From contig VERI01000001.1 in the NCBI GenBank assembly GCA_018882785.1, positions 124,001 through 188,000 on the forward strand: 64,000 nt of DNA. Reading direction: 5' to 3'. The notes under the pieces are model-generated. The model ran no database searches, was not told the origin of the DNA, and saw nothing but the letters and a program-made list of their open reading frames with translations. The DNA is from Burkholderiaceae bacterium (lineage in GTDB: Bacteria; Pseudomonadota; Gammaproteobacteria; Burkholderiales; Burkholderiaceae_A). The translations under genes and the position numbers were made by a program. Positions 1-64,000 of this stretch are shown in pieces. The stretch's first letter is position 1. The number at the start of each line of letters is the position of its first letter.

Positions 1-864
1 GATAAGCGATCCAAGTTCTTGCACTACCGGGCGGAGATCGCAATTCTGAATAATCTGGAATTCGATCATGCCGATATCTTTCCGGATCTCGCCGCAATCG
101 AGACCCAGTTTCATCATTGGATCCGAACCCTGCCGGCAGAAGGCCGTCTTTTGGTCAATGTCCGCGAGCCTGCACTAGAACGCGTGTTACAGCGTGGGGC
201 GTGGACGGCAGTGGAGGCCTTGCACCATCAGGATGGCTGGTCGGTTATGCCCGTCACTTCCGCGGGTGAATGTGATGAATTTGCAATCCAATTCGCCGGA
301 CGTCAGGTGGGCCATGTGCGTTCACCATTGATGGGTGAGCACAATCGCAGCAATGTCTTGGCTGCGGTTGCTGCCGCAGCCGCCTATGGGGTGCAGGCGG
401 AGCAGGCATGTGATGCGATTGCGCGATTTCGGGGTGTTAAACGCCGGATGCAGCTCAGGGGTGAGGTGCGTGGCATTGCGGTGCTCGATGATTTCGCGCA
501 TCACCCGACGGCGATTGCCACAACATTGGCTGGGCTTCGCCAGCAGATGCGGCGAGCGCAATCCCAGGGCAGGCTACTGGCCGTGGTTGAGCCGCGTTCC
601 AACACCATGAAGCTTGGCGTGATGTCGGCGCGGCTTGCGCCGAGCCTAAACGATGCCGACCGGGTGTTTGCCTACTCTGGAGGAATCGACTGGGATCTTC
701 GGGCTGCCCTTGTGCCGCTGGGCCCCAAGGCGGACGTACACCAGGATCTTGATCGGCTGATTGGTGCTGTTGTTGGCGAGGCCCGTCCTGGAGACCGCAT
801 CTTAGTGATGAGCAACGGCGGATTTGGCGGCATTCACGAGCGCCTGCTCGCCGCACTGGCCTGA
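1..864 (+). CDS. mpl: UDP-N-acetylmuramate:L-alanyl-gamma-D-glutamyl-meso-diaminopimelate ligase (Mpl), 5'-truncated by window edge
   Basis: Frame open from base 1 (DKRSKFLHYRAEIAILNNLEFDHADIF, GVKRRMQ, VLDDFAHHPTAI, EPRSNTMKLG), typical of Mur ligase family Mpl. Confidence 0.93.
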   Translation, partial: DKRSKFLHYRAEIAILNNLEFDHADIFPDLAAIETQFHHWIRTLPAEGRLLVNVREPALERVLQRGAWTAVEALHHQDGWSVMPVTSAGECDEFAIQFAGRQVGHVRSPLMGEHNRSNVLAAVAAAAAYGVQAEQACDAIARFRGVKRRMQLRGEVRGIAVLDDFAHHPTAIATTLAGLRQQMRRAQSQGRLLAVVEPRSNTMKLGVMSARLAPSLNDADRVFAYSGGIDWDLRAALVPLGPKADVHQDLDRLIGAVVGEARPGDRILVMSNGGFGGIHERLLAALA

Positions 865-883
865 TCGCGCGAAGGCACCCTAC

Positions 884-3736
884 ATGTTTGTGCTTTTTGA
901 AGAGGATGGTGCGTTCAAGGTCGGCACGCTCTTTTCAGAGGCGGAGTCCAGCATCCAGGTCGAGATGGCCTCAGGAAAGCGGATCAAGATAAAACGTAAT
1001 GTGGTGCTGCTGATGTTTGATCGGCCAGCCCGCGATCAGCTGCTGCCCGCCGCCCAGGAGATTGCGGCGGGTCTGGACACGCAGTTTCTCTGGGAATGTG
1101 CGCCTGTCGAGGAGTTTGGTTTTCAAGAGTTCGCCCAAGAGGTGTTTTCCTCCTCGCCGAAAACTGAAGAACTGGCCGGGCTGCTGATCGCCTTGCATCA
1201 GTCACCGATGTATTTTTATCGTAAGGGCAGAGGCCGTTATCGAACTGCGCCAGAGGAGTCATTGAAGGCCGCCCTGGCGGGCGCCGAACGCAAGCGCCTC
1301 GCGGCCATCGCCCAGCAGCAGATGCACGATGCATTGCTTGCGGGTGAAGTCCCGGAGGAGATCGCTCTACGGGCCGTCGCGCTGCTGACCCGGCCCGACA
1401 AACAATCGGTCGCATATAAGGCGCTTGAGTCTGCCGCGCAGGAACTTCAGTTGGCGCCTGCGCGGCTACTGCTCTCGCGCGGCGCGATTCCCTCTGCCTA
1501 TGTGGTGCATCGTGCACGTTTCATGCAGCAGTGTTTCCCGATGGGACCCGAGGCGGGATTGCCGGATGACGAGATTGCAGCGGCAGTTGCGCAGGCGGAG
1601 CGACTGGGCCTGCCAAAGGCAGACCAGCCTGCCTATTCGATTGACGATACCAGCACGACCGAAATCGATGATGCGTTTTCCCTGACCGATCTGCCCGACG
1701 GTGGCTGGCGTGTCGGCATTCATATTGCCGCACCCGCTGCGGGCATTGAGCCCGCCAGTCTGTTGGGCAGGTCGGCGCGAGAGCGTGCGTCCACCGTGTA
1801 TTTCCCCGGTGACAAGATCACCATGCTGCCTGAGCCAGTGATTGCAGCGTATTCCTTGGATCAGGGCCAGTGGCGGCCAGCCTTGTCTCTGTATGTGGAT
1901 TTCAATGCCCAAGGCGAGCGGCGTTCAAGCCAGTCGCGGCTTGAACGGATTCAGATCATGGAAAACATTCGACTGGGCCCATGGGAGGAGGAGCTGGAAC
2001 GGCCCGATGAGCAGATCAGTTCCGATCGTCTGCCCTGGGCGGGGCTTCGTCCGCTCCTCATGATGGCCCGTCGTCTGCGTGCAGATCGTGAGCAGGTCCG
2101 CGGGCGTCCCGAGGCAACGGGCAGGACCGATTTTAATTTTTATGTGGATTGGAATACCAGCAATCCCGATGCCATGCGGTCTGGAGACGGACAGCCACGG
2201 ATTGTTGAGCGGCGAAGGGGATCGGCGGTTGATGTGCTTGTTTCTGAGTTCATGATTCTTGCCAACACGGTCTGGGGAGACGCATTGGCCCTGGCGCGAC
2301 TGCCGGGCGTGTATCGGGTGCAGACCTTGGGCCGCGTTCGCATGCAGACACAGCCCGGCCCCCATCAGGGACTGGGTGTCCAAAACTATGCATGGTCGAC
2401 ATCACCTTTAAGACGATTCAGCGACCTGCTCAATCAGTGGCAGATTCTGGCCGTCTTGGGCCATCGGCAGCCCTTATATCGGGGCAGTGAGGCCGAGTTA
2501 TTTTCATCCGTGACGCAGTTTGATACAGCCTATAACCAGTACGCTGACTTCCAAGACACAATCGAGCATTACTGGGCCCAGCGATGGATCGCCCTTCAGC
2601 ATGGCCTCGGAGATCGGGAGTCTTGGTCTGCTGTGGACGCGGGCATTCAGATTCGCGAGCGGGCTGTGGCCGTTCGGGGCGGCGGTTTCCGGCTACGCCG
2701 CGCGCCGCTATGGTGCCGATGCGCGGACGCCCCTGAGCTCACGCCAGGTGTGGAAGTCGAGTTGGATGTACTTGCCGCGGATGCCCTTGATCTTAGTCTT
2801 CAGGCAAGATTCGTTGCTGTAGTGTCAACCGCGTTGATTGCACAGGAGGAGCCCCCGATGCTGGCCAGGCACTACGCCGTGCTGGGAGACCCTATCAGCC
2901 ACAGCAGGTCTCCGTCCATTCATGCAAGGTTTGCCTCCCAGACAGCCGAGGATCTTGATTACATCGCGATTCGTGTCCCGGTACAGCAGCTTGCCGCCGA
3001 CATTGAGCGCCTGATGGCCTCGGGCTATGGTGGAGTGAATCTTACGATTCCATTAAAAGAGCATGCATTCGCCTTGGCTCAGGCCAGCGACTGGGAGATC
3101 TCATCGCGTGCGCTCGCGGCGGGCGCCGTGAACACATTGCGGTTTGAACCGGGTCAGGTTCTGGCGGATAACACGGATGGTGCTGGACTGGTGCGGGACT
3201 TAGAGCGACTGCTGGGCGCAGAGGGCGCCTTGGGCGATGCGCGTGTGCTGCTGCTTGGAGCGGGTGGCGCTGCCCAAGGTGTGTTGGGCCCGCTCCGGCA
3301 GGCCGGTGCGCGCGAGATCCTTTTGGTGAATCGAAGTTTTGACAAGGCGCAGGCAGTGGTCCAACGATGGGCAGAGCTCGACCTCACTTCCTCGCAATGG
3401 CTATCGGCAGCGCCTCTGGGATTGCTGGCCGAGCCGCCGGATCAGCACGGGCCAGACATTGTGATCAATGCCACGTCTGCAAGCCTGTCCTCGCAAGAGT
3501 TTCCGATCCATGACGGATATTTTCTGCGGGCGAAGGTTGCCATCGACATGATGTACGGTGCCCATCCCACGCTGTTTATGCAGCAGGCGCAGCGGGCGGG
3601 CGCGGCCCTGGTCGCGGACGGACTGGGCATGCTGGTAGAGCAGGCCGCCGAGGCTTTTTTCATTTGGCGGGGTGTTCGGCCTGAGACGGCTTCGGTCCTG
3701 GCCGAATTGCGTTTACAGTTAGCGGCAGTTTCATAG
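884..3736 (+). CDS. Fused ORF: RNB-domain (RNase II family) exoribonuclease followed in frame by shikimate dehydrogenase (AroE)
   Basis: ORF track 824..3736; likely start ATG 884. N-terminal part has TTEIDDAFSL and TSPLRRFSDLLNQ (RNB motifs); C-terminal part has YAVLGDPISHSRSPSIH, NLTIPLKEHA, GAVNTLR, LLLGAGGAAQGV (AroE motifs). No stop between them. Confidence 0.88.
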   Translation: MFVLFEEDGAFKVGTLFSEAESSIQVEMASGKRIKIKRNVVLLMFDRPARDQLLPAAQEIAAGLDTQFLWECAPVEEFGFQEFAQEVFSSSPKTEELAGLLIALHQSPMYFYRKGRGRYRTAPEESLKAALAGAERKRLAAIAQQQMHDALLAGEVPEEIALRAVALLTRPDKQSVAYKALESAAQELQLAPARLLLSRGAIPSAYVVHRARFMQQCFPMGPEAGLPDDEIAAAVAQAERLGLPKADQPAYSIDDTSTTEIDDAFSLTDLPDGGWRVGIHIAAPAAGIEPASLLGRSARERASTVYFPGDKITMLPEPVIAAYSLDQGQWRPALSLYVDFNAQGERRSSQSRLERIQIMENIRLGPWEEELERPDEQISSDRLPWAGLRPLLMMARRLRADREQVRGRPEATGRTDFNFYVDWNTSNPDAMRSGDGQPRIVERRRGSAVDVLVSEFMILANTVWGDALALARLPGVYRVQTLGRVRMQTQPGPHQGLGVQNYAWSTSPLRRFSDLLNQWQILAVLGHRQPLYRGSEAELFSSVTQFDTAYNQYADFQDTIEHYWAQRWIALQHGLGDRESWSAVDAGIQIRERAVAVRGGGFRLRRAPLWCRCADAPELTPGVEVELDVLAADALDLSLQARFVAVVSTALIAQEEPPMLARHYAVLGDPISHSRSPSIHARFASQTAEDLDYIAIRVPVQQLAADIERLMASGYGGVNLTIPLKEHAFALAQASDWEISSRALAAGAVNTLRFEPGQVLADNTDGAGLVRDLERLLGAEGALGDARVLLLGAGGAAQGVLGPLRQAGAREILLVNRSFDKAQAVVQRWAELDLTSSQWLSAAPLGLLAEPPDQHGPDIVINATSASLSSQEFPIHDGYFLRAKVAIDMMYGAHPTLFMQQAQRAGAALVADGLGMLVEQAAEAFFIWRGVRPETASVLAELRLQLAAVS
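2844..3736 (+). other. aroE: AroE domain of the fusion with its own candidate Shine-Dalgarno (AGGAGG 2844-2849) and in-frame ATG (2858)
   Basis: cacAGGAGGagcccccgATG read directly; ATG 2858 is in frame with ATG 884 (1974 nt); M-LARHYAVLGDPISHSRSP matches a normal AroE N-terminus. Confidence 0.75.
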
Positions 3737-3783
3737 CCAGACCTTTCGGGGCTCAAGCGGAGTCTCGTTGGGGGCCCTCATTC

Positions 3784-5262
3784 ATGACCGAGACCGCAGA
3801 CCAGACCCCCTCCATTCGCGATCCCGAAGCGGCTCAGCTTGCACTTGCCGAGGTGCAGGAGATTCTTGCGCGGCAGCGGCTCGAAAGTGAACTCGTCCAC
3901 CGTGAACAACACGCAGTAGACGCGCAGCGGCAGGCGATCGTGGAGCAGCTGGTGCTCAAACAGCATCAGACCGCGCTTCAGGCCAGGCTCGATCAGCTGC
4001 ATCCGGCAGATATCGCGTACATCCTGGAGGCTCTGCCGCGTGAAGAGCGGCTGATCATCTGGGATCTGGTCCGTGCTGAACGGGACGGTGAGATTCTGGT
4101 GGAGGTCTCCGATGCGGTCCGAGAGACGCTTATCGCATCGATGGATCGTGAAGAGCTGGTGGCCGCGGCCGAGACGCTAGACACAGACGATCTTGCTGCG
4201 CTTGCTCCGGATCTGCCAGAGGAGGTGGTGGAGGAGGTCAGCGAGGGCCTCACCATTGAAGAGCGCGAGCAGTTACGCGCGGCGATGTCGTATCCAGAGG
4301 GCAGTGTGGGCGCCCGTATGGATTTCGAGATGGTGACCATTCGCGACGATGTGACCCTGGAAGTAGTGCTCCGTTATCTGCGCCGGTTTGATGAGCTGCC
4401 GAGTAATACAGATCAGGTGTTTGTGGTGGACCGTGAGGATCGACTGCAGGGTAGTCTTCCGATCGGCCGGCTGCTGGTGCATGAGCCCGAGACACTGGTG
4501 CGTGAGCTGATGTCGGTCGATGTGATGCGGCTTGAGCCGCTTGACGATGTCGGCGATGCTGCGCTTGCCTTTGAACGTTATGACCTGGTGTCAGCGCCGG
4601 TGGTCGATGGGCAGGGCAGAATCATTGGCCGGCTGACGGTTGACGAGGTCGTTGATGTCATCCGTGAAGAGAGCGAGCAGGATGTATTGGCCCAGGCGGG
4701 TCTGCGTGAAGAGGAAGATCTTTTTGCATCGGTATGGGAGTCGGCCAAGAACCGATGGCTTTGGCTTGCCTTAAACCTCTGCACCGCTTTTTTTGCCTCA
4801 CGTGTGATCGGTGCCTTCGAGGGTACGATCGAGCGGGTGGTCGCGCTGGCAGCATTGATGCCGATTGTGGCGGGTATTGCAGGTAATTCTGGCAATCAGA
4901 CGATGACGCTTTTCATTCGATCGATTGCCCTGGGCCAGGTGACGGCTAAAAATGCGCCACGGCTTTTTGCCAAAGAGCTGTCGATCGCGATTCTCAATGG
5001 CATGGTCTGGGGATCGATCGCAGGACTCTTTGCCTGGTGGCTTTACAGTGATACTGATCAGGGCGTTATCCTGGGCCTGACGATGATGCTGGCCATGCTG
5101 TTAAATCTCCTGATTGGGGCATTGATTGGGCTGCTGGTGCCATTTGTACTGGAGCGCATGGGCCGGGATCCGGCGATGGGATCCTCTGTTCTGCTGACAT
5201 TTAGTACCGACTCGATGGGGTTTTTTATTTTCCTCGGCCTGGCGACGTTGTTCTTTACCTGA
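3784..5262 (+). CDS. mgtE: Magnesium transporter MgtE (N domain, CBS pair, membrane domain)
   Basis: LHPADIAYILEALPREERLIIWDL, CBS-like segments, PIVAGIAGNSGNQTMTLFIRSIALGQ, STDSMGFFIFLGLAT. Confidence 0.95.
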   Translation: MTETADQTPSIRDPEAAQLALAEVQEILARQRLESELVHREQHAVDAQRQAIVEQLVLKQHQTALQARLDQLHPADIAYILEALPREERLIIWDLVRAERDGEILVEVSDAVRETLIASMDREELVAAAETLDTDDLAALAPDLPEEVVEEVSEGLTIEEREQLRAAMSYPEGSVGARMDFEMVTIRDDVTLEVVLRYLRRFDELPSNTDQVFVVDREDRLQGSLPIGRLLVHEPETLVRELMSVDVMRLEPLDDVGDAALAFERYDLVSAPVVDGQGRIIGRLTVDEVVDVIREESEQDVLAQAGLREEEDLFASVWESAKNRWLWLALNLCTAFFASRVIGAFEGTIERVVALAALMPIVAGIAGNSGNQTMTLFIRSIALGQVTAKNAPRLFAKELSIAILNGMVWGSIAGLFAWWLYSDTDQGVILGLTMMLAMLLNLLIGALIGLLVPFVLERMGRDPAMGSSVLLTFSTDSMGFFIFLGLATLFFT

Positions 5263-5328
5263 GATGGCTCGCGTATTGAGCCTGTGCTGGGCTAAGCTCG
5301 CGTTAATCAATTCTGATGGATCCTGCCG

Positions 5329-6603
5329 ATGACTGAGCTACTAACCGGTGTGACACTTTTCGCCGTCCTGGTGCTTGGCGTGATGGTGCTGTTGATCCTG
5401 CGGCGGAGTGCATCGGCCGATGATCCACGATGGCATGCGCTGGGCACTCGCATGGATGCGCTCAACAAAGAGATCCATGCACTACGGGAGGTCTCCAATG
5501 CCTTATCCGGGGTCCAGGAAAAGCGCCTTGAGTCACTCTCGACCCAGATTCAGCTCACGCTGGATTCTGTGAAAAAAGATATGGGTGATCGGCTGACCCA
5601 TATGGGCCAGACTGCTGAGCAGAGCGCAGAGCGGATACGAAATGTATTGAATGAACAGCTTGCTTCTATCCAGAAAGACAACGCTGAAAAACTCGAGCAG
5701 ATGCGCAAGACGGTGGATGAAAAACTCCACGCCACCTTAGAAGAGCGTCTGGGTCAATCGTTCAAGCTGGTCTCGGAGCGTCTTGAGCTGGTGCAGCGCG
5801 GTCTGGGTGAAATGCAGAGCCTGGCCTCCGGCGTGGGCGACTTAAAACGCGTGCTCACCAATGTGAAGACCCGCGGCACCTGGGGCGAGTTCCAGCTTGA
5901 GGCACTGATTGAGCAGATCTTTACCCGCGATCAGTATGAGAAAAACATGGCGACCCGGCCAGGTGCGGCCGAGCGAGTAGAGATTGCGATCCGCCTCCCC
6001 GGCCGCGCAGATGACCAGCCGGTCTGGCTGCCCATTGATGCGAAGTTTCCGATCGAGGATTATCAGCGGCTCTTAGATGCCCACGACCAGTCCGATAACA
6101 CCATGGTCGAAGAGGCGGCAAAGGCGCTGGAAGCGCGTATTCGTGGCGAGGCCAAAAAGATCAAGGACAAATACATTGAACCGCCACACACAACTGATTT
6201 TGCGGTGATGTACCTGCCCACCGAAGGGCTCTATGCCGAGGTGCTTCGACGTACCGGCCTAGCCGAGAGCCTTCAGCGTGATTACCGGGTGGTGGTGACT
6301 GGCCCCACCAATACCGCCGCGATGCTCAACAGTCTGCAGATGGGATTTCGTACCCTCGCCATCGAGAAACGTTCTTCAGAGGTCTGGGCATTGCTGGGAG
6401 GTGTGAAGACCGAGTTTGAAAAGTTTGGCGGTGTAATTGCTGAGACCGAAAAGAAACTACAGGAAGCTGCCAATAAATTTCAGACGGTGGGCGTGCGTAC
6501 CCGAGCCATTCAGCGCAAACTTCAGGATGTGCAGGCCTTACCCCTGGCAGACGCGGTGCCGGATCTGCTGGATGCAGAATCGGGTGAGTCCGAGACCGAG
6601 TGA
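5329..6603 (+). CDS. rmuC: DNA recombination protein RmuC
   Basis: Coiled-coil N-terminus, RGTWGEFQLEALIEQIF, LPIDAKFPIEDYQRL, MYLPTEGLYAEVLR, GPTNTAAMLNSLQMGFRTLAI. Confidence 0.95.
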   Translation: MTELLTGVTLFAVLVLGVMVLLILRRSASADDPRWHALGTRMDALNKEIHALREVSNALSGVQEKRLESLSTQIQLTLDSVKKDMGDRLTHMGQTAEQSAERIRNVLNEQLASIQKDNAEKLEQMRKTVDEKLHATLEERLGQSFKLVSERLELVQRGLGEMQSLASGVGDLKRVLTNVKTRGTWGEFQLEALIEQIFTRDQYEKNMATRPGAAERVEIAIRLPGRADDQPVWLPIDAKFPIEDYQRLLDAHDQSDNTMVEEAAKALEARIRGEAKKIKDKYIEPPHTTDFAVMYLPTEGLYAEVLRRTGLAESLQRDYRVVVTGPTNTAAMLNSLQMGFRTLAIEKRSSEVWALLGGVKTEFEKFGGVIAETEKKLQEAANKFQTVGVRTRAIQRKLQDVQALPLADAVPDLLDAESGESETE

Positions 6604-6651
6604 CCTCTTACCGCTCCTCGCTGGTTCGCCGCTGACTGGCGGTTGACAGCG

Positions 6652-7071
6652 CTAGCGCGACCGTCGCATATGCCGGTGGGAAATTCCTGCATCATCAAAT
6701 TCCGGACCCTCGGCAACATACCCGTGCCGCGCATAAAAACCGAGCGCATGAAGCTGGGCATGCAGGTAGGTCTCATCGTGGCCGCGCTTTTCCGCGGCTG
6801 AGATCAGGGCGCGCAGAATCTCGCTGCCCAAGCCCTGGCCGCGAAAGTCCTTGAGCACGGCCATGCGGCCAATGCGACCATCGGGGCACAGGCGTCCGGT
6901 GGCCACCGGCCTGCCGTCGATCTCAATGACGGCGTGAACACAGTCTGCATCTAAGGGTTCGAGTTCCAATTCCACAGGCACGCCTTGCTCTTGCACGAAT
7001 ACCGTGAATCGGACCTGGGACGCCCGGGGGCCCAGGTCCTGCCAGTCGCCAATTGCCAGATGTTTATTCAT
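6652..7071 (-). CDS. GNAT family N-acetyltransferase
   Basis: RVTVFVQEQGVP-like region, IGRMAVLKDFRGQGLGSEILRALI, GFYARHGYVAEGPEFDDAGISHRHM. Confidence 0.88.
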   Translation of the reverse strand: MNKHLAIGDWQDLGPRASQVRFTVFVQEQGVPVELELEPLDADCVHAVIEIDGRPVATGRLCPDGRIGRMAVLKDFRGQGLGSEILRALISAAEKRGHDETYLHAQLHALGFYARHGYVAEGPEFDDAGISHRHMRRSR

Positions 7072-7982
7072 AGCCAGGCCGCCCCACGGACACCCGAGGC
7101 ATCGCCGTGCATTGCGGGGCGCAGTCGTGTGATGGGCGGAATATCGGAAAAGGTCCAGCGCGCCCAGCGCTGTGGAATCTCCGAGTAGATGCTCTCGATG
7201 TTGGATAGCCCTCCGCCGAGAACAATCACTTCTGGGTCAATGATATTGATCACCATTGCGAGTGCGCGTGCGAGCCGGTCATGAAACCGCTCGATGATGA
7301 TCTCTGCGTCGGCATGTCCGGTTTTTGCCAGGCGCAGAATATCCTGCACGGATCCAGCCGACTGGGCGCTTCGCGCGTTGAATTCTCGTACCAGGGCGGG
7401 CCCGCTCAGAAAGGTCTCGATGCATCCCGGGCGGCTGCACCAGCAGCGCGTCTGATCGAATTCGTCTGGCCGCATCCAGGGCATGGGCACATGGCCCCAT
7501 TCGCCGGCAAGGCCGTTGGCGCCCACCACCAGCTGGCCGTCTATCAGGTGTGCGCCACCCACACCCGTGCCAAGAATCACCGCGAAGACAGAACGGAATC
7601 CCTTAGCTGCCCCATCGGCCGCCTCGGAGACAGCGAGGCAGTTCGCGTCGTTGGCGATTCGGACCGTCTGGCCCAGCAGGGTCTGCAGATCATCCTGAAG
7701 CGGCTGCCCATTCAACCAGATTGAGTTGGCATTGCGCACACGGCCGTCAGCAGGAGAAAGCGACCCTGGAATACCGATCCCGATCGAGCACTTCGCGGCT
7801 GCGTTGACCGCGCGTCGTGCTTCGATCACCAGGGCTTCGAGTGCGGAGAGAGTTGCTGAATAATCGTTGCGTGGAGAGGGGTTGCGTTTTTTCCAGACAA
7901 CACTGCCTGCGCCATCAAGCAATACGGCTTCGATCTTGGTGCCTCCCAGGTCAATACCCAGTCTAAGCAAGGAATGGTCCAC
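7068..7982 (-). CDS. ROK family sugar kinase (fructokinase/N-acetylhexosamine kinase-like)
   Basis: LGIDLGGTKIEAVLLD, ILGTGVGGAHLIDG, GEWGHVPMPW, CWCSRPGCIETFLSGPAL Zn motif. Confidence 0.9.
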   Translation of the reverse strand: MDHSLLRLGIDLGGTKIEAVLLDGAGSVVWKKRNPSPRNDYSATLSALEALVIEARRAVNAAAKCSIGIGIPGSLSPADGRVRNANSIWLNGQPLQDDLQTLLGQTVRIANDANCLAVSEAADGAAKGFRSVFAVILGTGVGGAHLIDGQLVVGANGLAGEWGHVPMPWMRPDEFDQTRCWCSRPGCIETFLSGPALVREFNARSAQSAGSVQDILRLAKTGHADAEIIIERFHDRLARALAMVINIIDPEVIVLGGGLSNIESIYSEIPQRWARWTFSDIPPITRLRPAMHGDASGVRGAAWL

Positions 7983-8005
7983 GTTGATCCGGGGCTGATC
8001 CGGCG

Positions 8006-9190
8006 TCAGGCCTCTCGACCGAGCCAGTCACGGAGAATTTCGGCCCGATGCTCATCGCGCATCGGCGGTGTGATGCGGTATTGAACAGGTGTCTCAGACA
8101 GTCGAATGGGATTGGCGAGCACTCGGACGCTGCCTGATCCTGCGGCACGGTGAGGCATGCTGACCACCATCTCTCGGTGACGCACGTGCGGATCATCAAA
8201 TACCTGGGAGAGCGTGTTCACGGGGCCGCATGGCACGCTCACCCGCTCCAGCGCATGGATCCAATGATCCCGCGTCTGGCGCAGGAGTGCAGCATCAATT
8301 TTTGCAATGAGCGCATGGCGATGTTTGACCCGGGCGACATTGGTCGCAAATTCAGGATGATCTGCCAGCTCTGACAGTCCGATGACCTCGCAGAGTTTTC
8401 TGAACTGACCGTCATTGCCCACCGCGATGATGAGGGGATCGGTTGCGGTCGAAAAGACCTGATAGGGAACAATATTTGGATGACCATTACCAAAACGCTG
8501 CGGATTTTTATCTGAGGTGAGATAGTTTGTTGCTGCATTGATCAGCCAGGCAATCTGTGTGTCGAGCAGTGAGATATCAATATGCTGGCCGCAGCCGGTT
8601 TCATCTCGGTGCCGAAGTGCGGCCAGAATGCCGACACAGGCATACATGCCGGCCATGACATCGGCCACTGCGACCCCCACCTTCATTGGCTCACCATCAG
8701 GCGCACCCGTTAGGCTCATGATGCCGCCTATACCCTGGATCAAGAAGTCATAGCCAGCGCGGCTGGCATAAGGACCAGTCTGGCCAAACCCCGTAATTGA
8801 GCAGTAGATGAGACGGGGGAATCGATCTTTTAGCTGTGCATACGATAGCCCGTAGGCGGCAAGCCCACCGACTTTGTAATTTTCAATCAGTACATCTGCA
8901 TGCCCGAGAAGGCTGAAGATCAGGGCCTGGCCATCGGGCTTCGACAGATCGATTTCAATGGAGCGTTTATTGCGGTTGGCACACAGGTAATAAGCGCTCT
9001 CCGAGGTGGGCTGACCATCTTTGTCGGCCACAAAGGGCGGGCCCCATGTCCGGGTGTCATCGCCTTCGCCGGGTTTTTCTACCTTGACGACATCGGCGCC
9101 AAGATCACCAAGCGTTTGAGTAGCCGATGGGCCAGCGAGAATTCGGGTGAGATCAAGAACCCGCACCCCTTGCAGTGACATCGCGGTCAT
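8006..9190 (-). CDS. CaiB/BaiF family CoA-transferase
   Basis: GVRVLDLTRILAGPSATQTLGDLGADVVKVEKPGEGDDTRTWGPPF, GYDFLIQGIGGIMSLTG. Confidence 0.93.
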   Translation of the reverse strand: MTAMSLQGVRVLDLTRILAGPSATQTLGDLGADVVKVEKPGEGDDTRTWGPPFVADKDGQPTSESAYYLCANRNKRSIEIDLSKPDGQALIFSLLGHADVLIENYKVGGLAAYGLSYAQLKDRFPRLIYCSITGFGQTGPYASRAGYDFLIQGIGGIMSLTGAPDGEPMKVGVAVADVMAGMYACVGILAALRHRDETGCGQHIDISLLDTQIAWLINAATNYLTSDKNPQRFGNGHPNIVPYQVFSTATDPLIIAVGNDGQFRKLCEVIGLSELADHPEFATNVARVKHRHALIAKIDAALLRQTRDHWIHALERVSVPCGPVNTLSQVFDDPHVRHREMVVSMPHRAAGSGSVRVLANPIRLSETPVQYRITPPMRDEHRAEILRDWLGREA

Positions 9191-9193
9191 GGC

Positions 9194-9703
9194 CTACCCG
9201 CGACGAAAGCTTCCACTTTTTCCACCGTGTTTTTCCAACAATTGGATGTCGGTCATGGTCATGGCGCGGTCGACGGCCTTGCACATGTCATAGATCGTCA
9301 GTAGGCCAATCTGTACTGCGGTGAGTGCTTCCATTTCGACTCCCGTCTTGCCAGTAACTTCGACGGTGGCGGTGCATTGCACTGCTGCCTGCGCCGATGC
9401 GCCACCCGATGCGTCGGGCTTAGCCAGGTCGATCAATTCGAAATCTACCGCCACCCGGGAGAGCATGAGTGGATGGCAAAGCGGAATGAGATCGGCAGTC
9501 TTCTTGGCAGCCTGGATCGCCGCGATGCGGGCAATGCCGATGACATCCCCTTTTTTGGCGTCTCCCTGACGAATCCGCCGAAGGGTCTCGGGCTGCATGA
9601 GAATTTTTCCACTGGCGATAGCGACCCGCTGGGAGTCGGGTTTTTCTCCGACATCCACCATGTGGGCCTGACCGGCGGAATCAAAATGAGTGAATTGGGT
9701 CAT
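9194..9703 (-). CDS. moaC: Cyclic pyranopterin monophosphate synthase MoaC
   Basis: [60 protein letters not shown]; start placed at Met 10 of the listed ORF. Confidence 0.95.
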
Positions 9704-9710
9704 AAACCCT

Positions 9711-11309
9711 ATGATAGAGCGTATGACCAAGTCAGGAGCCCTTGTCGCACGCCGGTTGTTGGCTGGCTGTCTTGTGCTGAGCCTGATGGCCGGGCCAGAC
9801 CATGCCTTTGCGCAGAGCCGTCCGCGGGGCGTGGATCACTTGCCTGCGTTGGGCGAGGCATCGGTCGATGAACTGAGTCCCGCTGCAGAGCAGCGTCTTG
9901 GCGATCAGATTTTCCAGGAGCTGCTGCGTATTGGTGCGGTTCACGACGATCCAGAGGCCACGGATTTCATTGCACGGCAGTCCGATCGACTACTCATCGC
10001 CTCGCGTCGGCTGGGCCACAGCAGTGAGGATCGGCCATTTCGTTTTTTTCTGGTTCGAGATGTAACCATCAATGCCTTTGCGATGCCGGGTGGATATATC
10101 GGTGTGCATACCGGTTTAATTACGGCTTCTGATCGTGAGGCGGAAGTGATGTCCGTTGTGGCCCACGAGATTGGCCACGTGACCCAGCGTCATATTGCCC
10201 GCATGTTCAGTCAGCAGCGCCAGGGGTCCGCAGTGATGGTAGCGGCAGCTGTACTTGCGGCCTTGGCGGTCCGCTCAAGTCCGGATGCGGCGATGGGGGT
10301 ATTGTCTCTGGGCCAGACAGTGGCACTGCGCGAGCAGCTTGCATTTTCTCGTGACGCCGAACGCGAGGCAGACCGAGTCGGACTCCAGATCCTTGCCGAA
10401 TCTGGGTTTGATCCAAAGGCGATGTCGTCGATGTTTGAGCGACTGATTCAGTCTGGCCGGCTCTACGACAATAATGCGCCGGCCTATCTGCGCACCCACC
10501 CCCTCACGACAGACCGAATCGCAGATATCCAGTCTCGACTGCAGAACGAGCCTGGGCTGGGTCTGGCGGCTGATCCGGAAAATAGCCTGGAGTTTGACTG
10601 GCTTCGAGCCAAGCTCACGGCCCTTGCGGATACCCGAGTCGATGGCCTGCGGGTGATTCGACAGCGCTTTTTAGCGCAATTGAAAGATCCGAAAATTTTT
10701 ACTGCCCAACGTCAGTCTGCGATTCATCATGGACTGGCCTGGACCGCTCTGCAGCAGCGTGAGTTTTCGACCGCGTTGGAGCATCAACGACAGGCTGCGC
10801 AGCTCATTCGTGGTCATCGCGCTGAATCGTCTGCAGCCGCCTTGCTGGACCATCTTCATCTGCAGATCCTGCTGGCATCTGCCGAGAATGCTGAACAGAA
10901 AAAGGAGCTCGATCGGTTCGCAGTTCAGGCCGTAGTCCGTCATCGCGATTCCCGGGCGGTGATCCGATCGGCCATTCTTGCGCGGCTCTCGGCAGATGGA
11001 GCCGCTGATGAGGTGGCTGCCCTCGCCAGGGCCGCTGCCCAGCAGTGGCCAGGCGACCCACAGATCTGGGCCTTACTGGCAAGGGCGGAGAGCGCCAGAG
11101 GCCGCCGAGCTGCCCAGCACGCCGCCTTGGCGGAGCGTTACGCCCTGGCCGGCGCGCTTGCGGCGGCCATTGAGCAGCTCACACTGGCCCGCAGTGCGGG
11201 AGATGCGGACTTTGTCACCTTATCGCGCATTGACGCCCGGCTGACATCGATGCGCGCATTGCTGCGTCGAGAGCAGATTGAACGGCAGCAGTCAGGCGGA
11301 AAAAATTAG
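9711..11309 (+). CDS. M48 family metalloprotease with TPR-like C-terminus (BepA/YfgC-like), exported
   Basis: [41 protein letters not shown] (HEXXH), signal-like N-terminus; start 9711 or 9723. Confidence 0.9.
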
Positions 11310-12466
11310 TCGCCCTGCCGCATCGGAAACAGGCGTATGACCGCGTCAGGTGCGATACCGGTAAGACAGGCGGTGGTTCCAAGCGGGCAGGTCCGAGAAA
11401 AGCAAGGACTGCAGGCAAGCTGCAGGCTGATGATCGTGGCTTTCGGAGAATGTGCAGGTGTATGGCCAGGGTCGGTGGATCCAAAAAGCGCGACCACCGG
11501 CACATCAAAGGCGGCTGCAGCATGCATGAGCCCCGAGTCGTTGCTGATCACCAGTGATGAGTGGGCGATCCATCCGAATGCCTGCAACAGACTGGTCTGG
11601 CCGGCAAGATTTTCAACACGATCGGATTCCTGGCCCGCATGATCGGCCCTGAGTAAAGACTGCGCCTGCGCAAGAATGGACTCCCCCAGCAGGCGCTCCT
11701 TGGGGCCGCCAAGAATCGTGACGACATGGCCAGGACCCTGTCGCACCCATGCTGCAGCAACCTGGGCGAAGTGCTCGGCCGGCCATTGCTTGGCAGGACC
11801 GTATTCAGCGCCGGGGCAGAGCACCAGTCGCGGACCTGCTGCGGCGGGTGTTGATACTGCCTTCGGCAGAACCATCTTCGGACGGTGAAGGCCCATTGCA
11901 TCGATTGCTTCAACGGCCTTCGGAGACTCCGCAAGCTGGAGGTAGTGGGCCAGCATCGACGGCCGGTGTGATCGGCTGCCCACGTCCGAACGGGGAGGGT
12001 GCGATGTCGTTACAGGCGGATGCCGCCGATCGTTAATCAACAGATAGCGTGACTCGCCAATCATGCCTCTGCGGATCGGGATTCTCGCCAGCCATGGAAT
12101 CAATGCAGACTTCAGCGAATTGGGCAGCACGATCGCGATGTCGTAACGGCTGCGCAGGCCAAGGGCAATCGATCGGCGTAGTCCCCATTGCAGTCTGCCA
12201 TGACTAAATGGCACCTCTTGGACTGCCCGGACCGATGGGCTGCATCGATAAACGGCAGCAACTGCGGGCACTGCGAGAACGTCGATTTCAGAATAGTGTG
12301 GATGCAGCTCTTCGATCAGCGGCAACGATAGCACCGCATCTCCGACCCACTGCGGGGCGACGATCAGGGCCGTGGGTTGTTTAGTGGCCGTGGACAACCG
12401 TGCCGGGCTCGAGCTGATACTCGGTGCCGCAGTAGGGACAGCGGGCTTTGCCCTCGTGTGTGACAT
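11306..12466 (-). CDS. waaF: ADP-heptose:LPS heptosyltransferase II (glycosyltransferase family 9)
   Basis: ALIVAPQWVGDAVLSLPLIEEL, CPGAEYGPAKQWPAEHFAQVA, NDSGLMHAAAAFDVPVVALFGSTDPGHTPA; real start may be an internal TTG near 12397. Confidence 0.92.
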   Translation of the reverse strand: MSHTRAKPAVPTAAPSISSSPARLSTATKQPTALIVAPQWVGDAVLSLPLIEELHPHYSEIDVLAVPAVAAVYRCSPSVRAVQEVPFSHGRLQWGLRRSIALGLRSRYDIAIVLPNSLKSALIPWLARIPIRRGMIGESRYLLINDRRHPPVTTSHPPRSDVGSRSHRPSMLAHYLQLAESPKAVEAIDAMGLHRPKMVLPKAVSTPAAAGPRLVLCPGAEYGPAKQWPAEHFAQVAAAWVRQGPGHVVTILGGPKERLLGESILAQAQSLLRADHAGQESDRVENLAGQTSLLQAFGWIAHSSLVISNDSGLMHAAAAFDVPVVALFGSTDPGHTPAHSPKATIISLQLACSPCFSRTCPLGTTACLTGIAPDAVIRLFPMRQGD

Positions 12467-12590
12467 CGAGAAATACTCGGGGATGATGATTCCACAACGG
12501 CATTTTTGGATTCGGACAAAAGGCAGGCAGATCGCCTGCCTTTAGCTGAACGACTGCGACGGAGCCTTGGGGATGAGAGTCTGATGGCAT
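12381..12590 (-). CDS. Small zinc-finger domain protein (zf-CHCC type)
   Basis: CPNPKMPLWNHHPRVFLDVTHEGKARCPYCGTEYQLEPG; located between ilvE and waaF. Confidence 0.85.
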   Translation of the reverse strand: MPSDSHPQGSVAVVQLKAGDLPAFCPNPKMPLWNHHPRVFLDVTHEGKARCPYCGTEYQLEPGTVVHGH

Positions 12591-12608
12591 AGCGCTTCTC
12601 GCCGACAA

Positions 12609-13529
12609 TTAAATTGGGTGGACCCAGTGGGCATAACGGGCCGCCTTTCCAGCGACTACATCAAAAAATACGTCCTGAAGCTGTTTGGTGATCGGCCCGC
12701 GCGATCCGTTGCCAATCGAACGGTCATCGAGCTCGCGGATCGGCGTAATTTCGGCTGCCGTACCGGTGAAAAACGCCTCGTCAGCACAATACATTTCATC
12801 GCGTGTGATTCGTTTCTCAATCACCTCAATGCCGAGATCACGGGCGATGGTCATGACGGCATCCCGGGTGATACCGTCTAGGCAAGAGGCAAGATCCGGC
12901 GTGTAGAGACGGCCTTGTTTGACGATAAAGACATTCTCGCCCGAGCCCTCGGAGACATAGCCTTCGGTGTCGAGCAGCAGGGCTTCATCGTAGCCATGGG
13001 CTCCGACCTCTTGATTGGCGAGGATCGAGTTAATGTAATAACCGCTTGCCTTGGCCCGCACCAGTGATACGTTGACGTGGTGGCGAGAGAACGACGAGGT
13101 TTTGACCCGGATGCCTTTGGTGATGCCTTCCTCGCCCAGATAGGCGCCCCAGGGCCAGGCCGATACCGAGACATGAATCTTGTTATCGCGGGCTGCGATG
13201 CCAAGTTTTTCTGAGCCGACCCAGATGATCGGTCGGATGTAACAAGATTCCAGCGCATTACGTTTCACAACTTCTTTCTGAACCTGCTCGAGCGTTGCAG
13301 CATCAAAGGGCACTTTCATTTGAAAGATCTTTGCAGAATTCATCAGCCGCTGGGTGTGCTCTTTGAGACGGAAAATTCCTGAGCCAGACGATGTCTTGTA
13401 GGCGCGCACGCCTTCAAAGACTGCCATTCCATAGTGAAGAGAGTGGGTGAGCACATGAATCTTGGCGTCTCGCCAGGGCACAAACTGCCCGTCCATCCAG
13501 ATCCAGCCATCACGATCGGCCATCGACAT
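12609..13529 (-). CDS. ilvE: Branched-chain amino acid aminotransferase
   Basis: DGWIWMDGQFVPWRDAKIHVLTHSLHYGMAVFEGVRAY, GSEKLGIAARD, ASGYYINSILANQEVGAHGYDEALLLD. Confidence 0.96.
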   Translation of the reverse strand: MSMADRDGWIWMDGQFVPWRDAKIHVLTHSLHYGMAVFEGVRAYKTSSGSGIFRLKEHTQRLMNSAKIFQMKVPFDAATLEQVQKEVVKRNALESCYIRPIIWVGSEKLGIAARDNKIHVSVSAWPWGAYLGEEGITKGIRVKTSSFSRHHVNVSLVRAKASGYYINSILANQEVGAHGYDEALLLDTEGYVSEGSGENVFIVKQGRLYTPDLASCLDGITRDAVMTIARDLGIEVIEKRITRDEMYCADEAFFTGTAAEITPIRELDDRSIGNGSRGPITKQLQDVFFDVVAGKAARYAHWVHPI

Positions 13530-13554
13530 GTCTTGCCCCTGTCAGAAAAGTGTA

Positions 13555-13573
13555 GTCCGTCATTTTAACGGAC
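13555..13573. promoter_or_regulatory. Inverted repeat GTCCGT-N7-ACGGAC in the divergent ilvE/azlCD intergenic region
   Basis: gtagtCCGTcattttaACGGacctg read directly; GTCCGT 13555-13560 and ACGGAC 13568-13573. Confidence 0.5.
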
Positions 13574-13595
13574 CTGCACCACTACAATCCACGCC

Positions 13596-14360
13596 ATGAC
13601 CGTGCGAAGACCGCTCCGATATTGGCTGACTGATCCCGCTGTGGTCATGGGATTTCGTGACATGGTCCCGGCCACGATTGCAATGGTGGCCTGGGGCATG
13701 GTGACCGGAGTGGCCATGGTGCAGTCAGGCCTGTCGACCTGGCAGGCCTTGGGCATGACACTCATGGTCTATGCAGGCAGCGCGCAGCTCACCAGTCTGC
13801 CCTTATTTGCTGCCGCGGCGCCACTGCCCATTATCTGGGCCAGTGCGTTGATTGTGAATCTTCGGTTTGTGCTCTATGGCGTGGCCGTGAGGCCTTTTTT
13901 TCGGCAGTTCTCCTGGCCGCGACGGCTGCTGTATGGGTTTGGCAATGTAGATGTGCTGACCGGTGACTTTCTGCGCCGATTTGATCCGGCCCGGCTCGAT
14001 CAGCCTGCCTTACTGACGGAGGACACAGGGGGATTTCTTCAGCGGGCGATTGCCTACTTTGAGGCGGCGGCGCTCACGATCTGGTCGGTCTGGACGGCCA
14101 GTTCGATTGCAGGAATTCTGCTGGCCCAGTGGATCCCTGCATCCTGGGGTTTGGATTTTGTGGGCACGCTGGCATTGATCGCTTTGCTCATGCCGATGAT
14201 GACCAGCCGGGCTGAGTTCATCTGTGTCGTTGTCGCCGGCATCACGGCGGTGCTGTGTGCATGGATGCCGCTGAAGCTCGGCATTCTGGTGGCCATGATT
14301 GCCGGCGTGGCAGCGGCGATGATGAAACCGTTGTCCGCGGAGGAGCAGGACAGTGAGTGA
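13596..14360 (+). CDS. azlC: AzlC family branched-chain amino acid exporter subunit
   Basis: Multi-TM; MVYAGSAQLTSLPLFAAAAPLPIIWASALIVNLRFVLYG. Confidence 0.92.
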   Translation: MTVRRPLRYWLTDPAVVMGFRDMVPATIAMVAWGMVTGVAMVQSGLSTWQALGMTLMVYAGSAQLTSLPLFAAAAPLPIIWASALIVNLRFVLYGVAVRPFFRQFSWPRRLLYGFGNVDVLTGDFLRRFDPARLDQPALLTEDTGGFLQRAIAYFEAAALTIWSVWTASSIAGILLAQWIPASWGLDFVGTLALIALLMPMMTSRAEFICVVVAGITAVLCAWMPLKLGILVAMIAGVAAAMMKPLSAEEQDSE

Positions 14361-14676
14361 TGCCATGATCTGGATTGGACTTGTTGGCATGATGGCCATG
14401 ACCCTGCTGACACGTTCTGGAATCGTCGTCTGGCCTGGCCCGATTCGCCTGCCGTTACGTCTTCAGCGGGCCCTGCGGTTTGCGCCGATGGCAGCGATTG
14501 CTGCCGTGATCGTGCCCAGCGTGGTGTGGACGCCAGAGGCCACGTTCGTAAGCCTTTCGGATCCCCGGCTCATTTCTGCATTGGCCTGTATCTTGGGCTG
14601 GTGGCACTCACGTCAAATGTCGGTCTGCCTCAGCGTGGGTATCGTGGTCTATGCCGTTGCAATGCTCATGCGGTAG
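14353..14676 (+). CDS. azlD: AzlD family branched-chain amino acid exporter subunit
   Basis: 107-aa membrane protein overlapping azlC by 8 nt; ALRFAPMAAIAAVIVPSVV. Confidence 0.88.
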   Translation: MSDAMIWIGLVGMMAMTLLTRSGIVVWPGPIRLPLRLQRALRFAPMAAIAAVIVPSVVWTPEATFVSLSDPRLISALACILGWWHSRQMSVCLSVGIVVYAVAMLMR

Positions 14677-14686
14677 GCCGCAATCG

Positions 14687-17422
14687 TTAGGGCTTGCTGC
14701 CCGTGGCAGATGACGGATGCAGGTCTTGCAGGGGGCGGATGACCGTGGGCGCCTCCTGAAAGACCTCGTCCCAGAGTTGCGACACCGCAGCCCGTTGGCC
14801 ACGGAATTCCTCGGGATCAATACGCGCAGAGCTCGCACCGGCCAGCCGCTCGGCATGCTGCCGCTTTCGATAATCCCGATAGGCGTCACCGACCTGCTGG
14901 GCAAGCGATGTCTGTATCAGGCCGAGCTCTCCTGCGATGCGCAGCAGCGCAATATTGCCCAGGTTTCCGGTGAGCTGCGCGTGCGCATGGCTGTACCGGA
15001 GCACCAGTGTCTGAACGATGAACTCAATATCGACCATGCCACCACGATCATGTTTGATATCGAACTGGGTGGTGGCATTTGGATGTCCATCATGCATCTT
15101 CTGCCGCATGGCCAAGACCTCTTCGAGCAGTGGTCCTGTCGGCCGTTGCAGGCGTAACAGCCGCTGTCGTTCAGCCTCAAATGCCCGTCCAATCTCAGGA
15201 TCGCCTGCGCAAAAACGGGCGCGGGTCAGGGCCTGATGTTCCCATATCCAGGCATGCTGACTTTGATATTCAATGAATCCTTCCAGCGCGGTCACCAGCA
15301 GGCCCGCGTTGCCATTCGGGCGTAGCCGCAGGTCGATGTCAAACAATGAACCTGCTGCAGTTGCAGTCGACAGCCAGACGTTGACCCGCTGAGCATAGCG
15401 GGCATAGATCTCTCCTGCCGACTCATGCGGGTCATCGTAAAGAAAAATCAAATCAAGGTCTGATGCATAGCCCAGCTCTTTGCCACCGAGCCGGCCGTAG
15501 GCAATTACAGCGAACTTTGGCTGCTCGCGGTGGCGTTTGTTCAGCGTCGGCCAGACAGCCTCTAAGGTCACCTGCAGCACGCTATCGGCCATTGCCGATA
15601 ACTGGTCGGATAGTGTCTCGACGCTCCAGCGGCCATCAAGATCCTGAATCAAGAGTCTGAACATGGCAGCGTGATGCGTTTCGCGCAGCGCATCCATTTG
15701 CTGCTCAATATCTGGCACGCCGTTGTATACCCCCTCGGCTACCCGTGTGCGCAGTTCATGTAAAAAGGCGGCCTGATCCGGCGCCCCCTCGATGGCCCGC
15801 GCATCTAAGAGCTCATCCAGCACGATCGGGTGTTGACGCAGATACTCCGCCGCCCAGGCCGAGGCACTGACCAGCTGGGCGACTCTGAAGAATGCGCCTG
15901 GATATTCATCGAAGAGGGCCAGATAGGAAGACCGTCGGCCAATGGTATCGAGCAGCTGTTGCAGCCGTGTGAGTGTCTGATCCGGATTCGGAGTGTCGGC
16001 CGCAATCTGCGCGGCCTTTCCGCGCAGACGATCCAGGCGCGATTCGGTGGGCTTGCCCTCTGCAGGTTCTGACGTGCCGCCTGTCTCGGTAGAAAAGAGC
16101 CGCTCAAATGATTCGCGTACCCGGCCTTGGATCTGGTCCAGGGCGGTTAGAAATGATGCGGCCGATGTGTGCCCCATGACAGTGGCAAGGTGTTCAATCA
16201 CATCAAGTTTGCCTGGCATGACATGGGTCTGTGCGTCTTCAAGGTATTGCAGTCGGTGCTCAAGGCATCGCCAGAAACGGTAGGCATCCAGCAGCATCTC
16301 GACTTCTGACTGTTCAAGGCGATTGGATTGAACCAGATAGCGAAGGACCTCGCGCGTGCCGCGTGAGCGCAGTGGCTCCTCTTTGCCTCCTCGGATGAGC
16401 TGAAAGAGCTGTGCGATGAACTCAATTTCACGAATACCTCCTGGTCCGAGCTTTACATCGACCGGGGCATGTTCGCCCGCCATATGGGATTCCCGGCTCA
16501 ATTGCCGACGCTGCGCCTCCTCTCGGATCTGGCCGTGCAGCTCCCGCAGTGCCGCCATGACATTGAAATCAAGGTAGCGACGAAAGACAAATGGGCGGAC
16601 AACATCATGGAGTCCATCGATGGCATGACGAAAACCTTCCTCGGACTGCGCATGGGGGCCATTGACCACCCTGGCCTTGATCCACGCGTAACGTTCCCAC
16701 TCTCGGCCCTGAACGATGAAATACTGCTCCAGCATGCTCAGGCTAACGGCCAGTGGGCCCGCATCACCGTTTGGACGCAGCCGAAGATCGACGCGAAACA
16801 CAATTCCATCGGCGGTCATTTCTCCGAGCAGGGCGGCAATGCGCCGGCCTACTTTGATAAAGAATGTTGCGGCGTCGATGGATCGGCTATTGGGTGTGGA
16901 TGCATCGGTTTCACCATCTTCGGGATAGACATAGATCAGGTCCACATCCGAGGAGGCATTCAGTTCTCGGCCGCCGAGCTTTCCCATGCCGATGATCATC
17001 ATGTCTTGGGGCTGACCATTGGGATCGCGGGGGTTGCCATGTTGGGCGATGGCCGCAGTCATTGCGGTGGTGTAGGCCGCATGAATGGTCAGGTCGGCCA
17101 AGGCGGTAATGGACTCGAGGGTTTCGTCCAGATCGGCCCTGCCGGAGAGGTCCCTGGCCATGATGGCCATCAGGGCGCTGTTACGAAATTGTCGTAGCGC
17201 GCTGGCGATGTCATCTTGCGAGCGGGATGCCAGCTGGTCTTTCCAAAGTGCCTGTAGATGCGCGGCGAGTGATGCCGCACTGATGGGCGCCTCTGCGGCC
17301 AGAAGCTGTCCGCGGGAGATGAGTCCGGGTAGTGTGCGTCGGGCAAACGGGGAGAAGCGCCAGGCGGCCTCATAGCCTTGGGCCTGCGTTGGCATCGATT
17401 CAATCGGGAGTGCCAGTGTCAT
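14687..17422 (-). CDS. glnE: Bifunctional glutamine synthetase adenylyltransferase/deadenylase
   Basis: GMGKLGGRELNASSDVDLIYVYPEDGETD and AYGRLGGKELGYASDLDLIFLYDD, duplicated nucleotidyltransferase domains. Confidence 0.97.
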   Translation of the reverse strand: MTLALPIESMPTQAQGYEAAWRFSPFARRTLPGLISRGQLLAAEAPISAASLAAHLQALWKDQLASRSQDDIASALRQFRNSALMAIMARDLSGRADLDETLESITALADLTIHAAYTTAMTAAIAQHGNPRDPNGQPQDMMIIGMGKLGGRELNASSDVDLIYVYPEDGETDASTPNSRSIDAATFFIKVGRRIAALLGEMTADGIVFRVDLRLRPNGDAGPLAVSLSMLEQYFIVQGREWERYAWIKARVVNGPHAQSEEGFRHAIDGLHDVVRPFVFRRYLDFNVMAALRELHGQIREEAQRRQLSRESHMAGEHAPVDVKLGPGGIREIEFIAQLFQLIRGGKEEPLRSRGTREVLRYLVQSNRLEQSEVEMLLDAYRFWRCLEHRLQYLEDAQTHVMPGKLDVIEHLATVMGHTSAASFLTALDQIQGRVRESFERLFSTETGGTSEPAEGKPTESRLDRLRGKAAQIAADTPNPDQTLTRLQQLLDTIGRRSSYLALFDEYPGAFFRVAQLVSASAWAAEYLRQHPIVLDELLDARAIEGAPDQAAFLHELRTRVAEGVYNGVPDIEQQMDALRETHHAAMFRLLIQDLDGRWSVETLSDQLSAMADSVLQVTLEAVWPTLNKRHREQPKFAVIAYGRLGGKELGYASDLDLIFLYDDPHESAGEIYARYAQRVNVWLSTATAAGSLFDIDLRLRPNGNAGLLVTALEGFIEYQSQHAWIWEHQALTRARFCAGDPEIGRAFEAERQRLLRLQRPTGPLLEEVLAMRQKMHDGHPNATTQFDIKHDRGGMVDIEFIVQTLVLRYSHAHAQLTGNLGNIALLRIAGELGLIQTSLAQQVGDAYRDYRKRQHAERLAGASSARIDPEEFRGQRAAVSQLWDEVFQEAPTVIRPLQDLHPSSATGSKP

Positions 17423-17491
17423 TTTGAGAAAGTCCGTTCTGACGCATCGGGCGGGGTGAGAAGCGGGAGGTCCTGTGCAAGAATCCCGATC

Positions 17492-20400
17492 ATGCTAGCG
17501 CAAGCGCCGAGCCGCGTTCGACATTTTCTATGGCTTCTCCTTCAGGCGGCGGCCATCGTGGCGGCTTCAGCGGCCGCGCTGGCCGCACTCGCACTGCTGA
17601 TCTTGCATCTTTGGCTTTGGCCATCCATGTCGGCCCGTCAGGAGGTCTGGTTTTCTGATTTCCAGTCGCAGATGGCCGAGCGTGGTCTGTCCGTGAGTGT
17701 GCGATCGATGTCCGCCCAGTGGGAAACCTGGTTCCGTCCAAGCATTCGGATTGAGCGGCTCGAAATCGCCCGCTCAAATGGCGACCGTGTTCTGACAGTG
17801 GGCCAGATCAATGCGGTTCTTGGCCCGAGATCCATCGCATCAATCTGGCATTGGCAGCCGGTGTTCTCGGAGATCCGGGTGGAGGATCCACAGCTGTATG
17901 CCGAGCGAAGGGCAGATGGCGAGATTCTGGTTGCGGGTGTGCCGTTGTCGGGAGATCAGTCCGACCCGAAGACCATGGACTGGCTGCTGCGGCAGGGCCG
18001 ACTTCGCATTGATACGGGAGAGATCATCTGGCGGGATGCGGTTCGGAATCGGTCGGCGAGGCTGCGCGATCTCACGTTTGCGATGAATAACCTGGGACTC
18101 CATCATGCATGGGCGCTAAAGGCGACGCCGCCATCATCACTGGGTGAAGGCTTTGTGCTGCAGGGTGATTTTCGTCATGCCCTGGGTGGAGAGCCTGCAG
18201 ATCTTCGGCGCTGGGTGGGTGAGGCCTTTGTTCAGTTCGATCGGGTGAATCTTTCAGAGTTGTTTGAGTTTGTGCATCTTCCCGAGGGTGCGCCCCTAAA
18301 GGTGAATTCTGGCCAGGGCGCGATGCGCGCCTGGATCGATCTGAAGTCAGGCACGCTCCAAGATCTGACGGTAGATCTTGATCTTTCTCAGGCTTCGCTT
18401 CAGTGGGGCAAGCCGAAACGGCCCATGTTGTTAACGCGGCTGACCGGCCGCGTGCAGACCCGGCTGTCCGATCGTCACCAGCAGGTGAGTCTTACGAATG
18501 TGCATCTGGAATCCTCTCAGCTGAAGGCGCCCGCGAGAATTCCGGCGGCCGTCATGAGCGTTACCCATCACCCTGCGCCGGGGGGACTGTCGGCACAGGT
18601 CTCTGCAAAGGCGATTGATCTCGCATCTGCGATGTGGCTAACAGAGCACATTCCCTTGCCCAATGACTTTCGTGCCCAGCTTTCTGCGCTTGCGCCGGGC
18701 GGAAGCCTCAGTGATCTGAAGCTCTCCTGGGAGGAGGAGGGAGATACAGCCAAGGCTTTCGCGATTGAGTCGGGCTTCGAGGGTTTAACGCTTGCCCCTG
18801 GCGCGCAGCGACCAGGCTTCTCCGGATTGTCCGGCAGCATCAAGGCCAATGAGCGGGCTGGAGAGCTCACCCTGGCCAGTCGGTCGGGTGCGTTAAGCGT
18901 ACCCGGCCTATTTGAGTCGCCCACATTTTCATTTGAGCGGTTAGATGGACAGATCGCCTGGACAGCGCAGCATCTTTTGGCCGCGGGCCCCAAGGGGGAA
19001 TTGGCCACAACCGAAGTCGTGATTCGTCGACTTGCTGTGTCCAACCCTGATCTTGCACTTGAGCTGTCGGGCGCCTATCGCTGGCGCAGTGGCACCTTAG
19101 GAAATGTCGAGCTCAATGGAAAAGTTGCGCGGGCCGAATTCAAGCGAATCGCCCAGTATGTGCCGCTGGTGGCTGGCCGAGATACGCGCACTTGGTTAAA
19201 AGATAGCCTGGTGAGTGCAAAGTCGACATCTGCGACATTTGAACTCAAGGGTCCGTTGGAGCGGTTTCCATTTCGGGATCCCGCTGAAGGTAAATTTATT
19301 GTTCAGGCCGAGACAGACGGAGCGGTGATACGGCCGGCGCCGGGCTGGCCTTTAATCAGCAACATTCGCGCCCAGGTTATCTTTGATCGTCATCAGTTTC
19401 GCACGCTCGCCAAGGGAGCCCGGCTTAATGAGCTTGTCCTGTCGGATATTGATGCGCGTATTGATGATCTGGAGTCACAGCGTCCGGTGTTGGCCATTGA
19501 TGGTGCACTCTCCGGAGATTTTCAACGGATTATAGACACCGCAAATCAATCGCCAGTGCGTACCATGCTGCGCGACGCCACATCAGAAATGCGCGCCCGC
19601 GGACAGGCGAGTCTGAGTCTCGGCCTTCGGCTTGATCTCTCTTCTTCTGACCGCAGTCAGGTAACAGGCCGACTCATGACTTCACGCAGTCAGCTCCGAG
19701 TCTCGTCCGCGCTCCCCGAGATCTCAGTCTTATCTGCAGAACTGGGTTTTGATCAGGCAGGTATCACACAGATGGCATTGCAGGGTCAGGCGTTAGGCGG
19801 CCCGATTCGAATCAGCACCAAACATTCGGAACGCCAGGCGGGACCATCGTCCGGCATGCAGAGTCTTGTCGTCGAGGGCCAGGCAATGGGCCCTGCGCTT
19901 GAGCGATGGGCTGATGACGCCCTTGGGGCTTCATTGAAGAATGTGTTCTCAGGCAGCACCCGCTATACGGCGACCATTGATCTGCAAGAGCTTGCAGTGA
20001 AGACCGTTATTCGCAGTTCTTTGGAAGGTCTGGGCAGCGAGCTGCCGGGTTCTCTGCGCAAACGGCCGCAGGATGACTGGGCATTGCGGATCGACATCGT
20101 TCATCAGGAACCGAAACCCGGTGTGGCATCGACGTCAACCCAGACATGGACCATTCATTCTAATCAGCCGCGCTTAAATGCTCGGGCCATCAGAAGCATG
20201 AATGCACGCAAGGAAACGGTGATTGACGTGGATTCTCCGCAGCTGGCTGGGCAGTTCAGGTGGACACCTGCATCGGCCGCAGCCCGGGCAGCCAAGGGCA
20301 GCCGCTCTCAGGCACTGCTGCAGGCGCGCCTGACAAGACTCTGGCTTGACGCCCCGGCACCCGATGATGGGTCAGAGGTGGCCGAAACCTCTGATGCGAT

Positions 20401-21268
20401 TGCCCAGGATTGGCCAACTGTCGATTTCAGCGTAGATGATTTTCGTGTGGGGGAACGCGCATGGGGAAGACTCGACGTGCAGGCCACACCTGTGGCGACG
20501 ACACGCAGTTGGGAAATTCTTCGTTTTTCGATCGTGAATCCGGATGCGGAACTCTCCGGCCAAGGACAGTGGGCAATGCTGTCGCAGGGCCGCCAAAGAC
20601 GGTCGCGTACGTCGCTGAATCTCGAACTTAGAGTCCAGAATGGCGGCGCATTATTGGCCCGCTCCGGCTATCCGAAGGTCATCCGAGACACCAAAGGAAA
20701 GATCGAAGGCCGATTACATTGGGCGGGATCGCCTTTGGATTTTTCGGGCGCAGCGCTCAACGGCAGTCTGAGTCTGAACCTCGAGCAGGGCCAGTTCCTC
20801 AAGGCTGATCCTGGCCTGGCCCGACTGGTCAGCGTGCTGAATCTGCAGTCTCTACCCCGACGCATCAAACTCGATTTCCGCGATATTTTCTCCGAGGGAT
20901 TTACCTATGAGCGGATTCGCGGTGATTTACAGTTTCTTAATGGCCAGGCCAGCACGCAGAATCTGCGCATCATTGGCGTTCAGGCATCGGTGATGCTGGA
21001 GGGCGCAGCGGATATCCGGCGTGAGACGCAGGACCTGCGCGTGCTGGTGCTGCCGGAATTTAATGCGGGACTTGCATCGCTTGGCTATGCGGCCCTGGTC
21101 AATCCGGCGATTGGGCTCGGGGCATTCGTGGCGCAGTACATTCTGCGCAACCCAGTTCGTGAACTGCTCTCCTATGAGTACCGGATCACGGGCAGTTGGG
21201 TTGACCCTGTGGTGGACTCTGTGCCCCGGGAACTTCGCGCAGACCCGCCCGAGATGAAGTCGAGATGA
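17492..21268 (+). CDS. YhdP/AsmA-like large envelope protein (DUF3971 family)
   Basis: N-terminal TM, long beta-rich sequence, C-terminal LRVLVLPEFNAGLASLGYAALVNPAIGLGAFVAQYILRNPVRELLSYEYRITGSW. Confidence 0.88.
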   Translation: MLAQAPSRVRHFLWLLLQAAAIVAASAAALAALALLILHLWLWPSMSARQEVWFSDFQSQMAERGLSVSVRSMSAQWETWFRPSIRIERLEIARSNGDRVLTVGQINAVLGPRSIASIWHWQPVFSEIRVEDPQLYAERRADGEILVAGVPLSGDQSDPKTMDWLLRQGRLRIDTGEIIWRDAVRNRSARLRDLTFAMNNLGLHHAWALKATPPSSLGEGFVLQGDFRHALGGEPADLRRWVGEAFVQFDRVNLSELFEFVHLPEGAPLKVNSGQGAMRAWIDLKSGTLQDLTVDLDLSQASLQWGKPKRPMLLTRLTGRVQTRLSDRHQQVSLTNVHLESSQLKAPARIPAAVMSVTHHPAPGGLSAQVSAKAIDLASAMWLTEHIPLPNDFRAQLSALAPGGSLSDLKLSWEEEGDTAKAFAIESGFEGLTLAPGAQRPGFSGLSGSIKANERAGELTLASRSGALSVPGLFESPTFSFERLDGQIAWTAQHLLAAGPKGELATTEVVIRRLAVSNPDLALELSGAYRWRSGTLGNVELNGKVARAEFKRIAQYVPLVAGRDTRTWLKDSLVSAKSTSATFELKGPLERFPFRDPAEGKFIVQAETDGAVIRPAPGWPLISNIRAQVIFDRHQFRTLAKGARLNELVLSDIDARIDDLESQRPVLAIDGALSGDFQRIIDTANQSPVRTMLRDATSEMRARGQASLSLGLRLDLSSSDRSQVTGRLMTSRSQLRVSSALPEISVLSAELGFDQAGITQMALQGQALGGPIRISTKHSERQAGPSSGMQSLVVEGQAMGPALERWADDALGASLKNVFSGSTRYTATIDLQELAVKTVIRSSLEGLGSELPGSLRKRPQDDWALRIDIVHQEPKPGVASTSTQTWTIHSNQPRLNARAIRSMNARKETVIDVDSPQLAGQFRWTPASAAARAAKGSRSQALLQARLTRLWLDAPAPDDGSEVAETSDAIAQDWPTVDFSVDDFRVGERAWGRLDVQATPVATTRSWEILRFSIVNPDAELSGQGQWAMLSQGRQRRSRTSLNLELRVQNGGALLARSGYPKVIRDTKGKIEGRLHWAGSPLDFSGAALNGSLSLNLEQGQFLKADPGLARLVSVLNLQSLPRRIKLDFRDIFSEGFTYERIRGDLQFLNGQASTQNLRIIGVQASVMLEGAADIRRETQDLRVLVLPEFNAGLASLGYAALVNPAIGLGAFVAQYILRNPVRELLSYEYRITGSWVDPVVDSVPRELRADPPEMKSR

Positions 21269-22068
21269 CACGCGTTGCTGCGATTCAGATGATCAGCACA
21301 CCACGTGTGGATGAAAATCTTGCGCGGATGCGATATTGGGTTGAACAGGCATCGGCGCGGGGCGCCAGGCTGGTGTTACTGCCGGAATACTTTTGTCTGA
21401 TGGGCGCTGAAACCGACAAGGTTCAGATCTCTGAGCCGCACGGGCCTGGCGCGGATGCACCGATTCAACAGGCACTGGCCGAGGCCGCACTGCAGTGCGG
21501 TGTGTGGCTGGTGGGGGGTACCGTGCCGCTACGGTCCGGAGTTCCGGGGCGCGTCCGCAATTCGGTGTTGGTCTATGGGCCCGATGGGCGGGAGCGCGCC
21601 CGCTACGACAAGATCCATCTTTTTGCATTCACCAAAGGCAGCGAGTCCTACGATGAATCGAGAACGATCGAGGCGGGCGAGACCCCCGTTGCGTGCGATA
21701 CCGTGGTGGGCCGCACGGGCCTATCGGTCTGCTATGACCTCCGGTTTCCTGAGCTCTATCGATCACTTGGCAGTCTTGATCTAATTGTGGTGCCTGCGGC
21801 ATTTACCGCTACCACGGGCCGTGCCCACTGGGAGCTCTTGCTTCGTGCTCGGGCAATCGAGAATCAGTGCTATCTCTTGGCCAGCGCCCAGGGCGGCCGG
21901 CATGAGACCGGACGCCATACCTGGGGCCACAGCATGCTGGTGGATCCCTGGGGAGAGGTGATGGACTGTCTGCCCGAAGGGGAAGGCCTTGTGGTGGGCG
22001 AGGTCGATCCGGCACGCCTGGCTGAGATTCGCCTAAACTTGCCAGCCTTGCGACACCGCGTCATGTGA
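21265..22068 (+). CDS. Carbon-nitrogen hydrolase (nitrilase/Nit family)
   Basis: RLVLLPEYFCLMG, RARYDKIHLFAF, GLSVCYDLRFPELYRSL (Glu-Lys-Cys triad). Confidence 0.93.
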   Translation: MTRVAAIQMISTPRVDENLARMRYWVEQASARGARLVLLPEYFCLMGAETDKVQISEPHGPGADAPIQQALAEAALQCGVWLVGGTVPLRSGVPGRVRNSVLVYGPDGRERARYDKIHLFAFTKGSESYDESRTIEAGETPVACDTVVGRTGLSVCYDLRFPELYRSLGSLDLIVVPAAFTATTGRAHWELLLRARAIENQCYLLASAQGGRHETGRHTWGHSMLVDPWGEVMDCLPEGEGLVVGEVDPARLAEIRLNLPALRHRVM

Positions 22069-22094
22069 TCTTCCCGGATCCTTTTCTAATTCCC

Positions 22095-23564
22095 ATGAAA
22101 CCCGCCGACCTTGCGCTTTCCTCCCTGGCCACTGCACGTGATCTTTTATTGGAGCCCTATGGGCTGAATGAGCACCATCTCCATCGGGCGCTCTCCGACA
22201 TCTTCGCCCACCGGGTGGACTTTGCGGATCTGTATTTTCAATACACCCGATCCGAGGCATGGAGTCTGGATGAGGGCATTGTCAAAAGCGGTAGTTTTTC
22301 AATTGATCAGGGTGTCGGCGTCCGTGCAGTAAGTGGCGAAAAGACTGCCTTCGCATACTCGGACGTGCTGAGCCCGGAAGCCCTGCATGAGGCTGCCGTC
22401 ACTACGCGCGCGATCGCGCGCGCTGGCCGCTCCGCCAAGACCAAGCTGTCTCGATCACCGTCCTTGGCGGTGCCGCCGCGATGCCTCTACAGCGATGCGG
22501 ATCCTATTGCTGCGCTGACCGCACAGCAGAAGGTAGATCTGTTGGGCCGGGTGGAGTCGATGGCCCGGGGCCGCGATCCGCGCGTGATTCAGGTGATGGC
22601 ATCGTTAGCCGGCGAATACGATGTCATCATGGTCTTGCGCAGTGACGGACTGATGGCCGCAGATGTGCGTCCCCTGGTTCGGCTGTCGGTGACGGTCATC
22701 GTGGAGCATCAGGGCCGCAGGGAGCAGGGCAGCAGTGGCGGTGGTGGCCGTCAGGATCTTGGGATGTTTACGGACGCGATGATCGAACACTATGTCGATG
22801 ATGCGGTTCGCCAGGCAGTTGTGAATCTGGACGCCCGACCCGCACCTGCAGGAACCATGCCGGTGGTGCTGGGCCCAGGCTGGCCGGGCGTGCTGCTGCA
22901 CGAGGCAGTCGGACATGGACTGGAGGGAGACTTCAATCGTCGTGGCGCATCTGCATTCTCCGGCCGCATTGGCCAGCAGGTCGCAGCCAAAGGGGTCACC
23001 GTTGTGGATGACGGAACACTGAAAGATCGTCGCGGTTCACTCAATGTCGACGATGAGGGCCATGCCACACAATGCAATGTTTTGATTGAAGACGGGATCC
23101 TCCGGGGCTACATCCAGGATTCGTTGAATGCGCGGCTGATGAAGGTGCCAGCCACAGGAAATGGGCGTCGGGAGTCGTATGCCCATCTGCCCATGCCGCG
23201 GATGACCAACACCTACATGCTCGCGGGCAGGGAGGATCCGAAGGCCATTGTGGCCTCCTTGGATCGTGGCCTGTATGCCGTCAACTTCGGTGGTGGTCAG
23301 GTTGATATCACCAGCGGGAAGTTTGTATTTTCTGCCTCCGAGGCCTACTGGGTCGAGGGTGGAAAAATTCAGTACCCCGTCAAGGGTGCGACCATCATTG
23401 GCAATGGCCCGGATGCCCTTACCCGGGTAACGATGATTGGCAACGATCTCGAGCTGGACTCAGGTGTCGGCACCTGCGGCAAGGAGGGCCAGAGTGTTCC
23501 GGTTGGCGTTGGCCAGCCGACGCTGAGAATCGAGTCTCTGACCGTGGGGGGGACCGCCGGCTAA
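22095..23564 (+). CDS. tldD: Metalloprotease TldD
   Basis: LLHEAVGHGLEGDFNRRGASAFSGRIGQQVAAKGVTVVDDGT, MPRMTNTYMLAG. Confidence 0.96.
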   Translation: MKPADLALSSLATARDLLLEPYGLNEHHLHRALSDIFAHRVDFADLYFQYTRSEAWSLDEGIVKSGSFSIDQGVGVRAVSGEKTAFAYSDVLSPEALHEAAVTTRAIARAGRSAKTKLSRSPSLAVPPRCLYSDADPIAALTAQQKVDLLGRVESMARGRDPRVIQVMASLAGEYDVIMVLRSDGLMAADVRPLVRLSVTVIVEHQGRREQGSSGGGGRQDLGMFTDAMIEHYVDDAVRQAVVNLDARPAPAGTMPVVLGPGWPGVLLHEAVGHGLEGDFNRRGASAFSGRIGQQVAAKGVTVVDDGTLKDRRGSLNVDDEGHATQCNVLIEDGILRGYIQDSLNARLMKVPATGNGRRESYAHLPMPRMTNTYMLAGREDPKAIVASLDRGLYAVNFGGGQVDITSGKFVFSASEAYWVEGGKIQYPVKGATIIGNGPDALTRVTMIGNDLELDSGVGTCGKEGQSVPVGVGQPTLRIESLTVGGTAG

Positions 23565-23573
23565 AATAGGCGG

Positions 23574-24674
23574 ATGACTACTTCCTCTAATGCTGCGGCA
23601 ACGCCGCGCACCGATGACCTGCGGATTCGTGAGATTAAAGAGGTTTCACCTCCATCGCACCTGATCCGCGAGTTCCCAATCTCCCCGGCCGTCGCCCATC
23701 GGGTCAGTGAGACCCGCCAGGCGATCCATCGCATTCTTCACGAAATGGATGACCGTCTGCTGGTCATCATCGGCCCGTGTTCCATTCACGACACAAAGGC
23801 CGCCCTTGAGTATGCGGGACGGCTTCAGGAGCAGCGGCAGCGTTATGCCGCCGATCTCGAGATCGTGATGCGCGTTTATTTTGAAAAACCGCGGACGACA
23901 GTTGGCTGGAAGGGCCTGATCAATGACCCAAGGCTCGATGGCAGCTACGACATTAATCTTGGACTGCGCACCGCCCGCGAACTCTTATTGCGCATTAATG
24001 AACTTGGGCTCCCAGCGGGCACCGAGTTTCTCGATATGATCTCCCCGCAATACATCGCGGATCTCGTGTCTTGGGGGGCGATCGGGGCGCGCACTACCGA
24101 GTCTCAGGTGCATCGTGAGCTTGCCTCTGGGCTGTCGTGTCCCGTCGGATTCAAAAATGGTACCGATGGCAATCTGCGCATTGCGATAGATGCCATCAAG
24201 GCTGCCGCGCACTCGCATCATTTTCTGTCAGTGACCAAAGCCGGTCATTCCGCAATCGTGTCGACGGGCGGTAATGAGGACTGTCATGTCATTCTTCGTG
24301 GCGGTAAACAGCCGAACTTTGATGCGGCCAGTGTCGATGCTGCATGCAAGGAATCAGCCGCTGCGAATATGGCCTGTAGGCTGATGATCGATATGAGCCA
24401 TGCAAACAGCAACAAAAAACCCGAGAACCAGCTTGCGGTTACCGAGAACATTGCCCAGCAGCTCACTGGCGGTGAGCAGCGTGTGTTCGGGGTGATGGTG
24501 GAAAGCCATCTGGTGGGCGGCCGTCAGGACCTTGTGCCCGGCAAGCCACTGACCTATGGCCAGAGCATTACTGATGGATGCATCGACTGGGAGGGCAGCC
24601 TTCAGATTCTTGCAACGCTCTCGGCTGCTGTGCAGGCGCGGCGGCTAAAGCTCGCCGCCCCCAATCACAGCTGA
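23574..24674 (+). CDS. aroG: 3-deoxy-7-phosphoheptulonate synthase, class I
   Basis: VIIGPCSIHDTKAALEYAGRL, MRVYFEKPRTTVGWKGLINDP, GFKNGTDGNL, MIDMSHANSNK. Confidence 0.97.
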   Translation: MTTSSNAAATPRTDDLRIREIKEVSPPSHLIREFPISPAVAHRVSETRQAIHRILHEMDDRLLVIIGPCSIHDTKAALEYAGRLQEQRQRYAADLEIVMRVYFEKPRTTVGWKGLINDPRLDGSYDINLGLRTARELLLRINELGLPAGTEFLDMISPQYIADLVSWGAIGARTTESQVHRELASGLSCPVGFKNGTDGNLRIAIDAIKAAAHSHHFLSVTKAGHSAIVSTGGNEDCHVILRGGKQPNFDAASVDAACKESAAANMACRLMIDMSHANSNKKPENQLAVTENIAQQLTGGEQRVFGVMVESHLVGGRQDLVPGKPLTYGQSITDGCIDWEGSLQILATLSAAVQARRLKLAAPNHS

Positions 24675-24688
24675 CAACAACTGTTGTG

Positions 24689-25264
24689 TTAGGCCTTGGT
24701 CGGGCTCTGACGGTCCCGTTTCCACAGGACGTCTTCGCCTGCGCCTTGGCACTCTGGGCTTCGGTTGAGCCGTCGGGCGGCAACAAAGAGAAGATCCGAT
24801 AACCGATTCAGATACTGAATGACTTCATTGCGCACGGGGGATGCGTTGCGCAGATGCACGGCGTTGCGCTCCGCACGGCGGGCGACAGTGCGGGACACAT
24901 GGGCAAGGGCCGATGCCCTGCAGCCGCCTGGAAGAATGAACTCTGCCAGGCGTGGCAGCGATGCGTTCCAAGATTCCAGGGTCTGATCAAGTGCCACAAT
25001 GCGCGCATCCTGTAGCAGTTCAAATCCCGGAATCGACAGCTCACCGCCAACATCGAATAAATCATGCTGTACTTCGATCAATATCTGGCGAACCTCTTGG
25101 GGAAGCGGCTCGCAGAGCAGCAGCCCGATCGTGCTGTTAAGTTCATCGACATCGCCAATGGCATTGATGCGCGCGTGATCCTTAGAGATTCGCGTCCCAT
25201 CGCCCAAGCCGGTCGTGCCGTCATCGCCTGTGCGGGTCGTAATTGCGGAGAGTCGATTGGCCAT
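24689..25264 (-). CDS. Cob(I)alamin adenosyltransferase, PduO type
   Basis: ITTRTGDDGTTGLGDGTRISKDHARINAIGDVDELNSTIGLL, FILPGGCRASALAHVSRTVARRAER. Confidence 0.94.
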   Translation of the reverse strand: MANRLSAITTRTGDDGTTGLGDGTRISKDHARINAIGDVDELNSTIGLLLCEPLPQEVRQILIEVQHDLFDVGGELSIPGFELLQDARIVALDQTLESWNASLPRLAEFILPGGCRASALAHVSRTVARRAERNAVHLRNASPVRNEVIQYLNRLSDLLFVAARRLNRSPECQGAGEDVLWKRDRQSPTKA

Positions 25265-25291
25265 CGATGGGTATTGGTGCCAGGGTTGCTC

Positions 25292-25309
25292 TAGAATTGA
25301 AGCATTCTA
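25292..25309. promoter_or_regulatory. Symmetric -10-like element TAGAAT-N6-ATTCTA between the divergent PduO-type transferase and glcD
   Basis: ctcTAGAATtgaagcATTCTAacg read directly; each half is TAGAAT on one strand. Confidence 0.5.
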
Positions 25310-25349
25310 ACGAACATCAACTGCTGCCTTTTGCAGTTTTCCGAACAAA

Positions 25350-26873
25350 ATGAATGCCCCCAGAGAACTTCACCTCGGTGAACTTAGGTTTGCAGACTTT
25401 ACCCAGCCGATGCCGGCCTCCAAGCGGGCGGCGCTGATTCAGTCACTTCAGGACATCCTGCCAGCCCAGGATATCCTGACCACCGATGAGGCCTTGCGGC
25501 CCTACGAGTGCGATGGCCTTGCGGGCTATCGTCAGATGCCCTCGGTCGTTGTCTTGCCGACGCAGGAGTCTCAGGTGGTGGAGATTCTGAAGCTGGCCCA
25601 TCGTCTGGATGTGCCGGTGGTGGCCCGGGGGGCGGGTACGGGTTTATCGGGTGGCGCAACGCCGCATCGTGGCGGACTGATTTTGTCCTTGGCGCGTCTG
25701 AACACAATCGTGTCAATTGATCCGGTTGCGCGAACGGCTCGGGTACGGCCGGGGGTGCGAAATGCGGCGATTTCCGATGCCGCCGCTCCATATGGGCTTT
25801 ACTACGCCCCCGACCCATCCTCGCAGATCGCCTGCTCCATTGGCGGCAATGTTGCAGAGAACTCGGGCGGCGTGCACTGCCTGAAATATGGACTGACGGT
25901 CCACAACGTGCTGCGCATTCGTGGCGTCACCATCGAAGGCGAGATTGTTGAGTTTGGATCCGAGGCCCTGGATGCACCTGGCCTTGACCTACTGTCCTTG
26001 GTGATTGGCTCAGAGGGCATGCTCTCTGTCGTGACCGAAGTTACGGTGAAGCTGATTCCAAAACCACAGCTTGCCCGGGTCATCATGGCGTCCTTTGACA
26101 ATGTTGAAAAGTCAGGCCAGGCCGTTGCGAATTTGATTGCCGCGGGCATTATTCCGGCGGGTCTGGAAATGATGGATCAGAAGATGACGCGGGCCGTGGA
26201 GGAATTTGTTCACGCTGGCTACGACCTACAGGCGAAGGCAATTTTATTGTGTGAATCGGACGGCACTCCGGAGGAGGTAGAGGAGGAGATTGGCCGCATG
26301 AAGACCGTGCTCTCGGATAGTGGTGCCACAGATCTGAAGGTCTCCGAGACGGAGGAACAGCGTCTTCGTTTCTGGTCGGGCAGAAAAAATGCGTTTCCTG
26401 CGGCAGGCCGTGTGGCGGCGGATTACTACTGTATGGACGGCACGATTCCTCGGGCCAAGCTGGGTGAGATGCTCAATCGGATCGCCGAAATGGAGATCAA
26501 GTACGGCCTTGCCTGCATGAATGTTTTTCATGCGGGAGATGGCAACCTCCATCCTTTGATCCTTTTTGATGCCTCTAAGCCGGGTGAATTTCATCAGGCA
26601 GAACTCTTTGGCGCCGAAATTCTGGAGAGCTGCGTTGAATACGGTGGCACCGTTACGGGAGAGCACGGTGTGGGCCTCGAAAAAATTAACAGTATGTGTG
26701 TTCAGTTCTCACCCCAGGAGAGGATCGCGTTTTTTGCGGTGAAGCGCGGCTTTGATCCTGCTGGGCTATTGAATCCTGGCAAAGCAATTCCCACGCTTTC
26801 GCGATGTGCGGAATACGGCAAGATGCATGTGCATCGTGGCGCCTTGAAATTTCCTGAACTGCCGCGCTTCTAA
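25350..26873 (+). CDS. glcD: Glycolate oxidase subunit GlcD (FAD-linked)
   Basis: VVARGAGTGLSGGATPHRGGLILSLARLN, NVAENSGGVHCLKYGLT, GTVTGEHGVGLEK. Confidence 0.96.
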   Translation: MNAPRELHLGELRFADFTQPMPASKRAALIQSLQDILPAQDILTTDEALRPYECDGLAGYRQMPSVVVLPTQESQVVEILKLAHRLDVPVVARGAGTGLSGGATPHRGGLILSLARLNTIVSIDPVARTARVRPGVRNAAISDAAAPYGLYYAPDPSSQIACSIGGNVAENSGGVHCLKYGLTVHNVLRIRGVTIEGEIVEFGSEALDAPGLDLLSLVIGSEGMLSVVTEVTVKLIPKPQLARVIMASFDNVEKSGQAVANLIAAGIIPAGLEMMDQKMTRAVEEFVHAGYDLQAKAILLCESDGTPEEVEEEIGRMKTVLSDSGATDLKVSETEEQRLRFWSGRKNAFPAAGRVAADYYCMDGTIPRAKLGEMLNRIAEMEIKYGLACMNVFHAGDGNLHPLILFDASKPGEFHQAELFGAEILESCVEYGGTVTGEHGVGLEKINSMCVQFSPQERIAFFAVKRGFDPAGLLNPGKAIPTLSRCAEYGKMHVHRGALKFPELPRF

Positions 26874-27994
26874 TGTCTCCACCCGTACCCTTCGATCCTG
26901 ACTGGATTCGGCAGTCTTCGGAGATGATCCTCGAGGCGGGCCGGGCCGGATGTGGCCTCAAGATCCGTGGCGAGGGTTCAAAAGATTTTTACGGATCCAT
27001 GACGAGCGCAGAGGCACGTGTGCTGACGACGCTTCCGCACGCAGGTGTTGTGGACTACGATCCTGCCGAGCTGGTGGTGGTAGCGCGTTGTGGCACACCG
27101 ATTCAGGAACTGGAATCGTTGTTGACGAAGTCGCGACAGATGCTGGCCTTTGATCCGCCGCGATTTGGCGGTCGGGGCACTGTTGGCGGAATGATCGCAA
27201 CGGGCCTCTCTGGCCCGCGGCGTATGTCGAGCGGTGCGGCGAAGGATTTCGTTCTCGGGATGACCGTTCTCGATGCCCAGGCCCAGGCCCTTCGATTTGG
27301 GGGGACCGTCATGAAAAATGTGGCGGGCTATGACATGTCTCGTCTGCACACCGGCGCGATGGGAGTGCTCGGACTGATTGTCGATGTATCCCTGAAGGTG
27401 CTGCCGATCCCGCCAGCAGACAGCACCTTGATATTTGAGGTCGGCCCGCAGGATGCGATCGACTGGGCCAATGCATGGGCGGGACAGCCGTTGCCACTTG
27501 CGGCGACCTGCTGGCAGGCAGGCCGGCTTCGGGTGCGGCTCTCGGGCGCAGCGGCAGCCGTGCGCTCGGCCCGCGAGAAGCTGGGAGGTGAGCTCATGCC
27601 GCAGGCACAGGCCGAGGCCTTCTGGCAGCGACTGCGTGACCAGCAGGATGAATTCTTCTCCGTAAGCAGTGCCGCCCCCGGGCTGCATCTCTGGCGGCTC
27701 TCGGTCCCGTCGACCACGCCACACCTGACCGAGATTAACGACGAGCAATGGCTGGAGTGGGGGGGCGCGTTGCGATGGATAAAGACCCAGGCCCCGGCTG
27801 CGCAGCTGCGTGCCTGGGCATCGCGTCATGGCGGTCATGCCACCCTGTTCCGGGCGGCCACTGACGACGCAAGACAGCAGGCCGACGTGTTTACCGAGCC
27901 AGCTGCGCCGCTGATGAAAATCCATCAGCGCTTAAAGCAAGAGCTTGATGGTCAGCGCATTTTTAATCCCGGCCGGATGTACGCCGGACTCTAA
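26873..27994 (+). CDS. glcE: Glycolate oxidase subunit GlcE
   Basis: FAD-binding PCMH-like RFGGRGTVGGMIATGLSGPRRMSSGAAKDFVLG, GGTVMKNVAGYDMSRL; 1-nt overlap with glcD. Confidence 0.95.
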   Translation: MSPPVPFDPDWIRQSSEMILEAGRAGCGLKIRGEGSKDFYGSMTSAEARVLTTLPHAGVVDYDPAELVVVARCGTPIQELESLLTKSRQMLAFDPPRFGGRGTVGGMIATGLSGPRRMSSGAAKDFVLGMTVLDAQAQALRFGGTVMKNVAGYDMSRLHTGAMGVLGLIVDVSLKVLPIPPADSTLIFEVGPQDAIDWANAWAGQPLPLAATCWQAGRLRVRLSGAAAAVRSAREKLGGELMPQAQAEAFWQRLRDQQDEFFSVSSAAPGLHLWRLSVPSTTPHLTEINDEQWLEWGGALRWIKTQAPAAQLRAWASRHGGHATLFRAATDDARQQADVFTEPAAPLMKIHQRLKQELDGQRIFNPGRMYAGL

Positions 27995-28006
27995 TCGACT
28001 CGTGCC

Positions 28007-29245
28007 ATGGAAACTACGCTTGCACCACGCTATGCCAATACGCCAGAGGGTTTGACTGCACAGGAGATTCTTCGTCGCTGCGTGCACTGCGGCTTTTGTA
28101 CGGCGACCTGCCCGACTTATCAGATCCTCGGGGATGAGCGTGATGGCCCGCGCGGACGGATCTATCTCATTAAACAGCTGGCCGAAGGGGTCGAGGTCAC
28201 GCGCGAGACACAGACCCATTTAGATCGTTGTCTGACGTGCCGCAATTGTGAGACCACATGCCCTTCGGGGGTTGAATACGGCAAGCTCGTGGATATTGGA
28301 CGAGAGTGGATCGAGGCACGCATTGCACGGCCTGCCGGCCAACGGTGGATACGACAGGCCCTAAAGGCGGGCCTGACATCGACCTGGTTTGGGCCGGCGA
28401 TGCGGCTTGGCCAGTTGGTTCGCGGGCTGCTTCCTGGCGTATTGCGGGCCAAGGTGCCCGCCTACCGTGCCCCCGGAGTGATTCCGGTGCGGGCCCATTC
28501 GCGTCGGGTGATATTGCTCAAGGGCTGTGTTCAGCCCGCAATGATTCCCGCAATTGATGCGGCCACACGCCGTGTATTGGATGCGCTTGAAATTGAATCG
28601 GTGGTTCATCCGGAATCAGGCTGCTGTGGAGCGATTCGGCACCATCTTGCAGATGCGGATGGCGGTTTAGTCGATGCCCGTCGAAACATCGATGCCTGGT
28701 GGCCGGATGTCATCGCAGGCCGGATAGAGGCCATTGTTGTAAATGCATCGGGCTGTGGCGTCATGATCAAAGACTATGGCCATCTCCTCGCGCACGATCC
28801 TGCGTATGCCGAGCGTGCCCAGCGCATCAGTGCACTCGCCAAAGATCCGATTGAACTGCTCGAGTCGCTTACGCCTGAATTGAAAGATCGAATCGGAGAG
28901 GCGGGCCGTGGTGAACGCGTCGCCTTCCATCCGCCATGTACGCTGCAGCACGGCCAAAAAATTAAGGGCGCGGTCGAGCGTTTGCTGACTGCCTTGGGGG
29001 CAACACTGGTGCCGGTTGCCGATAGTCATCTCTGCTGCGGTTCCGCGGGCACGTATTCGGTGCTCCAGCCCGCGTTGTCTGGCGAGCTCAAGCAGCGCAA
29101 ACTCTCCGCACTGTCACACCATCAGCCGGCGATGATTCTGTCGGCCAATATTGGCTGCATTACCCATCTGCAGTCGGGCACTGAGATTCCTGTTCGGCAT
29201 TGGCTGGAGTGGCTCGACGAGCGGCTGGGCGTTCGACAGGCCTAA
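28007..29245 (+). CDS. glcF: Glycolate oxidase iron-sulfur subunit GlcF
   Basis: CVHCGFCTATCPTY and CLTCRNCETTCPSGVEYG 4Fe-4S motifs, two CCG-type domains. Confidence 0.96.
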   Translation: METTLAPRYANTPEGLTAQEILRRCVHCGFCTATCPTYQILGDERDGPRGRIYLIKQLAEGVEVTRETQTHLDRCLTCRNCETTCPSGVEYGKLVDIGREWIEARIARPAGQRWIRQALKAGLTSTWFGPAMRLGQLVRGLLPGVLRAKVPAYRAPGVIPVRAHSRRVILLKGCVQPAMIPAIDAATRRVLDALEIESVVHPESGCCGAIRHHLADADGGLVDARRNIDAWWPDVIAGRIEAIVVNASGCGVMIKDYGHLLAHDPAYAERAQRISALAKDPIELLESLTPELKDRIGEAGRGERVAFHPPCTLQHGQKIKGAVERLLTALGATLVPVADSHLCCGSAGTYSVLQPALSGELKQRKLSALSHHQPAMILSANIGCITHLQSGTEIPVRHWLEWLDERLGVRQA

Positions 29246-29265
29246 GCGTTCAGGCCTGCATGTGC

Positions 29266-30423
29266 TCAGGCCGGTGTGATGCTGCCAAGAATACGTGGGC
29301 CAATTGCGCCCGTTACGCTCGGGATACTGGCAGCATGGCCACTGAGGGCCTGATGGGCGAGCCAGGCAAACGCAGCTGCTTCAATGGCCTGGGGAGGCCA
29401 GCCAAGCGCTTCAGTTGATTCCACCGGCACGGGATGGCCCGTTGATTTATTGATCGATTGCGCGAGACTGTGCAGCAGGGCAGCGTTGCGGGCACCCCCG
29501 CCGCAGATCAGAACGCGGTCGCATCGTGGCCGCCCCGACTTTTTCGCCTGTGATTCAAGTCGCCCAATCTCATTGGCAATGCTGCTGGCGGTCAGTGCGA
29601 GCAGCGTCGCCTGGACATCGGCCGGGCCAATCGCTTTAAAGGCGGACTGGCAGAGAAATGTCTCGATCCACGCCGAATTAAAGAGGTCGCGGCCGGTACT
29701 TTTTGGTGGCGCATAGGAGAAAAACGGATCGCCAAGCATGGCGGCGAGCAGTCCCTTATGCAGCTGCCCCGACGCGGCCCAGCTGCCCGCGTGATCGAAA
29801 TCGACACCAAGATGGCGCTGCACCCATCCATCCATCAAGATGTTCCCTGGCCCGGTATCGTATCCAAGCACGGGCGCGCCCAGCCATGTGATGTTGGCGA
29901 TGCCGCCGATATTCACGATGGCGCGTTGTTCGACTGGATCGGAAAAAATCGCCTGATGAAATGCGGGCACCAACGGCGCCCCCTGCCCACCTGCGGCAAT
30001 GTCTCGGCTGCGAAAGTCAGAGACCACGGTAATGCCGGTGGCCTCGGCGATACGCGCAGGTGCGTTGAGTTGAATCGTATAGCCAAGCCGCGGCTGATGC
30101 CGCAGGGTCTGGCCGTGCACGCCAAGGGCGGTCAGGTCACTGCTGCGAAGATTCAGCGATGCCAACGCCTCGAGCACCGTCCGACCGACTGCATCGGCAT
30201 AGCTATTGGCAATCAGGGCACTGCGATGAAGTTCATCGTCGCTGCGCTGCTGAAGCTCCATCAGCGTCTCGCGCAGTGCGGCGTCAATTGGCCGCGAGAA
30301 GAACCCGCGGAGGCTCAGCTCGGGCTGGATCTGCCCCAGAGTGACGGTCTCACCGATTTCCAGAATGGCGACATCAACGGCATCCATGCTGGTGCCGGTC
30401 ATTACGCCTGCGATGCGTTTCAT
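29266..30423 (-). CDS. anmK: Anhydro-N-acetylmuramic acid kinase
   Basis: GVMTGTSMDAVDVAI, SDFRSRDIAAGGQGAPLVPAFHQAIF, NIGGIANITWLG, DTGPGNILMD. Confidence 0.96.
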   Translation of the reverse strand: MKRIAGVMTGTSMDAVDVAILEIGETVTLGQIQPELSLRGFFSRPIDAALRETLMELQQRSDDELHRSALIANSYADAVGRTVLEALASLNLRSSDLTALGVHGQTLRHQPRLGYTIQLNAPARIAEATGITVVSDFRSRDIAAGGQGAPLVPAFHQAIFSDPVEQRAIVNIGGIANITWLGAPVLGYDTGPGNILMDGWVQRHLGVDFDHAGSWAASGQLHKGLLAAMLGDPFFSYAPPKSTGRDLFNSAWIETFLCQSAFKAIGPADVQATLLALTASSIANEIGRLESQAKKSGRPRCDRVLICGGGARNAALLHSLAQSINKSTGHPVPVESTEALGWPPQAIEAAAFAWLAHQALSGHAASIPSVTGAIGPRILGSITPA

Positions 30424-30426
30424 GGC

Positions 30427-31740
30427 CTATTGGGCCCGGGCAGTGTTGACGTTATCGAGCAGAGAGAGCCTGCCGCGCAGATCGGTCGCGGCCACTTCAA
30501 AACGCTTCAGCACATTGCCGGTGAGACTGGGCACCTGCGGGTTCTCGGCGATGATGCGGCTGGGATCGACATGCCGGCCGTTGACGCGAAACTCGTAGTG
30601 CAAATGCGGACCGGTAGCCCATCCGGTGGTGCCGACATAGCCGATGACTTCTCCCATGGCGACATTTTTTCCACGGGCGAGTTTGGGGGCGTAGTCGCTC
30701 AGGTGTGCGTAGAGGGTGGAGTAACGCTCGTTGTGCTTAATCTCTACCGTATTGCCGTAGCCGGTGCTCCATCCTTTGGAGACGACCACACCATCGGCGA
30801 CGGTTCGAACCGGTGTGCCATGTGGCGCGGCATAGTCGACGCCACGATGGGCCCGCGGATCACCAAATAAAGGATGCAGGCGATAGGTGGTGAATCCAGA
30901 CGACATTCGGGTGTATCTCAGAGGTTCTGCAAGAAACCCACGTTTGACGGACCTGCCTTGGGCGTCGTAGTAGTTTCCTTTGCCGGTGTCGGGGTTCTCG
31001 AAATACAGGGCCTCGAAGGTCTTTTGCCCGGCCTCAAACCGCACGGCGAGTAGCTTGTAGGCGCCGATATCACGCCCACCGACCAGCTGATTTTCGTAAA
31101 TCACCCGGACAATATCCCCGGCGCTTACCTGGCGCCGAAAGTCGATATCGGACTCAAAGAGCGTGACCACCTGTTCTGTGATCGGCTCGGGCACAGCGGC
31201 CTCGTCCATGGCACCGAAAAAGGACCGTCCGACCTGGACCGACCGATGTTCGATGCGCATCTCGGAGCCGAGCCGGGCGGACCGCGTTGTGAACTGCCCC
31301 TCGCCCGTGCGCTCAACGATCCAGGCATCGAGCTTATTGAGCAACTGAAGGCGCAGAAGCCGTCCCTCCAGGTCGGTCCGGACCAAGGCCGTCTGGCCGA
31401 CATTACCGCGAAGGACAGCCGCCGTCCGAACATCCTTTCTCAGATATTGACGCGCGTCTCGGTCATCCACGCCGAGCCGCTCCAGCAGGCTGTCGACAGA
31501 GTCATTCTTTCTGACCTCGTCTTCTCGGGTGAGCTCAAGCCCGTGGGCGGCGAGTGCCTTAATCTGCTGGTCAAGTGCTTCGGGACGCAGTTCGACGGCG
31601 ACCTGATGATTCAGCACCCGCGATTCAGCCTCTGAAATTCCTGACAAACCAAAGGCCGTAATGGCCGCCATGGCAATGCCAAAGATGGCCGGGCCAAGCG
31701 TCCACAGGCGTTCGGGGTGACGAAAGGGAATGCGGAGCAT
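30427..31740 (-). CDS. M23 family peptidoglycan DD-metallopeptidase
   Basis: SSGFTTYRLHPLFGDPRAHRGVDYAAPHGTPV, TGWATGPHLHYEFRVNGRHVDP; start placed at MLRIPFRHPERL. Confidence 0.92.
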   Translation of the reverse strand: MLRIPFRHPERLWTLGPAIFGIAMAAITAFGLSGISEAESRVLNHQVAVELRPEALDQQIKALAAHGLELTREDEVRKNDSVDSLLERLGVDDRDARQYLRKDVRTAAVLRGNVGQTALVRTDLEGRLLRLQLLNKLDAWIVERTGEGQFTTRSARLGSEMRIEHRSVQVGRSFFGAMDEAAVPEPITEQVVTLFESDIDFRRQVSAGDIVRVIYENQLVGGRDIGAYKLLAVRFEAGQKTFEALYFENPDTGKGNYYDAQGRSVKRGFLAEPLRYTRMSSGFTTYRLHPLFGDPRAHRGVDYAAPHGTPVRTVADGVVVSKGWSTGYGNTVEIKHNERYSTLYAHLSDYAPKLARGKNVAMGEVIGYVGTTGWATGPHLHYEFRVNGRHVDPSRIIAENPQVPSLTGNVLKRFEVAATDLRGRLSLLDNVNTARAQ

Positions 31741-31746
31741 AAGGGC

Positions 31747-31756
31747 TAAAATTCTA
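31747..31756. promoter_or_regulatory. Overlapping opposite -10-like elements (TAAAAT plus, TAGAAT minus) between the M23 peptidase gene and tyrS
   Basis: gggcTAAAATTCTAgcc: TAAAAT 31747-31752 on +, ATTCTA 31751-31756 reads TAGAAT on -. Confidence 0.5.
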
Positions 31757-31782
31757 GCCTTTTCCTCCTGGCGAGAACCCCT

Positions 31783-33045
31783 GTGAAATCCGCGATTCAT
31801 CCCTCTCCGACCAATGCGGCCGGAACAATGCCTGCGATGTCCCCGGGGGTTGCCCATGCCATGGAGACAGTGATGCGCGGCTGTGAGGAGCTGCTGGTGG
31901 CCAGCGAGTTTGCGGACAAACTTACGCGCAGCGAGCAGTCGGGCCGGCCGCTTCGGGTGAAGCTGGGGCTTGACCCGACCGCACCAGATCTACATCTCGG
32001 CCATACCGTTGTGCTCAATAAGCTACGACAGCTCCAGGATTTGGGCCACACCGTGATCTTTCTGATTGGCGACTTTACGGCGTTGATCGGCGATCCCACT
32101 GGCCGCAATGCCACTCGGCCGCCGTTGTCGCCCGAAGAGATTCGCGCCAACGCGGAAACCTATTTCAATCAGGCATCGATGGTGCTGGATGCCGATAAGA
32201 CCGAGATTCGATACAACTCTGAGTGGAACGATGCCCTCGGCGCCCGCGGCATGATTACCCTGGCGGCCCGCTACACAGTCGCGCGAATGCTTGAGCGGGA
32301 TGACTTCACCAAACGATATAAAAGCGGCACCCCGATATCAGTCCATGAGTTTCTCTATCCGCTCGTTCAGGGGTACGACTCGGTTGCGCTAAAAGCCGAC
32401 CTCGAGCTGGGGGGGACCGATCAGAAATTCAATCTCCTGGTGGGCCGGGAGCTGCAACGTGAAGAGGGCCAGGAGCCCCAATGCATTCTGACCATGCCGC
32501 TTCTTGTTGGGCTTGATGGCGTCGAGAAGATGAGCAAAAGCAAAGGTAACTATGTTGGTATTTTGGAAAAACCTTCAGACATCTTTGGCAAATTGATGTC
32601 TATTTCAGACGAGCTGATGTGGCGCTACCTGGAGCTGCTGTCGTTTCGCTCCCTGTCGGCGATCGCTGCGTTGAAGTCTGAAGTGGCGGGCGGTCGAAAT
32701 CCGCGCGATGTCAAAGTCGATCTCGCCTTAGAGATCGTAGAGCGGTTTCATAGCCGGACGGCAGCCCTCGGGGCACTGGAGGATTTCGAAGCTCGATTCA
32801 AACAGGGCGCGATCCCGGATGACATATCTGAGGTCGCCTTGGGAGGTGCGCCGTTGGGGATCGTCTCGGCGCTGAAGCAGTCGGGCCTGGCGCCGTCGTC
32901 CGCCGAGGCCATTCGGAATATTGAGCAGGGCGGCGTTCGCATCGATGGTGAGAAAGTCGTCGACCGCCAGCTTCAGCTCAATGCGGGCACTTATGTCCTG
33001 CAGATCGGCAAACGAAAATTCGCACGGGTCTGCATCTCAGCATGA
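31783..33045 (+). CDS. tyrS: Tyrosyl-tRNA synthetase
   Basis: [33 protein letters not shown]-terminal S4 domain; real start may be an ATG up to about 80 nt downstream. Confidence 0.95.
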
Positions 33046-34061
33046 GTCCGTTCATGTCAGGCCGTATGGATCGTCCGGTGTTCATCGCCGGTCTGATTGC
33101 CATTGTGGCGGTGTACTTTTTAATTCTTGTCGGGGGTACGGTGCGTGCGACCGGCGCCGGTATGGGCTGCCCGGACTGGCCGCTTTGCTTTGGCCAGTTG
33201 ATTCCGCCAACAGATGAGCAGCAACTGCCGCCGAATTGGCGCGAGATCTACGCTGACCGCGGCTACGATAAAGCACCTTTTGATCCGGTGAAGACCTGGA
33301 TCGAATACGTCAACCGGCTTGTGGGTGTGACCATCGGATTTCTGATTATTGGTTTTGTTGCCGTCAGCGCCCGATATCGTCGAGTGGATCCGCCAGTATT
33401 CTGGGTGGCGATTCTTGCCCTGGTATCGGTTGCGTTGAATGGCTGGCTAGGCTCGAAGGTGGTCGCCACAAATCTTAAGCCGGTGGTGATCTCATTGCAT
33501 ATGGCGGGCGCCTTTGCAGTGCAGATGGCGTTGATCTATGCGACAACGCGGGCGGCGCGGGACCGGCTGTCGATGCAGCTGGTGCGGGCCTCTGGCGTGG
33601 GGCTTCCCAGCTGGTTTCGTCCTCTGATTCTGATGACCCTGGCCGCACTGGTGATCCAGATTGTGCTGGGCCTGCAGATTCGTGAAAGCGTAGACCTCAT
33701 TAGCAGGAGCGCCACCGAGCTTGAGCGCAATCAGTGGATCGAACGGGTGCCTCAGATTTTCTACGTTCACCGCTCCTTTTCCTGGGTGATTCTGCTGCTT
33801 GCGGGCCTGCTGACCGTGCGGGTGTTGCGATCACCGCTTCGCCCAACGGTGGTCGGACGCGCCTCCATCGGACTCGTCGCCCTTGTGGTCTTTGAGATGT
33901 TGCTTGGCGGCGCTTTAAATCACCTTGGCTTTCCAGCGGTTGCCCAGCCGGTTCATCTTTTGACTGCCCACCTGATCTACGGTGTGCTCTGGTTTCAGTG
34001 GTGTCTGCTGTCGGTAAATTCTCAACCATCTTCTCAATTGAATAGGAAAGCTTATGTTTGA
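33042..34061 (+). CDS. ctaA: Heme A synthase (COX15/CtaA family)
   Basis: [60 protein letters not shown]; multi-TM; ATGA overlap with tyrS. Confidence 0.9.
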
Positions 34062-35298
34062 TCGCGCACTCCCGCTTGCCCAACATGATCCTGAGGTTGC
34101 TGCTGCGGTAGCGGCGGAGAACAAGCGTCAAGAGGATCATATTGAACTGATTGCATCCGAGAACTATGCAAGCCCTGCGGTGATGGCCGCCCAGGGCTCG
34201 CAGCTCACGAATAAATACGCCGAGGGCTATCCCGGAAAACGTTATTACGGCGGCTGCGAGCATGTGGATGTTGTCGAACAGCTGGCCATTGATCGCCTGA
34301 AGAAAATCTATGGCGCTGAAGCTGCGAACGTTCAGCCGCACTCTGGCGCACAGGCCAACCAGGCGGTGTTCTTTGCATTTCTGAAGCCGGGCGACACCAT
34401 CATGGGACTCTCGTTGGCCGAGGGTGGCCACCTGACGCATGGCATGCCATTGAATATGTCGGGCAAGTGGTTCAACGTCGTTCCCTATGGCCTAAACGCG
34501 AAAGAGGAAATTGATTACGACCAGATGGAGTCGCTTGCGCGCACCCATCGTCCCCGCCTGCTGATCGCGGGTGCATCGGCCTATGCGCTGAAGACGGACT
34601 GGGCCCGGTTTGGGCGGGTAGCCAAAGAAATCGGCGCCATCTTTATGGTCGACATGGCCCATTACTCGGGATTGATTGCGGGCGGGGTCTATCCCAACCC
34701 GGTGCCGCATGCAGATGTCGTGACCTCCACAACGCATAAGAGCCTGCGTGGCCCACGTGGTGGCATCATCCTGATGAAAGCCGAACACGAAAAGGCCATT
34801 AATAGTGCTGTCTTTCCGGGGCTGCAGGGTGGCCCGTTAATGCATGTGATCGCGGCCAAGGCGGTGGCCTTTGGTGAGGCGCTCAAGCCCGAGTTCAAGG
34901 CCTACTCGCAGCAGATTATCGATAACGCCCAGGCGCTCGCCCAGGCCCTGGTCGCCCGCGGACTGCGCATTGTCTCGGGCCGTACGGAGAGCCACGTCAT
35001 GCTGGTGGATCTGCGCGCCAAGCGCATTACCGGAAAGGCCGCCGAGGCTGCGCTGGGCGCCGCCCACATCACGGTGAATAAGAATGCGATCCCGAATGAC
35101 CCCGAGAAACCAATGGTGACCAGTGGGATCCGGCTTGGCACGCCGGCGTGCACGACGCGTGGGTTCGGCGTCGAGGAGATGCGTCTGGTGGGCGGCCTGA
35201 TTGCCGATGTCCTCGAGGCCCCTGAAGATGCCGCGATCATCGGCCGAGTCAGGTCGCAGGTGGAGGCGCTGACGGCACGGTTTCCCGTGTATCGGTAG
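34054..35298 (+). CDS. glyA: Serine hydroxymethyltransferase
   Basis: [59 protein letters not shown]. Confidence 0.98.
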
Positions 35299-35315
35299 AC
35301 AGGAATCACAGCATC

Positions 35316-35801
35316 ATGCGCTGCCCTGCCTGCGCATCGGAGGACACCCAGGTTACCGAGACCCGGGTGTCCGAAGACGGTGTGGAGATTCGACGCCGTC
35401 GACGCTGTCTGGCCTGTGGCCGCAGATTCAAAACGGTTGAGCGTATCGAGCTATCGCTGCCGACGGTCGTAAAAAAGAATGGCGCGCGGCTTGAGTTTGA
35501 TGAGAAAAAATTGCGTGCGAGTTTTGCATTGGCGCTTCGCAAACGTCCGGTCTCAGCAGAAATTCTGGATGCTGCTGTTCGTCGAGTCGAGGAGCAGTTG
35601 GCCGCCAGCGGGGAGCGCGAGGTGGCATCCCAGCGTATCGGAGAGCTCGTGATGGCAGAACTCAAGAAACTCGATAAAGTGGCCTATGTCCGATTTGCTT
35701 CGGTCTATCGAAGTTTTCAGGATGTCGCCGAGTTTCAGGAGCTTGTTGCTGAGGTCAGTACCCGCGGCACATCTAAACGCGTGAACAAGAAAAAGAAATA
35801 A
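35316..35801 (+). CDS. nrdR: Transcriptional repressor NrdR
   Basis: [43 protein letters not shown] zinc ribbon plus ATP-cone. Confidence 0.97.
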
Positions 35802-36923
35802 ATGTATACACCGCAGGATGAAGCCTTCATGCGTCAGGCGCTGGAACTTGCCGCCCTGGGTATGAACACCACGACACCCAATCCTCGGGTGGGCTGTGTC
35901 CTCGTGAAGGCCGCCGATGTGGTGGGCACTGGATGGCATCAGCGGGCGGGCGAACCGCATGCCGAGGTCTTGGCGATTGCCCAGGCGGGAACACATCGGG
36001 CGGCAGGGTCTACCGCCTACATCACGCTGGAGCCCTGCAGTCATTTTGGCCGCACGCCACCCTGTGCTGAGGCCTTGCGTGCTGCAGGCGTCGAGCGGGT
36101 CATCGTGGCCATGCAGGATCCAAACCCCCGGGTGTCGGGCCGTGGATTGCAGGCCCTTCGCGATGCGGGGATCGATGTGCGCTGCGGATTACTGGCCGAG
36201 GAGGCTGCCGATCTCAACCCTGGATTTATCAAGCGCATGAGTGCCGGTCTGCCGTGGGTCCGGGCCAAGACCGCGATGTCATTAGATGGCCGCACGGCGC
36301 TTGCCGATGGCACAAGCCAGTGGATCACCGATTTGCCTGCACGGGAAGACGGCCACGCCTGGCGAGCGCGGGCCTGCGCGATTCTCACCGGCATTGGCAC
36401 GGTGAGAAAAGATGATCCTGAGATGAATGTCCGTGCGGTGTCAACATCTCGGCAGCCCCTGCGCGTGATAGTCGACACACGTTTTGAAATTGATCCTGAG
36501 GCCCGCATTCTGTCTGGTGGTGGCGCTCTGATCGGGGTCTGTATTGATCTCGATCTTCCGGTCTATCGTGACAAGCGAGAGATGCTTCAGGACCGTGGCG
36601 TGGAGGTCATTCGCCTTCCGGCAGAGGCACCGGGTGCAAAGTTGGATCTGACTGCATTGATACAGGAGCTTGCCCGTCGAGAGTGCAACGAGATTCATGT
36701 GGAGGGGGGTGCCCAGCTGACGGGTGCGATGATGCGTCTTCAGTTGATTGATGAGTGGCTGATGTATGTGGCACCGCTGTTTATGGGTGATGGACTTCCG
36801 GTGGCGGCAGGCATCGGCCCATGGGCCAATCTGGATGAGCCCCCACGCTGGCGGTGGAAAGAGCGCACGTCGATCGGAGAGGCGCTTCGCCTTCGCCTGG
36901 TGAAAACGGCACCTCAGGACTAG
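35802..36923 (+). CDS. ribD: Bifunctional riboflavin biosynthesis deaminase/reductase RibD
   Basis: MRQALELAALGMNTTTPNPRVGCVLVK, GEPHAEVLAI, LEPCSHFGRTPPCAEAL. Confidence 0.97.
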   Translation: MYTPQDEAFMRQALELAALGMNTTTPNPRVGCVLVKAADVVGTGWHQRAGEPHAEVLAIAQAGTHRAAGSTAYITLEPCSHFGRTPPCAEALRAAGVERVIVAMQDPNPRVSGRGLQALRDAGIDVRCGLLAEEAADLNPGFIKRMSAGLPWVRAKTAMSLDGRTALADGTSQWITDLPAREDGHAWRARACAILTGIGTVRKDDPEMNVRAVSTSRQPLRVIVDTRFEIDPEARILSGGGALIGVCIDLDLPVYRDKREMLQDRGVEVIRLPAEAPGAKLDLTALIQELARRECNEIHVEGGAQLTGAMMRLQLIDEWLMYVAPLFMGDGLPVAAGIGPWANLDEPPRWRWKERTSIGEALRLRLVKTAPQD

Positions 36924-36932
36924 ACTGCAGCC

Positions 36933-37565
36933 ATGTTTACTGGAATTGTTCAGGCCATTGGTGAAATTACCGCGGTCGTTCCCGCACAGGTGGCCTGGGG
37001 TGGTGATGGAATCGGCCTTCGGATTACCGTCTCGTGTGGGCAGCTCGATGTCAGCGATGTGCGCATCGGTGATTCGATCGCGATCAACGGCGCCTGCATG
37101 ACCGTTGTTCACATGAGTGGAGACAGTTTTCAGGCCGATGTCTCGCGTGAGAGCCTGAATCGAACCGCAGGCTTGGATCATCCGGGCCCAGTTAATTTGG
37201 AAAAAGCGATGCGGGCCAGTGATCGTCTTGGCGGGCACTGGGTTAGTGGCCATGTGGATGGCACCGGCCGGGTGCGTGCAGTGACCCCGCAGGGAGAGTC
37301 ACACACGCTGGTGGTGACCCTGCCGACATCCATGGCTGCCTATGTCAGCGAAAAGGGATCGATTGCATGTGATGGTGTCAGCCTCACGGTAAACCGGGTG
37401 CTGGACCATTCCGATGGCTGCGATGTCAGCATCAATCTGATTCCGCATACCTGGCAGGCGACCGTGCTCCATCTGCGTCGGCCAGGAGATGCAGTCAATA
37501 TAGAGGTCGATCAGCTTGCCAAGCAGGTCGAGCGTATCCTTGCCCGAATTCATCAGACCCCATAG
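36933..37565 (+). CDS. ribE: Riboflavin synthase alpha subunit
   Basis: MFTGIVQAIGEI, DSIAINGACMTVV, SDRLGGHWVSGHVDGTG, duplicated lumazine-binding folds. Confidence 0.97.
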   Translation: MFTGIVQAIGEITAVVPAQVAWGGDGIGLRITVSCGQLDVSDVRIGDSIAINGACMTVVHMSGDSFQADVSRESLNRTAGLDHPGPVNLEKAMRASDRLGGHWVSGHVDGTGRVRAVTPQGESHTLVVTLPTSMAAYVSEKGSIACDGVSLTVNRVLDHSDGCDVSINLIPHTWQATVLHLRRPGDAVNIEVDQLAKQVERILARIHQTP

Positions 37566-37568
37566 GAC

Positions 37569-38684
37569 ATGCCAAACTATTCTCTTGCAGACGCTGCCGA
37601 ATTGATTGCTGAGGTCCGGGCGGGCCGAATGGTGATCCTTGTCGATGATGAGGATCGCGAAAATGAAGGTGATCTGGTGATGGCTGCATCTTGCGTATCG
37701 CCCGATGCCATTAACTTTATGGCCAAGCATGGCCGTGGATTAATCTGCCTCACGCTCACTGAGGAACGCTGCCGGCAGTTGAATCTGCCGCTCATGGTCA
37801 GCGACAACCGTTCGTCGCATGGCACGGCGTTTACGGTGTCGATTGAAGCCGCCCACGGTGTGACTACAGGGATCAGCGCCGCGGATCGCGCGACCACTGT
37901 TGCGGCAGCAGTGGCGTCCGCTGCACGTCCGGAAGACCTTGTCCAGCCGGGGCATATCTTTCCGCTCATGGCCCAGTCGGGTGGTGTGCTGGCGCGGGCG
38001 GGACATACCGAGGCCGGCTGCGATCTCGCTGCGCTGGCGGGCCTTGAGCCTGCGGCGGTGATCTGTGAGATTCTCAAAGATGATGGCGAGATGGCCCGGC
38101 TTCCTGATCTAGTGGAATTCGCGCGGACGCATGGATTAAAAATTGGCACCATTGCCGATCTGATTAAGTATCGAAGTGCCCATGAGAGCCTTGTGATGCG
38201 GCTCTCTGAACGCGAAATACAGACTGCGCAGGGCCCTTTTCGGCTGGTGACGTATCGTGATCGTGCGGCCCGCCAGCCCCATCTGGCCCTTGTGTGGGGA
38301 TCGCCCCGGGCGGATCAAGAGTGCCTGGTCCGGGTGCATGAGCCTTTCACGGTCATTGATGCGCTCGAGACAGGCCGTACGTCACATAGCTGGAGCCTGC
38401 CGCAGGCCCTGCAGGAGGTCCGACGCCACGGCGTTGGCGTGGTCGTGCTGTTGAACTGCGCACCGTCGGCAGATACCTTGCTTGAAAAGACAATGGCCAT
38501 CGCATCGACGGTGTCACAACCAGGGGCCAGTGTTCAGCTGCGCAACTATGGGCTTGGGGCCGCGATTCTTCGAGATCTTGGTGTGGGAAAAATGCGTGTC
38601 TTGTCCCAGCCGAAAAAAATGCCCAGCATGATGGGGTTTGGTTTAGAAGTGACCGGATATCTTGGCGGAGAGGCCCATGAATGA
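37569..38684 (+). CDS. ribB: 3,4-dihydroxy-2-butanone 4-phosphate synthase with degenerate GTP cyclohydrolase II-like C-terminus
   Basis: [54 protein letters not shown]-terminal RibA-like part lacks the zinc-cysteine motif. Confidence 0.94.
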
Positions 38685-39153
38685 ACTGAAGATCGACCTG
38701 GAGGGCGAGGGCCTGCGGATTGCAATCGTGCAGGCACGATTTAATGCGTCCGTGGGCAGCGCGATGCGCGAGGCCTGTGTACAAGAGTTGTTGCGTCTCG
38801 GGGTAGATCAAAATGACATTCTGATCACCACGGTACCGGGCGCGCTCGAGGTGCCGCTGACCTTGTCTCAGCTCGCAGAGACAGGCCGCTTCGATGCCCT
38901 CATCGCGCTTGGCGCTGTGATTCGTGGGGAGACCTACCATTTTGAATTGGTCTCCAACGAGTCTGCTGCCGGCATCTCGCGCGTGGCGCTCGAGTTCCAT
39001 ATTCCAATTGCCAACGGCATTCTGACGACCGAGAACGAGGCGCAGGCGGCCGTGCGTGCGCCGATCAAAGGCAGTGACTGTGCGCAGGTGGCAGTCGAGA
39101 TGGCGAATTTATTATTTGCGATTGATGATCAACTGAGTGGCGATGACGAATAG
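38677..39153 (+). CDS. ribH: 6,7-dimethyl-8-ribityllumazine synthase
   Basis: [49 protein letters not shown]. Confidence 0.97.
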
Positions 39154-39583
39154 CCGGCCGGATCCGACCTCTCGGGGTGCCCGGCGTGCATCCCGAAGCC
39201 TGACGGTCCAGGGCCTGTATCAATGGCTGGTCAGTGGCGAGGACGCCGGGGCAATCGATGCGTTTTTGCGGGAACAGCAGGCCTATGATCGATGCGATCA
39301 GGACTATTTTGATCGGCTGTTGCATGGCGCGATTCGTGAGAGTGCTTCGCTGAGAGGCCAGTTCTCTGCCCAGTGTGATCGGCCGATTGGCGAGCTATCT
39401 CCGGTTGAGCATGCGATCTTGCTGCTGGCAACTTATGAACTTTTGCACATGCCTGAGGTGCCGTATCGCGTCATCATCAACGAGGCCATTGAACTTGGAA
39501 AATCCTTTGGCGGAACTGATGGGCACAAATACATCAATGGGGTGCTCGATAAGCTAGCGGCCCAACTTCGTCCCCATGGCTAG
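39143..39583 (+). CDS. nusB: Transcription antitermination factor NusB
   Basis: [67 protein letters not shown]. Confidence 0.97.
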
Positions 39584-40604
39584 CCTGGGTGAATTTGAAT
39601 TTATTGATCAGTTCCTAAAGGCGCAGGCAGCGCGCGGCCAGCCGTTTTATCGGCATCCGCAGGCGCTGGGCATTGGTGATGATGCGGCGTTACTGCCGCC
39701 GCTTGCCGCCAATGAGCAGGTCGCGATGGCCAGCGATATGTTGATCGAAGGCCGACATTATCTTTCTCAGGTGGATCCGCGTGCCCTCGGCCATAAAGTG
39801 CTGGCCGTGAATCTCTCTGACATTGCAGCCATGGGGGCACGTCCGCTGGGCTTTACCCTATCGGCAGGCCTGCGCGATATTCGGCCCGACTGGATGGAAC
39901 GGTTTCTCGATGGCCTGCTGTCTTTGGCCCGAGACGCCGCATGCCCGCTCATTGGCGGGGATACAACCGCGGTGCCGGCGGATGCACCGGAAGTATTTTC
40001 TGTCGCCATACTGGGCGCGGTCCCGCTCGGAGAGGCGCTGCGACGCGATGGGCTGCAGCCGGAGGACGATCTCTGGATCTCCGGCCATCTCGGTGATGCT
40101 GCCTATGCTGTTTCGCGCAACGCGGAGGACCCCAAACTGAACTGGCCGCAGCCGCGCATCGAATTGGGAATGCGGCTGCGCGGCATTGCCTCGGCCGCCA
40201 TTGATATCTCTGATGGCCTACAGTCAGAGATCATGCATTTGTGTCAGGGCGCACGGAATCGTGATGTTGCTCCGAAGACCTTGAAGGCTGTATTGAATTG
40301 GGAGTCCTTACCGATGGGCCCGAGCGTGACGGCATCGATAGCGTCGACAGCGTTGTCGCAGGCAGATGCGATCTGTATCGCAATTACGGGTGGCGATGAA
40401 TATGAGCTGTTATTCGGCGCACCGCAGCGTGAACGCGCTGCGATTCGGTCAATCGGTGCGGCACTCGGGCTTGCCCTAACGCGAATCGGGCATGTCGAGT
40501 CGGGCCGTGATGGACCGCAGATTGACTGGGTTAACACGGCGGGGCAGCCGATACCCGCGCAATGGCAGCAAAGGATTTCAGGTGGCGGATTCCGGCACTT
40601 CTAA
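39576..40604 (+). CDS. thiL: Thiamine-monophosphate kinase
   Basis: LGEFEFIDQFL, IGDDAALLPP, DMLIEGRHYLS, NLSDIAAMGARPLGFTLS, DISDGLQSEIMHLC. Confidence 0.96.
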   Translation: MASLGEFEFIDQFLKAQAARGQPFYRHPQALGIGDDAALLPPLAANEQVAMASDMLIEGRHYLSQVDPRALGHKVLAVNLSDIAAMGARPLGFTLSAGLRDIRPDWMERFLDGLLSLARDAACPLIGGDTTAVPADAPEVFSVAILGAVPLGEALRRDGLQPEDDLWISGHLGDAAYAVSRNAEDPKLNWPQPRIELGMRLRGIASAAIDISDGLQSEIMHLCQGARNRDVAPKTLKAVLNWESLPMGPSVTASIASTALSQADAICIAITGGDEYELLFGAPQRERAAIRSIGAALGLALTRIGHVESGRDGPQIDWVNTAGQPIPAQWQQRISGGGFRHF

Positions 40605-41196
40605 CCAGCCAGCCGCCCTGAGCGAGGCCACGGCCACGGCCACGGCCACGGCCACGGCCACGGCCCATGTGGGCCTACTGTCCCATCCTGCGCATCTCAT
40701 TTCATTTGGATTTGGCTGCGGACTCTTTCCGTATGCACCCGGCACGATTGCGACCTTGTGGGCCTGGGTGATTTTCTTGATGGTCGATCCGTTCATGACC
40801 GATTTTTCATGGGCGTTATGCATCGGCGGAGGCTGTGTTCTGGGCGCCTGGGCCTGCACGATTACTGGAAAAGCCTTGGGCCGTGTGGATGACGGGTCGA
40901 TGGTGTGGGATGAAATTATCGCCTTCTGGCTTGTGCTGTGGATTTTGCCGAAGGCGAGTGATCCCGCCGGCATTCACGCTATGGGTAACGTACCTGAATG
41001 GCTGATTGAGGCGGTGGGATTTGTCCTCTTTCGATGCTTTGACATTGTGAAGCCTGCTCCGATACGAACGATTGATCGTCTCAGTCGTGATGGCTGGGGT
41101 GTTATGTTGGACGATCTCGCGGCTGCAGCGTACACCTTGCTGACCTGTGCAGTGTTGTTGCGGCTCGCACACCTGGCCGAGGGATGGTGGTGGTGA
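40582..41196 (+). CDS. pgpA: Phosphatidylglycerophosphatase A
   Basis: FGFGCGLFPYAPGTIATLWAW, DDGSMVWDEIIAFWLVLW; GTG start at 40582 inside thiL (VADSGTSNQP...). Confidence 0.9.
   Translation: MADSGTSNQPAALSEATATATATATATAHVGLLSHPAHLISFGFGCGLFPYAPGTIATLWAWVIFLMVDPFMTDFSWALCIGGGCVLGAWACTITGKALGRVDDGSMVWDEIIAFWLVLWILPKASDPAGIHAMGNVPEWLIEAVGFVLFRCFDIVKPAPIRTIDRLSRDGWGVMLDDLAAAAYTLLTCAVLLRLAHLAEGWWW
40627..40665 (+). repeat. Hexanucleotide tandem repeat (GCCACG)x6 + GCC, encoding (Ala-Thr)6-Ala
   Basis: gag GCCACGGCCACGGCCACGGCCACGGCCACGGCCACGGCC cat read directly; in the pgpA frame. Confidence 0.95.
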
Positions 41197-41744
41197 GCGG
41201 CGTTACTCCTGCTGCCCAGATAGACCGGCAGGCGCTGGTGCATGGGCTTGCGGTGGCATTTGGATTGTTGCGTCTAAAGGGCCGTCTGATGGTGGCGGAG
41301 TCCTGCACCGGCGGACTGGCCAGTCACTGGATTACAGCGATTGCAGGCTCGAGCCGCTGGTTTGACGGTGGCATCGTGAGCTATGCCAACGAGGTCAAAT
41401 CGGGGCTGCTGTCGGTAAAGGACTCGACGCTGCGACACGCGGGCGCCGTTAGCATCGAGACAGCGGTGGAGATGGCCGATGGCGTGCGTCGCCAGCACCG
41501 CCGGATTCTCGCCGGCCCGATCAAGCACGTGCCCGAGCATCTCTTCTCGTTTGCCATCACCGGTATCGCCGGCCCGCAGGGCGGACAGCCGGGCAAGCCC
41601 GTGGGCACGGTCTGCTTTGCCTGGGCGGGGCCCAGTGGGGTGGAAACCGAGCGCCGTTTCTTCACCGGGGACCGGGCTGCGGTTCAGCGCCAGGCCTGTG
41701 CCTGGGCGATCGCTGGACTGTTTGCCCGGCTCTGCAGGGTCTAG
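41184..41744 (+). CDS. pncC: CinA C-terminal-type nicotinamide-nucleotide amidohydrolase (PncC)
   Basis: MVAESCTGGLASHWITAIAGSSRWFDGGIVSYANEVKSGLLSV, AITGIAGPQGGQPGKPVGTVCFAW. Confidence 0.95.
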   Translation: MVVVSGVTPAAQIDRQALVHGLAVAFGLLRLKGRLMVAESCTGGLASHWITAIAGSSRWFDGGIVSYANEVKSGLLSVKDSTLRHAGAVSIETAVEMADGVRRQHRRILAGPIKHVPEHLFSFAITGIAGPQGGQPGKPVGTVCFAWAGPSGVETERRFFTGDRAAVQRQACAWAIAGLFARLCRV

Positions 41745-41797
41745 GTCGTTCTGGGGATGGTCTCGGACGGGGCGCCTGCCTAGAATGAGACCACCCC

Positions 41798-41826
41798 TTG
41801 TAACCTGGTTTTATATACAGTAATAT
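41798..41826 (+). promoter_or_regulatory. Putative recA promoter: TTGTAA (-35) - 17 bp - TAATAT (-10)
   Basis: TTGTAA 41798-41803, 17-bp spacer, TAATAT 41821-41826, upstream of recA. Confidence 0.6.
41803..41822. promoter_or_regulatory. LexA (SOS) box ACCTGGTTTTATATACAGTA
   Basis: CTG-N10-CAG with AT-rich core; matches the enterobacterial/betaproteobacterial SOS-box pattern (TACTGTATATATATACAGTA). Confidence 0.85.
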
Positions 41827-41882
41827 TTTCCCATCACCCTTCGGGCGACTCGCCCCTACCACCACGCCAAAGGATCCATTCC

Positions 41883-42941
41883 ATGCAAGAAAAACAAGAC
41901 GCCAAAACCCGCGCTGAAAAGGCCAAGGCCCTTCAGGCCGCCCTGTCCCAGATCGAAAAACAATTCGGCAAGGGCTCCATCATGCGAATGGGCGAAAACG
42001 AGGTCGCCCCTGATATCCAGGTCGTGTCCACTGGATCGCTCGGACTTGATCTGGCGCTTGGGGTAGGCGGACTGCCTCGGGGCCGCATCGTCGAGATCTA
42101 CGGTCCTGAGTCGTCGGGCAAGACCACCCTGACCCTTCAGGTGATTGCAGAGATGCAAAAGATCGGCGGCACATGCGCCTTCGTCGATGCAGAGCATGCC
42201 CTCGATACGCAATACGCCCAAAAGCTTGGCGTTACCCTCTCTGAGTTACTCATCTCTCAGCCGGATACAGGCGAGCAGGCCCTAGAAATCGTCGATGCCC
42301 TGGTCAGGTCGGGCTCGGTTGATCTGATTGTGGTGGACTCGGTTGCCGCCCTCACGCCTAAGGCAGAGATCGAGGGAGAAATGGGCGATTCATTGCCGGG
42401 ACTGCAGGCCCGTCTAATGTCGCAGGCCCTGCGTAAGCTAACGGCCAATATCAATCGCACCAATACGCTGGTGATCTTCATCAACCAGATTCGTATGAAA
42501 ATCGGTGTCATGTTTGGCAACCCAGAGACCACCACGGGCGGCAATGCGCTTAAGTTTTATTCCTCCGTTCGGCTGGATATTCGCCGGGTCGGATCGATCA
42601 AAAAAGGTGACGAGGTCACTGGCTCCGAGACCAAGGTGAAAGTGGTCAAGAACAAAGTTGCGCCTCCCTTTAAAGCGGCCTGCTTCGATATTCTGTATGG
42701 CGAGGGAATCTCTCGCGAGGGCGAGATCATTGATCTTGGCTCAGACGCAGAGATCATCGAAAAGTCCGGCGCCTGGTATAGCTATAACGGAGAACGCATT
42801 GGCCAGGGCAAGGACAATGCCCGCGATTTCTTGCGTCAGAACTCGGAGATCGCCTTTGAGATCGAAAACAAACTCCGCGAGAAGTTCGGAGTCACGGCCC
42901 GTCCCGCAGGCGAGACGCAAGCTGTCGCAGAGCAAGACTGA
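41883..42941 (+). CDS. recA: Recombinase RecA
   Basis: [80 protein letters not shown]. Confidence 0.99.
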
Positions 42942-42958
42942 ACCACTTTCTTCAGCCG

Positions 42959-42997
42959 CCCTTCGGGCGAGGGTGATGTCTGCCCTTGCCCGAAGGG
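42959..42997 (+). other. Long RNA hairpin at the recA-recX junction: 15-bp stem (one G.U) with 9-nt loop TGATGTCTG
   Basis: CCCTTCGGGCGAGGG (42959-42973) pairs with CCCTTGCCCGAAGGG (42983-42997); checked base by base. Confidence 0.9.
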
Positions 42998-43386
42998 AGC
43001 ACTCCCGTTACGAGCTCGAGCAGAGGTTTCTCAGCCGAGCCGAGAGCGAGCAGTCTCTGGCCGAGGTGCTCGATCTTTTAGAGCAGCAGGGACTGCTCTC
43101 CGATATTCGGTTTGCGGAGTCGCTGGCCCGGGTCCGAGGTGCTCGCCAGGGGCTGCGCCGAATCCGATATGAGCTTGCGCAAAAGGGCGTCTCGGAGACT
43201 GATGCCGCCTTGGCAATTGATCAATTGACCAAGACCGAATTTAAGCGCCTTGAAGACGTCTGGCGTAAACGATTTGGAGTCCCGCCCGAGAGCCTTGAGC
43301 AAAAGGCCCGCCAGCAACGCTTTTTGCAACAACGTGGCTTCGCACCCGAGATGATTCACCGTTTCCTGCGTGGCGTGACAGGCTAA
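42976..43386 (+). CDS. recX: Regulatory protein RecX
   Basis: SALARREHSRYELEQRFLSR, GLLSDIRFAESLARVRGARQGLRRIRYELAQKGV; start uncertain (ATG 42976 or GTG 42973). Confidence 0.9.
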   Translation: MSALARREHSRYELEQRFLSRAESEQSLAEVLDLLEQQGLLSDIRFAESLARVRGARQGLRRIRYELAQKGVSETDAALAIDQLTKTEFKRLEDVWRKRFGVPPESLEQKARQQRFLQQRGFAPEMIHRFLRGVTG

Positions 43387-43400
43387 CCGGAGCGGGCTGA

Positions 43401-43430
43401 GCCCCTGAGCTGACGCGGCTCACGCGGGGC
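43401..43430 (+). terminator. GC-rich hairpin after recX without U-tract (possible terminator or processing site)
   Basis: GCCCCTGAGC (43401-43410), loop TGACGCG, GCTCA-cgc-GGGGC (43418-43430): 10-bp stem with 3-nt bulge. Confidence 0.45.
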
Positions 43431-43470
43431 CGCATGCTAAACTGGCCCTCAAAAAACGGGAGGCTGGTGC

Positions 43471-44637
43471 ATGAAAATTCACGAATATCAGGGCAAGGAA
43501 ATCTTGCGCAAGTACGGTGTTGCCGTGCCCCGCGGGACACCTTGTTTCTCTGTCGACGAGGCCGTGAAGGCCGCCCAGGCATTGGGCGGTTCGGTCTGGG
43601 TGGTCAAGGCGCAGATCCACGCCGGTGGCCGCGGCAAGGGGGGCGGTGTCAAGGTTGCCAAGTCCCTCGACGAGGTCAAGACCCACGCATCCAATATCCT
43701 GGGTATGCAGTTGGTCACCCATCAAACAGGGGCCTCTGGACAGAAGGTCCGTCGCCTGCTGATCGAAGAGGGTGCGGATATCAAAAAAGAACTCTATGTC
43801 GCGGTGGTGACCGATCGTGTCAGCCAGAAGGTCTGTGTCATGGGATCAAGCGAGGGCGGCATGGATATCGAAGAGGTCGCCGCCACGCATCCCGAGAAAA
43901 TTCATAAGGTCTTTGTGGATCCTCTGACTGGATTCACCGATGCTGATGCCGATGGACTCGCGGCAAAGATTGGGGTTCCATCAGGCTCGATCAGCCAGGC
44001 CCGCGCAGTGCTCAAGGGCCTGTATCAGGCATTCTGGGAGACCGATGCAGCTTTGGCGGAGATCAATCCCTTGATTCTTACCGGCGATGGCCGTGTGATT
44101 GCGCTTGATGCCAAGTGGAATTTCGATTCCAACGCACTGTTCCGGCATCCAGAGATCGTTGAGATGCGCGATCTGGACGAGGAAGACCCTGCAGAGATCG
44201 AGGCATCGAAATACGATCTTGCCTACATTCAGCTCGATGGCAATATCGGCTGTCTGGTCAATGGTGCTGGACTTGCGATGGCGACCATGGACACCATCAA
44301 ACTATATGGTGCCGAGCCAGCAAACTTTCTGGATGTAGGCGGTGGCGCCACCACCGAAAAAGTGACCGAGGCCTTCAAGATCATGCTCGGCAATCCAAAG
44401 GTCAAGGCGATTCTGGTCAACATCTTCGGTGGCATCATGCGCTGCGATGTGATTGCCGAGGGCGTGGTCGCCGCTTCACGTGCAGTTGGACTGAAGGTGC
44501 CGCTCGTGGTCCGCATGAAGGGCACCAACGAAGATCTTGGCAAGAAGATTCTTGCCGATTCTGGTCTGCCGATCATCACTGCCGACACGATGGCAGAGGC
44601 CGCACAGCGCGTGGTAGACGCGACTAAAAAAGCTTAA
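43471..44637 (+). CDS. sucC: Succinyl-CoA ligase beta subunit
   Basis: [56 protein letters not shown]. Confidence 0.98.
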
Positions 44638-44656
44638 GACCAGGGAGAGGTCAACC

Positions 44657-45538
44657 ATGTCGATTTTGATTAATAAGAACACCAAGGTGATCACCCAGGG
44701 GATCACGGGAAAGACGGGGCAGTTTCACACCCGTATGTGCCGCGAATATGCGAATGGCAAGAACTGTTTTGTTGCCGGCGTCAATCCCAAAAAGGCGGGC
44801 GAGGACTTCGAGGGCGTGCCCATTTATGCCTCTGTCAAAGATGCCAAGGCTGCTACCGGTGCAACCGTGTCAGTGATTTATGTGCCGCCTGCCGGGGCTG
44901 CCGATGCGATCTGGGAGGCCGTTCAGGCCGATCTGGATCTGGTGATCTGCATCACCGAAGGCATTCCTGTGCGCGACATGATGGTGGTGCGTAACAAGAT
45001 GAAGTCTCAGAACAAAAAGACGCTTCTGCTTGGGCCGAACTGTCCGGGCCTGATCACACCAGAGGAGATCAAGATCGGCATCATGCCGGGCCATATTCAT
45101 CGAAAAGGCCGCATTGGTATCGTTTCCCGATCGGGCACCCTGACCTATGAGGCCGTGGGGCAGGTCACTGAGCTTGGCCTGGGCCAATCGTCGGCCGTGG
45201 GCATCGGCGGTGATCCAATCAATGGGCTAAAGCATATTGATGTTCTCCAGTTGTTTAACGACGATCCGGACACTGATGCTGTGATCATGATTGGTGAGAT
45301 CGGTGGGCCCGATGAGGCCAATGCCGCACAGTGGGCGAAAGACAACATGAAAAAACCGATCGTGGGCTTTATTGCCGGTGTGACCGCCCCCCCGGGAAAG
45401 CGGATGGGCCATGCGGGTGCATTGATCTCGGGTGGCGCTGATACCGCCCAGGCCAAGCTGGACATCATGGAGGCCTGCGGCATCAAAACCACCAAGAATC
45501 CCTCAGAGATGGGGAAATTACTGAAGTCGGTGCTCTAG
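44657..45538 (+). CDS. sucD: Succinyl-CoA ligase alpha subunit
   Basis: MSILINKNTKVITQGITGKTGQFHTRMC, GPNCPGLITPEEIKIGIMPGHIH, GHAGALISGG. Confidence 0.98.
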   Translation: MSILINKNTKVITQGITGKTGQFHTRMCREYANGKNCFVAGVNPKKAGEDFEGVPIYASVKDAKAATGATVSVIYVPPAGAADAIWEAVQADLDLVICITEGIPVRDMMVVRNKMKSQNKKTLLLGPNCPGLITPEEIKIGIMPGHIHRKGRIGIVSRSGTLTYEAVGQVTELGLGQSSAVGIGGDPINGLKHIDVLQLFNDDPDTDAVIMIGEIGGPDEANAAQWAKDNMKKPIVGFIAGVTAPPGKRMGHAGALISGGADTAQAKLDIMEACGIKTTKNPSEMGKLLKSVL

Positions 45539-45581
45539 CCGGGGAACCATAATGGGCGACCCCGAGGGGGTGGCCTAATCG

Positions 45582-45619
45582 GGGCCGGAGCGCCGTGATC
45601 GGTGTGACCGGCCCTTTCT
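45582..45619 (+). terminator. Probable intrinsic terminator after sucD
   Basis: GGGCCGG (45582-45588) pairs with CCGGCCC (45608-45614), partly paired interior, followed by TTTCTTGTGTT. Confidence 0.6.
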
Positions 45620-45639
45620 TGTGTTGATAAGGATGACGG

Positions 45640-46341
45640 ATGGAATTCGGAAGCACCGCGTTTTGGATCGCCCTGCTACAGATCGTCTGGATCGATCTTT
45701 TGCTCTCCGGAGACAACGCGATTGTGATCGCGTTGGCCTGCCGCAATCTCCCCGAGAAGCAGCGTCGCCTGGGAATTTTCTGGGGTGTATTTGCAGCGGT
45801 CGCCTTACGGGTGGTGCTGACGGCATTCGCGGTGCAGCTGCTGGAGATTCCCTACCTGAAGACGTTTGGTGGACTGCTGTTGGTCTGGATTGGGGTGAAG
45901 CTGGTGATGCCTCAGGCCGAAGAGGATAGCCATGAAATTGAGGCCAAAGATAAGCTGCTGGCAGCCATTAAGACCATCGTCATCGCGGACTTTGCAATGT
46001 CTTTGGACAACGTGATTGCCGTTGCAGGCGCTGCAAAAGGCAGCCTTTTTCTGCTGATATTTGGACTGGCGTTGTCGATTCCTCTCGTGGTCTGGGGTTC
46101 AAAGATTGTGCTGGCGCTGATGAGCCGCTTTAGCTGGATTGTGGTGGCTGGGGGTGGGCTGCTGGGCTACCTGGCCGGTGAGATGGTTCAGACAGATCCA
46201 GGCTTTAAGGATCTGTGGACGGTGACCCTTCCCCTGCCGGCACATGCCCTGGCCTGGGCGGGTGTCGTGCTCGTTATCGCGCTCGGCAAATGGCTGACCT
46301 GGCGGGGCAGTAAGGCCGCGCCACCTGGCCCAGCGGCATAA
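45640..46341 (+). CDS. TerC family integral membrane protein
   Basis: WIDLLLSGDNAIVIALACRNLP, DFAMSLDNVIAVAGAAKG (duplicated SGDN/SLDN motifs). Confidence 0.93.
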   Translation: MEFGSTAFWIALLQIVWIDLLLSGDNAIVIALACRNLPEKQRRLGIFWGVFAAVALRVVLTAFAVQLLEIPYLKTFGGLLLVWIGVKLVMPQAEEDSHEIEAKDKLLAAIKTIVIADFAMSLDNVIAVAGAAKGSLFLLIFGLALSIPLVVWGSKIVLALMSRFSWIVVAGGGLLGYLAGEMVQTDPGFKDLWTVTLPLPAHALAWAGVVLVIALGKWLTWRGSKAAPPGPAA

Positions 46342-46398
46342 TCACATTATCGAACCGATGGGCCCGACGGGCCTGTCCACGCGCGTGAGGAGCATGTC

Positions 46399-46488
46399 AT
46401 GACCCCAGCAAAACATTCAAAAACAATTCTCAAGACGATGGCAGTCGTGGGGTTCGCTGCGTTAATCGTGGCGATGCTGATCCGTTAA
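46399..46488 (+). CDS. Putative 29-aa single-pass membrane protein MTPAKHSKTILKTMAVVGFAALIVAMLIR
   Basis: ATG at 46399 preceded by gtgAGGAGcatgtc; hydrophobic segment MAVVGFAALIVAML; below the ORF track length limit. Confidence 0.6.
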   Translation: MTPAKHSKTILKTMAVVGFAALIVAMLIR

Positions 46489-46491
46489 TCC

Positions 46492-48035
<1,544 letters not shown>

Positions 48036-48047
48036 GCCTGCATTGTC

Positions 48048-48551
48048 TCACCAGCGTGCGACCTGATCGAGTTCGGCCGCCGATTGCCGGGCAAGCCAGA
48101 GCCGTGCAGGTTCGAGTGTTGTCGCGATCGGATCCCCCAGCAAGGTCTCGGGATTCAGTTCGCACAGTGGCACGAGCACAAATGCCCGTTGATGAGCCCG
48201 GGGATGCGGAACGATGAGCTGCGACCCCACCATGCGTTCATCGCGATAGGCAATGAGATCCAGATCCAATGTCCGCGGGGCATGCCAGGCGCTGCGTGTG
48301 CGGCCGAATTCGGCCTCTACCTGCAGCAAGAGGTCGAGCAGTCGTGCGGCTGAAAGACCGGTGAGAATCTCAATAATGCCATTGCAATAGTCGGGCCCTG
48401 GCGCATCAACAGGAGTGGTGCGATAGAGGGTAGAGCATTTCTGCACTCGGATAGATGGATGTTCATCGAGTTGTCGAACGGCTGCCCTGCAGGTCTTTTC
48501 TGCGTCGCCGAGATTCGCCCCAAGCCCGACATAGGCAACCCCTTCGCTCAT
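48048..48551 (-). CDS. folK: 2-amino-4-hydroxy-6-hydroxymethyldihydropteridine diphosphokinase
   Basis: AYVGLGANLGDAEKTCRAAVRQL, RTLDLDLIAYRDERM, PHPRAHQRAFVLVPLCEL. Confidence 0.96.
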   Translation of the reverse strand: MSEGVAYVGLGANLGDAEKTCRAAVRQLDEHPSIRVQKCSTLYRTTPVDAPGPDYCNGIIEILTGLSAARLLDLLLQVEAEFGRTRSAWHAPRTLDLDLIAYRDERMVGSQLIVPHPRAHQRAFVLVPLCELNPETLLGDPIATTLEPARLWLARQSAAELDQVARW

Positions 48552-49966
48552 GCATCGGAACCCGAGGACGATGCGGGCCCGTCTGATGGCCCTGACGGTG
48601 TTGTCCCGTTCGGTTTGCGTCGGCGTCGACGTCGGCCCGCAGTGGGGCGGCTGCGATTGGCATTGGCCTGGGTGATCAGCGTATTGCGCGTGGCGCTATC
48701 CGCATCCAGGTAGTCTGTCCACCAGGTGGCCAGGGATGGGTCGCAGAGCCCAGATTCAGCCCTCAGGAGCATGAAGTCGTATGCCGCACGAAATCGGATG
48801 TGCTCCATGAGCCGAACCACACTGGCCGTCTGACGCTTTTCGAATCGCGGCTGCATGAGCCAGATTTCCCGCATATCGGAGACATACCGGCGCTGAATCG
48901 CCAGCGCATCAAGCTGGGTTTCAATCACTTCATCAATCGCTTCGTTGAGGGCTGGAATGAGATGCTCACCCTGGGCATGACGCTGCTGCCAACGCTCATT
49001 GACCAGATTCCATAGCAGCGCCGCAAAAAGAAATCCTGGCGATACCGGTTTTCGATCGTGAATCCTTGCATCTGTTGCCTTAAGTGCGCGGGAGACAAAA
49101 TCAAGGGCCCGGGGATCCCGGTGTTCGAAGACCAGGTCCAGCAGCGGCAGACATCCGTGATGCAGGCCCTCCGACCTGAGCTGGGATAGCCCCTCGAGCG
49201 AGTTACCGGAGTGCAGAAGCTTGAGCATTTCGTCAAACAGACGCGCGTTGGGGACATTTCGAATCAGGTCGGCCATCTCTCGAATCGGACGCCGTGTGGC
49301 CCGATCGATTTCAAATCCGAGTTTTGCCGCTAAACGAACAGCGCGCAGCATGCGGACGGGATCCTCGCGATAGCGATGCTCGGGATCACCGATCATTCTG
49401 AGCACCTTGGCCTTGATGTCTTTTACACCGTGGTGATAGTCGAGCACCTGATCACTCACCGGATCGTAGTAAAGCGCGTTGACAGTAAAGTCCCGGCGTG
49501 TCGCATCCTCATGCTGCTCACCAAAGACGTTATCGCGCAGTACCCGCCCATGCTCATCGAGCTCGATATCGTCGGACTGTAGTGCCCGGAACGTCGACAC
49601 CTCAATCGTCTCCGGGCCAAACATGACATGGACGAGCCGAAAGCGCCGGCCGATGATCCGTGCCCGACGAAAACTCTTCTGGACCTGCTCGGGCTCGGCA
49701 TTGGTGGCCACATCGAAATCCTTGGGCCGGATACCGAGCAGGAGATCGCGTACCGCACCCCCCACAACATACGCCTTAAAACCTGCCTTCTGTAGTTCTT
49801 CAACGGTCCGGGCGGCCGCATTCGAGAGAAGCCGGCGATCGATGCCGAGCCGGCTGCCTTTAAATATCTCCGGCTCGTGGGCCAACGACTTGGCCCGACG
49901 CATCGCCTTACTCGAGAGCCTGCCTGGTGCGAGGCGGGCAAGATTTTTAAATAATTTCCGAATCAT
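48548..49966 (-). CDS. pcnB: Poly(A) polymerase I
   Basis: AYVVGGAVRDLLLGIRPKDFDVATNAEPEQV, RRDFTVNALYYDP, EDPVRMLRAVRLAAKLGFEID. Confidence 0.96.
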   Translation of the reverse strand: MIRKLFKNLARLAPGRLSSKAMRRAKSLAHEPEIFKGSRLGIDRRLLSNAAARTVEELQKAGFKAYVVGGAVRDLLLGIRPKDFDVATNAEPEQVQKSFRRARIIGRRFRLVHVMFGPETIEVSTFRALQSDDIELDEHGRVLRDNVFGEQHEDATRRDFTVNALYYDPVSDQVLDYHHGVKDIKAKVLRMIGDPEHRYREDPVRMLRAVRLAAKLGFEIDRATRRPIREMADLIRNVPNARLFDEMLKLLHSGNSLEGLSQLRSEGLHHGCLPLLDLVFEHRDPRALDFVSRALKATDARIHDRKPVSPGFLFAALLWNLVNERWQQRHAQGEHLIPALNEAIDEVIETQLDALAIQRRYVSDMREIWLMQPRFEKRQTASVVRLMEHIRFRAAYDFMLLRAESGLCDPSLATWWTDYLDADSATRNTLITQANANRSRPTAGRRRRRRKPNGTTPSGPSDGPASSSGSDA

Positions 49967-49972
49967 CTTGGC

Positions 49973-50665
49973 CTAGTCGTCCGTACTGTTGCTGCGGTCG
50001 AATAGATCGAGAATTTCCCAGCCCTGTCCCTGGGCGTGGGCACGCAGGCGTTGGTCAGGGTTAACGGCCACAGGATGACGTACCCGGGCGAGCAGGGGTA
50101 GATCATTCATGGAGTCGCTGTAGAACCAGGAATCCGCAAAGTCCGATATGCCAAGGCCTTGCATGGCCAGCCACTGCTCCACGCGTGTAACCTTGCCCTC
50201 CCGAAAACTTGGCAGGCCGGAGGGCCGGCCCGTGAAATTTCCATCGGGAGCAATTTCGATTTCTGTTGCAATCAGATGCTCGACTCCGAACGCCCGTGCA
50301 ATTGGACCGGTAATGAATGAGTTGGTTGCAGTCACAATCGCACACAGTGCACCCTTACTCTGGTGTCGTTTTACTAACGACATTGCCTCTTCACGCACGG
50401 CAGGCTGAACGACCTCGCGCATGAAGTCCTCCCGCCATGTCAGTAACTGTTGCCGCGGGTGTTGTGCCAGAGGCGCAAGCTGAAATTCCAGGAATTCATA
50501 GATGTCGAGCGTGCCTGCACAGTATTGGGCATAAAAGTGGTCGTTACGTTGCGAATACCACTGTGCGTTGACCACCTTGCGGTCCACTAGAAATTGCGCC
50601 CATGAGACATCGCTGTCGATGGGCAGCAGGGTGTTATCCAGATCAAACAGGGCGAGTTGTTGCAT
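49973..50665 (-). CDS. HAD-IB family (SerB-like) phosphatase
   Basis: [65 protein letters not shown]. Confidence 0.92.
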   Translation of the reverse strand: MQQLALFDLDNTLLPIDSDVSWAQFLVDRKVVNAQWYSQRNDHFYAQYCAGTLDIYEFLEFQLAPLAQHPRQQLLTWREDFMREVVQPAVREEAMSLVKRHQSKGALCAIVTATNSFITGPIARAFGVEHLIATEIEIAPDGNFTGRPSGLPSFREGKVTRVEQWLAMQGLGISDFADSWFYSDSMNDLPLLARVRHPVAVNPDQRLRAHAQGQGWEILDLFDRSNSTDD

Positions 50666-51377
50666 GCAAAGAGTCCAGTAATTCCTTCAGGAGCGGGATT
50701 GTGGCCGCGCGCTGGCGGGAGAGCGTGAGTTCATTGAGCCCATCAATGATCTGCATCAGGCGGCCAAGATCCCGAGGCAGCCGGGTGAATAGATAATTAA
50801 TGATCTCCTCTGACAGCGGTAGGCCCAGACGCTGCGCCCGGTCCAGCAGGGCTGCTTTTTTTTCCGCGTCACTAAGTTCGTGCAATTCAAAAATTAGGCT
50901 CTGCCCCAGACGGGTTCGTAGGTCATCGCGTATCCCGAGGTGAAGCGGCGCGCGCGATGCGGTACTGACGATTCTGCCGCCAGACTCTCGGCCTGCATTG
51001 TAGAGTTGAAACAGCTGGTGGGCGGTCTGCGCGTCTGCCGTATCGATATTGTCGATCATCAGGCAGCGGGCGGTGGCGCCTTGCCGAAGCCGCTCTACGG
51101 CGTTTTCGATGTGCAGGGCAGGGGACTGCCCTGCGTGGCCAGCGCCAGCATCGATGTAGGACGCCTGATCCGGCCGGTCGTTGCTCCAGGCCTTGAGCCA
51201 AAAGGTCTTCCCACAGCCGGGTGCGCCCCATAGCGTGATGCTGGCGAAACCATGTGCCCCCCCGTCGATCAGGTCGGCCAGTGCATGGAGGGCAGCAGAG
51301 TTTCGGCCCGCCACGCCGTCTGCGAGGTGCGGAATCGGCGGCTCCAACAGATTCAACGGCAGCTGCATCTTTTCCAT
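50643..51377 (-). CDS. hda: DnaA regulatory inactivator Hda
   Basis: DnaA AAA+-like: [41 protein letters not shown]; position upstream of the HAD/pcnB block. Confidence 0.88.
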
Positions 51378-51404
51378 TCAGCCAACCCGGGTCGGCAAGT
51401 TCAA

Positions 51405-51420
51405 TAAAATGGGGATTTTA
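51405..51420. promoter_or_regulatory. Perfect palindrome TAAAAT-GGGG-ATTTTA between divergent hda and purM
   Basis: tcaaTAAAATGGGGATTTTAgg read directly; each half reads TAAAAT (-10-like) on its own strand. Confidence 0.5.
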
Positions 51421-51435
51421 GGAACATTCCCCGCC

Positions 51436-52524
51436 ATGAGCTCAGACAAGTCCAGCAAGGCCCCCGTAATTCCCATGACCTACCGAGATGCGGGGGTGGA
51501 CATTGATGCCGGAGACGCCCTGGTCGATCGTATCAAGCCATTTGCCCGCAAGACGATGCGTCCGGAGGTTCTCGGGGGCATCGGTGGATTTGGCGCCTTA
51601 TTTGAGCTGCCCAAGAAATATCGTGACCCGGTGCTGGTCTCGGGCACCGATGGTGTTGGCACCAAGCTGAAGCTGGCCTTCTCGTTAGATCGCCACAACA
51701 CGGTCGGCATTGACCTGGTAGCGATGAGTGTCAACGATATTCTGGTTCAGGGGGCTGAACCTTTATTTTTTCTGGACTACTTCGCCTGTGGAAGGCTGTC
51801 GTTGGATACCGCCGCGAGCGTGATTGAGGGCATTGCGAAGGGCTGTGAGATTTCAGGCTGCGCATTGATTGGTGGGGAGACGGCTGAAATGCCCGGCATG
51901 TATCCCGATGGCGAATATGATCTCGCTGGATTTGCGGTGGGGGCGGTCGAGCGGGACCATATTCTCGACGGTAGCCGAGTATCAGAGGGCGATGTATTGC
52001 TGGGGCTGGCCTCCAGCGGATTCCATAGCAATGGATACTCGCTGGTAAGAAAAGTACTTGAATATGCCTGTGGCCGGCTGAGCCTATCTGCCTTAGACAG
52101 TGTGCGGATTGGCAATGGAGAGGAAATGCTGTCGTCTCTGGTCATGGCACCGACCCGCATTTATGTCAAACCGATGCTGTCTGCATTGTCGGCCCATCGG
52201 GATCAGATCAGGGCAATGGCCCACATTACCGGTGGCGGACTAACCGGCAACGTACCCCGTGTGCTGCCAGAGCATCTTACGGCCGTGCTCAGAGAGGACG
52301 CATGGAACATGCCTCTGGTCATGCGCTGGCTGCAGTCTCAGGGCAATATACCCCGGGACGAAATGCATCGGGTATTTAACTGCGGGATTGGTATGGTGAT
52401 CGTCGTAACGCCCGATCATGCAGAGGCGATTGCTGCACATCTGACACTCCAGGGTGAAACGGTCTATCGAATTGGCACGGTCCGGGCCCGTCAGGCAGGT
52501 GAGCCTCAGACGATTGTTCAGTAG
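51436..52524 (+). CDS. purM: Phosphoribosylformylglycinamidine cyclo-ligase
   Basis: [68 protein letters not shown]. Confidence 0.98.
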
Positions 52525-52790
52525 TCAGTAGCGCTGAGTGTGGTGGTCATGTCGTTGTCGGCCGGGATGACGGGGTCCCGGGCGAGCGCAGGCCGGGCAG
52601 CCGGGCACATTGCGGCCTTGGCCCGCTGCAGGGCGGCAGGATCGCTTCCCCACCACCAGCTCAGGCAGGCCCGATCTTGAGAGGACAAGGCCTGTTGAAA
52701 TCCAGTCTCAAAATATGTGCGCGCCTGGTATTTTGAGGCCCCGAGTCCGATCAGGACCCCGGCCCCGAGAGCAATAAGCTGATTGCGCAT
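52518..52790 (-). CDS. Hypothetical small protein with N-terminal membrane anchor
   Basis: 90-aa [40 protein letters not shown]; sits in the purM-miaA gap. Confidence 0.6.
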
Positions 52791-52799
52791 CCCGCAAGA

Positions 52800-53735
52800 C
52801 TAGTGCTCCGAGATGGTCTCGATGCACACATCGCGTGCAGTTTGCATGGATGTCTTTGGATCGATTCGGATCAGGTTTCCAAAACTCCGCAGCCAAGTGA
52901 TCTGGCGTTTGGCGAGCTGTCGAGTCGCCGCAATCGCACGTTCAACAAATGCGTCGTGATCAATGAGTCCGCCCAGGTGGTCCCAGGCTTGACGGTAGCC
53001 CACGCAGCGCATGCTGGGCAGACTGGGGTGCAGATCGCCCCGTTGCCGAAGTGATCGCACTTCCTCAAGAAATCCCTGTCGGAGCATCGCATGGAACCGC
53101 TCTGCGATTCTCTGGTGAAGCCAGGCGCGATCCTCGGGCTGGAGTGCGATCACGGTGAGGGGCTCGGCCATCGGCTGCCGCTGCTGCTGCGCGGTGCTCT
53201 CTGCAATTAGCGCGGACATGGTTCGGCCGGTAAATGCGTGCAGCTCCAACGCCCGAGAAATACGTTGTGCGTCGTTCGGATCCAGTCGCCCGGCAGTCTG
53301 TGGATCGAGACGGGCAAGTTCTTGGTGCAGCTGTGGCCAGCCGTCAGCCTGTGCACGTGAGCGGATGGCCTCACGGATCTCCGCGGGCGCGCTTGGGAGT
53401 GCATCCAGCCCATCTGCCAGTGCCTTGAAATAGAGCATAGTGCCGCCCGCAATCACAGGAACTTTTCCACGCGCGCGAATTTCTTGTGCTGCCTTGGTTG
53501 CGTCTGTGACGAATCGGGCGGCCGAGTAAGACTCGGCCGGATCGAGAATATCAATCAGATGGTGGGGCACCTCTGCCCGCTCCTGAAGACTCGGCTTAGC
53601 GGTGCCGATATCCATTGCTTGATAGATCTGTGCAGAGTCGAGGCTGATGATTTCAACATCCCGTCGCTGTGTGGCAAGCCACATCACCAGCGATGATTTT
53701 CCGCTGGCTGTTGGACCAAGAATGCACAGCATCAA
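52800..53735 (-). CDS. miaA: tRNA dimethylallyltransferase
   Basis: CILGPTASGKSSLVMWLA, SLDSAQIYQAMDIGTAKP, DAQRISRALELHAFTGRTMS, RQLAKRQITWLR. Confidence 0.97.
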   Translation of the reverse strand: MMLCILGPTASGKSSLVMWLATQRRDVEIISLDSAQIYQAMDIGTAKPSLQERAEVPHHLIDILDPAESYSAARFVTDATKAAQEIRARGKVPVIAGGTMLYFKALADGLDALPSAPAEIREAIRSRAQADGWPQLHQELARLDPQTAGRLDPNDAQRISRALELHAFTGRTMSALIAESTAQQQRQPMAEPLTVIALQPEDRAWLHQRIAERFHAMLRQGFLEEVRSLRQRGDLHPSLPSMRCVGYRQAWDHLGGLIDHDAFVERAIAATRQLAKRQITWLRSFGNLIRIDPKTSMQTARDVCIETISEH

Positions 53736-55507
53736 CGGCCTCGCATGAATAGCTTATCGAGATCGGAGATTGAGAATTGAAGCCAGGTGGGACGGCCGTG
53801 GTTGCATTGGTCGGCCCGGTCGGTCTCCTCCATTTGACGCAGCAGTGCATTCATTTCGGCAAGCGTCAGGGTGCGATGCGCGCGCACTGCTGCATGGCAG
53901 GCCATTGTCGACAGCAATTCGTTACGCAGGGCTTCGGCATGATGTGCCTCGCCATGTTCTGCGAGCTCCCGGAGCGTATCGCGCAGGAGACTGCGCGGAT
54001 CTGCATCGCCAAGCAGCACGGGCAGGGCACGGATCGCGAGCTGCGTCTCTCCTAGCGCATCGACCTCAAATCCCAGTCGCTGCAGTGTGCGTACATGCGA
54101 TCGACAGGTCTCCATTTCCAGCGTGCTTGCATGCAATACGACCGGGGCGAGCAGATGTTGACTGGCGATCGGCTTATCTCCCTTTGCAATCTCGGCCTTC
54201 ATGGCCTCGTAGACGATACGCTCGTGGGCTGCGTGCATATCCACCAGGACCAGACCTGACTGGTTTTGCGCAAGAATGTAGATCCCATGAAGCTGCGCGA
54301 GCGCATAGCCAAGTGGATGCCCAATCTGTTGCGGCTCCTGAACCTCCTGGCGAGACGCCTGCCCCACTGAGTGAAAAAAATATGTGGGCCAGTTAGCCGA
54401 TGCACGGGTATTGGCTGGATTCAACTCCAGCGGCATGGGAGCCCAGGGGCCTGTTCCCGTTGATGAAACAGATGTCAGGGGCGGTACAGAGGCATTGCCG
54501 GACGGTCCTGATGTCTGCGCCCGTTCATGCAGGGGCTGCGCGAGGGCATCTCGGACCGCCCGCGATACCGCCTGATGCACTGCCTGGCCCTCTCTGAACC
54601 GTACCTCGCTTTTGGCCGGATGGACGTTGACATCCACCAGTTCAGGATCAATATCCACGGCGATCACAAATGCGGGCTGCCGATCCCCATGCAGTACGTC
54701 TTGGTAGCCGGATCGAACGGCATGCAGTAACACTCGGTCGCGAACGCTTCGGCCATTGACATAGAAAAATTGATCATCGGCCCGGGCCCGAGACTGCGTT
54801 GCCGGTGCGAGCCAGGCCCGTATTCGGAGCGGCCCCGCCTGGGCGTCGATGATCCGGAGATCCTGCTCGGGCACGTCAAGGCAGCTCGCAATTCGGTTCT
54901 GCGCTGTGCCAGGGGGATAACGAAGGCTGATCCGACCCTGGTGGCTCAGCATAAACTGTGTCTGCGGCCGTATCAGGGCCATTCGATGGAAAACATCTCT
55001 GCAGTGACTAAATTCGGTGGCACTGCTTTTCAGGAAACGTTTGCGGGCGGGGACCTGATCAAAGAGCCCTGCGACTTCGACAAGCGATCCGATGGGCCCA
55101 GAGGAAGGCCCGACAGTCCAGGGGCCGGAGTGGTTATCGATTCGACTTGCATGGGGGGCGTCGGCAGTTTTACTGCTAAGCGAGAACCTTGCAACAGAGG
55201 CGATCGCAGCGAGTGCCTCTCCGCGAAATCCATGGGTGAGGACCTGGCTGAGATCATCGAGGGTCTGAATCTTGCTTGTCGCGTGTCGTTGTACTGCCAG
55301 GGGAAGTTCTGCAGCGGCTATCCCACTGCCATCGTCGCGTACGCGAATTATTCTGATCCCACCTTCTTCAAGTTCGACGTGAATTACGCTTGCCTGCGCA
55401 TCAATCGCGTTTTCCATCAGTTCTTTGACCACAGAGGCTGGCCGTTCGACGACCTCGCCTGCCGCGATCTGGCTAATGAGTGCATCGGGAAGCGGTCGAA
55501 TATTCAT
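53732..55507 (-). CDS. mutL: DNA mismatch repair protein MutL
   Basis: MNIRPLPDALISQIAAGEVVERPASVVKELMENAIDAQ, THGFRGEALAAIASV, C-terminal CHAAVRAHRTLTLAEMNALLRQME. Confidence 0.98.
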   Translation of the reverse strand: MNIRPLPDALISQIAAGEVVERPASVVKELMENAIDAQASVIHVELEEGGIRIIRVRDDGSGIAAAELPLAVQRHATSKIQTLDDLSQVLTHGFRGEALAAIASVARFSLSSKTADAPHASRIDNHSGPWTVGPSSGPIGSLVEVAGLFDQVPARKRFLKSSATEFSHCRDVFHRMALIRPQTQFMLSHQGRISLRYPPGTAQNRIASCLDVPEQDLRIIDAQAGPLRIRAWLAPATQSRARADDQFFYVNGRSVRDRVLLHAVRSGYQDVLHGDRQPAFVIAVDIDPELVDVNVHPAKSEVRFREGQAVHQAVSRAVRDALAQPLHERAQTSGPSGNASVPPLTSVSSTGTGPWAPMPLELNPANTRASANWPTYFFHSVGQASRQEVQEPQQIGHPLGYALAQLHGIYILAQNQSGLVLVDMHAAHERIVYEAMKAEIAKGDKPIASQHLLAPVVLHASTLEMETCRSHVRTLQRLGFEVDALGETQLAIRALPVLLGDADPRSLLRDTLRELAEHGEAHHAEALRNELLSTMACHAAVRAHRTLTLAEMNALLRQMEETDRADQCNHGRPTWLQFSISDLDKLFMRGR

Positions 55508-55528
55508 GGCCGAATTCTGGGCCTGAGG

Positions 55529-56800
55529 TTACATCATGCGGGATCGGGACAAGGGTGGATTGGCGCGAAAGTAACGTCTGATGCCGGCCATGAGTGCCTC
55601 GGCCATCTGTTCCTGATAGATTTCATCACGCAGTCGGGCCTCCTCATCCGGGTTGCTGATGAATGCGGTCTCCACCAGGATTGATGGAATCTCTGGTGCC
55701 TTTAGCACTGCGAATCCGGCCTGCTCGACCCGAGGTTTGTGCAGACCGTTGACCCCGCCGATCTCCTGCAGCACGGCACGGCCCAGTTTGAGTGAGTCTT
55801 TGATCTGTGCAGTGGTTGACATATCGAGCAGGGCCTCAGCCACGCTGGGGTCCTTGTGGCGGATATTTAGACCACCGATCAGGTCAGCGCTGTTTTCCCG
55901 ATTTGCCATCCATCGGGCTGCGCTGCTTGATGCGCCTTTGTCAGACAGTGCATAGACGGATGATCCACGGGCATTTGGCGAAATCCACGCATCCGCATGG
56001 ATCGACACAAACAGGTCGGCCTGTACCCGTCGCGCACGTCGGACGCGTAGGTGCAGAGGCACGAAGTAGTCTCCGTCTCGGGTCAGGTACGCACGCATGT
56101 TGGGCTCGTCATCGATATGACGTTTCAGGCGACGTGCGATGGAAAGCACTACATCTTTTTCAAATGTGCCCCGTTTGCCCACGGCGCCTGGGTCTTCACC
56201 GCCATGGCCCGGGTCCAGCGCAATCGTGACGAGTCGGCTGACGACGGGTGGCCGATCTTTCGGCGCCTGCCCGCGGGACTGCTGCGGGTCAGAGATATCG
56301 GGCGCCCGGGTGACCGACGGCGGCGTGTTTCGTCCCTGCTCGAGCGAGGCCAAGAAATTCATTAACGGGTCCTCGTCCACGAGCGGATAGAGATCGAGCA
56401 CAAGGCGTGACTGGTATTGGGCCACGGCGGGCAGACTAAAGACCTGGGGATTGATCTCTTGTTTTAACTCGAACACCACGCGCACCACCTTTGGCTGGTA
56501 TTGCGCAATCCGGACTGCCCGGATGTAGGGATCGTTGGCAGAAAGTCTCGCGGTGAGCTCACGAATGGCAGCGTTCAGACTAAGGCCTTCAAGATCGACA
56601 ACAAATCGCAGTGGATCCTTCAGCAGTTGGGTGTTGTAGCGCAGTCCCTCCGTGTCGTGTTCGATGGTGACCCGGGTGTAGGCCTGGGCTGGCCAGATTC
56701 GAGCGGCGATGACCTGCGCTGCTGCGCCACGCTGCGGAGCCAGGCCGATGAGCAGCGTGCTGCCATAGCCGATCAGAATCTGGCGACGCGTTCTGTCCAT
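55529..56800 (-). CDS. amiC: N-acetylmuramoyl-L-alanine amidase (Amidase_3 with AMIN domain)
   Basis: IALDPGHGGEDPGAVGKRGTFEKDVVLSIARRL, DLFVSIHADAWISP, LVETAFISNPDEE. Confidence 0.94.
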   Translation of the reverse strand: MDRTRRQILIGYGSTLLIGLAPQRGAAAQVIAARIWPAQAYTRVTIEHDTEGLRYNTQLLKDPLRFVVDLEGLSLNAAIRELTARLSANDPYIRAVRIAQYQPKVVRVVFELKQEINPQVFSLPAVAQYQSRLVLDLYPLVDEDPLMNFLASLEQGRNTPPSVTRAPDISDPQQSRGQAPKDRPPVVSRLVTIALDPGHGGEDPGAVGKRGTFEKDVVLSIARRLKRHIDDEPNMRAYLTRDGDYFVPLHLRVRRARRVQADLFVSIHADAWISPNARGSSVYALSDKGASSSAARWMANRENSADLIGGLNIRHKDPSVAEALLDMSTTAQIKDSLKLGRAVLQEIGGVNGLHKPRVEQAGFAVLKAPEIPSILVETAFISNPDEEARLRDEIYQEQMAEALMAGIRRYFRANPPLSRSRMM

Positions 56801-57348
56801 GCGGAAAGTTGTGGCGCGAGCGAGATGCCATTTGCGCGCTGATAAAAGGCAATCGTGATTCGTCGTGGTGCTTCGCCCGTGACCTCGGCAGCCCAGTCAA
56901 TCCAGACATCAATATCGGCGGGCGGAAGCCCTCGCGCCCGTTCGGGCCACTCGATCAGCAGGATGGCGGGTTCAGCCATGAGGTCGCGCAGCCCCCCGGC
57001 CTGCCAGGTCTCGGGCGATGACTGGCGATAGAAATCAAGATGGTGGATTGGAACTAAATGTCCGCCGATGGTGGTGTCGTAGGATTCCACAATGCTGAAG
57101 CTCGGGCTTTTGATTCGGCCAGTGATGCCGCAGGCACGGAGAAAGGCGCGCACCCAGGTGGTCTTGCCTGCGCCAAGGTTCCCGTGAAGCATGATGTGGC
57201 AGCCTGCTGCCTGCGGGCTGCCCTGCGCGAGCGCCTTCAGCACAGTCTCTGCGGTGATAGCCGCAGTCTCTTGAGATACGGATTCATCGGCCTGCTGAAA
57301 TTCACGACGCAGCAGCGGCCCGGCGTTTTGACTCATACTTTTGCGCAT
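56773..57348 (-). CDS. tsaE: tRNA threonylcarbamoyladenosine biosynthesis ATPase TsaE
   Basis: MLHGNLGAGKTTWVRAFLRACGITGRIKSPSFSIVESY, HLDFYR; start 57348 or 57336. Confidence 0.95.
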   Translation of the reverse strand: MRKSMSQNAGPLLRREFQQADESVSQETAAITAETVLKALAQGSPQAAGCHIMLHGNLGAGKTTWVRAFLRACGITGRIKSPSFSIVESYDTTIGGHLVPIHHLDFYRQSSPETWQAGGLRDLMAEPAILLIEWPERARGLPPADIDVWIDWAAEVTGEAPRRITIAFYQRANGISLAPQLSAWTERVARF

Positions 57349-58507
57349 GGTGCCTGATGCAGAACAGTTGATTCTAATCGCCCGCTCGATCGGTTTCGGG
57401 CGTGTTGGGGTCGTTGATCTCTCGGATCACGTATTAGACCGCCTCGCCCCTGCATTGGACCGTTATCGAGACTGGCTCGCTGCGGGCTATGGTGGTGAAA
57501 TGACCTATCTGCAGCGTCAGGTGTCACTGCGGGCGCAGCCCGCCGGGCTGATGATGCACCCGCCCAAGACACTGAGGGCGATTGTGGTCACGCTGGACTA
57601 CCTGAGTGCGCCTGCTGCGCAGTGGCGTCGTCAGCACGAGGAGGCTGTGCGTTCACCCGAGCGGGCCGTGGTGTCGGTCTACGCCAGGGGCCGTGATTAT
57701 CACAAGGTGATGCGGCAGCGGCTACTGCGTCTTTCGCGGGCGCTCGAGGATCGCTGGGGCCACGCTGGCCATCAATTCCGTGCCTGCGTCGACTCCGCCC
57801 CCGTGCTCGAGATTGAACTGGCCCGGCAGTGTGGCCTAGGCTGGCGCGGCAAGCACACACTGTTGCTGAATCGGGATCACGGATCGATGTTTTTTCTGGG
57901 GGTCTTGCTGACGGATATGCCGCTTGCGCCGCTGATGGCGCAGCCGGCACAGCACGAGTCGGATGCGGGCCACTGCGGCAGCTGCACCGAGTGCCTGCGG
58001 GCCTGCCCGACCCAGGCCTTCGTCGGCCCTTATCAGCTCGATGCCCGGCGGTGCATCTCGTATCTGACCATCGAACTGAAGGGAAGCATCCCCGAGGGCC
58101 TGCGTCCATTGATTGGTAACCGGATCTATGGATGTGATGACTGTCAGCAGGTCTGTCCTTGGAATCAGTATGCGCAGCAGGCAAGTCTGCCGGATTTCGA
58201 TGTGCGCCATGGCCTCGATGAGATCAGTCTGGTCGCGTTGTGGGGGTGGACGGAAGAAGAGTTTCAGCTCAGGCATCAGGGCAGTGCGATTCTTCGGATC
58301 GGCTATCAACGGTGGCTGCGTAACATCGCTGTGGCGATGGGCAATGCATTGCGTTCCCAGGCCCTGACGGCCGATGCACGCCGGTCTCTGGTGTCTGCCT
58401 TGGGGCAGCGGCTTGCCCAGGCGTCACCGATGGTCCGGGAGCACATTGACTGGGCTTTAGCCCAGGGTTTGGATAATGCCCACCCAGAGCGTGACGGTCA
58501 CCATTGA
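57347..58507 (+). CDS. queG: Epoxyqueuosine reductase QueG
   Basis: GHCGSCTECLRACPTQAFVGPYQLDARRCISYLTIELKGSIPEGLRPLIGNRIYGCDDCQQVCPWN. Confidence 0.97.
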   Translation: MVPDAEQLILIARSIGFGRVGVVDLSDHVLDRLAPALDRYRDWLAAGYGGEMTYLQRQVSLRAQPAGLMMHPPKTLRAIVVTLDYLSAPAAQWRRQHEEAVRSPERAVVSVYARGRDYHKVMRQRLLRLSRALEDRWGHAGHQFRACVDSAPVLEIELARQCGLGWRGKHTLLLNRDHGSMFFLGVLLTDMPLAPLMAQPAQHESDAGHCGSCTECLRACPTQAFVGPYQLDARRCISYLTIELKGSIPEGLRPLIGNRIYGCDDCQQVCPWNQYAQQASLPDFDVRHGLDEISLVALWGWTEEEFQLRHQGSAILRIGYQRWLRNIAVAMGNALRSQALTADARRSLVSALGQRLAQASPMVREHIDWALAQGLDNAHPERDGHH

Positions 58508-59368
58508 TGCGAGTGTTGAGATAGACACGAGGCTGGCCGTCAAGGGGCCGTTGCCACCCATGCGCACGGCCAGAATATAAGCGCTGCTGGCAGTCGGCAT
58601 CGCGGCAAAAAGAATTGCAATATCGCGCTGAATTCCTGACAGTCCCATGTATACGCAGATGGCCCAGACCATGAGCGGCATCATCATGAGTTTGATCGCA
58701 GAGACCGACAGGGCATGCCAGCGTGCGGTTGCGTGTTGAATGCCTGCAAAACTAAGTCCGGCACCGACACACATCAGCCCGAGCGCGATGGCTGCAGATG
58801 CGGCCCGGTCCAGTACGCCATAGATCAGGTCCGGGGGCATCAGGCCTAAAAGATTACAAATGATCCCTCCGATTGTGGCCAGCAGAAGCGGATTACGAAT
58901 CAATTCCTTGAGTAGCCGCACGGGATGCAGTGTGTTGGCCAGAAATGAAACCGCCAGGATATTGGCCAGTGGCACCGCAAAGCCGGTGATCACCGCCATC
59001 ATCGCCAGCCCCTCACTTCCCCAGGCGCGGGCAGCCACCGCGAAGGCCACATAGGTATTAAAGCGAAACGCGCATTGAATCCCCGAGGCCCAGTCGGTGC
59101 GGCCCATGCCGGGTATCCAGCGTGTGAATAGTCCCAGACCAGTTGCGCCGAGCATGCCGAATGCAGCCGCCTGCACCATCAGGGCCGTCTGTCCCGAGGC
59201 GAGTGTGGTGCGGGTAACGGCCGCAAAGAGCAGGGCAGGAAAGAGAACGAAATACACCAGGCGTTCTGCGCCCTCCCAAAAACTTCTGCCGATCCATCCG
59301 GAGTGCATGATGATTGCGCCTGCAACGATCATGGCGAAGTCGGGAAAAAGAAGTGAAAATCCGTTCAT
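58457..59368 (-). CDS. AEC family (auxin efflux carrier-like) transporter
   Basis: Ten-TM-like pattern; FVLFPALLFAAVTR, MCVGAGLSFAGI, FAAMPTASSAYILAVRMGG. Confidence 0.9.
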   Translation of the reverse strand: MNGFSLLFPDFAMIVAGAIIMHSGWIGRSFWEGAERLVYFVLFPALLFAAVTRTTLASGQTALMVQAAAFGMLGATGLGLFTRWIPGMGRTDWASGIQCAFRFNTYVAFAVAARAWGSEGLAMMAVITGFAVPLANILAVSFLANTLHPVRLLKELIRNPLLLATIGGIICNLLGLMPPDLIYGVLDRAASAAIALGLMCVGAGLSFAGIQHATARWHALSVSAIKLMMMPLMVWAICVYMGLSGIQRDIAILFAAMPTASSAYILAVRMGGNGPLTASLVSISTLASMVTVTLWVGIIQTLG

Positions 59369-60305
59369 GGTGACTGAGTTAAACACACAGTCTAACGGTC
59401 GGCTCAAAGCCGATGCCCAGGATTTGGCAGAGATCGATCGTTTCTGTGATGCGATGTGGCTTGAAGAGGGCCTAGCGAAAAATACGCTGGCGGCGTATCG
59501 GCAGGACCTGCTCGACCTGGCGCTATGGCTTGCAGGCGAGGGGTCTGCCAGCCTCCGGCAGGCCTCGCGGGAACAGATTAGCCGTTACTTCTCACAGCGA
59601 TTTGCCGCAATTCGCGCCAGCACCGCCAATCGTCGACTCTCCTCACTGCGGCGCTATTACGGATGGCTCATGCTCCATGGCTGGCGTGACGACGACCCAT
59701 GCCTGCTGTTGAAATCAGCGAAACGGCCAGCCCGATTTCCAAAAGCACCGGCGGAGTCCGATGTCGAGGCCTTGTTGGCAGCCCCCGATGGCTCATCAAG
59801 CCTGGGGATGCGCGATCGGGCAATGCTTGAGATGATGTACGCGGCAGGGCTACGCGTGAGTGAACTCATTGCCTTAAAGAGCATTGATGTCTCTCAGTCA
59901 GAAGGGGTGGTGCGTGTGATCGGCAAAGGGGATAAGGAGCGGCTTGTGCCCATCGGTGAAGAGGCCATGAACTCGCTCGTTGACTACATGCGGCAGTCGC
60001 GGCCGTTGTTGCTCTCCGGGCGCAGCGCGGATGCACTCTTTGTGACCGAGCGGGCACAGCCAATGACGCGGCAGCGCTTCTGGAAAATCATTAAGACACA
60101 CGCCGCGGCCGCTGGCATTCAAATCCCCGTGTCACCCCACAGCCTGCGGCATGCCTTTGCTACCCATTTGTTAAATCACGGCGCTGATCTGCGCGCTGTG
60201 CAGATGCTGCTGGGCCACGCAGACATCTCCACGACACAGGTCTACACCCATGTCGCCAACGATCGGCTGAAGTCCATCCATGCCAAGCACCATCCGCGGG
60301 CCTAG
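59367..60305 (+). CDS. xerD: Tyrosine recombinase XerD
   Basis: LAKNTLAAYRQDLLDLALWL, YAAGLRVSELIALKSIDV, HSLRHAFATHLLNHGADLRAVQMLLGHADISTTQVYTHV; start ATG 59367 or GTG 59370. Confidence 0.95.
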   Translation: MVTELNTQSNGRLKADAQDLAEIDRFCDAMWLEEGLAKNTLAAYRQDLLDLALWLAGEGSASLRQASREQISRYFSQRFAAIRASTANRRLSSLRRYYGWLMLHGWRDDDPCLLLKSAKRPARFPKAPAESDVEALLAAPDGSSSLGMRDRAMLEMMYAAGLRVSELIALKSIDVSQSEGVVRVIGKGDKERLVPIGEEAMNSLVDYMRQSRPLLLSGRSADALFVTERAQPMTRQRFWKIIKTHAAAAGIQIPVSPHSLRHAFATHLLNHGADLRAVQMLLGHADISTTQVYTHVANDRLKSIHAKHHPRA

Positions 60306-60314
60306 AATCGGGGC

Positions 60315-60935
60315 ATGTCTCATACTGTTATTTTTGTATTGACCGCCTTGGCCGCCTATGGCCTTGGGTCGGTCTCCTTTGCGATCGTGGTAAGCCGATT
60401 GCGTGGGCTCGCGGATCCGCGCAGTTATGGTTCGCATAATCCGGGGGCCACCAATGTGTTGCGCAGTGGTGACAAGGTCGCAGCGGCCTTCACCCTGGCA
60501 GGCGATGCCTTCAAGGGTTTGGCCGCAGTGCTACTCGCGCAATGGCTATCTGCCGCGCTGCTTGACCCGTCGGCCCGCCTGAGCATGACCGTCATCGCCG
60601 GCATTGCCGTCTTTGTTGGCCACCTGTTCCCCGTGTTTTTCCGTTTCCAGGGTGGCAAGGGGGTCGCGACAGCCTTCGGCGTGCTGGTCGCTTTTGATCT
60701 CGGTCTCGGACTGATGGTGGGCGGCCTGTGGATTGCGGTCGCCAAGATCTTTCGGATTTCCTCGCTTGCGGCCCTCTCGGCCGCGATTGCAGCACCCTTG
60801 CTGACATTCTGGCGTCACGATGCAGGGCCGATGCTCATCGCGGTGGCGGTGATCTCGGTGTTGCTGATCATTCGTCATCGACGCAATATCGAACAGCTCC
60901 TCTCCGGCGAGGAGAAAGCATTTAAAAAACCTTAA
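60315..60935 (+). CDS. plsY: Glycerol-3-phosphate acyltransferase PlsY
   Basis: [59 protein letters not shown]. Confidence 0.97.
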
Positions 60936-62008
60936 ACGAGTGGCAGCTCTGTCAGCGGCCAGCGTGGCCTTACGCTAAAGCCCGATGCCCTCGATGGCGG
61001 CTGGCCCGCCAGTACGCGAAGTGCTGCTGCCCAGGCGATCATGACGCCGTTATCGGTACACAAGTGCGGCGGAGCGAATAGCACCTGGCACTGGTCCTGC
61101 CTGCTGAACTCTGCGAATGCCTGCCGGAGCGCCTGATTGGCCCCAACCCCGCCCGCGATCACCAGCTGATGAATCTCGGTATCACGCATCGCTTTTCTGC
61201 ATTTGCCAGTGAGTACATCGACGATTGCTGCCTGGACGGCCGCTGCCATGTCGGCACGGGCTTGATCATCTAAGGCAAGAGATGATCGGAGCTTTTGCAC
61301 ATGGGTCAGCACGGCGGTCTTGAGGCCGGCAAAACTGAAATCAAGGGTGGGCCGTCGCATCAACGGCCGGGGGAGGTCGAATCGATCGGCTCGGCCGGAG
61401 GTTGACCAGCGGGCAATCTCGGGCCCTCCGGGGTAGCCCAGTCCCAGGAGCTGGGCTGATTTATCGAATGCCTCGCCGGCGGCGTCATCGATGGTCTCGC
61501 CCAGTAGGGCATATCGGCCAAGGCCATCCACCCGCATGATCTGGGTGTGTCCACCGCTGACCAATAAGGCAAGAAAAGGAAACTTGATATCCCCAGCCGC
61601 CGGATCTAATAAAGGGGACAGCAAATGGCCTTCCAGGTGATGCACACCGATCACAGGCTTATTGACCGCAGCGGCGAGCCCCTGGGCCAGACTCGCTCCG
61701 ACCAGCAATGCGCCGGCCAGCCCTGGCCCCTCGGTAAACGCGATCGCATCGAGTGCTGCCCAGTCCACGCCCGCCTCGCTCATTACCCGCTCGACAAGCC
61801 CAGCGAGCTTCTGGATGTGGTCTCGCGAGGCGAGCTCGGGCACCACGCCGCCGTAGGCTGCGTGCAAGGCCACCTGACTGTGGAGGGCCTGGGCCAGGAT
61901 CTCCCCGGTCGCCCGGGGACCGGCCTGGCCGCCGCCCGGGCCTGGCTGGGCACGAATCAGTGCCACCCCCGTCTCGTCACAGGAGGTCTCGATGCCCAAC
62001 ACGTGCAC
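60932..62008 (-). CDS. tsaD: tRNA N6-adenosine threonylcarbamoyltransferase TsaD
   Basis: [58 protein letters not shown] start near 62008 chosen inside a longer listed ORF. Confidence 0.95.
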
Positions 62009-62101
62009 GACCGGGCTCACTTGCCAGAAACCCCTATGTCCGAGATACTTATGGGTTTTCCGGGGCCAAGCCCCGCTAAATTTTTTGGAAAGACGTCCAC
62101 G

Positions 62102-62314
62102 ATGCCGGTTGTTCGAGTCAAAGAAAACGAGCCCTTTGAGGCTGCCCTTCGCCGCTTTAAGCGCACCATCGAAAAGATCGGTCTGCTCACCGAGCTGCGC
62201 GCCCGAGAGTTCTATGAAAAACCCACGGCGGAGCGCAAGCGGAAAAAAGCGGCTGCGGTGAAGCGCCACTATAAGCGCGTTCGCAGCATGATGTTGCCCA
62301 AGCGCAAATATTAA
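62102..62314 (+). CDS. rpsU: 30S ribosomal protein bS21
   Basis: [70 protein letters not shown], read inside ORF 61625..62314. Confidence 0.98.
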
Positions 62315-62761
62315 TTGTCCGTTAAGGCCCGTCTTCAGGAAGACATCAAGGCCGCGATGCGGGCCAAAGCGCCCGAGCGGCTCTCCACGCTGCGGCTTGT
62401 CGCTGCGGCGATTAAGCAAAAAGAAGTCGACGAGCGTATCGAGCTCGATGATGCTGCGGTCCTCTCCGTTCTGGAGAAGATGATCAAGCAGCGAAAAGAT
62501 TCCATTACACAGTTCGCCGCGGGCAATCGTCAGGATCTGGTGGCCAAGGAACAGTCCGAACTCGATATTCTTCAGGCCTACATGCCCGCGCAGATGTCCC
62601 CCGCGGAGGTTGATGCCGCGATCACCGCAGCAATTACCGCCTCTGGTGCAGTGGGCCCGCAGGCCATGGGCAAGGTAATGGCGGTACTCAAACCGCAGCT
62701 TGCGGGGAAAGCCGATATGGGCCTGGTATCGCAGCGGTTAAAAGCCTTGCTATCGCGCTAG
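62315..62761 (+). CDS. GatB/YqeY domain protein
   Basis: [38 protein letters not shown] start directly after the rpsU stop. Confidence 0.93.
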
Positions 62762-62846
62762 TCACCACACGTTCTCGGCGTGCGTCCTGGCTGGGGCGTT
62801 CGCCACCGCGGGGCCATCGGCCTGTGTCGGGCGATACACTAGTCGC

Positions 62847-64000
62847 ATGATTCCCCAGCAATTCATTGACGACTTATTGCGTCGTGTCGACGTTGTCGAG
62901 ATTGTTGGCCAGCATGTTCAGCTGAAAAAAGCCGGAGTGAACTATTCGGGCTTATGTCCATTTCACACCGAAAAGTCGCCGTCCTTCACGGTCAGTCCTA
63001 CGAAACAGTTTTATCACTGCTTTGGCTGTGGTGCCCATGGCACTGCCTTGGGTTTCCTGATTGAACACCTGGGCATGCCCTTCCCGCAGGCCGTAGAGGA
63101 ACTCGCCCGTCGCGTTGGTCTTGAGGTTCCCCGACAGGCGCCGCCGGGCGATCCCCAGGCGCGCAAGCGCGAGACAGATCAGCGTGCCCGGCTCAAGGAC
63201 TATCTTCTCGAGGCAGCGAAGTTTTATCAGCGCCGATTAAAAGACGCACCGCATGCCATTGACTATCTCAAAGGCCGTGGACTATCCGGCGAGATTGCTG
63301 CCCGCTATCACCTGGGTTACGCGCCGGATGCATGGCAGTCGCTGCAATCTGTTTTCTCGGATTATCAGAATCGAGATCTGGTCGATGCAGGACTGGTCAT
63401 CGAGGGTGAGGCGGATAAGCGTTACGATCGCTTTCGCGATCGGATCATGTTCCCGATACTGAGCGGCCGCGGTGAAGTGCTGGGCTTCGGTGCGCGCACG
63501 CTTGGCAACGATGAGCCGAAATACCTGAACTCACCAGAGACACCCGTTTTTTCGAAGGGCTTTGAGTTGTATGGCGTCTTCGAGGCCCGCCCGGCCATTC
63601 GAGAGGCCCGTCAGGTCTGGGTGGTCGAGGGTTACATGGATGTGGTTGCCCTTGCCCAGCACGGACTCGGCCATGCAGTGGCGACTCTTGGTACAGCGAC
63701 TACGGCACAGCACATACAACAATTACTCCGTCTGAGTGATCGCGTGGTCTTTATGTTTGATGGCGATGCCGCTGGCCAGCGGGCTGCTGCTCGGGCGCTC
63801 GAGACTGCGCTGCCATTTGCATCAGAGCAGAATCGAATCGATTTTGCGTTTCTGCCGCAAGAACATGATCCAGACAGTTTTGTGCGTGCCCATGGCGCAG
63901 AGGCGTTGCGCTCTTGGGCATCGAATGCCAAGCCGTTATCGGCCTGGCTGCTTGAGCTTGCGGGCGCAGGCCAGTCTCTGGAAATCGCGGAAGGCCGAGC
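62847..64000 (+). CDS. dnaG: DNA primase DnaG, 3'-truncated by window edge
   Basis: MIPQQFIDDLLRRVDVVEIVGQHVQLKKAGVNYSGLCPFHTEKSPSFTVSPTKQFYHCFGCGAHG; Toprim VVEGYMDVVALAQHG; absent from the ORF track because no stop lies in the window. Confidence 0.97.
   Translation, partial: MIPQQFIDDLLRRVDVVEIVGQHVQLKKAGVNYSGLCPFHTEKSPSFTVSPTKQFYHCFGCGAHGTALGFLIEHLGMPFPQAVEELARRVGLEVPRQAPPGDPQARKRETDQRARLKDYLLEAAKFYQRRLKDAPHAIDYLKGRGLSGEIAARYHLGYAPDAWQSLQSVFSDYQNRDLVDAGLVIEGEADKRYDRFRDRIMFPILSGRGEVLGFGARTLGNDEPKYLNSPETPVFSKGFELYGVFEARPAIREARQVWVVEGYMDVVALAQHGLGHAVATLGTATTAQHIQQLLRLSDRVVFMFDGDAAGQRAAARALETALPFASEQNRIDFAFLPQEHDPDSFVRAHGAEALRSWASNAKPLSAWLLELAGAGQSLEIAEGR

Follow-up and report, generated by a model that had tools for sequence, protein, structure and literature searches.

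The window analysed here is a 64,000-nucleotide stretch of a Burkholderiaceae genome, and close to its left edge a single open frame joins a gene for an RNase II-type (RNB) exoribonuclease to aroE, which encodes shikimate dehydrogenase (Table 1). The frame is free of stops from 824 to the TAG at 3734-3736 and both domains were found within it, bearing out the original prediction of one frame running from RNB into AroE with no stop at the gene boundary. The length of 970 aa given at that time holds if translation is counted from TTG 824, but the homologous start is ATG 884, which gives 950 aa. Pfam profiles place RNB at aa 247-480 of the fused protein, followed by Shikimate_dh_N, Shikimate_DH and SDH_C. 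The RNB domain (PF00773) scores 162 bits against a curated cut-off of 29.3, and the AroE half scores 299 bits with the aroE equivalog NCBIfam NF001310 (cut-off 221) and 215 bits with TIGR00507 (cut-off 200.2). Both the RNB exoribonuclease and AroE are encoded in full within the one frame. The AGGAGG predicted to lie 8 nt before an in-frame ATG at 2858 is also exactly where it had been placed.

Table 1. Features of the fused rnb-aroE locus, in window coordinates.
Feature	Position	Strand	Basis
Fused rnb-aroE gene, 950 aa plus TAG stop	884..3736	+	Single open frame, kept across 18 genomes of 2 genera
RNB (RNase II-type exoribonuclease) half, aa 1 to about 649	884..2830	+	Profile matches, invariant residues
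Variable linker, about aa 650-658	2831..2857	+	Low model confidence, high dN, alignment
AGGAGG, Shine-Dalgarno-like, inside the fused frame	2844..2849	+	Conserved in genus g1
AroE (shikimate dehydrogenase) half	2858..3736	+	Profile matches, catalytic K725 and D765 (fusion numbering)
Upstream neighbour: Mur ligase family protein, C-terminal part, probably Mpl; crosses the window edge	1..864	+	Mur_ligase_M, Mur_ligase_C
Downstream neighbour: MgtE-type divalent cation transporter	3784..5262	+	

The fusion is present in all 18 genomes of two genera of the same family, namely the window's own genus (g1, 7/7) and a second genus (g2, 11/11); two named relatives, Burkholderiales bacterium UBA954 and Burkholderiaceae bacterium ZLKRG38, are both metagenome-assembled genomes. 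Each claimed fusion was checked by direct translation; a frame listing can merge two frames across one stop. Independent retranslation of 17 of the 18 genomes, the window included, gave both domains in one uninterrupted frame, and in the eighteenth (G024) the gene is divided between two contigs, each open through the junction. Identity to the window's fused protein is 67-77% in g1 and 49-53% in g2. The search of close relatives proposed with the original prediction has thereby returned the same fusion, with no stop at the boundary, in every other g1 genome and throughout g2. The window's genome is a draft of 83 contigs, and the main alternative raised at the outset was that a sequencing or assembly error had deleted a stop between two ordinary genes, but 17 further genomes of the family, the single-contig genome G001 among them, have this open frame, and seven genomes of another family have a fusion as well, so this explanation has practically no chance of being right. 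A chance open frame in GC-rich DNA was also rejected, as the two domains share a frame in each of the fused genomes.

Several other candidates were set aside. In G043 and G089 the seeming fusions (open_frame 997 and 952) have a stop between the genes (TAA in G043). A long AroE frame in Aromatoleum (L076, L079) crosses rnb in a frame other than its own, and neither G370 nor G401 was counted because the frame listing puts AroE in another open frame. In G023 (L017/L043), the first ~50 residues of the fusion are encoded out of frame with the remainder, which is possibly a frameshift or a sequence error.

Each of the 18 genomes has one clear AroE, the extra matches in g2 being due to the contig break in G024 or weak (18-19 bits). 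As the sole clear copy, the fused gene must, judging from the pathway, supply shikimate dehydrogenase. The family's third genus, g3, is different: rnb and aroE are separate and adjacent in two genomes, five carry aroE with no match to an rnb of this type, and aroE went unmatched in one that is 76% complete. The g3 loci without an RNB gene of this subfamily are L037, L038, L063, L067 and L069 (G010, G008, G014, G018 and G012); at L037 and L038, where the order could be seen, aroE comes directly after a Mur ligase gene, which suggests loss of rnb.

Beyond this family, a search of 399 genomes across the order turned up one further case (G197), in genus g103 of a different Burkholderiales family. 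With one genome taken per species, about half of the species covered, and thresholds below which much more divergent fusions would score, no other fusion was found in the rest of the order sample or in a class-wide search of 369 genomes. Within g103 the gene is fused in seven of eight genomes, including G777, which is spread over contigs yet open from RNB through AroE, and the linkers are longer than in g1 and g2, varied in length and mostly acidic. The eighth genome, G313, has separate rnb and aroE genes that overlap at ATGA. Trees of RNB and of AroE both place the g103 fusions with G313 and G077, unfused members of their own family, and the AU test rejects uniting all fusions in a single clade (p = 2.7e-5 for RNB and 0.03 for AroE). 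Since a single origin is rejected by the trees, the fusion arose at least twice. Spread of one fusion between the two families by horizontal transfer would fit the identical domain order in both clades, but it is very improbable given that the two halves of the g103 protein sit with unfused sequences of their own family, that the grouping of all fused proteins fails for each half, and that the linkers of the clades are unlike.

Both halves of the fused protein evolve under purifying selection, with dN/dS of about 0.05-0.2 in the RNB and AroE halves alike and higher values in the linker. A fused frame kept across species, with both parts under selection, indicates a stable gene fusion. The RNB catalytic motif, SIDDTSTTEIDD, lies at aa 252-263, and in alignments of the fused proteins D254, E260, D262, D263 and R510 are invariant; we take their counterparts in E. 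coli RNase II to be the active-site residues D201, D207, D209 and D210, plus R500. At the equivalent of D207, fused proteins and aligned unfused Burkholderiales relatives alike carry Glu (E260 of the fusion), and a Glu shared with unfused proteins is not damage caused by the fusion. In the AroE half, K725, D765, S674/S676 of the SxSP shikimate motif and G792-A796 of the GAGGA NADP motif are invariant in 17 fused proteins. Both enzyme activities are therefore probably retained, and the bifunctional polypeptide of the original prediction gains support from the conserved catalytic residues of both enzymes, from which its bifunctionality would follow.

An AlphaFold2 model, built from an alignment of 33 proteins, has a mean pLDDT of 91.9 that falls to 56 at residues 651-660, and Foldseek matched it to AroE structures (TMt up to 0.93) and to structures of the RNase II/R family. 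The fused protein is thus predicted to consist of two well-folded domains on a short flexible tether, and the pTM of 0.65 means that no fixed contact between the halves is predicted. A linker that is short, variable and modelled at low confidence would also suit a protease that cuts the polypeptide there and yields two ordinary enzymes. We consider such cleavage improbable, as the linkers of g1, g2 and g103 differ in length and sequence and no common cleavage motif was seen among them.

The original prediction held further that the locus might make two products, a fused protein and a free AroE. AGGAGG-N4..10-ATG is found three times in the 64-kb window, the other two instances being unlike gene starts, and because of these three occurrences a single instance says little; what counts is its conservation in g1. 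All seven g1 genomes have an in-frame start with a strong Shine-Dalgarno at the AroE N-terminus (ATG, but TTG in G002), and in all seven the pairing energy of the Shine-Dalgarno is among the best 0.2-2.5% of in-frame start codons of the same genes. Three of these genomes (G004-G006) are closely related, so the internal start amounts to about five independent observations. The linker residues vary around the conserved start and Shine-Dalgarno. ATG 2858 is therefore a probable alternative internal start, and g1 probably makes free AroE in addition to the fused form. The two-product idea does not carry over to the other clades, where a usable internal start is mostly absent. The g2 linker is shorter, and a start of this kind is missing from most genomes of that genus; G011 has no ATG, GTG or TTG in 32 codons and G009 has no start codon upstream of the AroE core, the exception being G019, with a GTG and a distant Shine-Dalgarno. 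Apart from one exception, the Shine-Dalgarno strength in g2 likewise does not reach the top ranks seen in g1. A usable internal start is mostly absent from g103 as well, and both genera probably make, for the most part, the fusion alone.

The same features bear on whether the fusion is merely formal, with AroE coming mainly from the internal ribosome-binding site and the fusion arising as a minor read-through form. The strong Shine-Dalgarno and start kept in 7/7 g1 genomes despite a varying linker speak for this, as might, suggestively, a run of near-invariant synonymous sites in g1 at 2798-2814 (CTTCAGGCAAGATTCGT, 11th highest of 935 windows), some 43-45 nt before the internal aroE ATG. We nevertheless regard it as unlikely: with no stop ahead of the internal start, all ribosomes translating rnb carry on into aroE, and a usable start is generally missing in g2 and g103. 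The CTTCAGGCAAGATTCGT segment could conceivably be a promoter or regulatory element; no sigma-70-like promoters were found in 600-4000, and searches for RNA families near the locus gave nothing but sub-threshold chance matches.

Synonymous sites are almost invariant across g1 in the last ~14 codons of the fused gene too (3690-3730, with ATTGCGTTTACAGTTAGC at 3706-3723). This region is the highest of the 935 windows (z 10.9), has a single copy in the genome and lies about 60 nt before the mgtE start, and it is probably a cis element for mgtE.

Taken together, the locus carries an authentic fusion that dates back at least to the common ancestor of g1 and g2 and very probably encodes a tethered protein, one that is probably bifunctional; that of g103 arose independently, and g1 is probably dual-product and g2 and g103 mostly fusion-only. 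The original prediction derived the fusion from loss of the rnb stop codon. A real and conserved fusion agrees with this, but the event is ancestral to two genera rather than recent in one strain, and it recurred in a second family. The original prediction also described rnb and aroE as neighbours in Burkholderiales. In G043/G089 and in G022 the two genes adjoin, sharing a frame and parted by no more than a short spacer and stops. A TonB-like gene stands between rnb and aroE in the three unfused Burkholderiales examined for this, and its loss probably came first. We infer that, once the TonB-like gene was lost, rnb and aroE would have become direct neighbours, and that loss of the intervening stop would then have produced the fused frame; the same route would have been taken independently in g103. 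The adjacent arrangements (G043/G089, G022) and the overlapping one (G313) are plausible intermediate states. The product would be an RNase II/RNB-type 3'-5' exoribonuclease that a short, flexible linker connects to an ordinary shikimate dehydrogenase. In g1 the old aroE ribosome-binding site and start survive in the fused frame and probably still yield some free AroE, whereas in g2 and g103, where the internal start is mostly gone, AroE should come solely from the fused form.

Each part of the protein resembles well-characterized enzymes. The RNB half shares the RNB domain, the active-site Asp motif, the TSPxRR segment and the fold with RNase II/RNB exoribonucleases (E. coli 2IX0 and 2ID0; Deinococcus RNase II family 2R7D), but differs from them in belonging to a Burkholderiales subfamily with Glu at the RNase II D207 position and in bearing a C-terminal AroE. 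The AroE half is full-length, with the shikimate-binding, NADP-binding and catalytic residues of AroE from E. coli (1NYT), Vibrio (3PGJ/3O8Q) and Pseudomonas (4OMU); unlike these, it follows an exoribonuclease and mostly lacks its own start codon in g2 and g103. Shikimate dehydrogenase (SDH) is likewise one domain of a multifunctional protein in plant DHQ-SDH (2GPT), fungal AROM (7U5S) and a Clostridium entry titled as a chorismate mutase/SDH fusion (3FBT). There, however, the partners share the pathway of SDH, whereas here the partner is an RNA-degrading enzyme, for which we know of no link to the shikimate pathway. To our knowledge the RNB-AroE combination is new, though both parts are ordinary, and no description of it was found in searches of the open-licence literature. 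It is apparently a genuine, undescribed domain architecture.

The simplest view is that the tether may be tolerated without coordinating the two activities. These genomes have no clear AroE other than the fused gene, so the protein has to cope with being tethered. It is distinctly unlikely, though kept alive by the convergent second origin, that the repeated fusion is adaptive and couples aromatic biosynthesis to RNA decay, through both products in g1 and the fusion alone in the other clades. Such coupling could take the form of fixed dosage, regulation of the nuclease by NADP(H) or shikimate binding, or placement of AroE in RNA-decay complexes. This architecture joins RNA turnover with primary metabolism, is fixed in two genera and was reached independently in another family. 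Genus g1, where the internal start is kept, g2, where it is mostly lost, and their unfused cousins appear to represent steps from neighbouring genes to one protein, and these clades would permit a direct test of whether two-domain fusions that bridge unrelated pathways arise as neutral accidents or serve a function.
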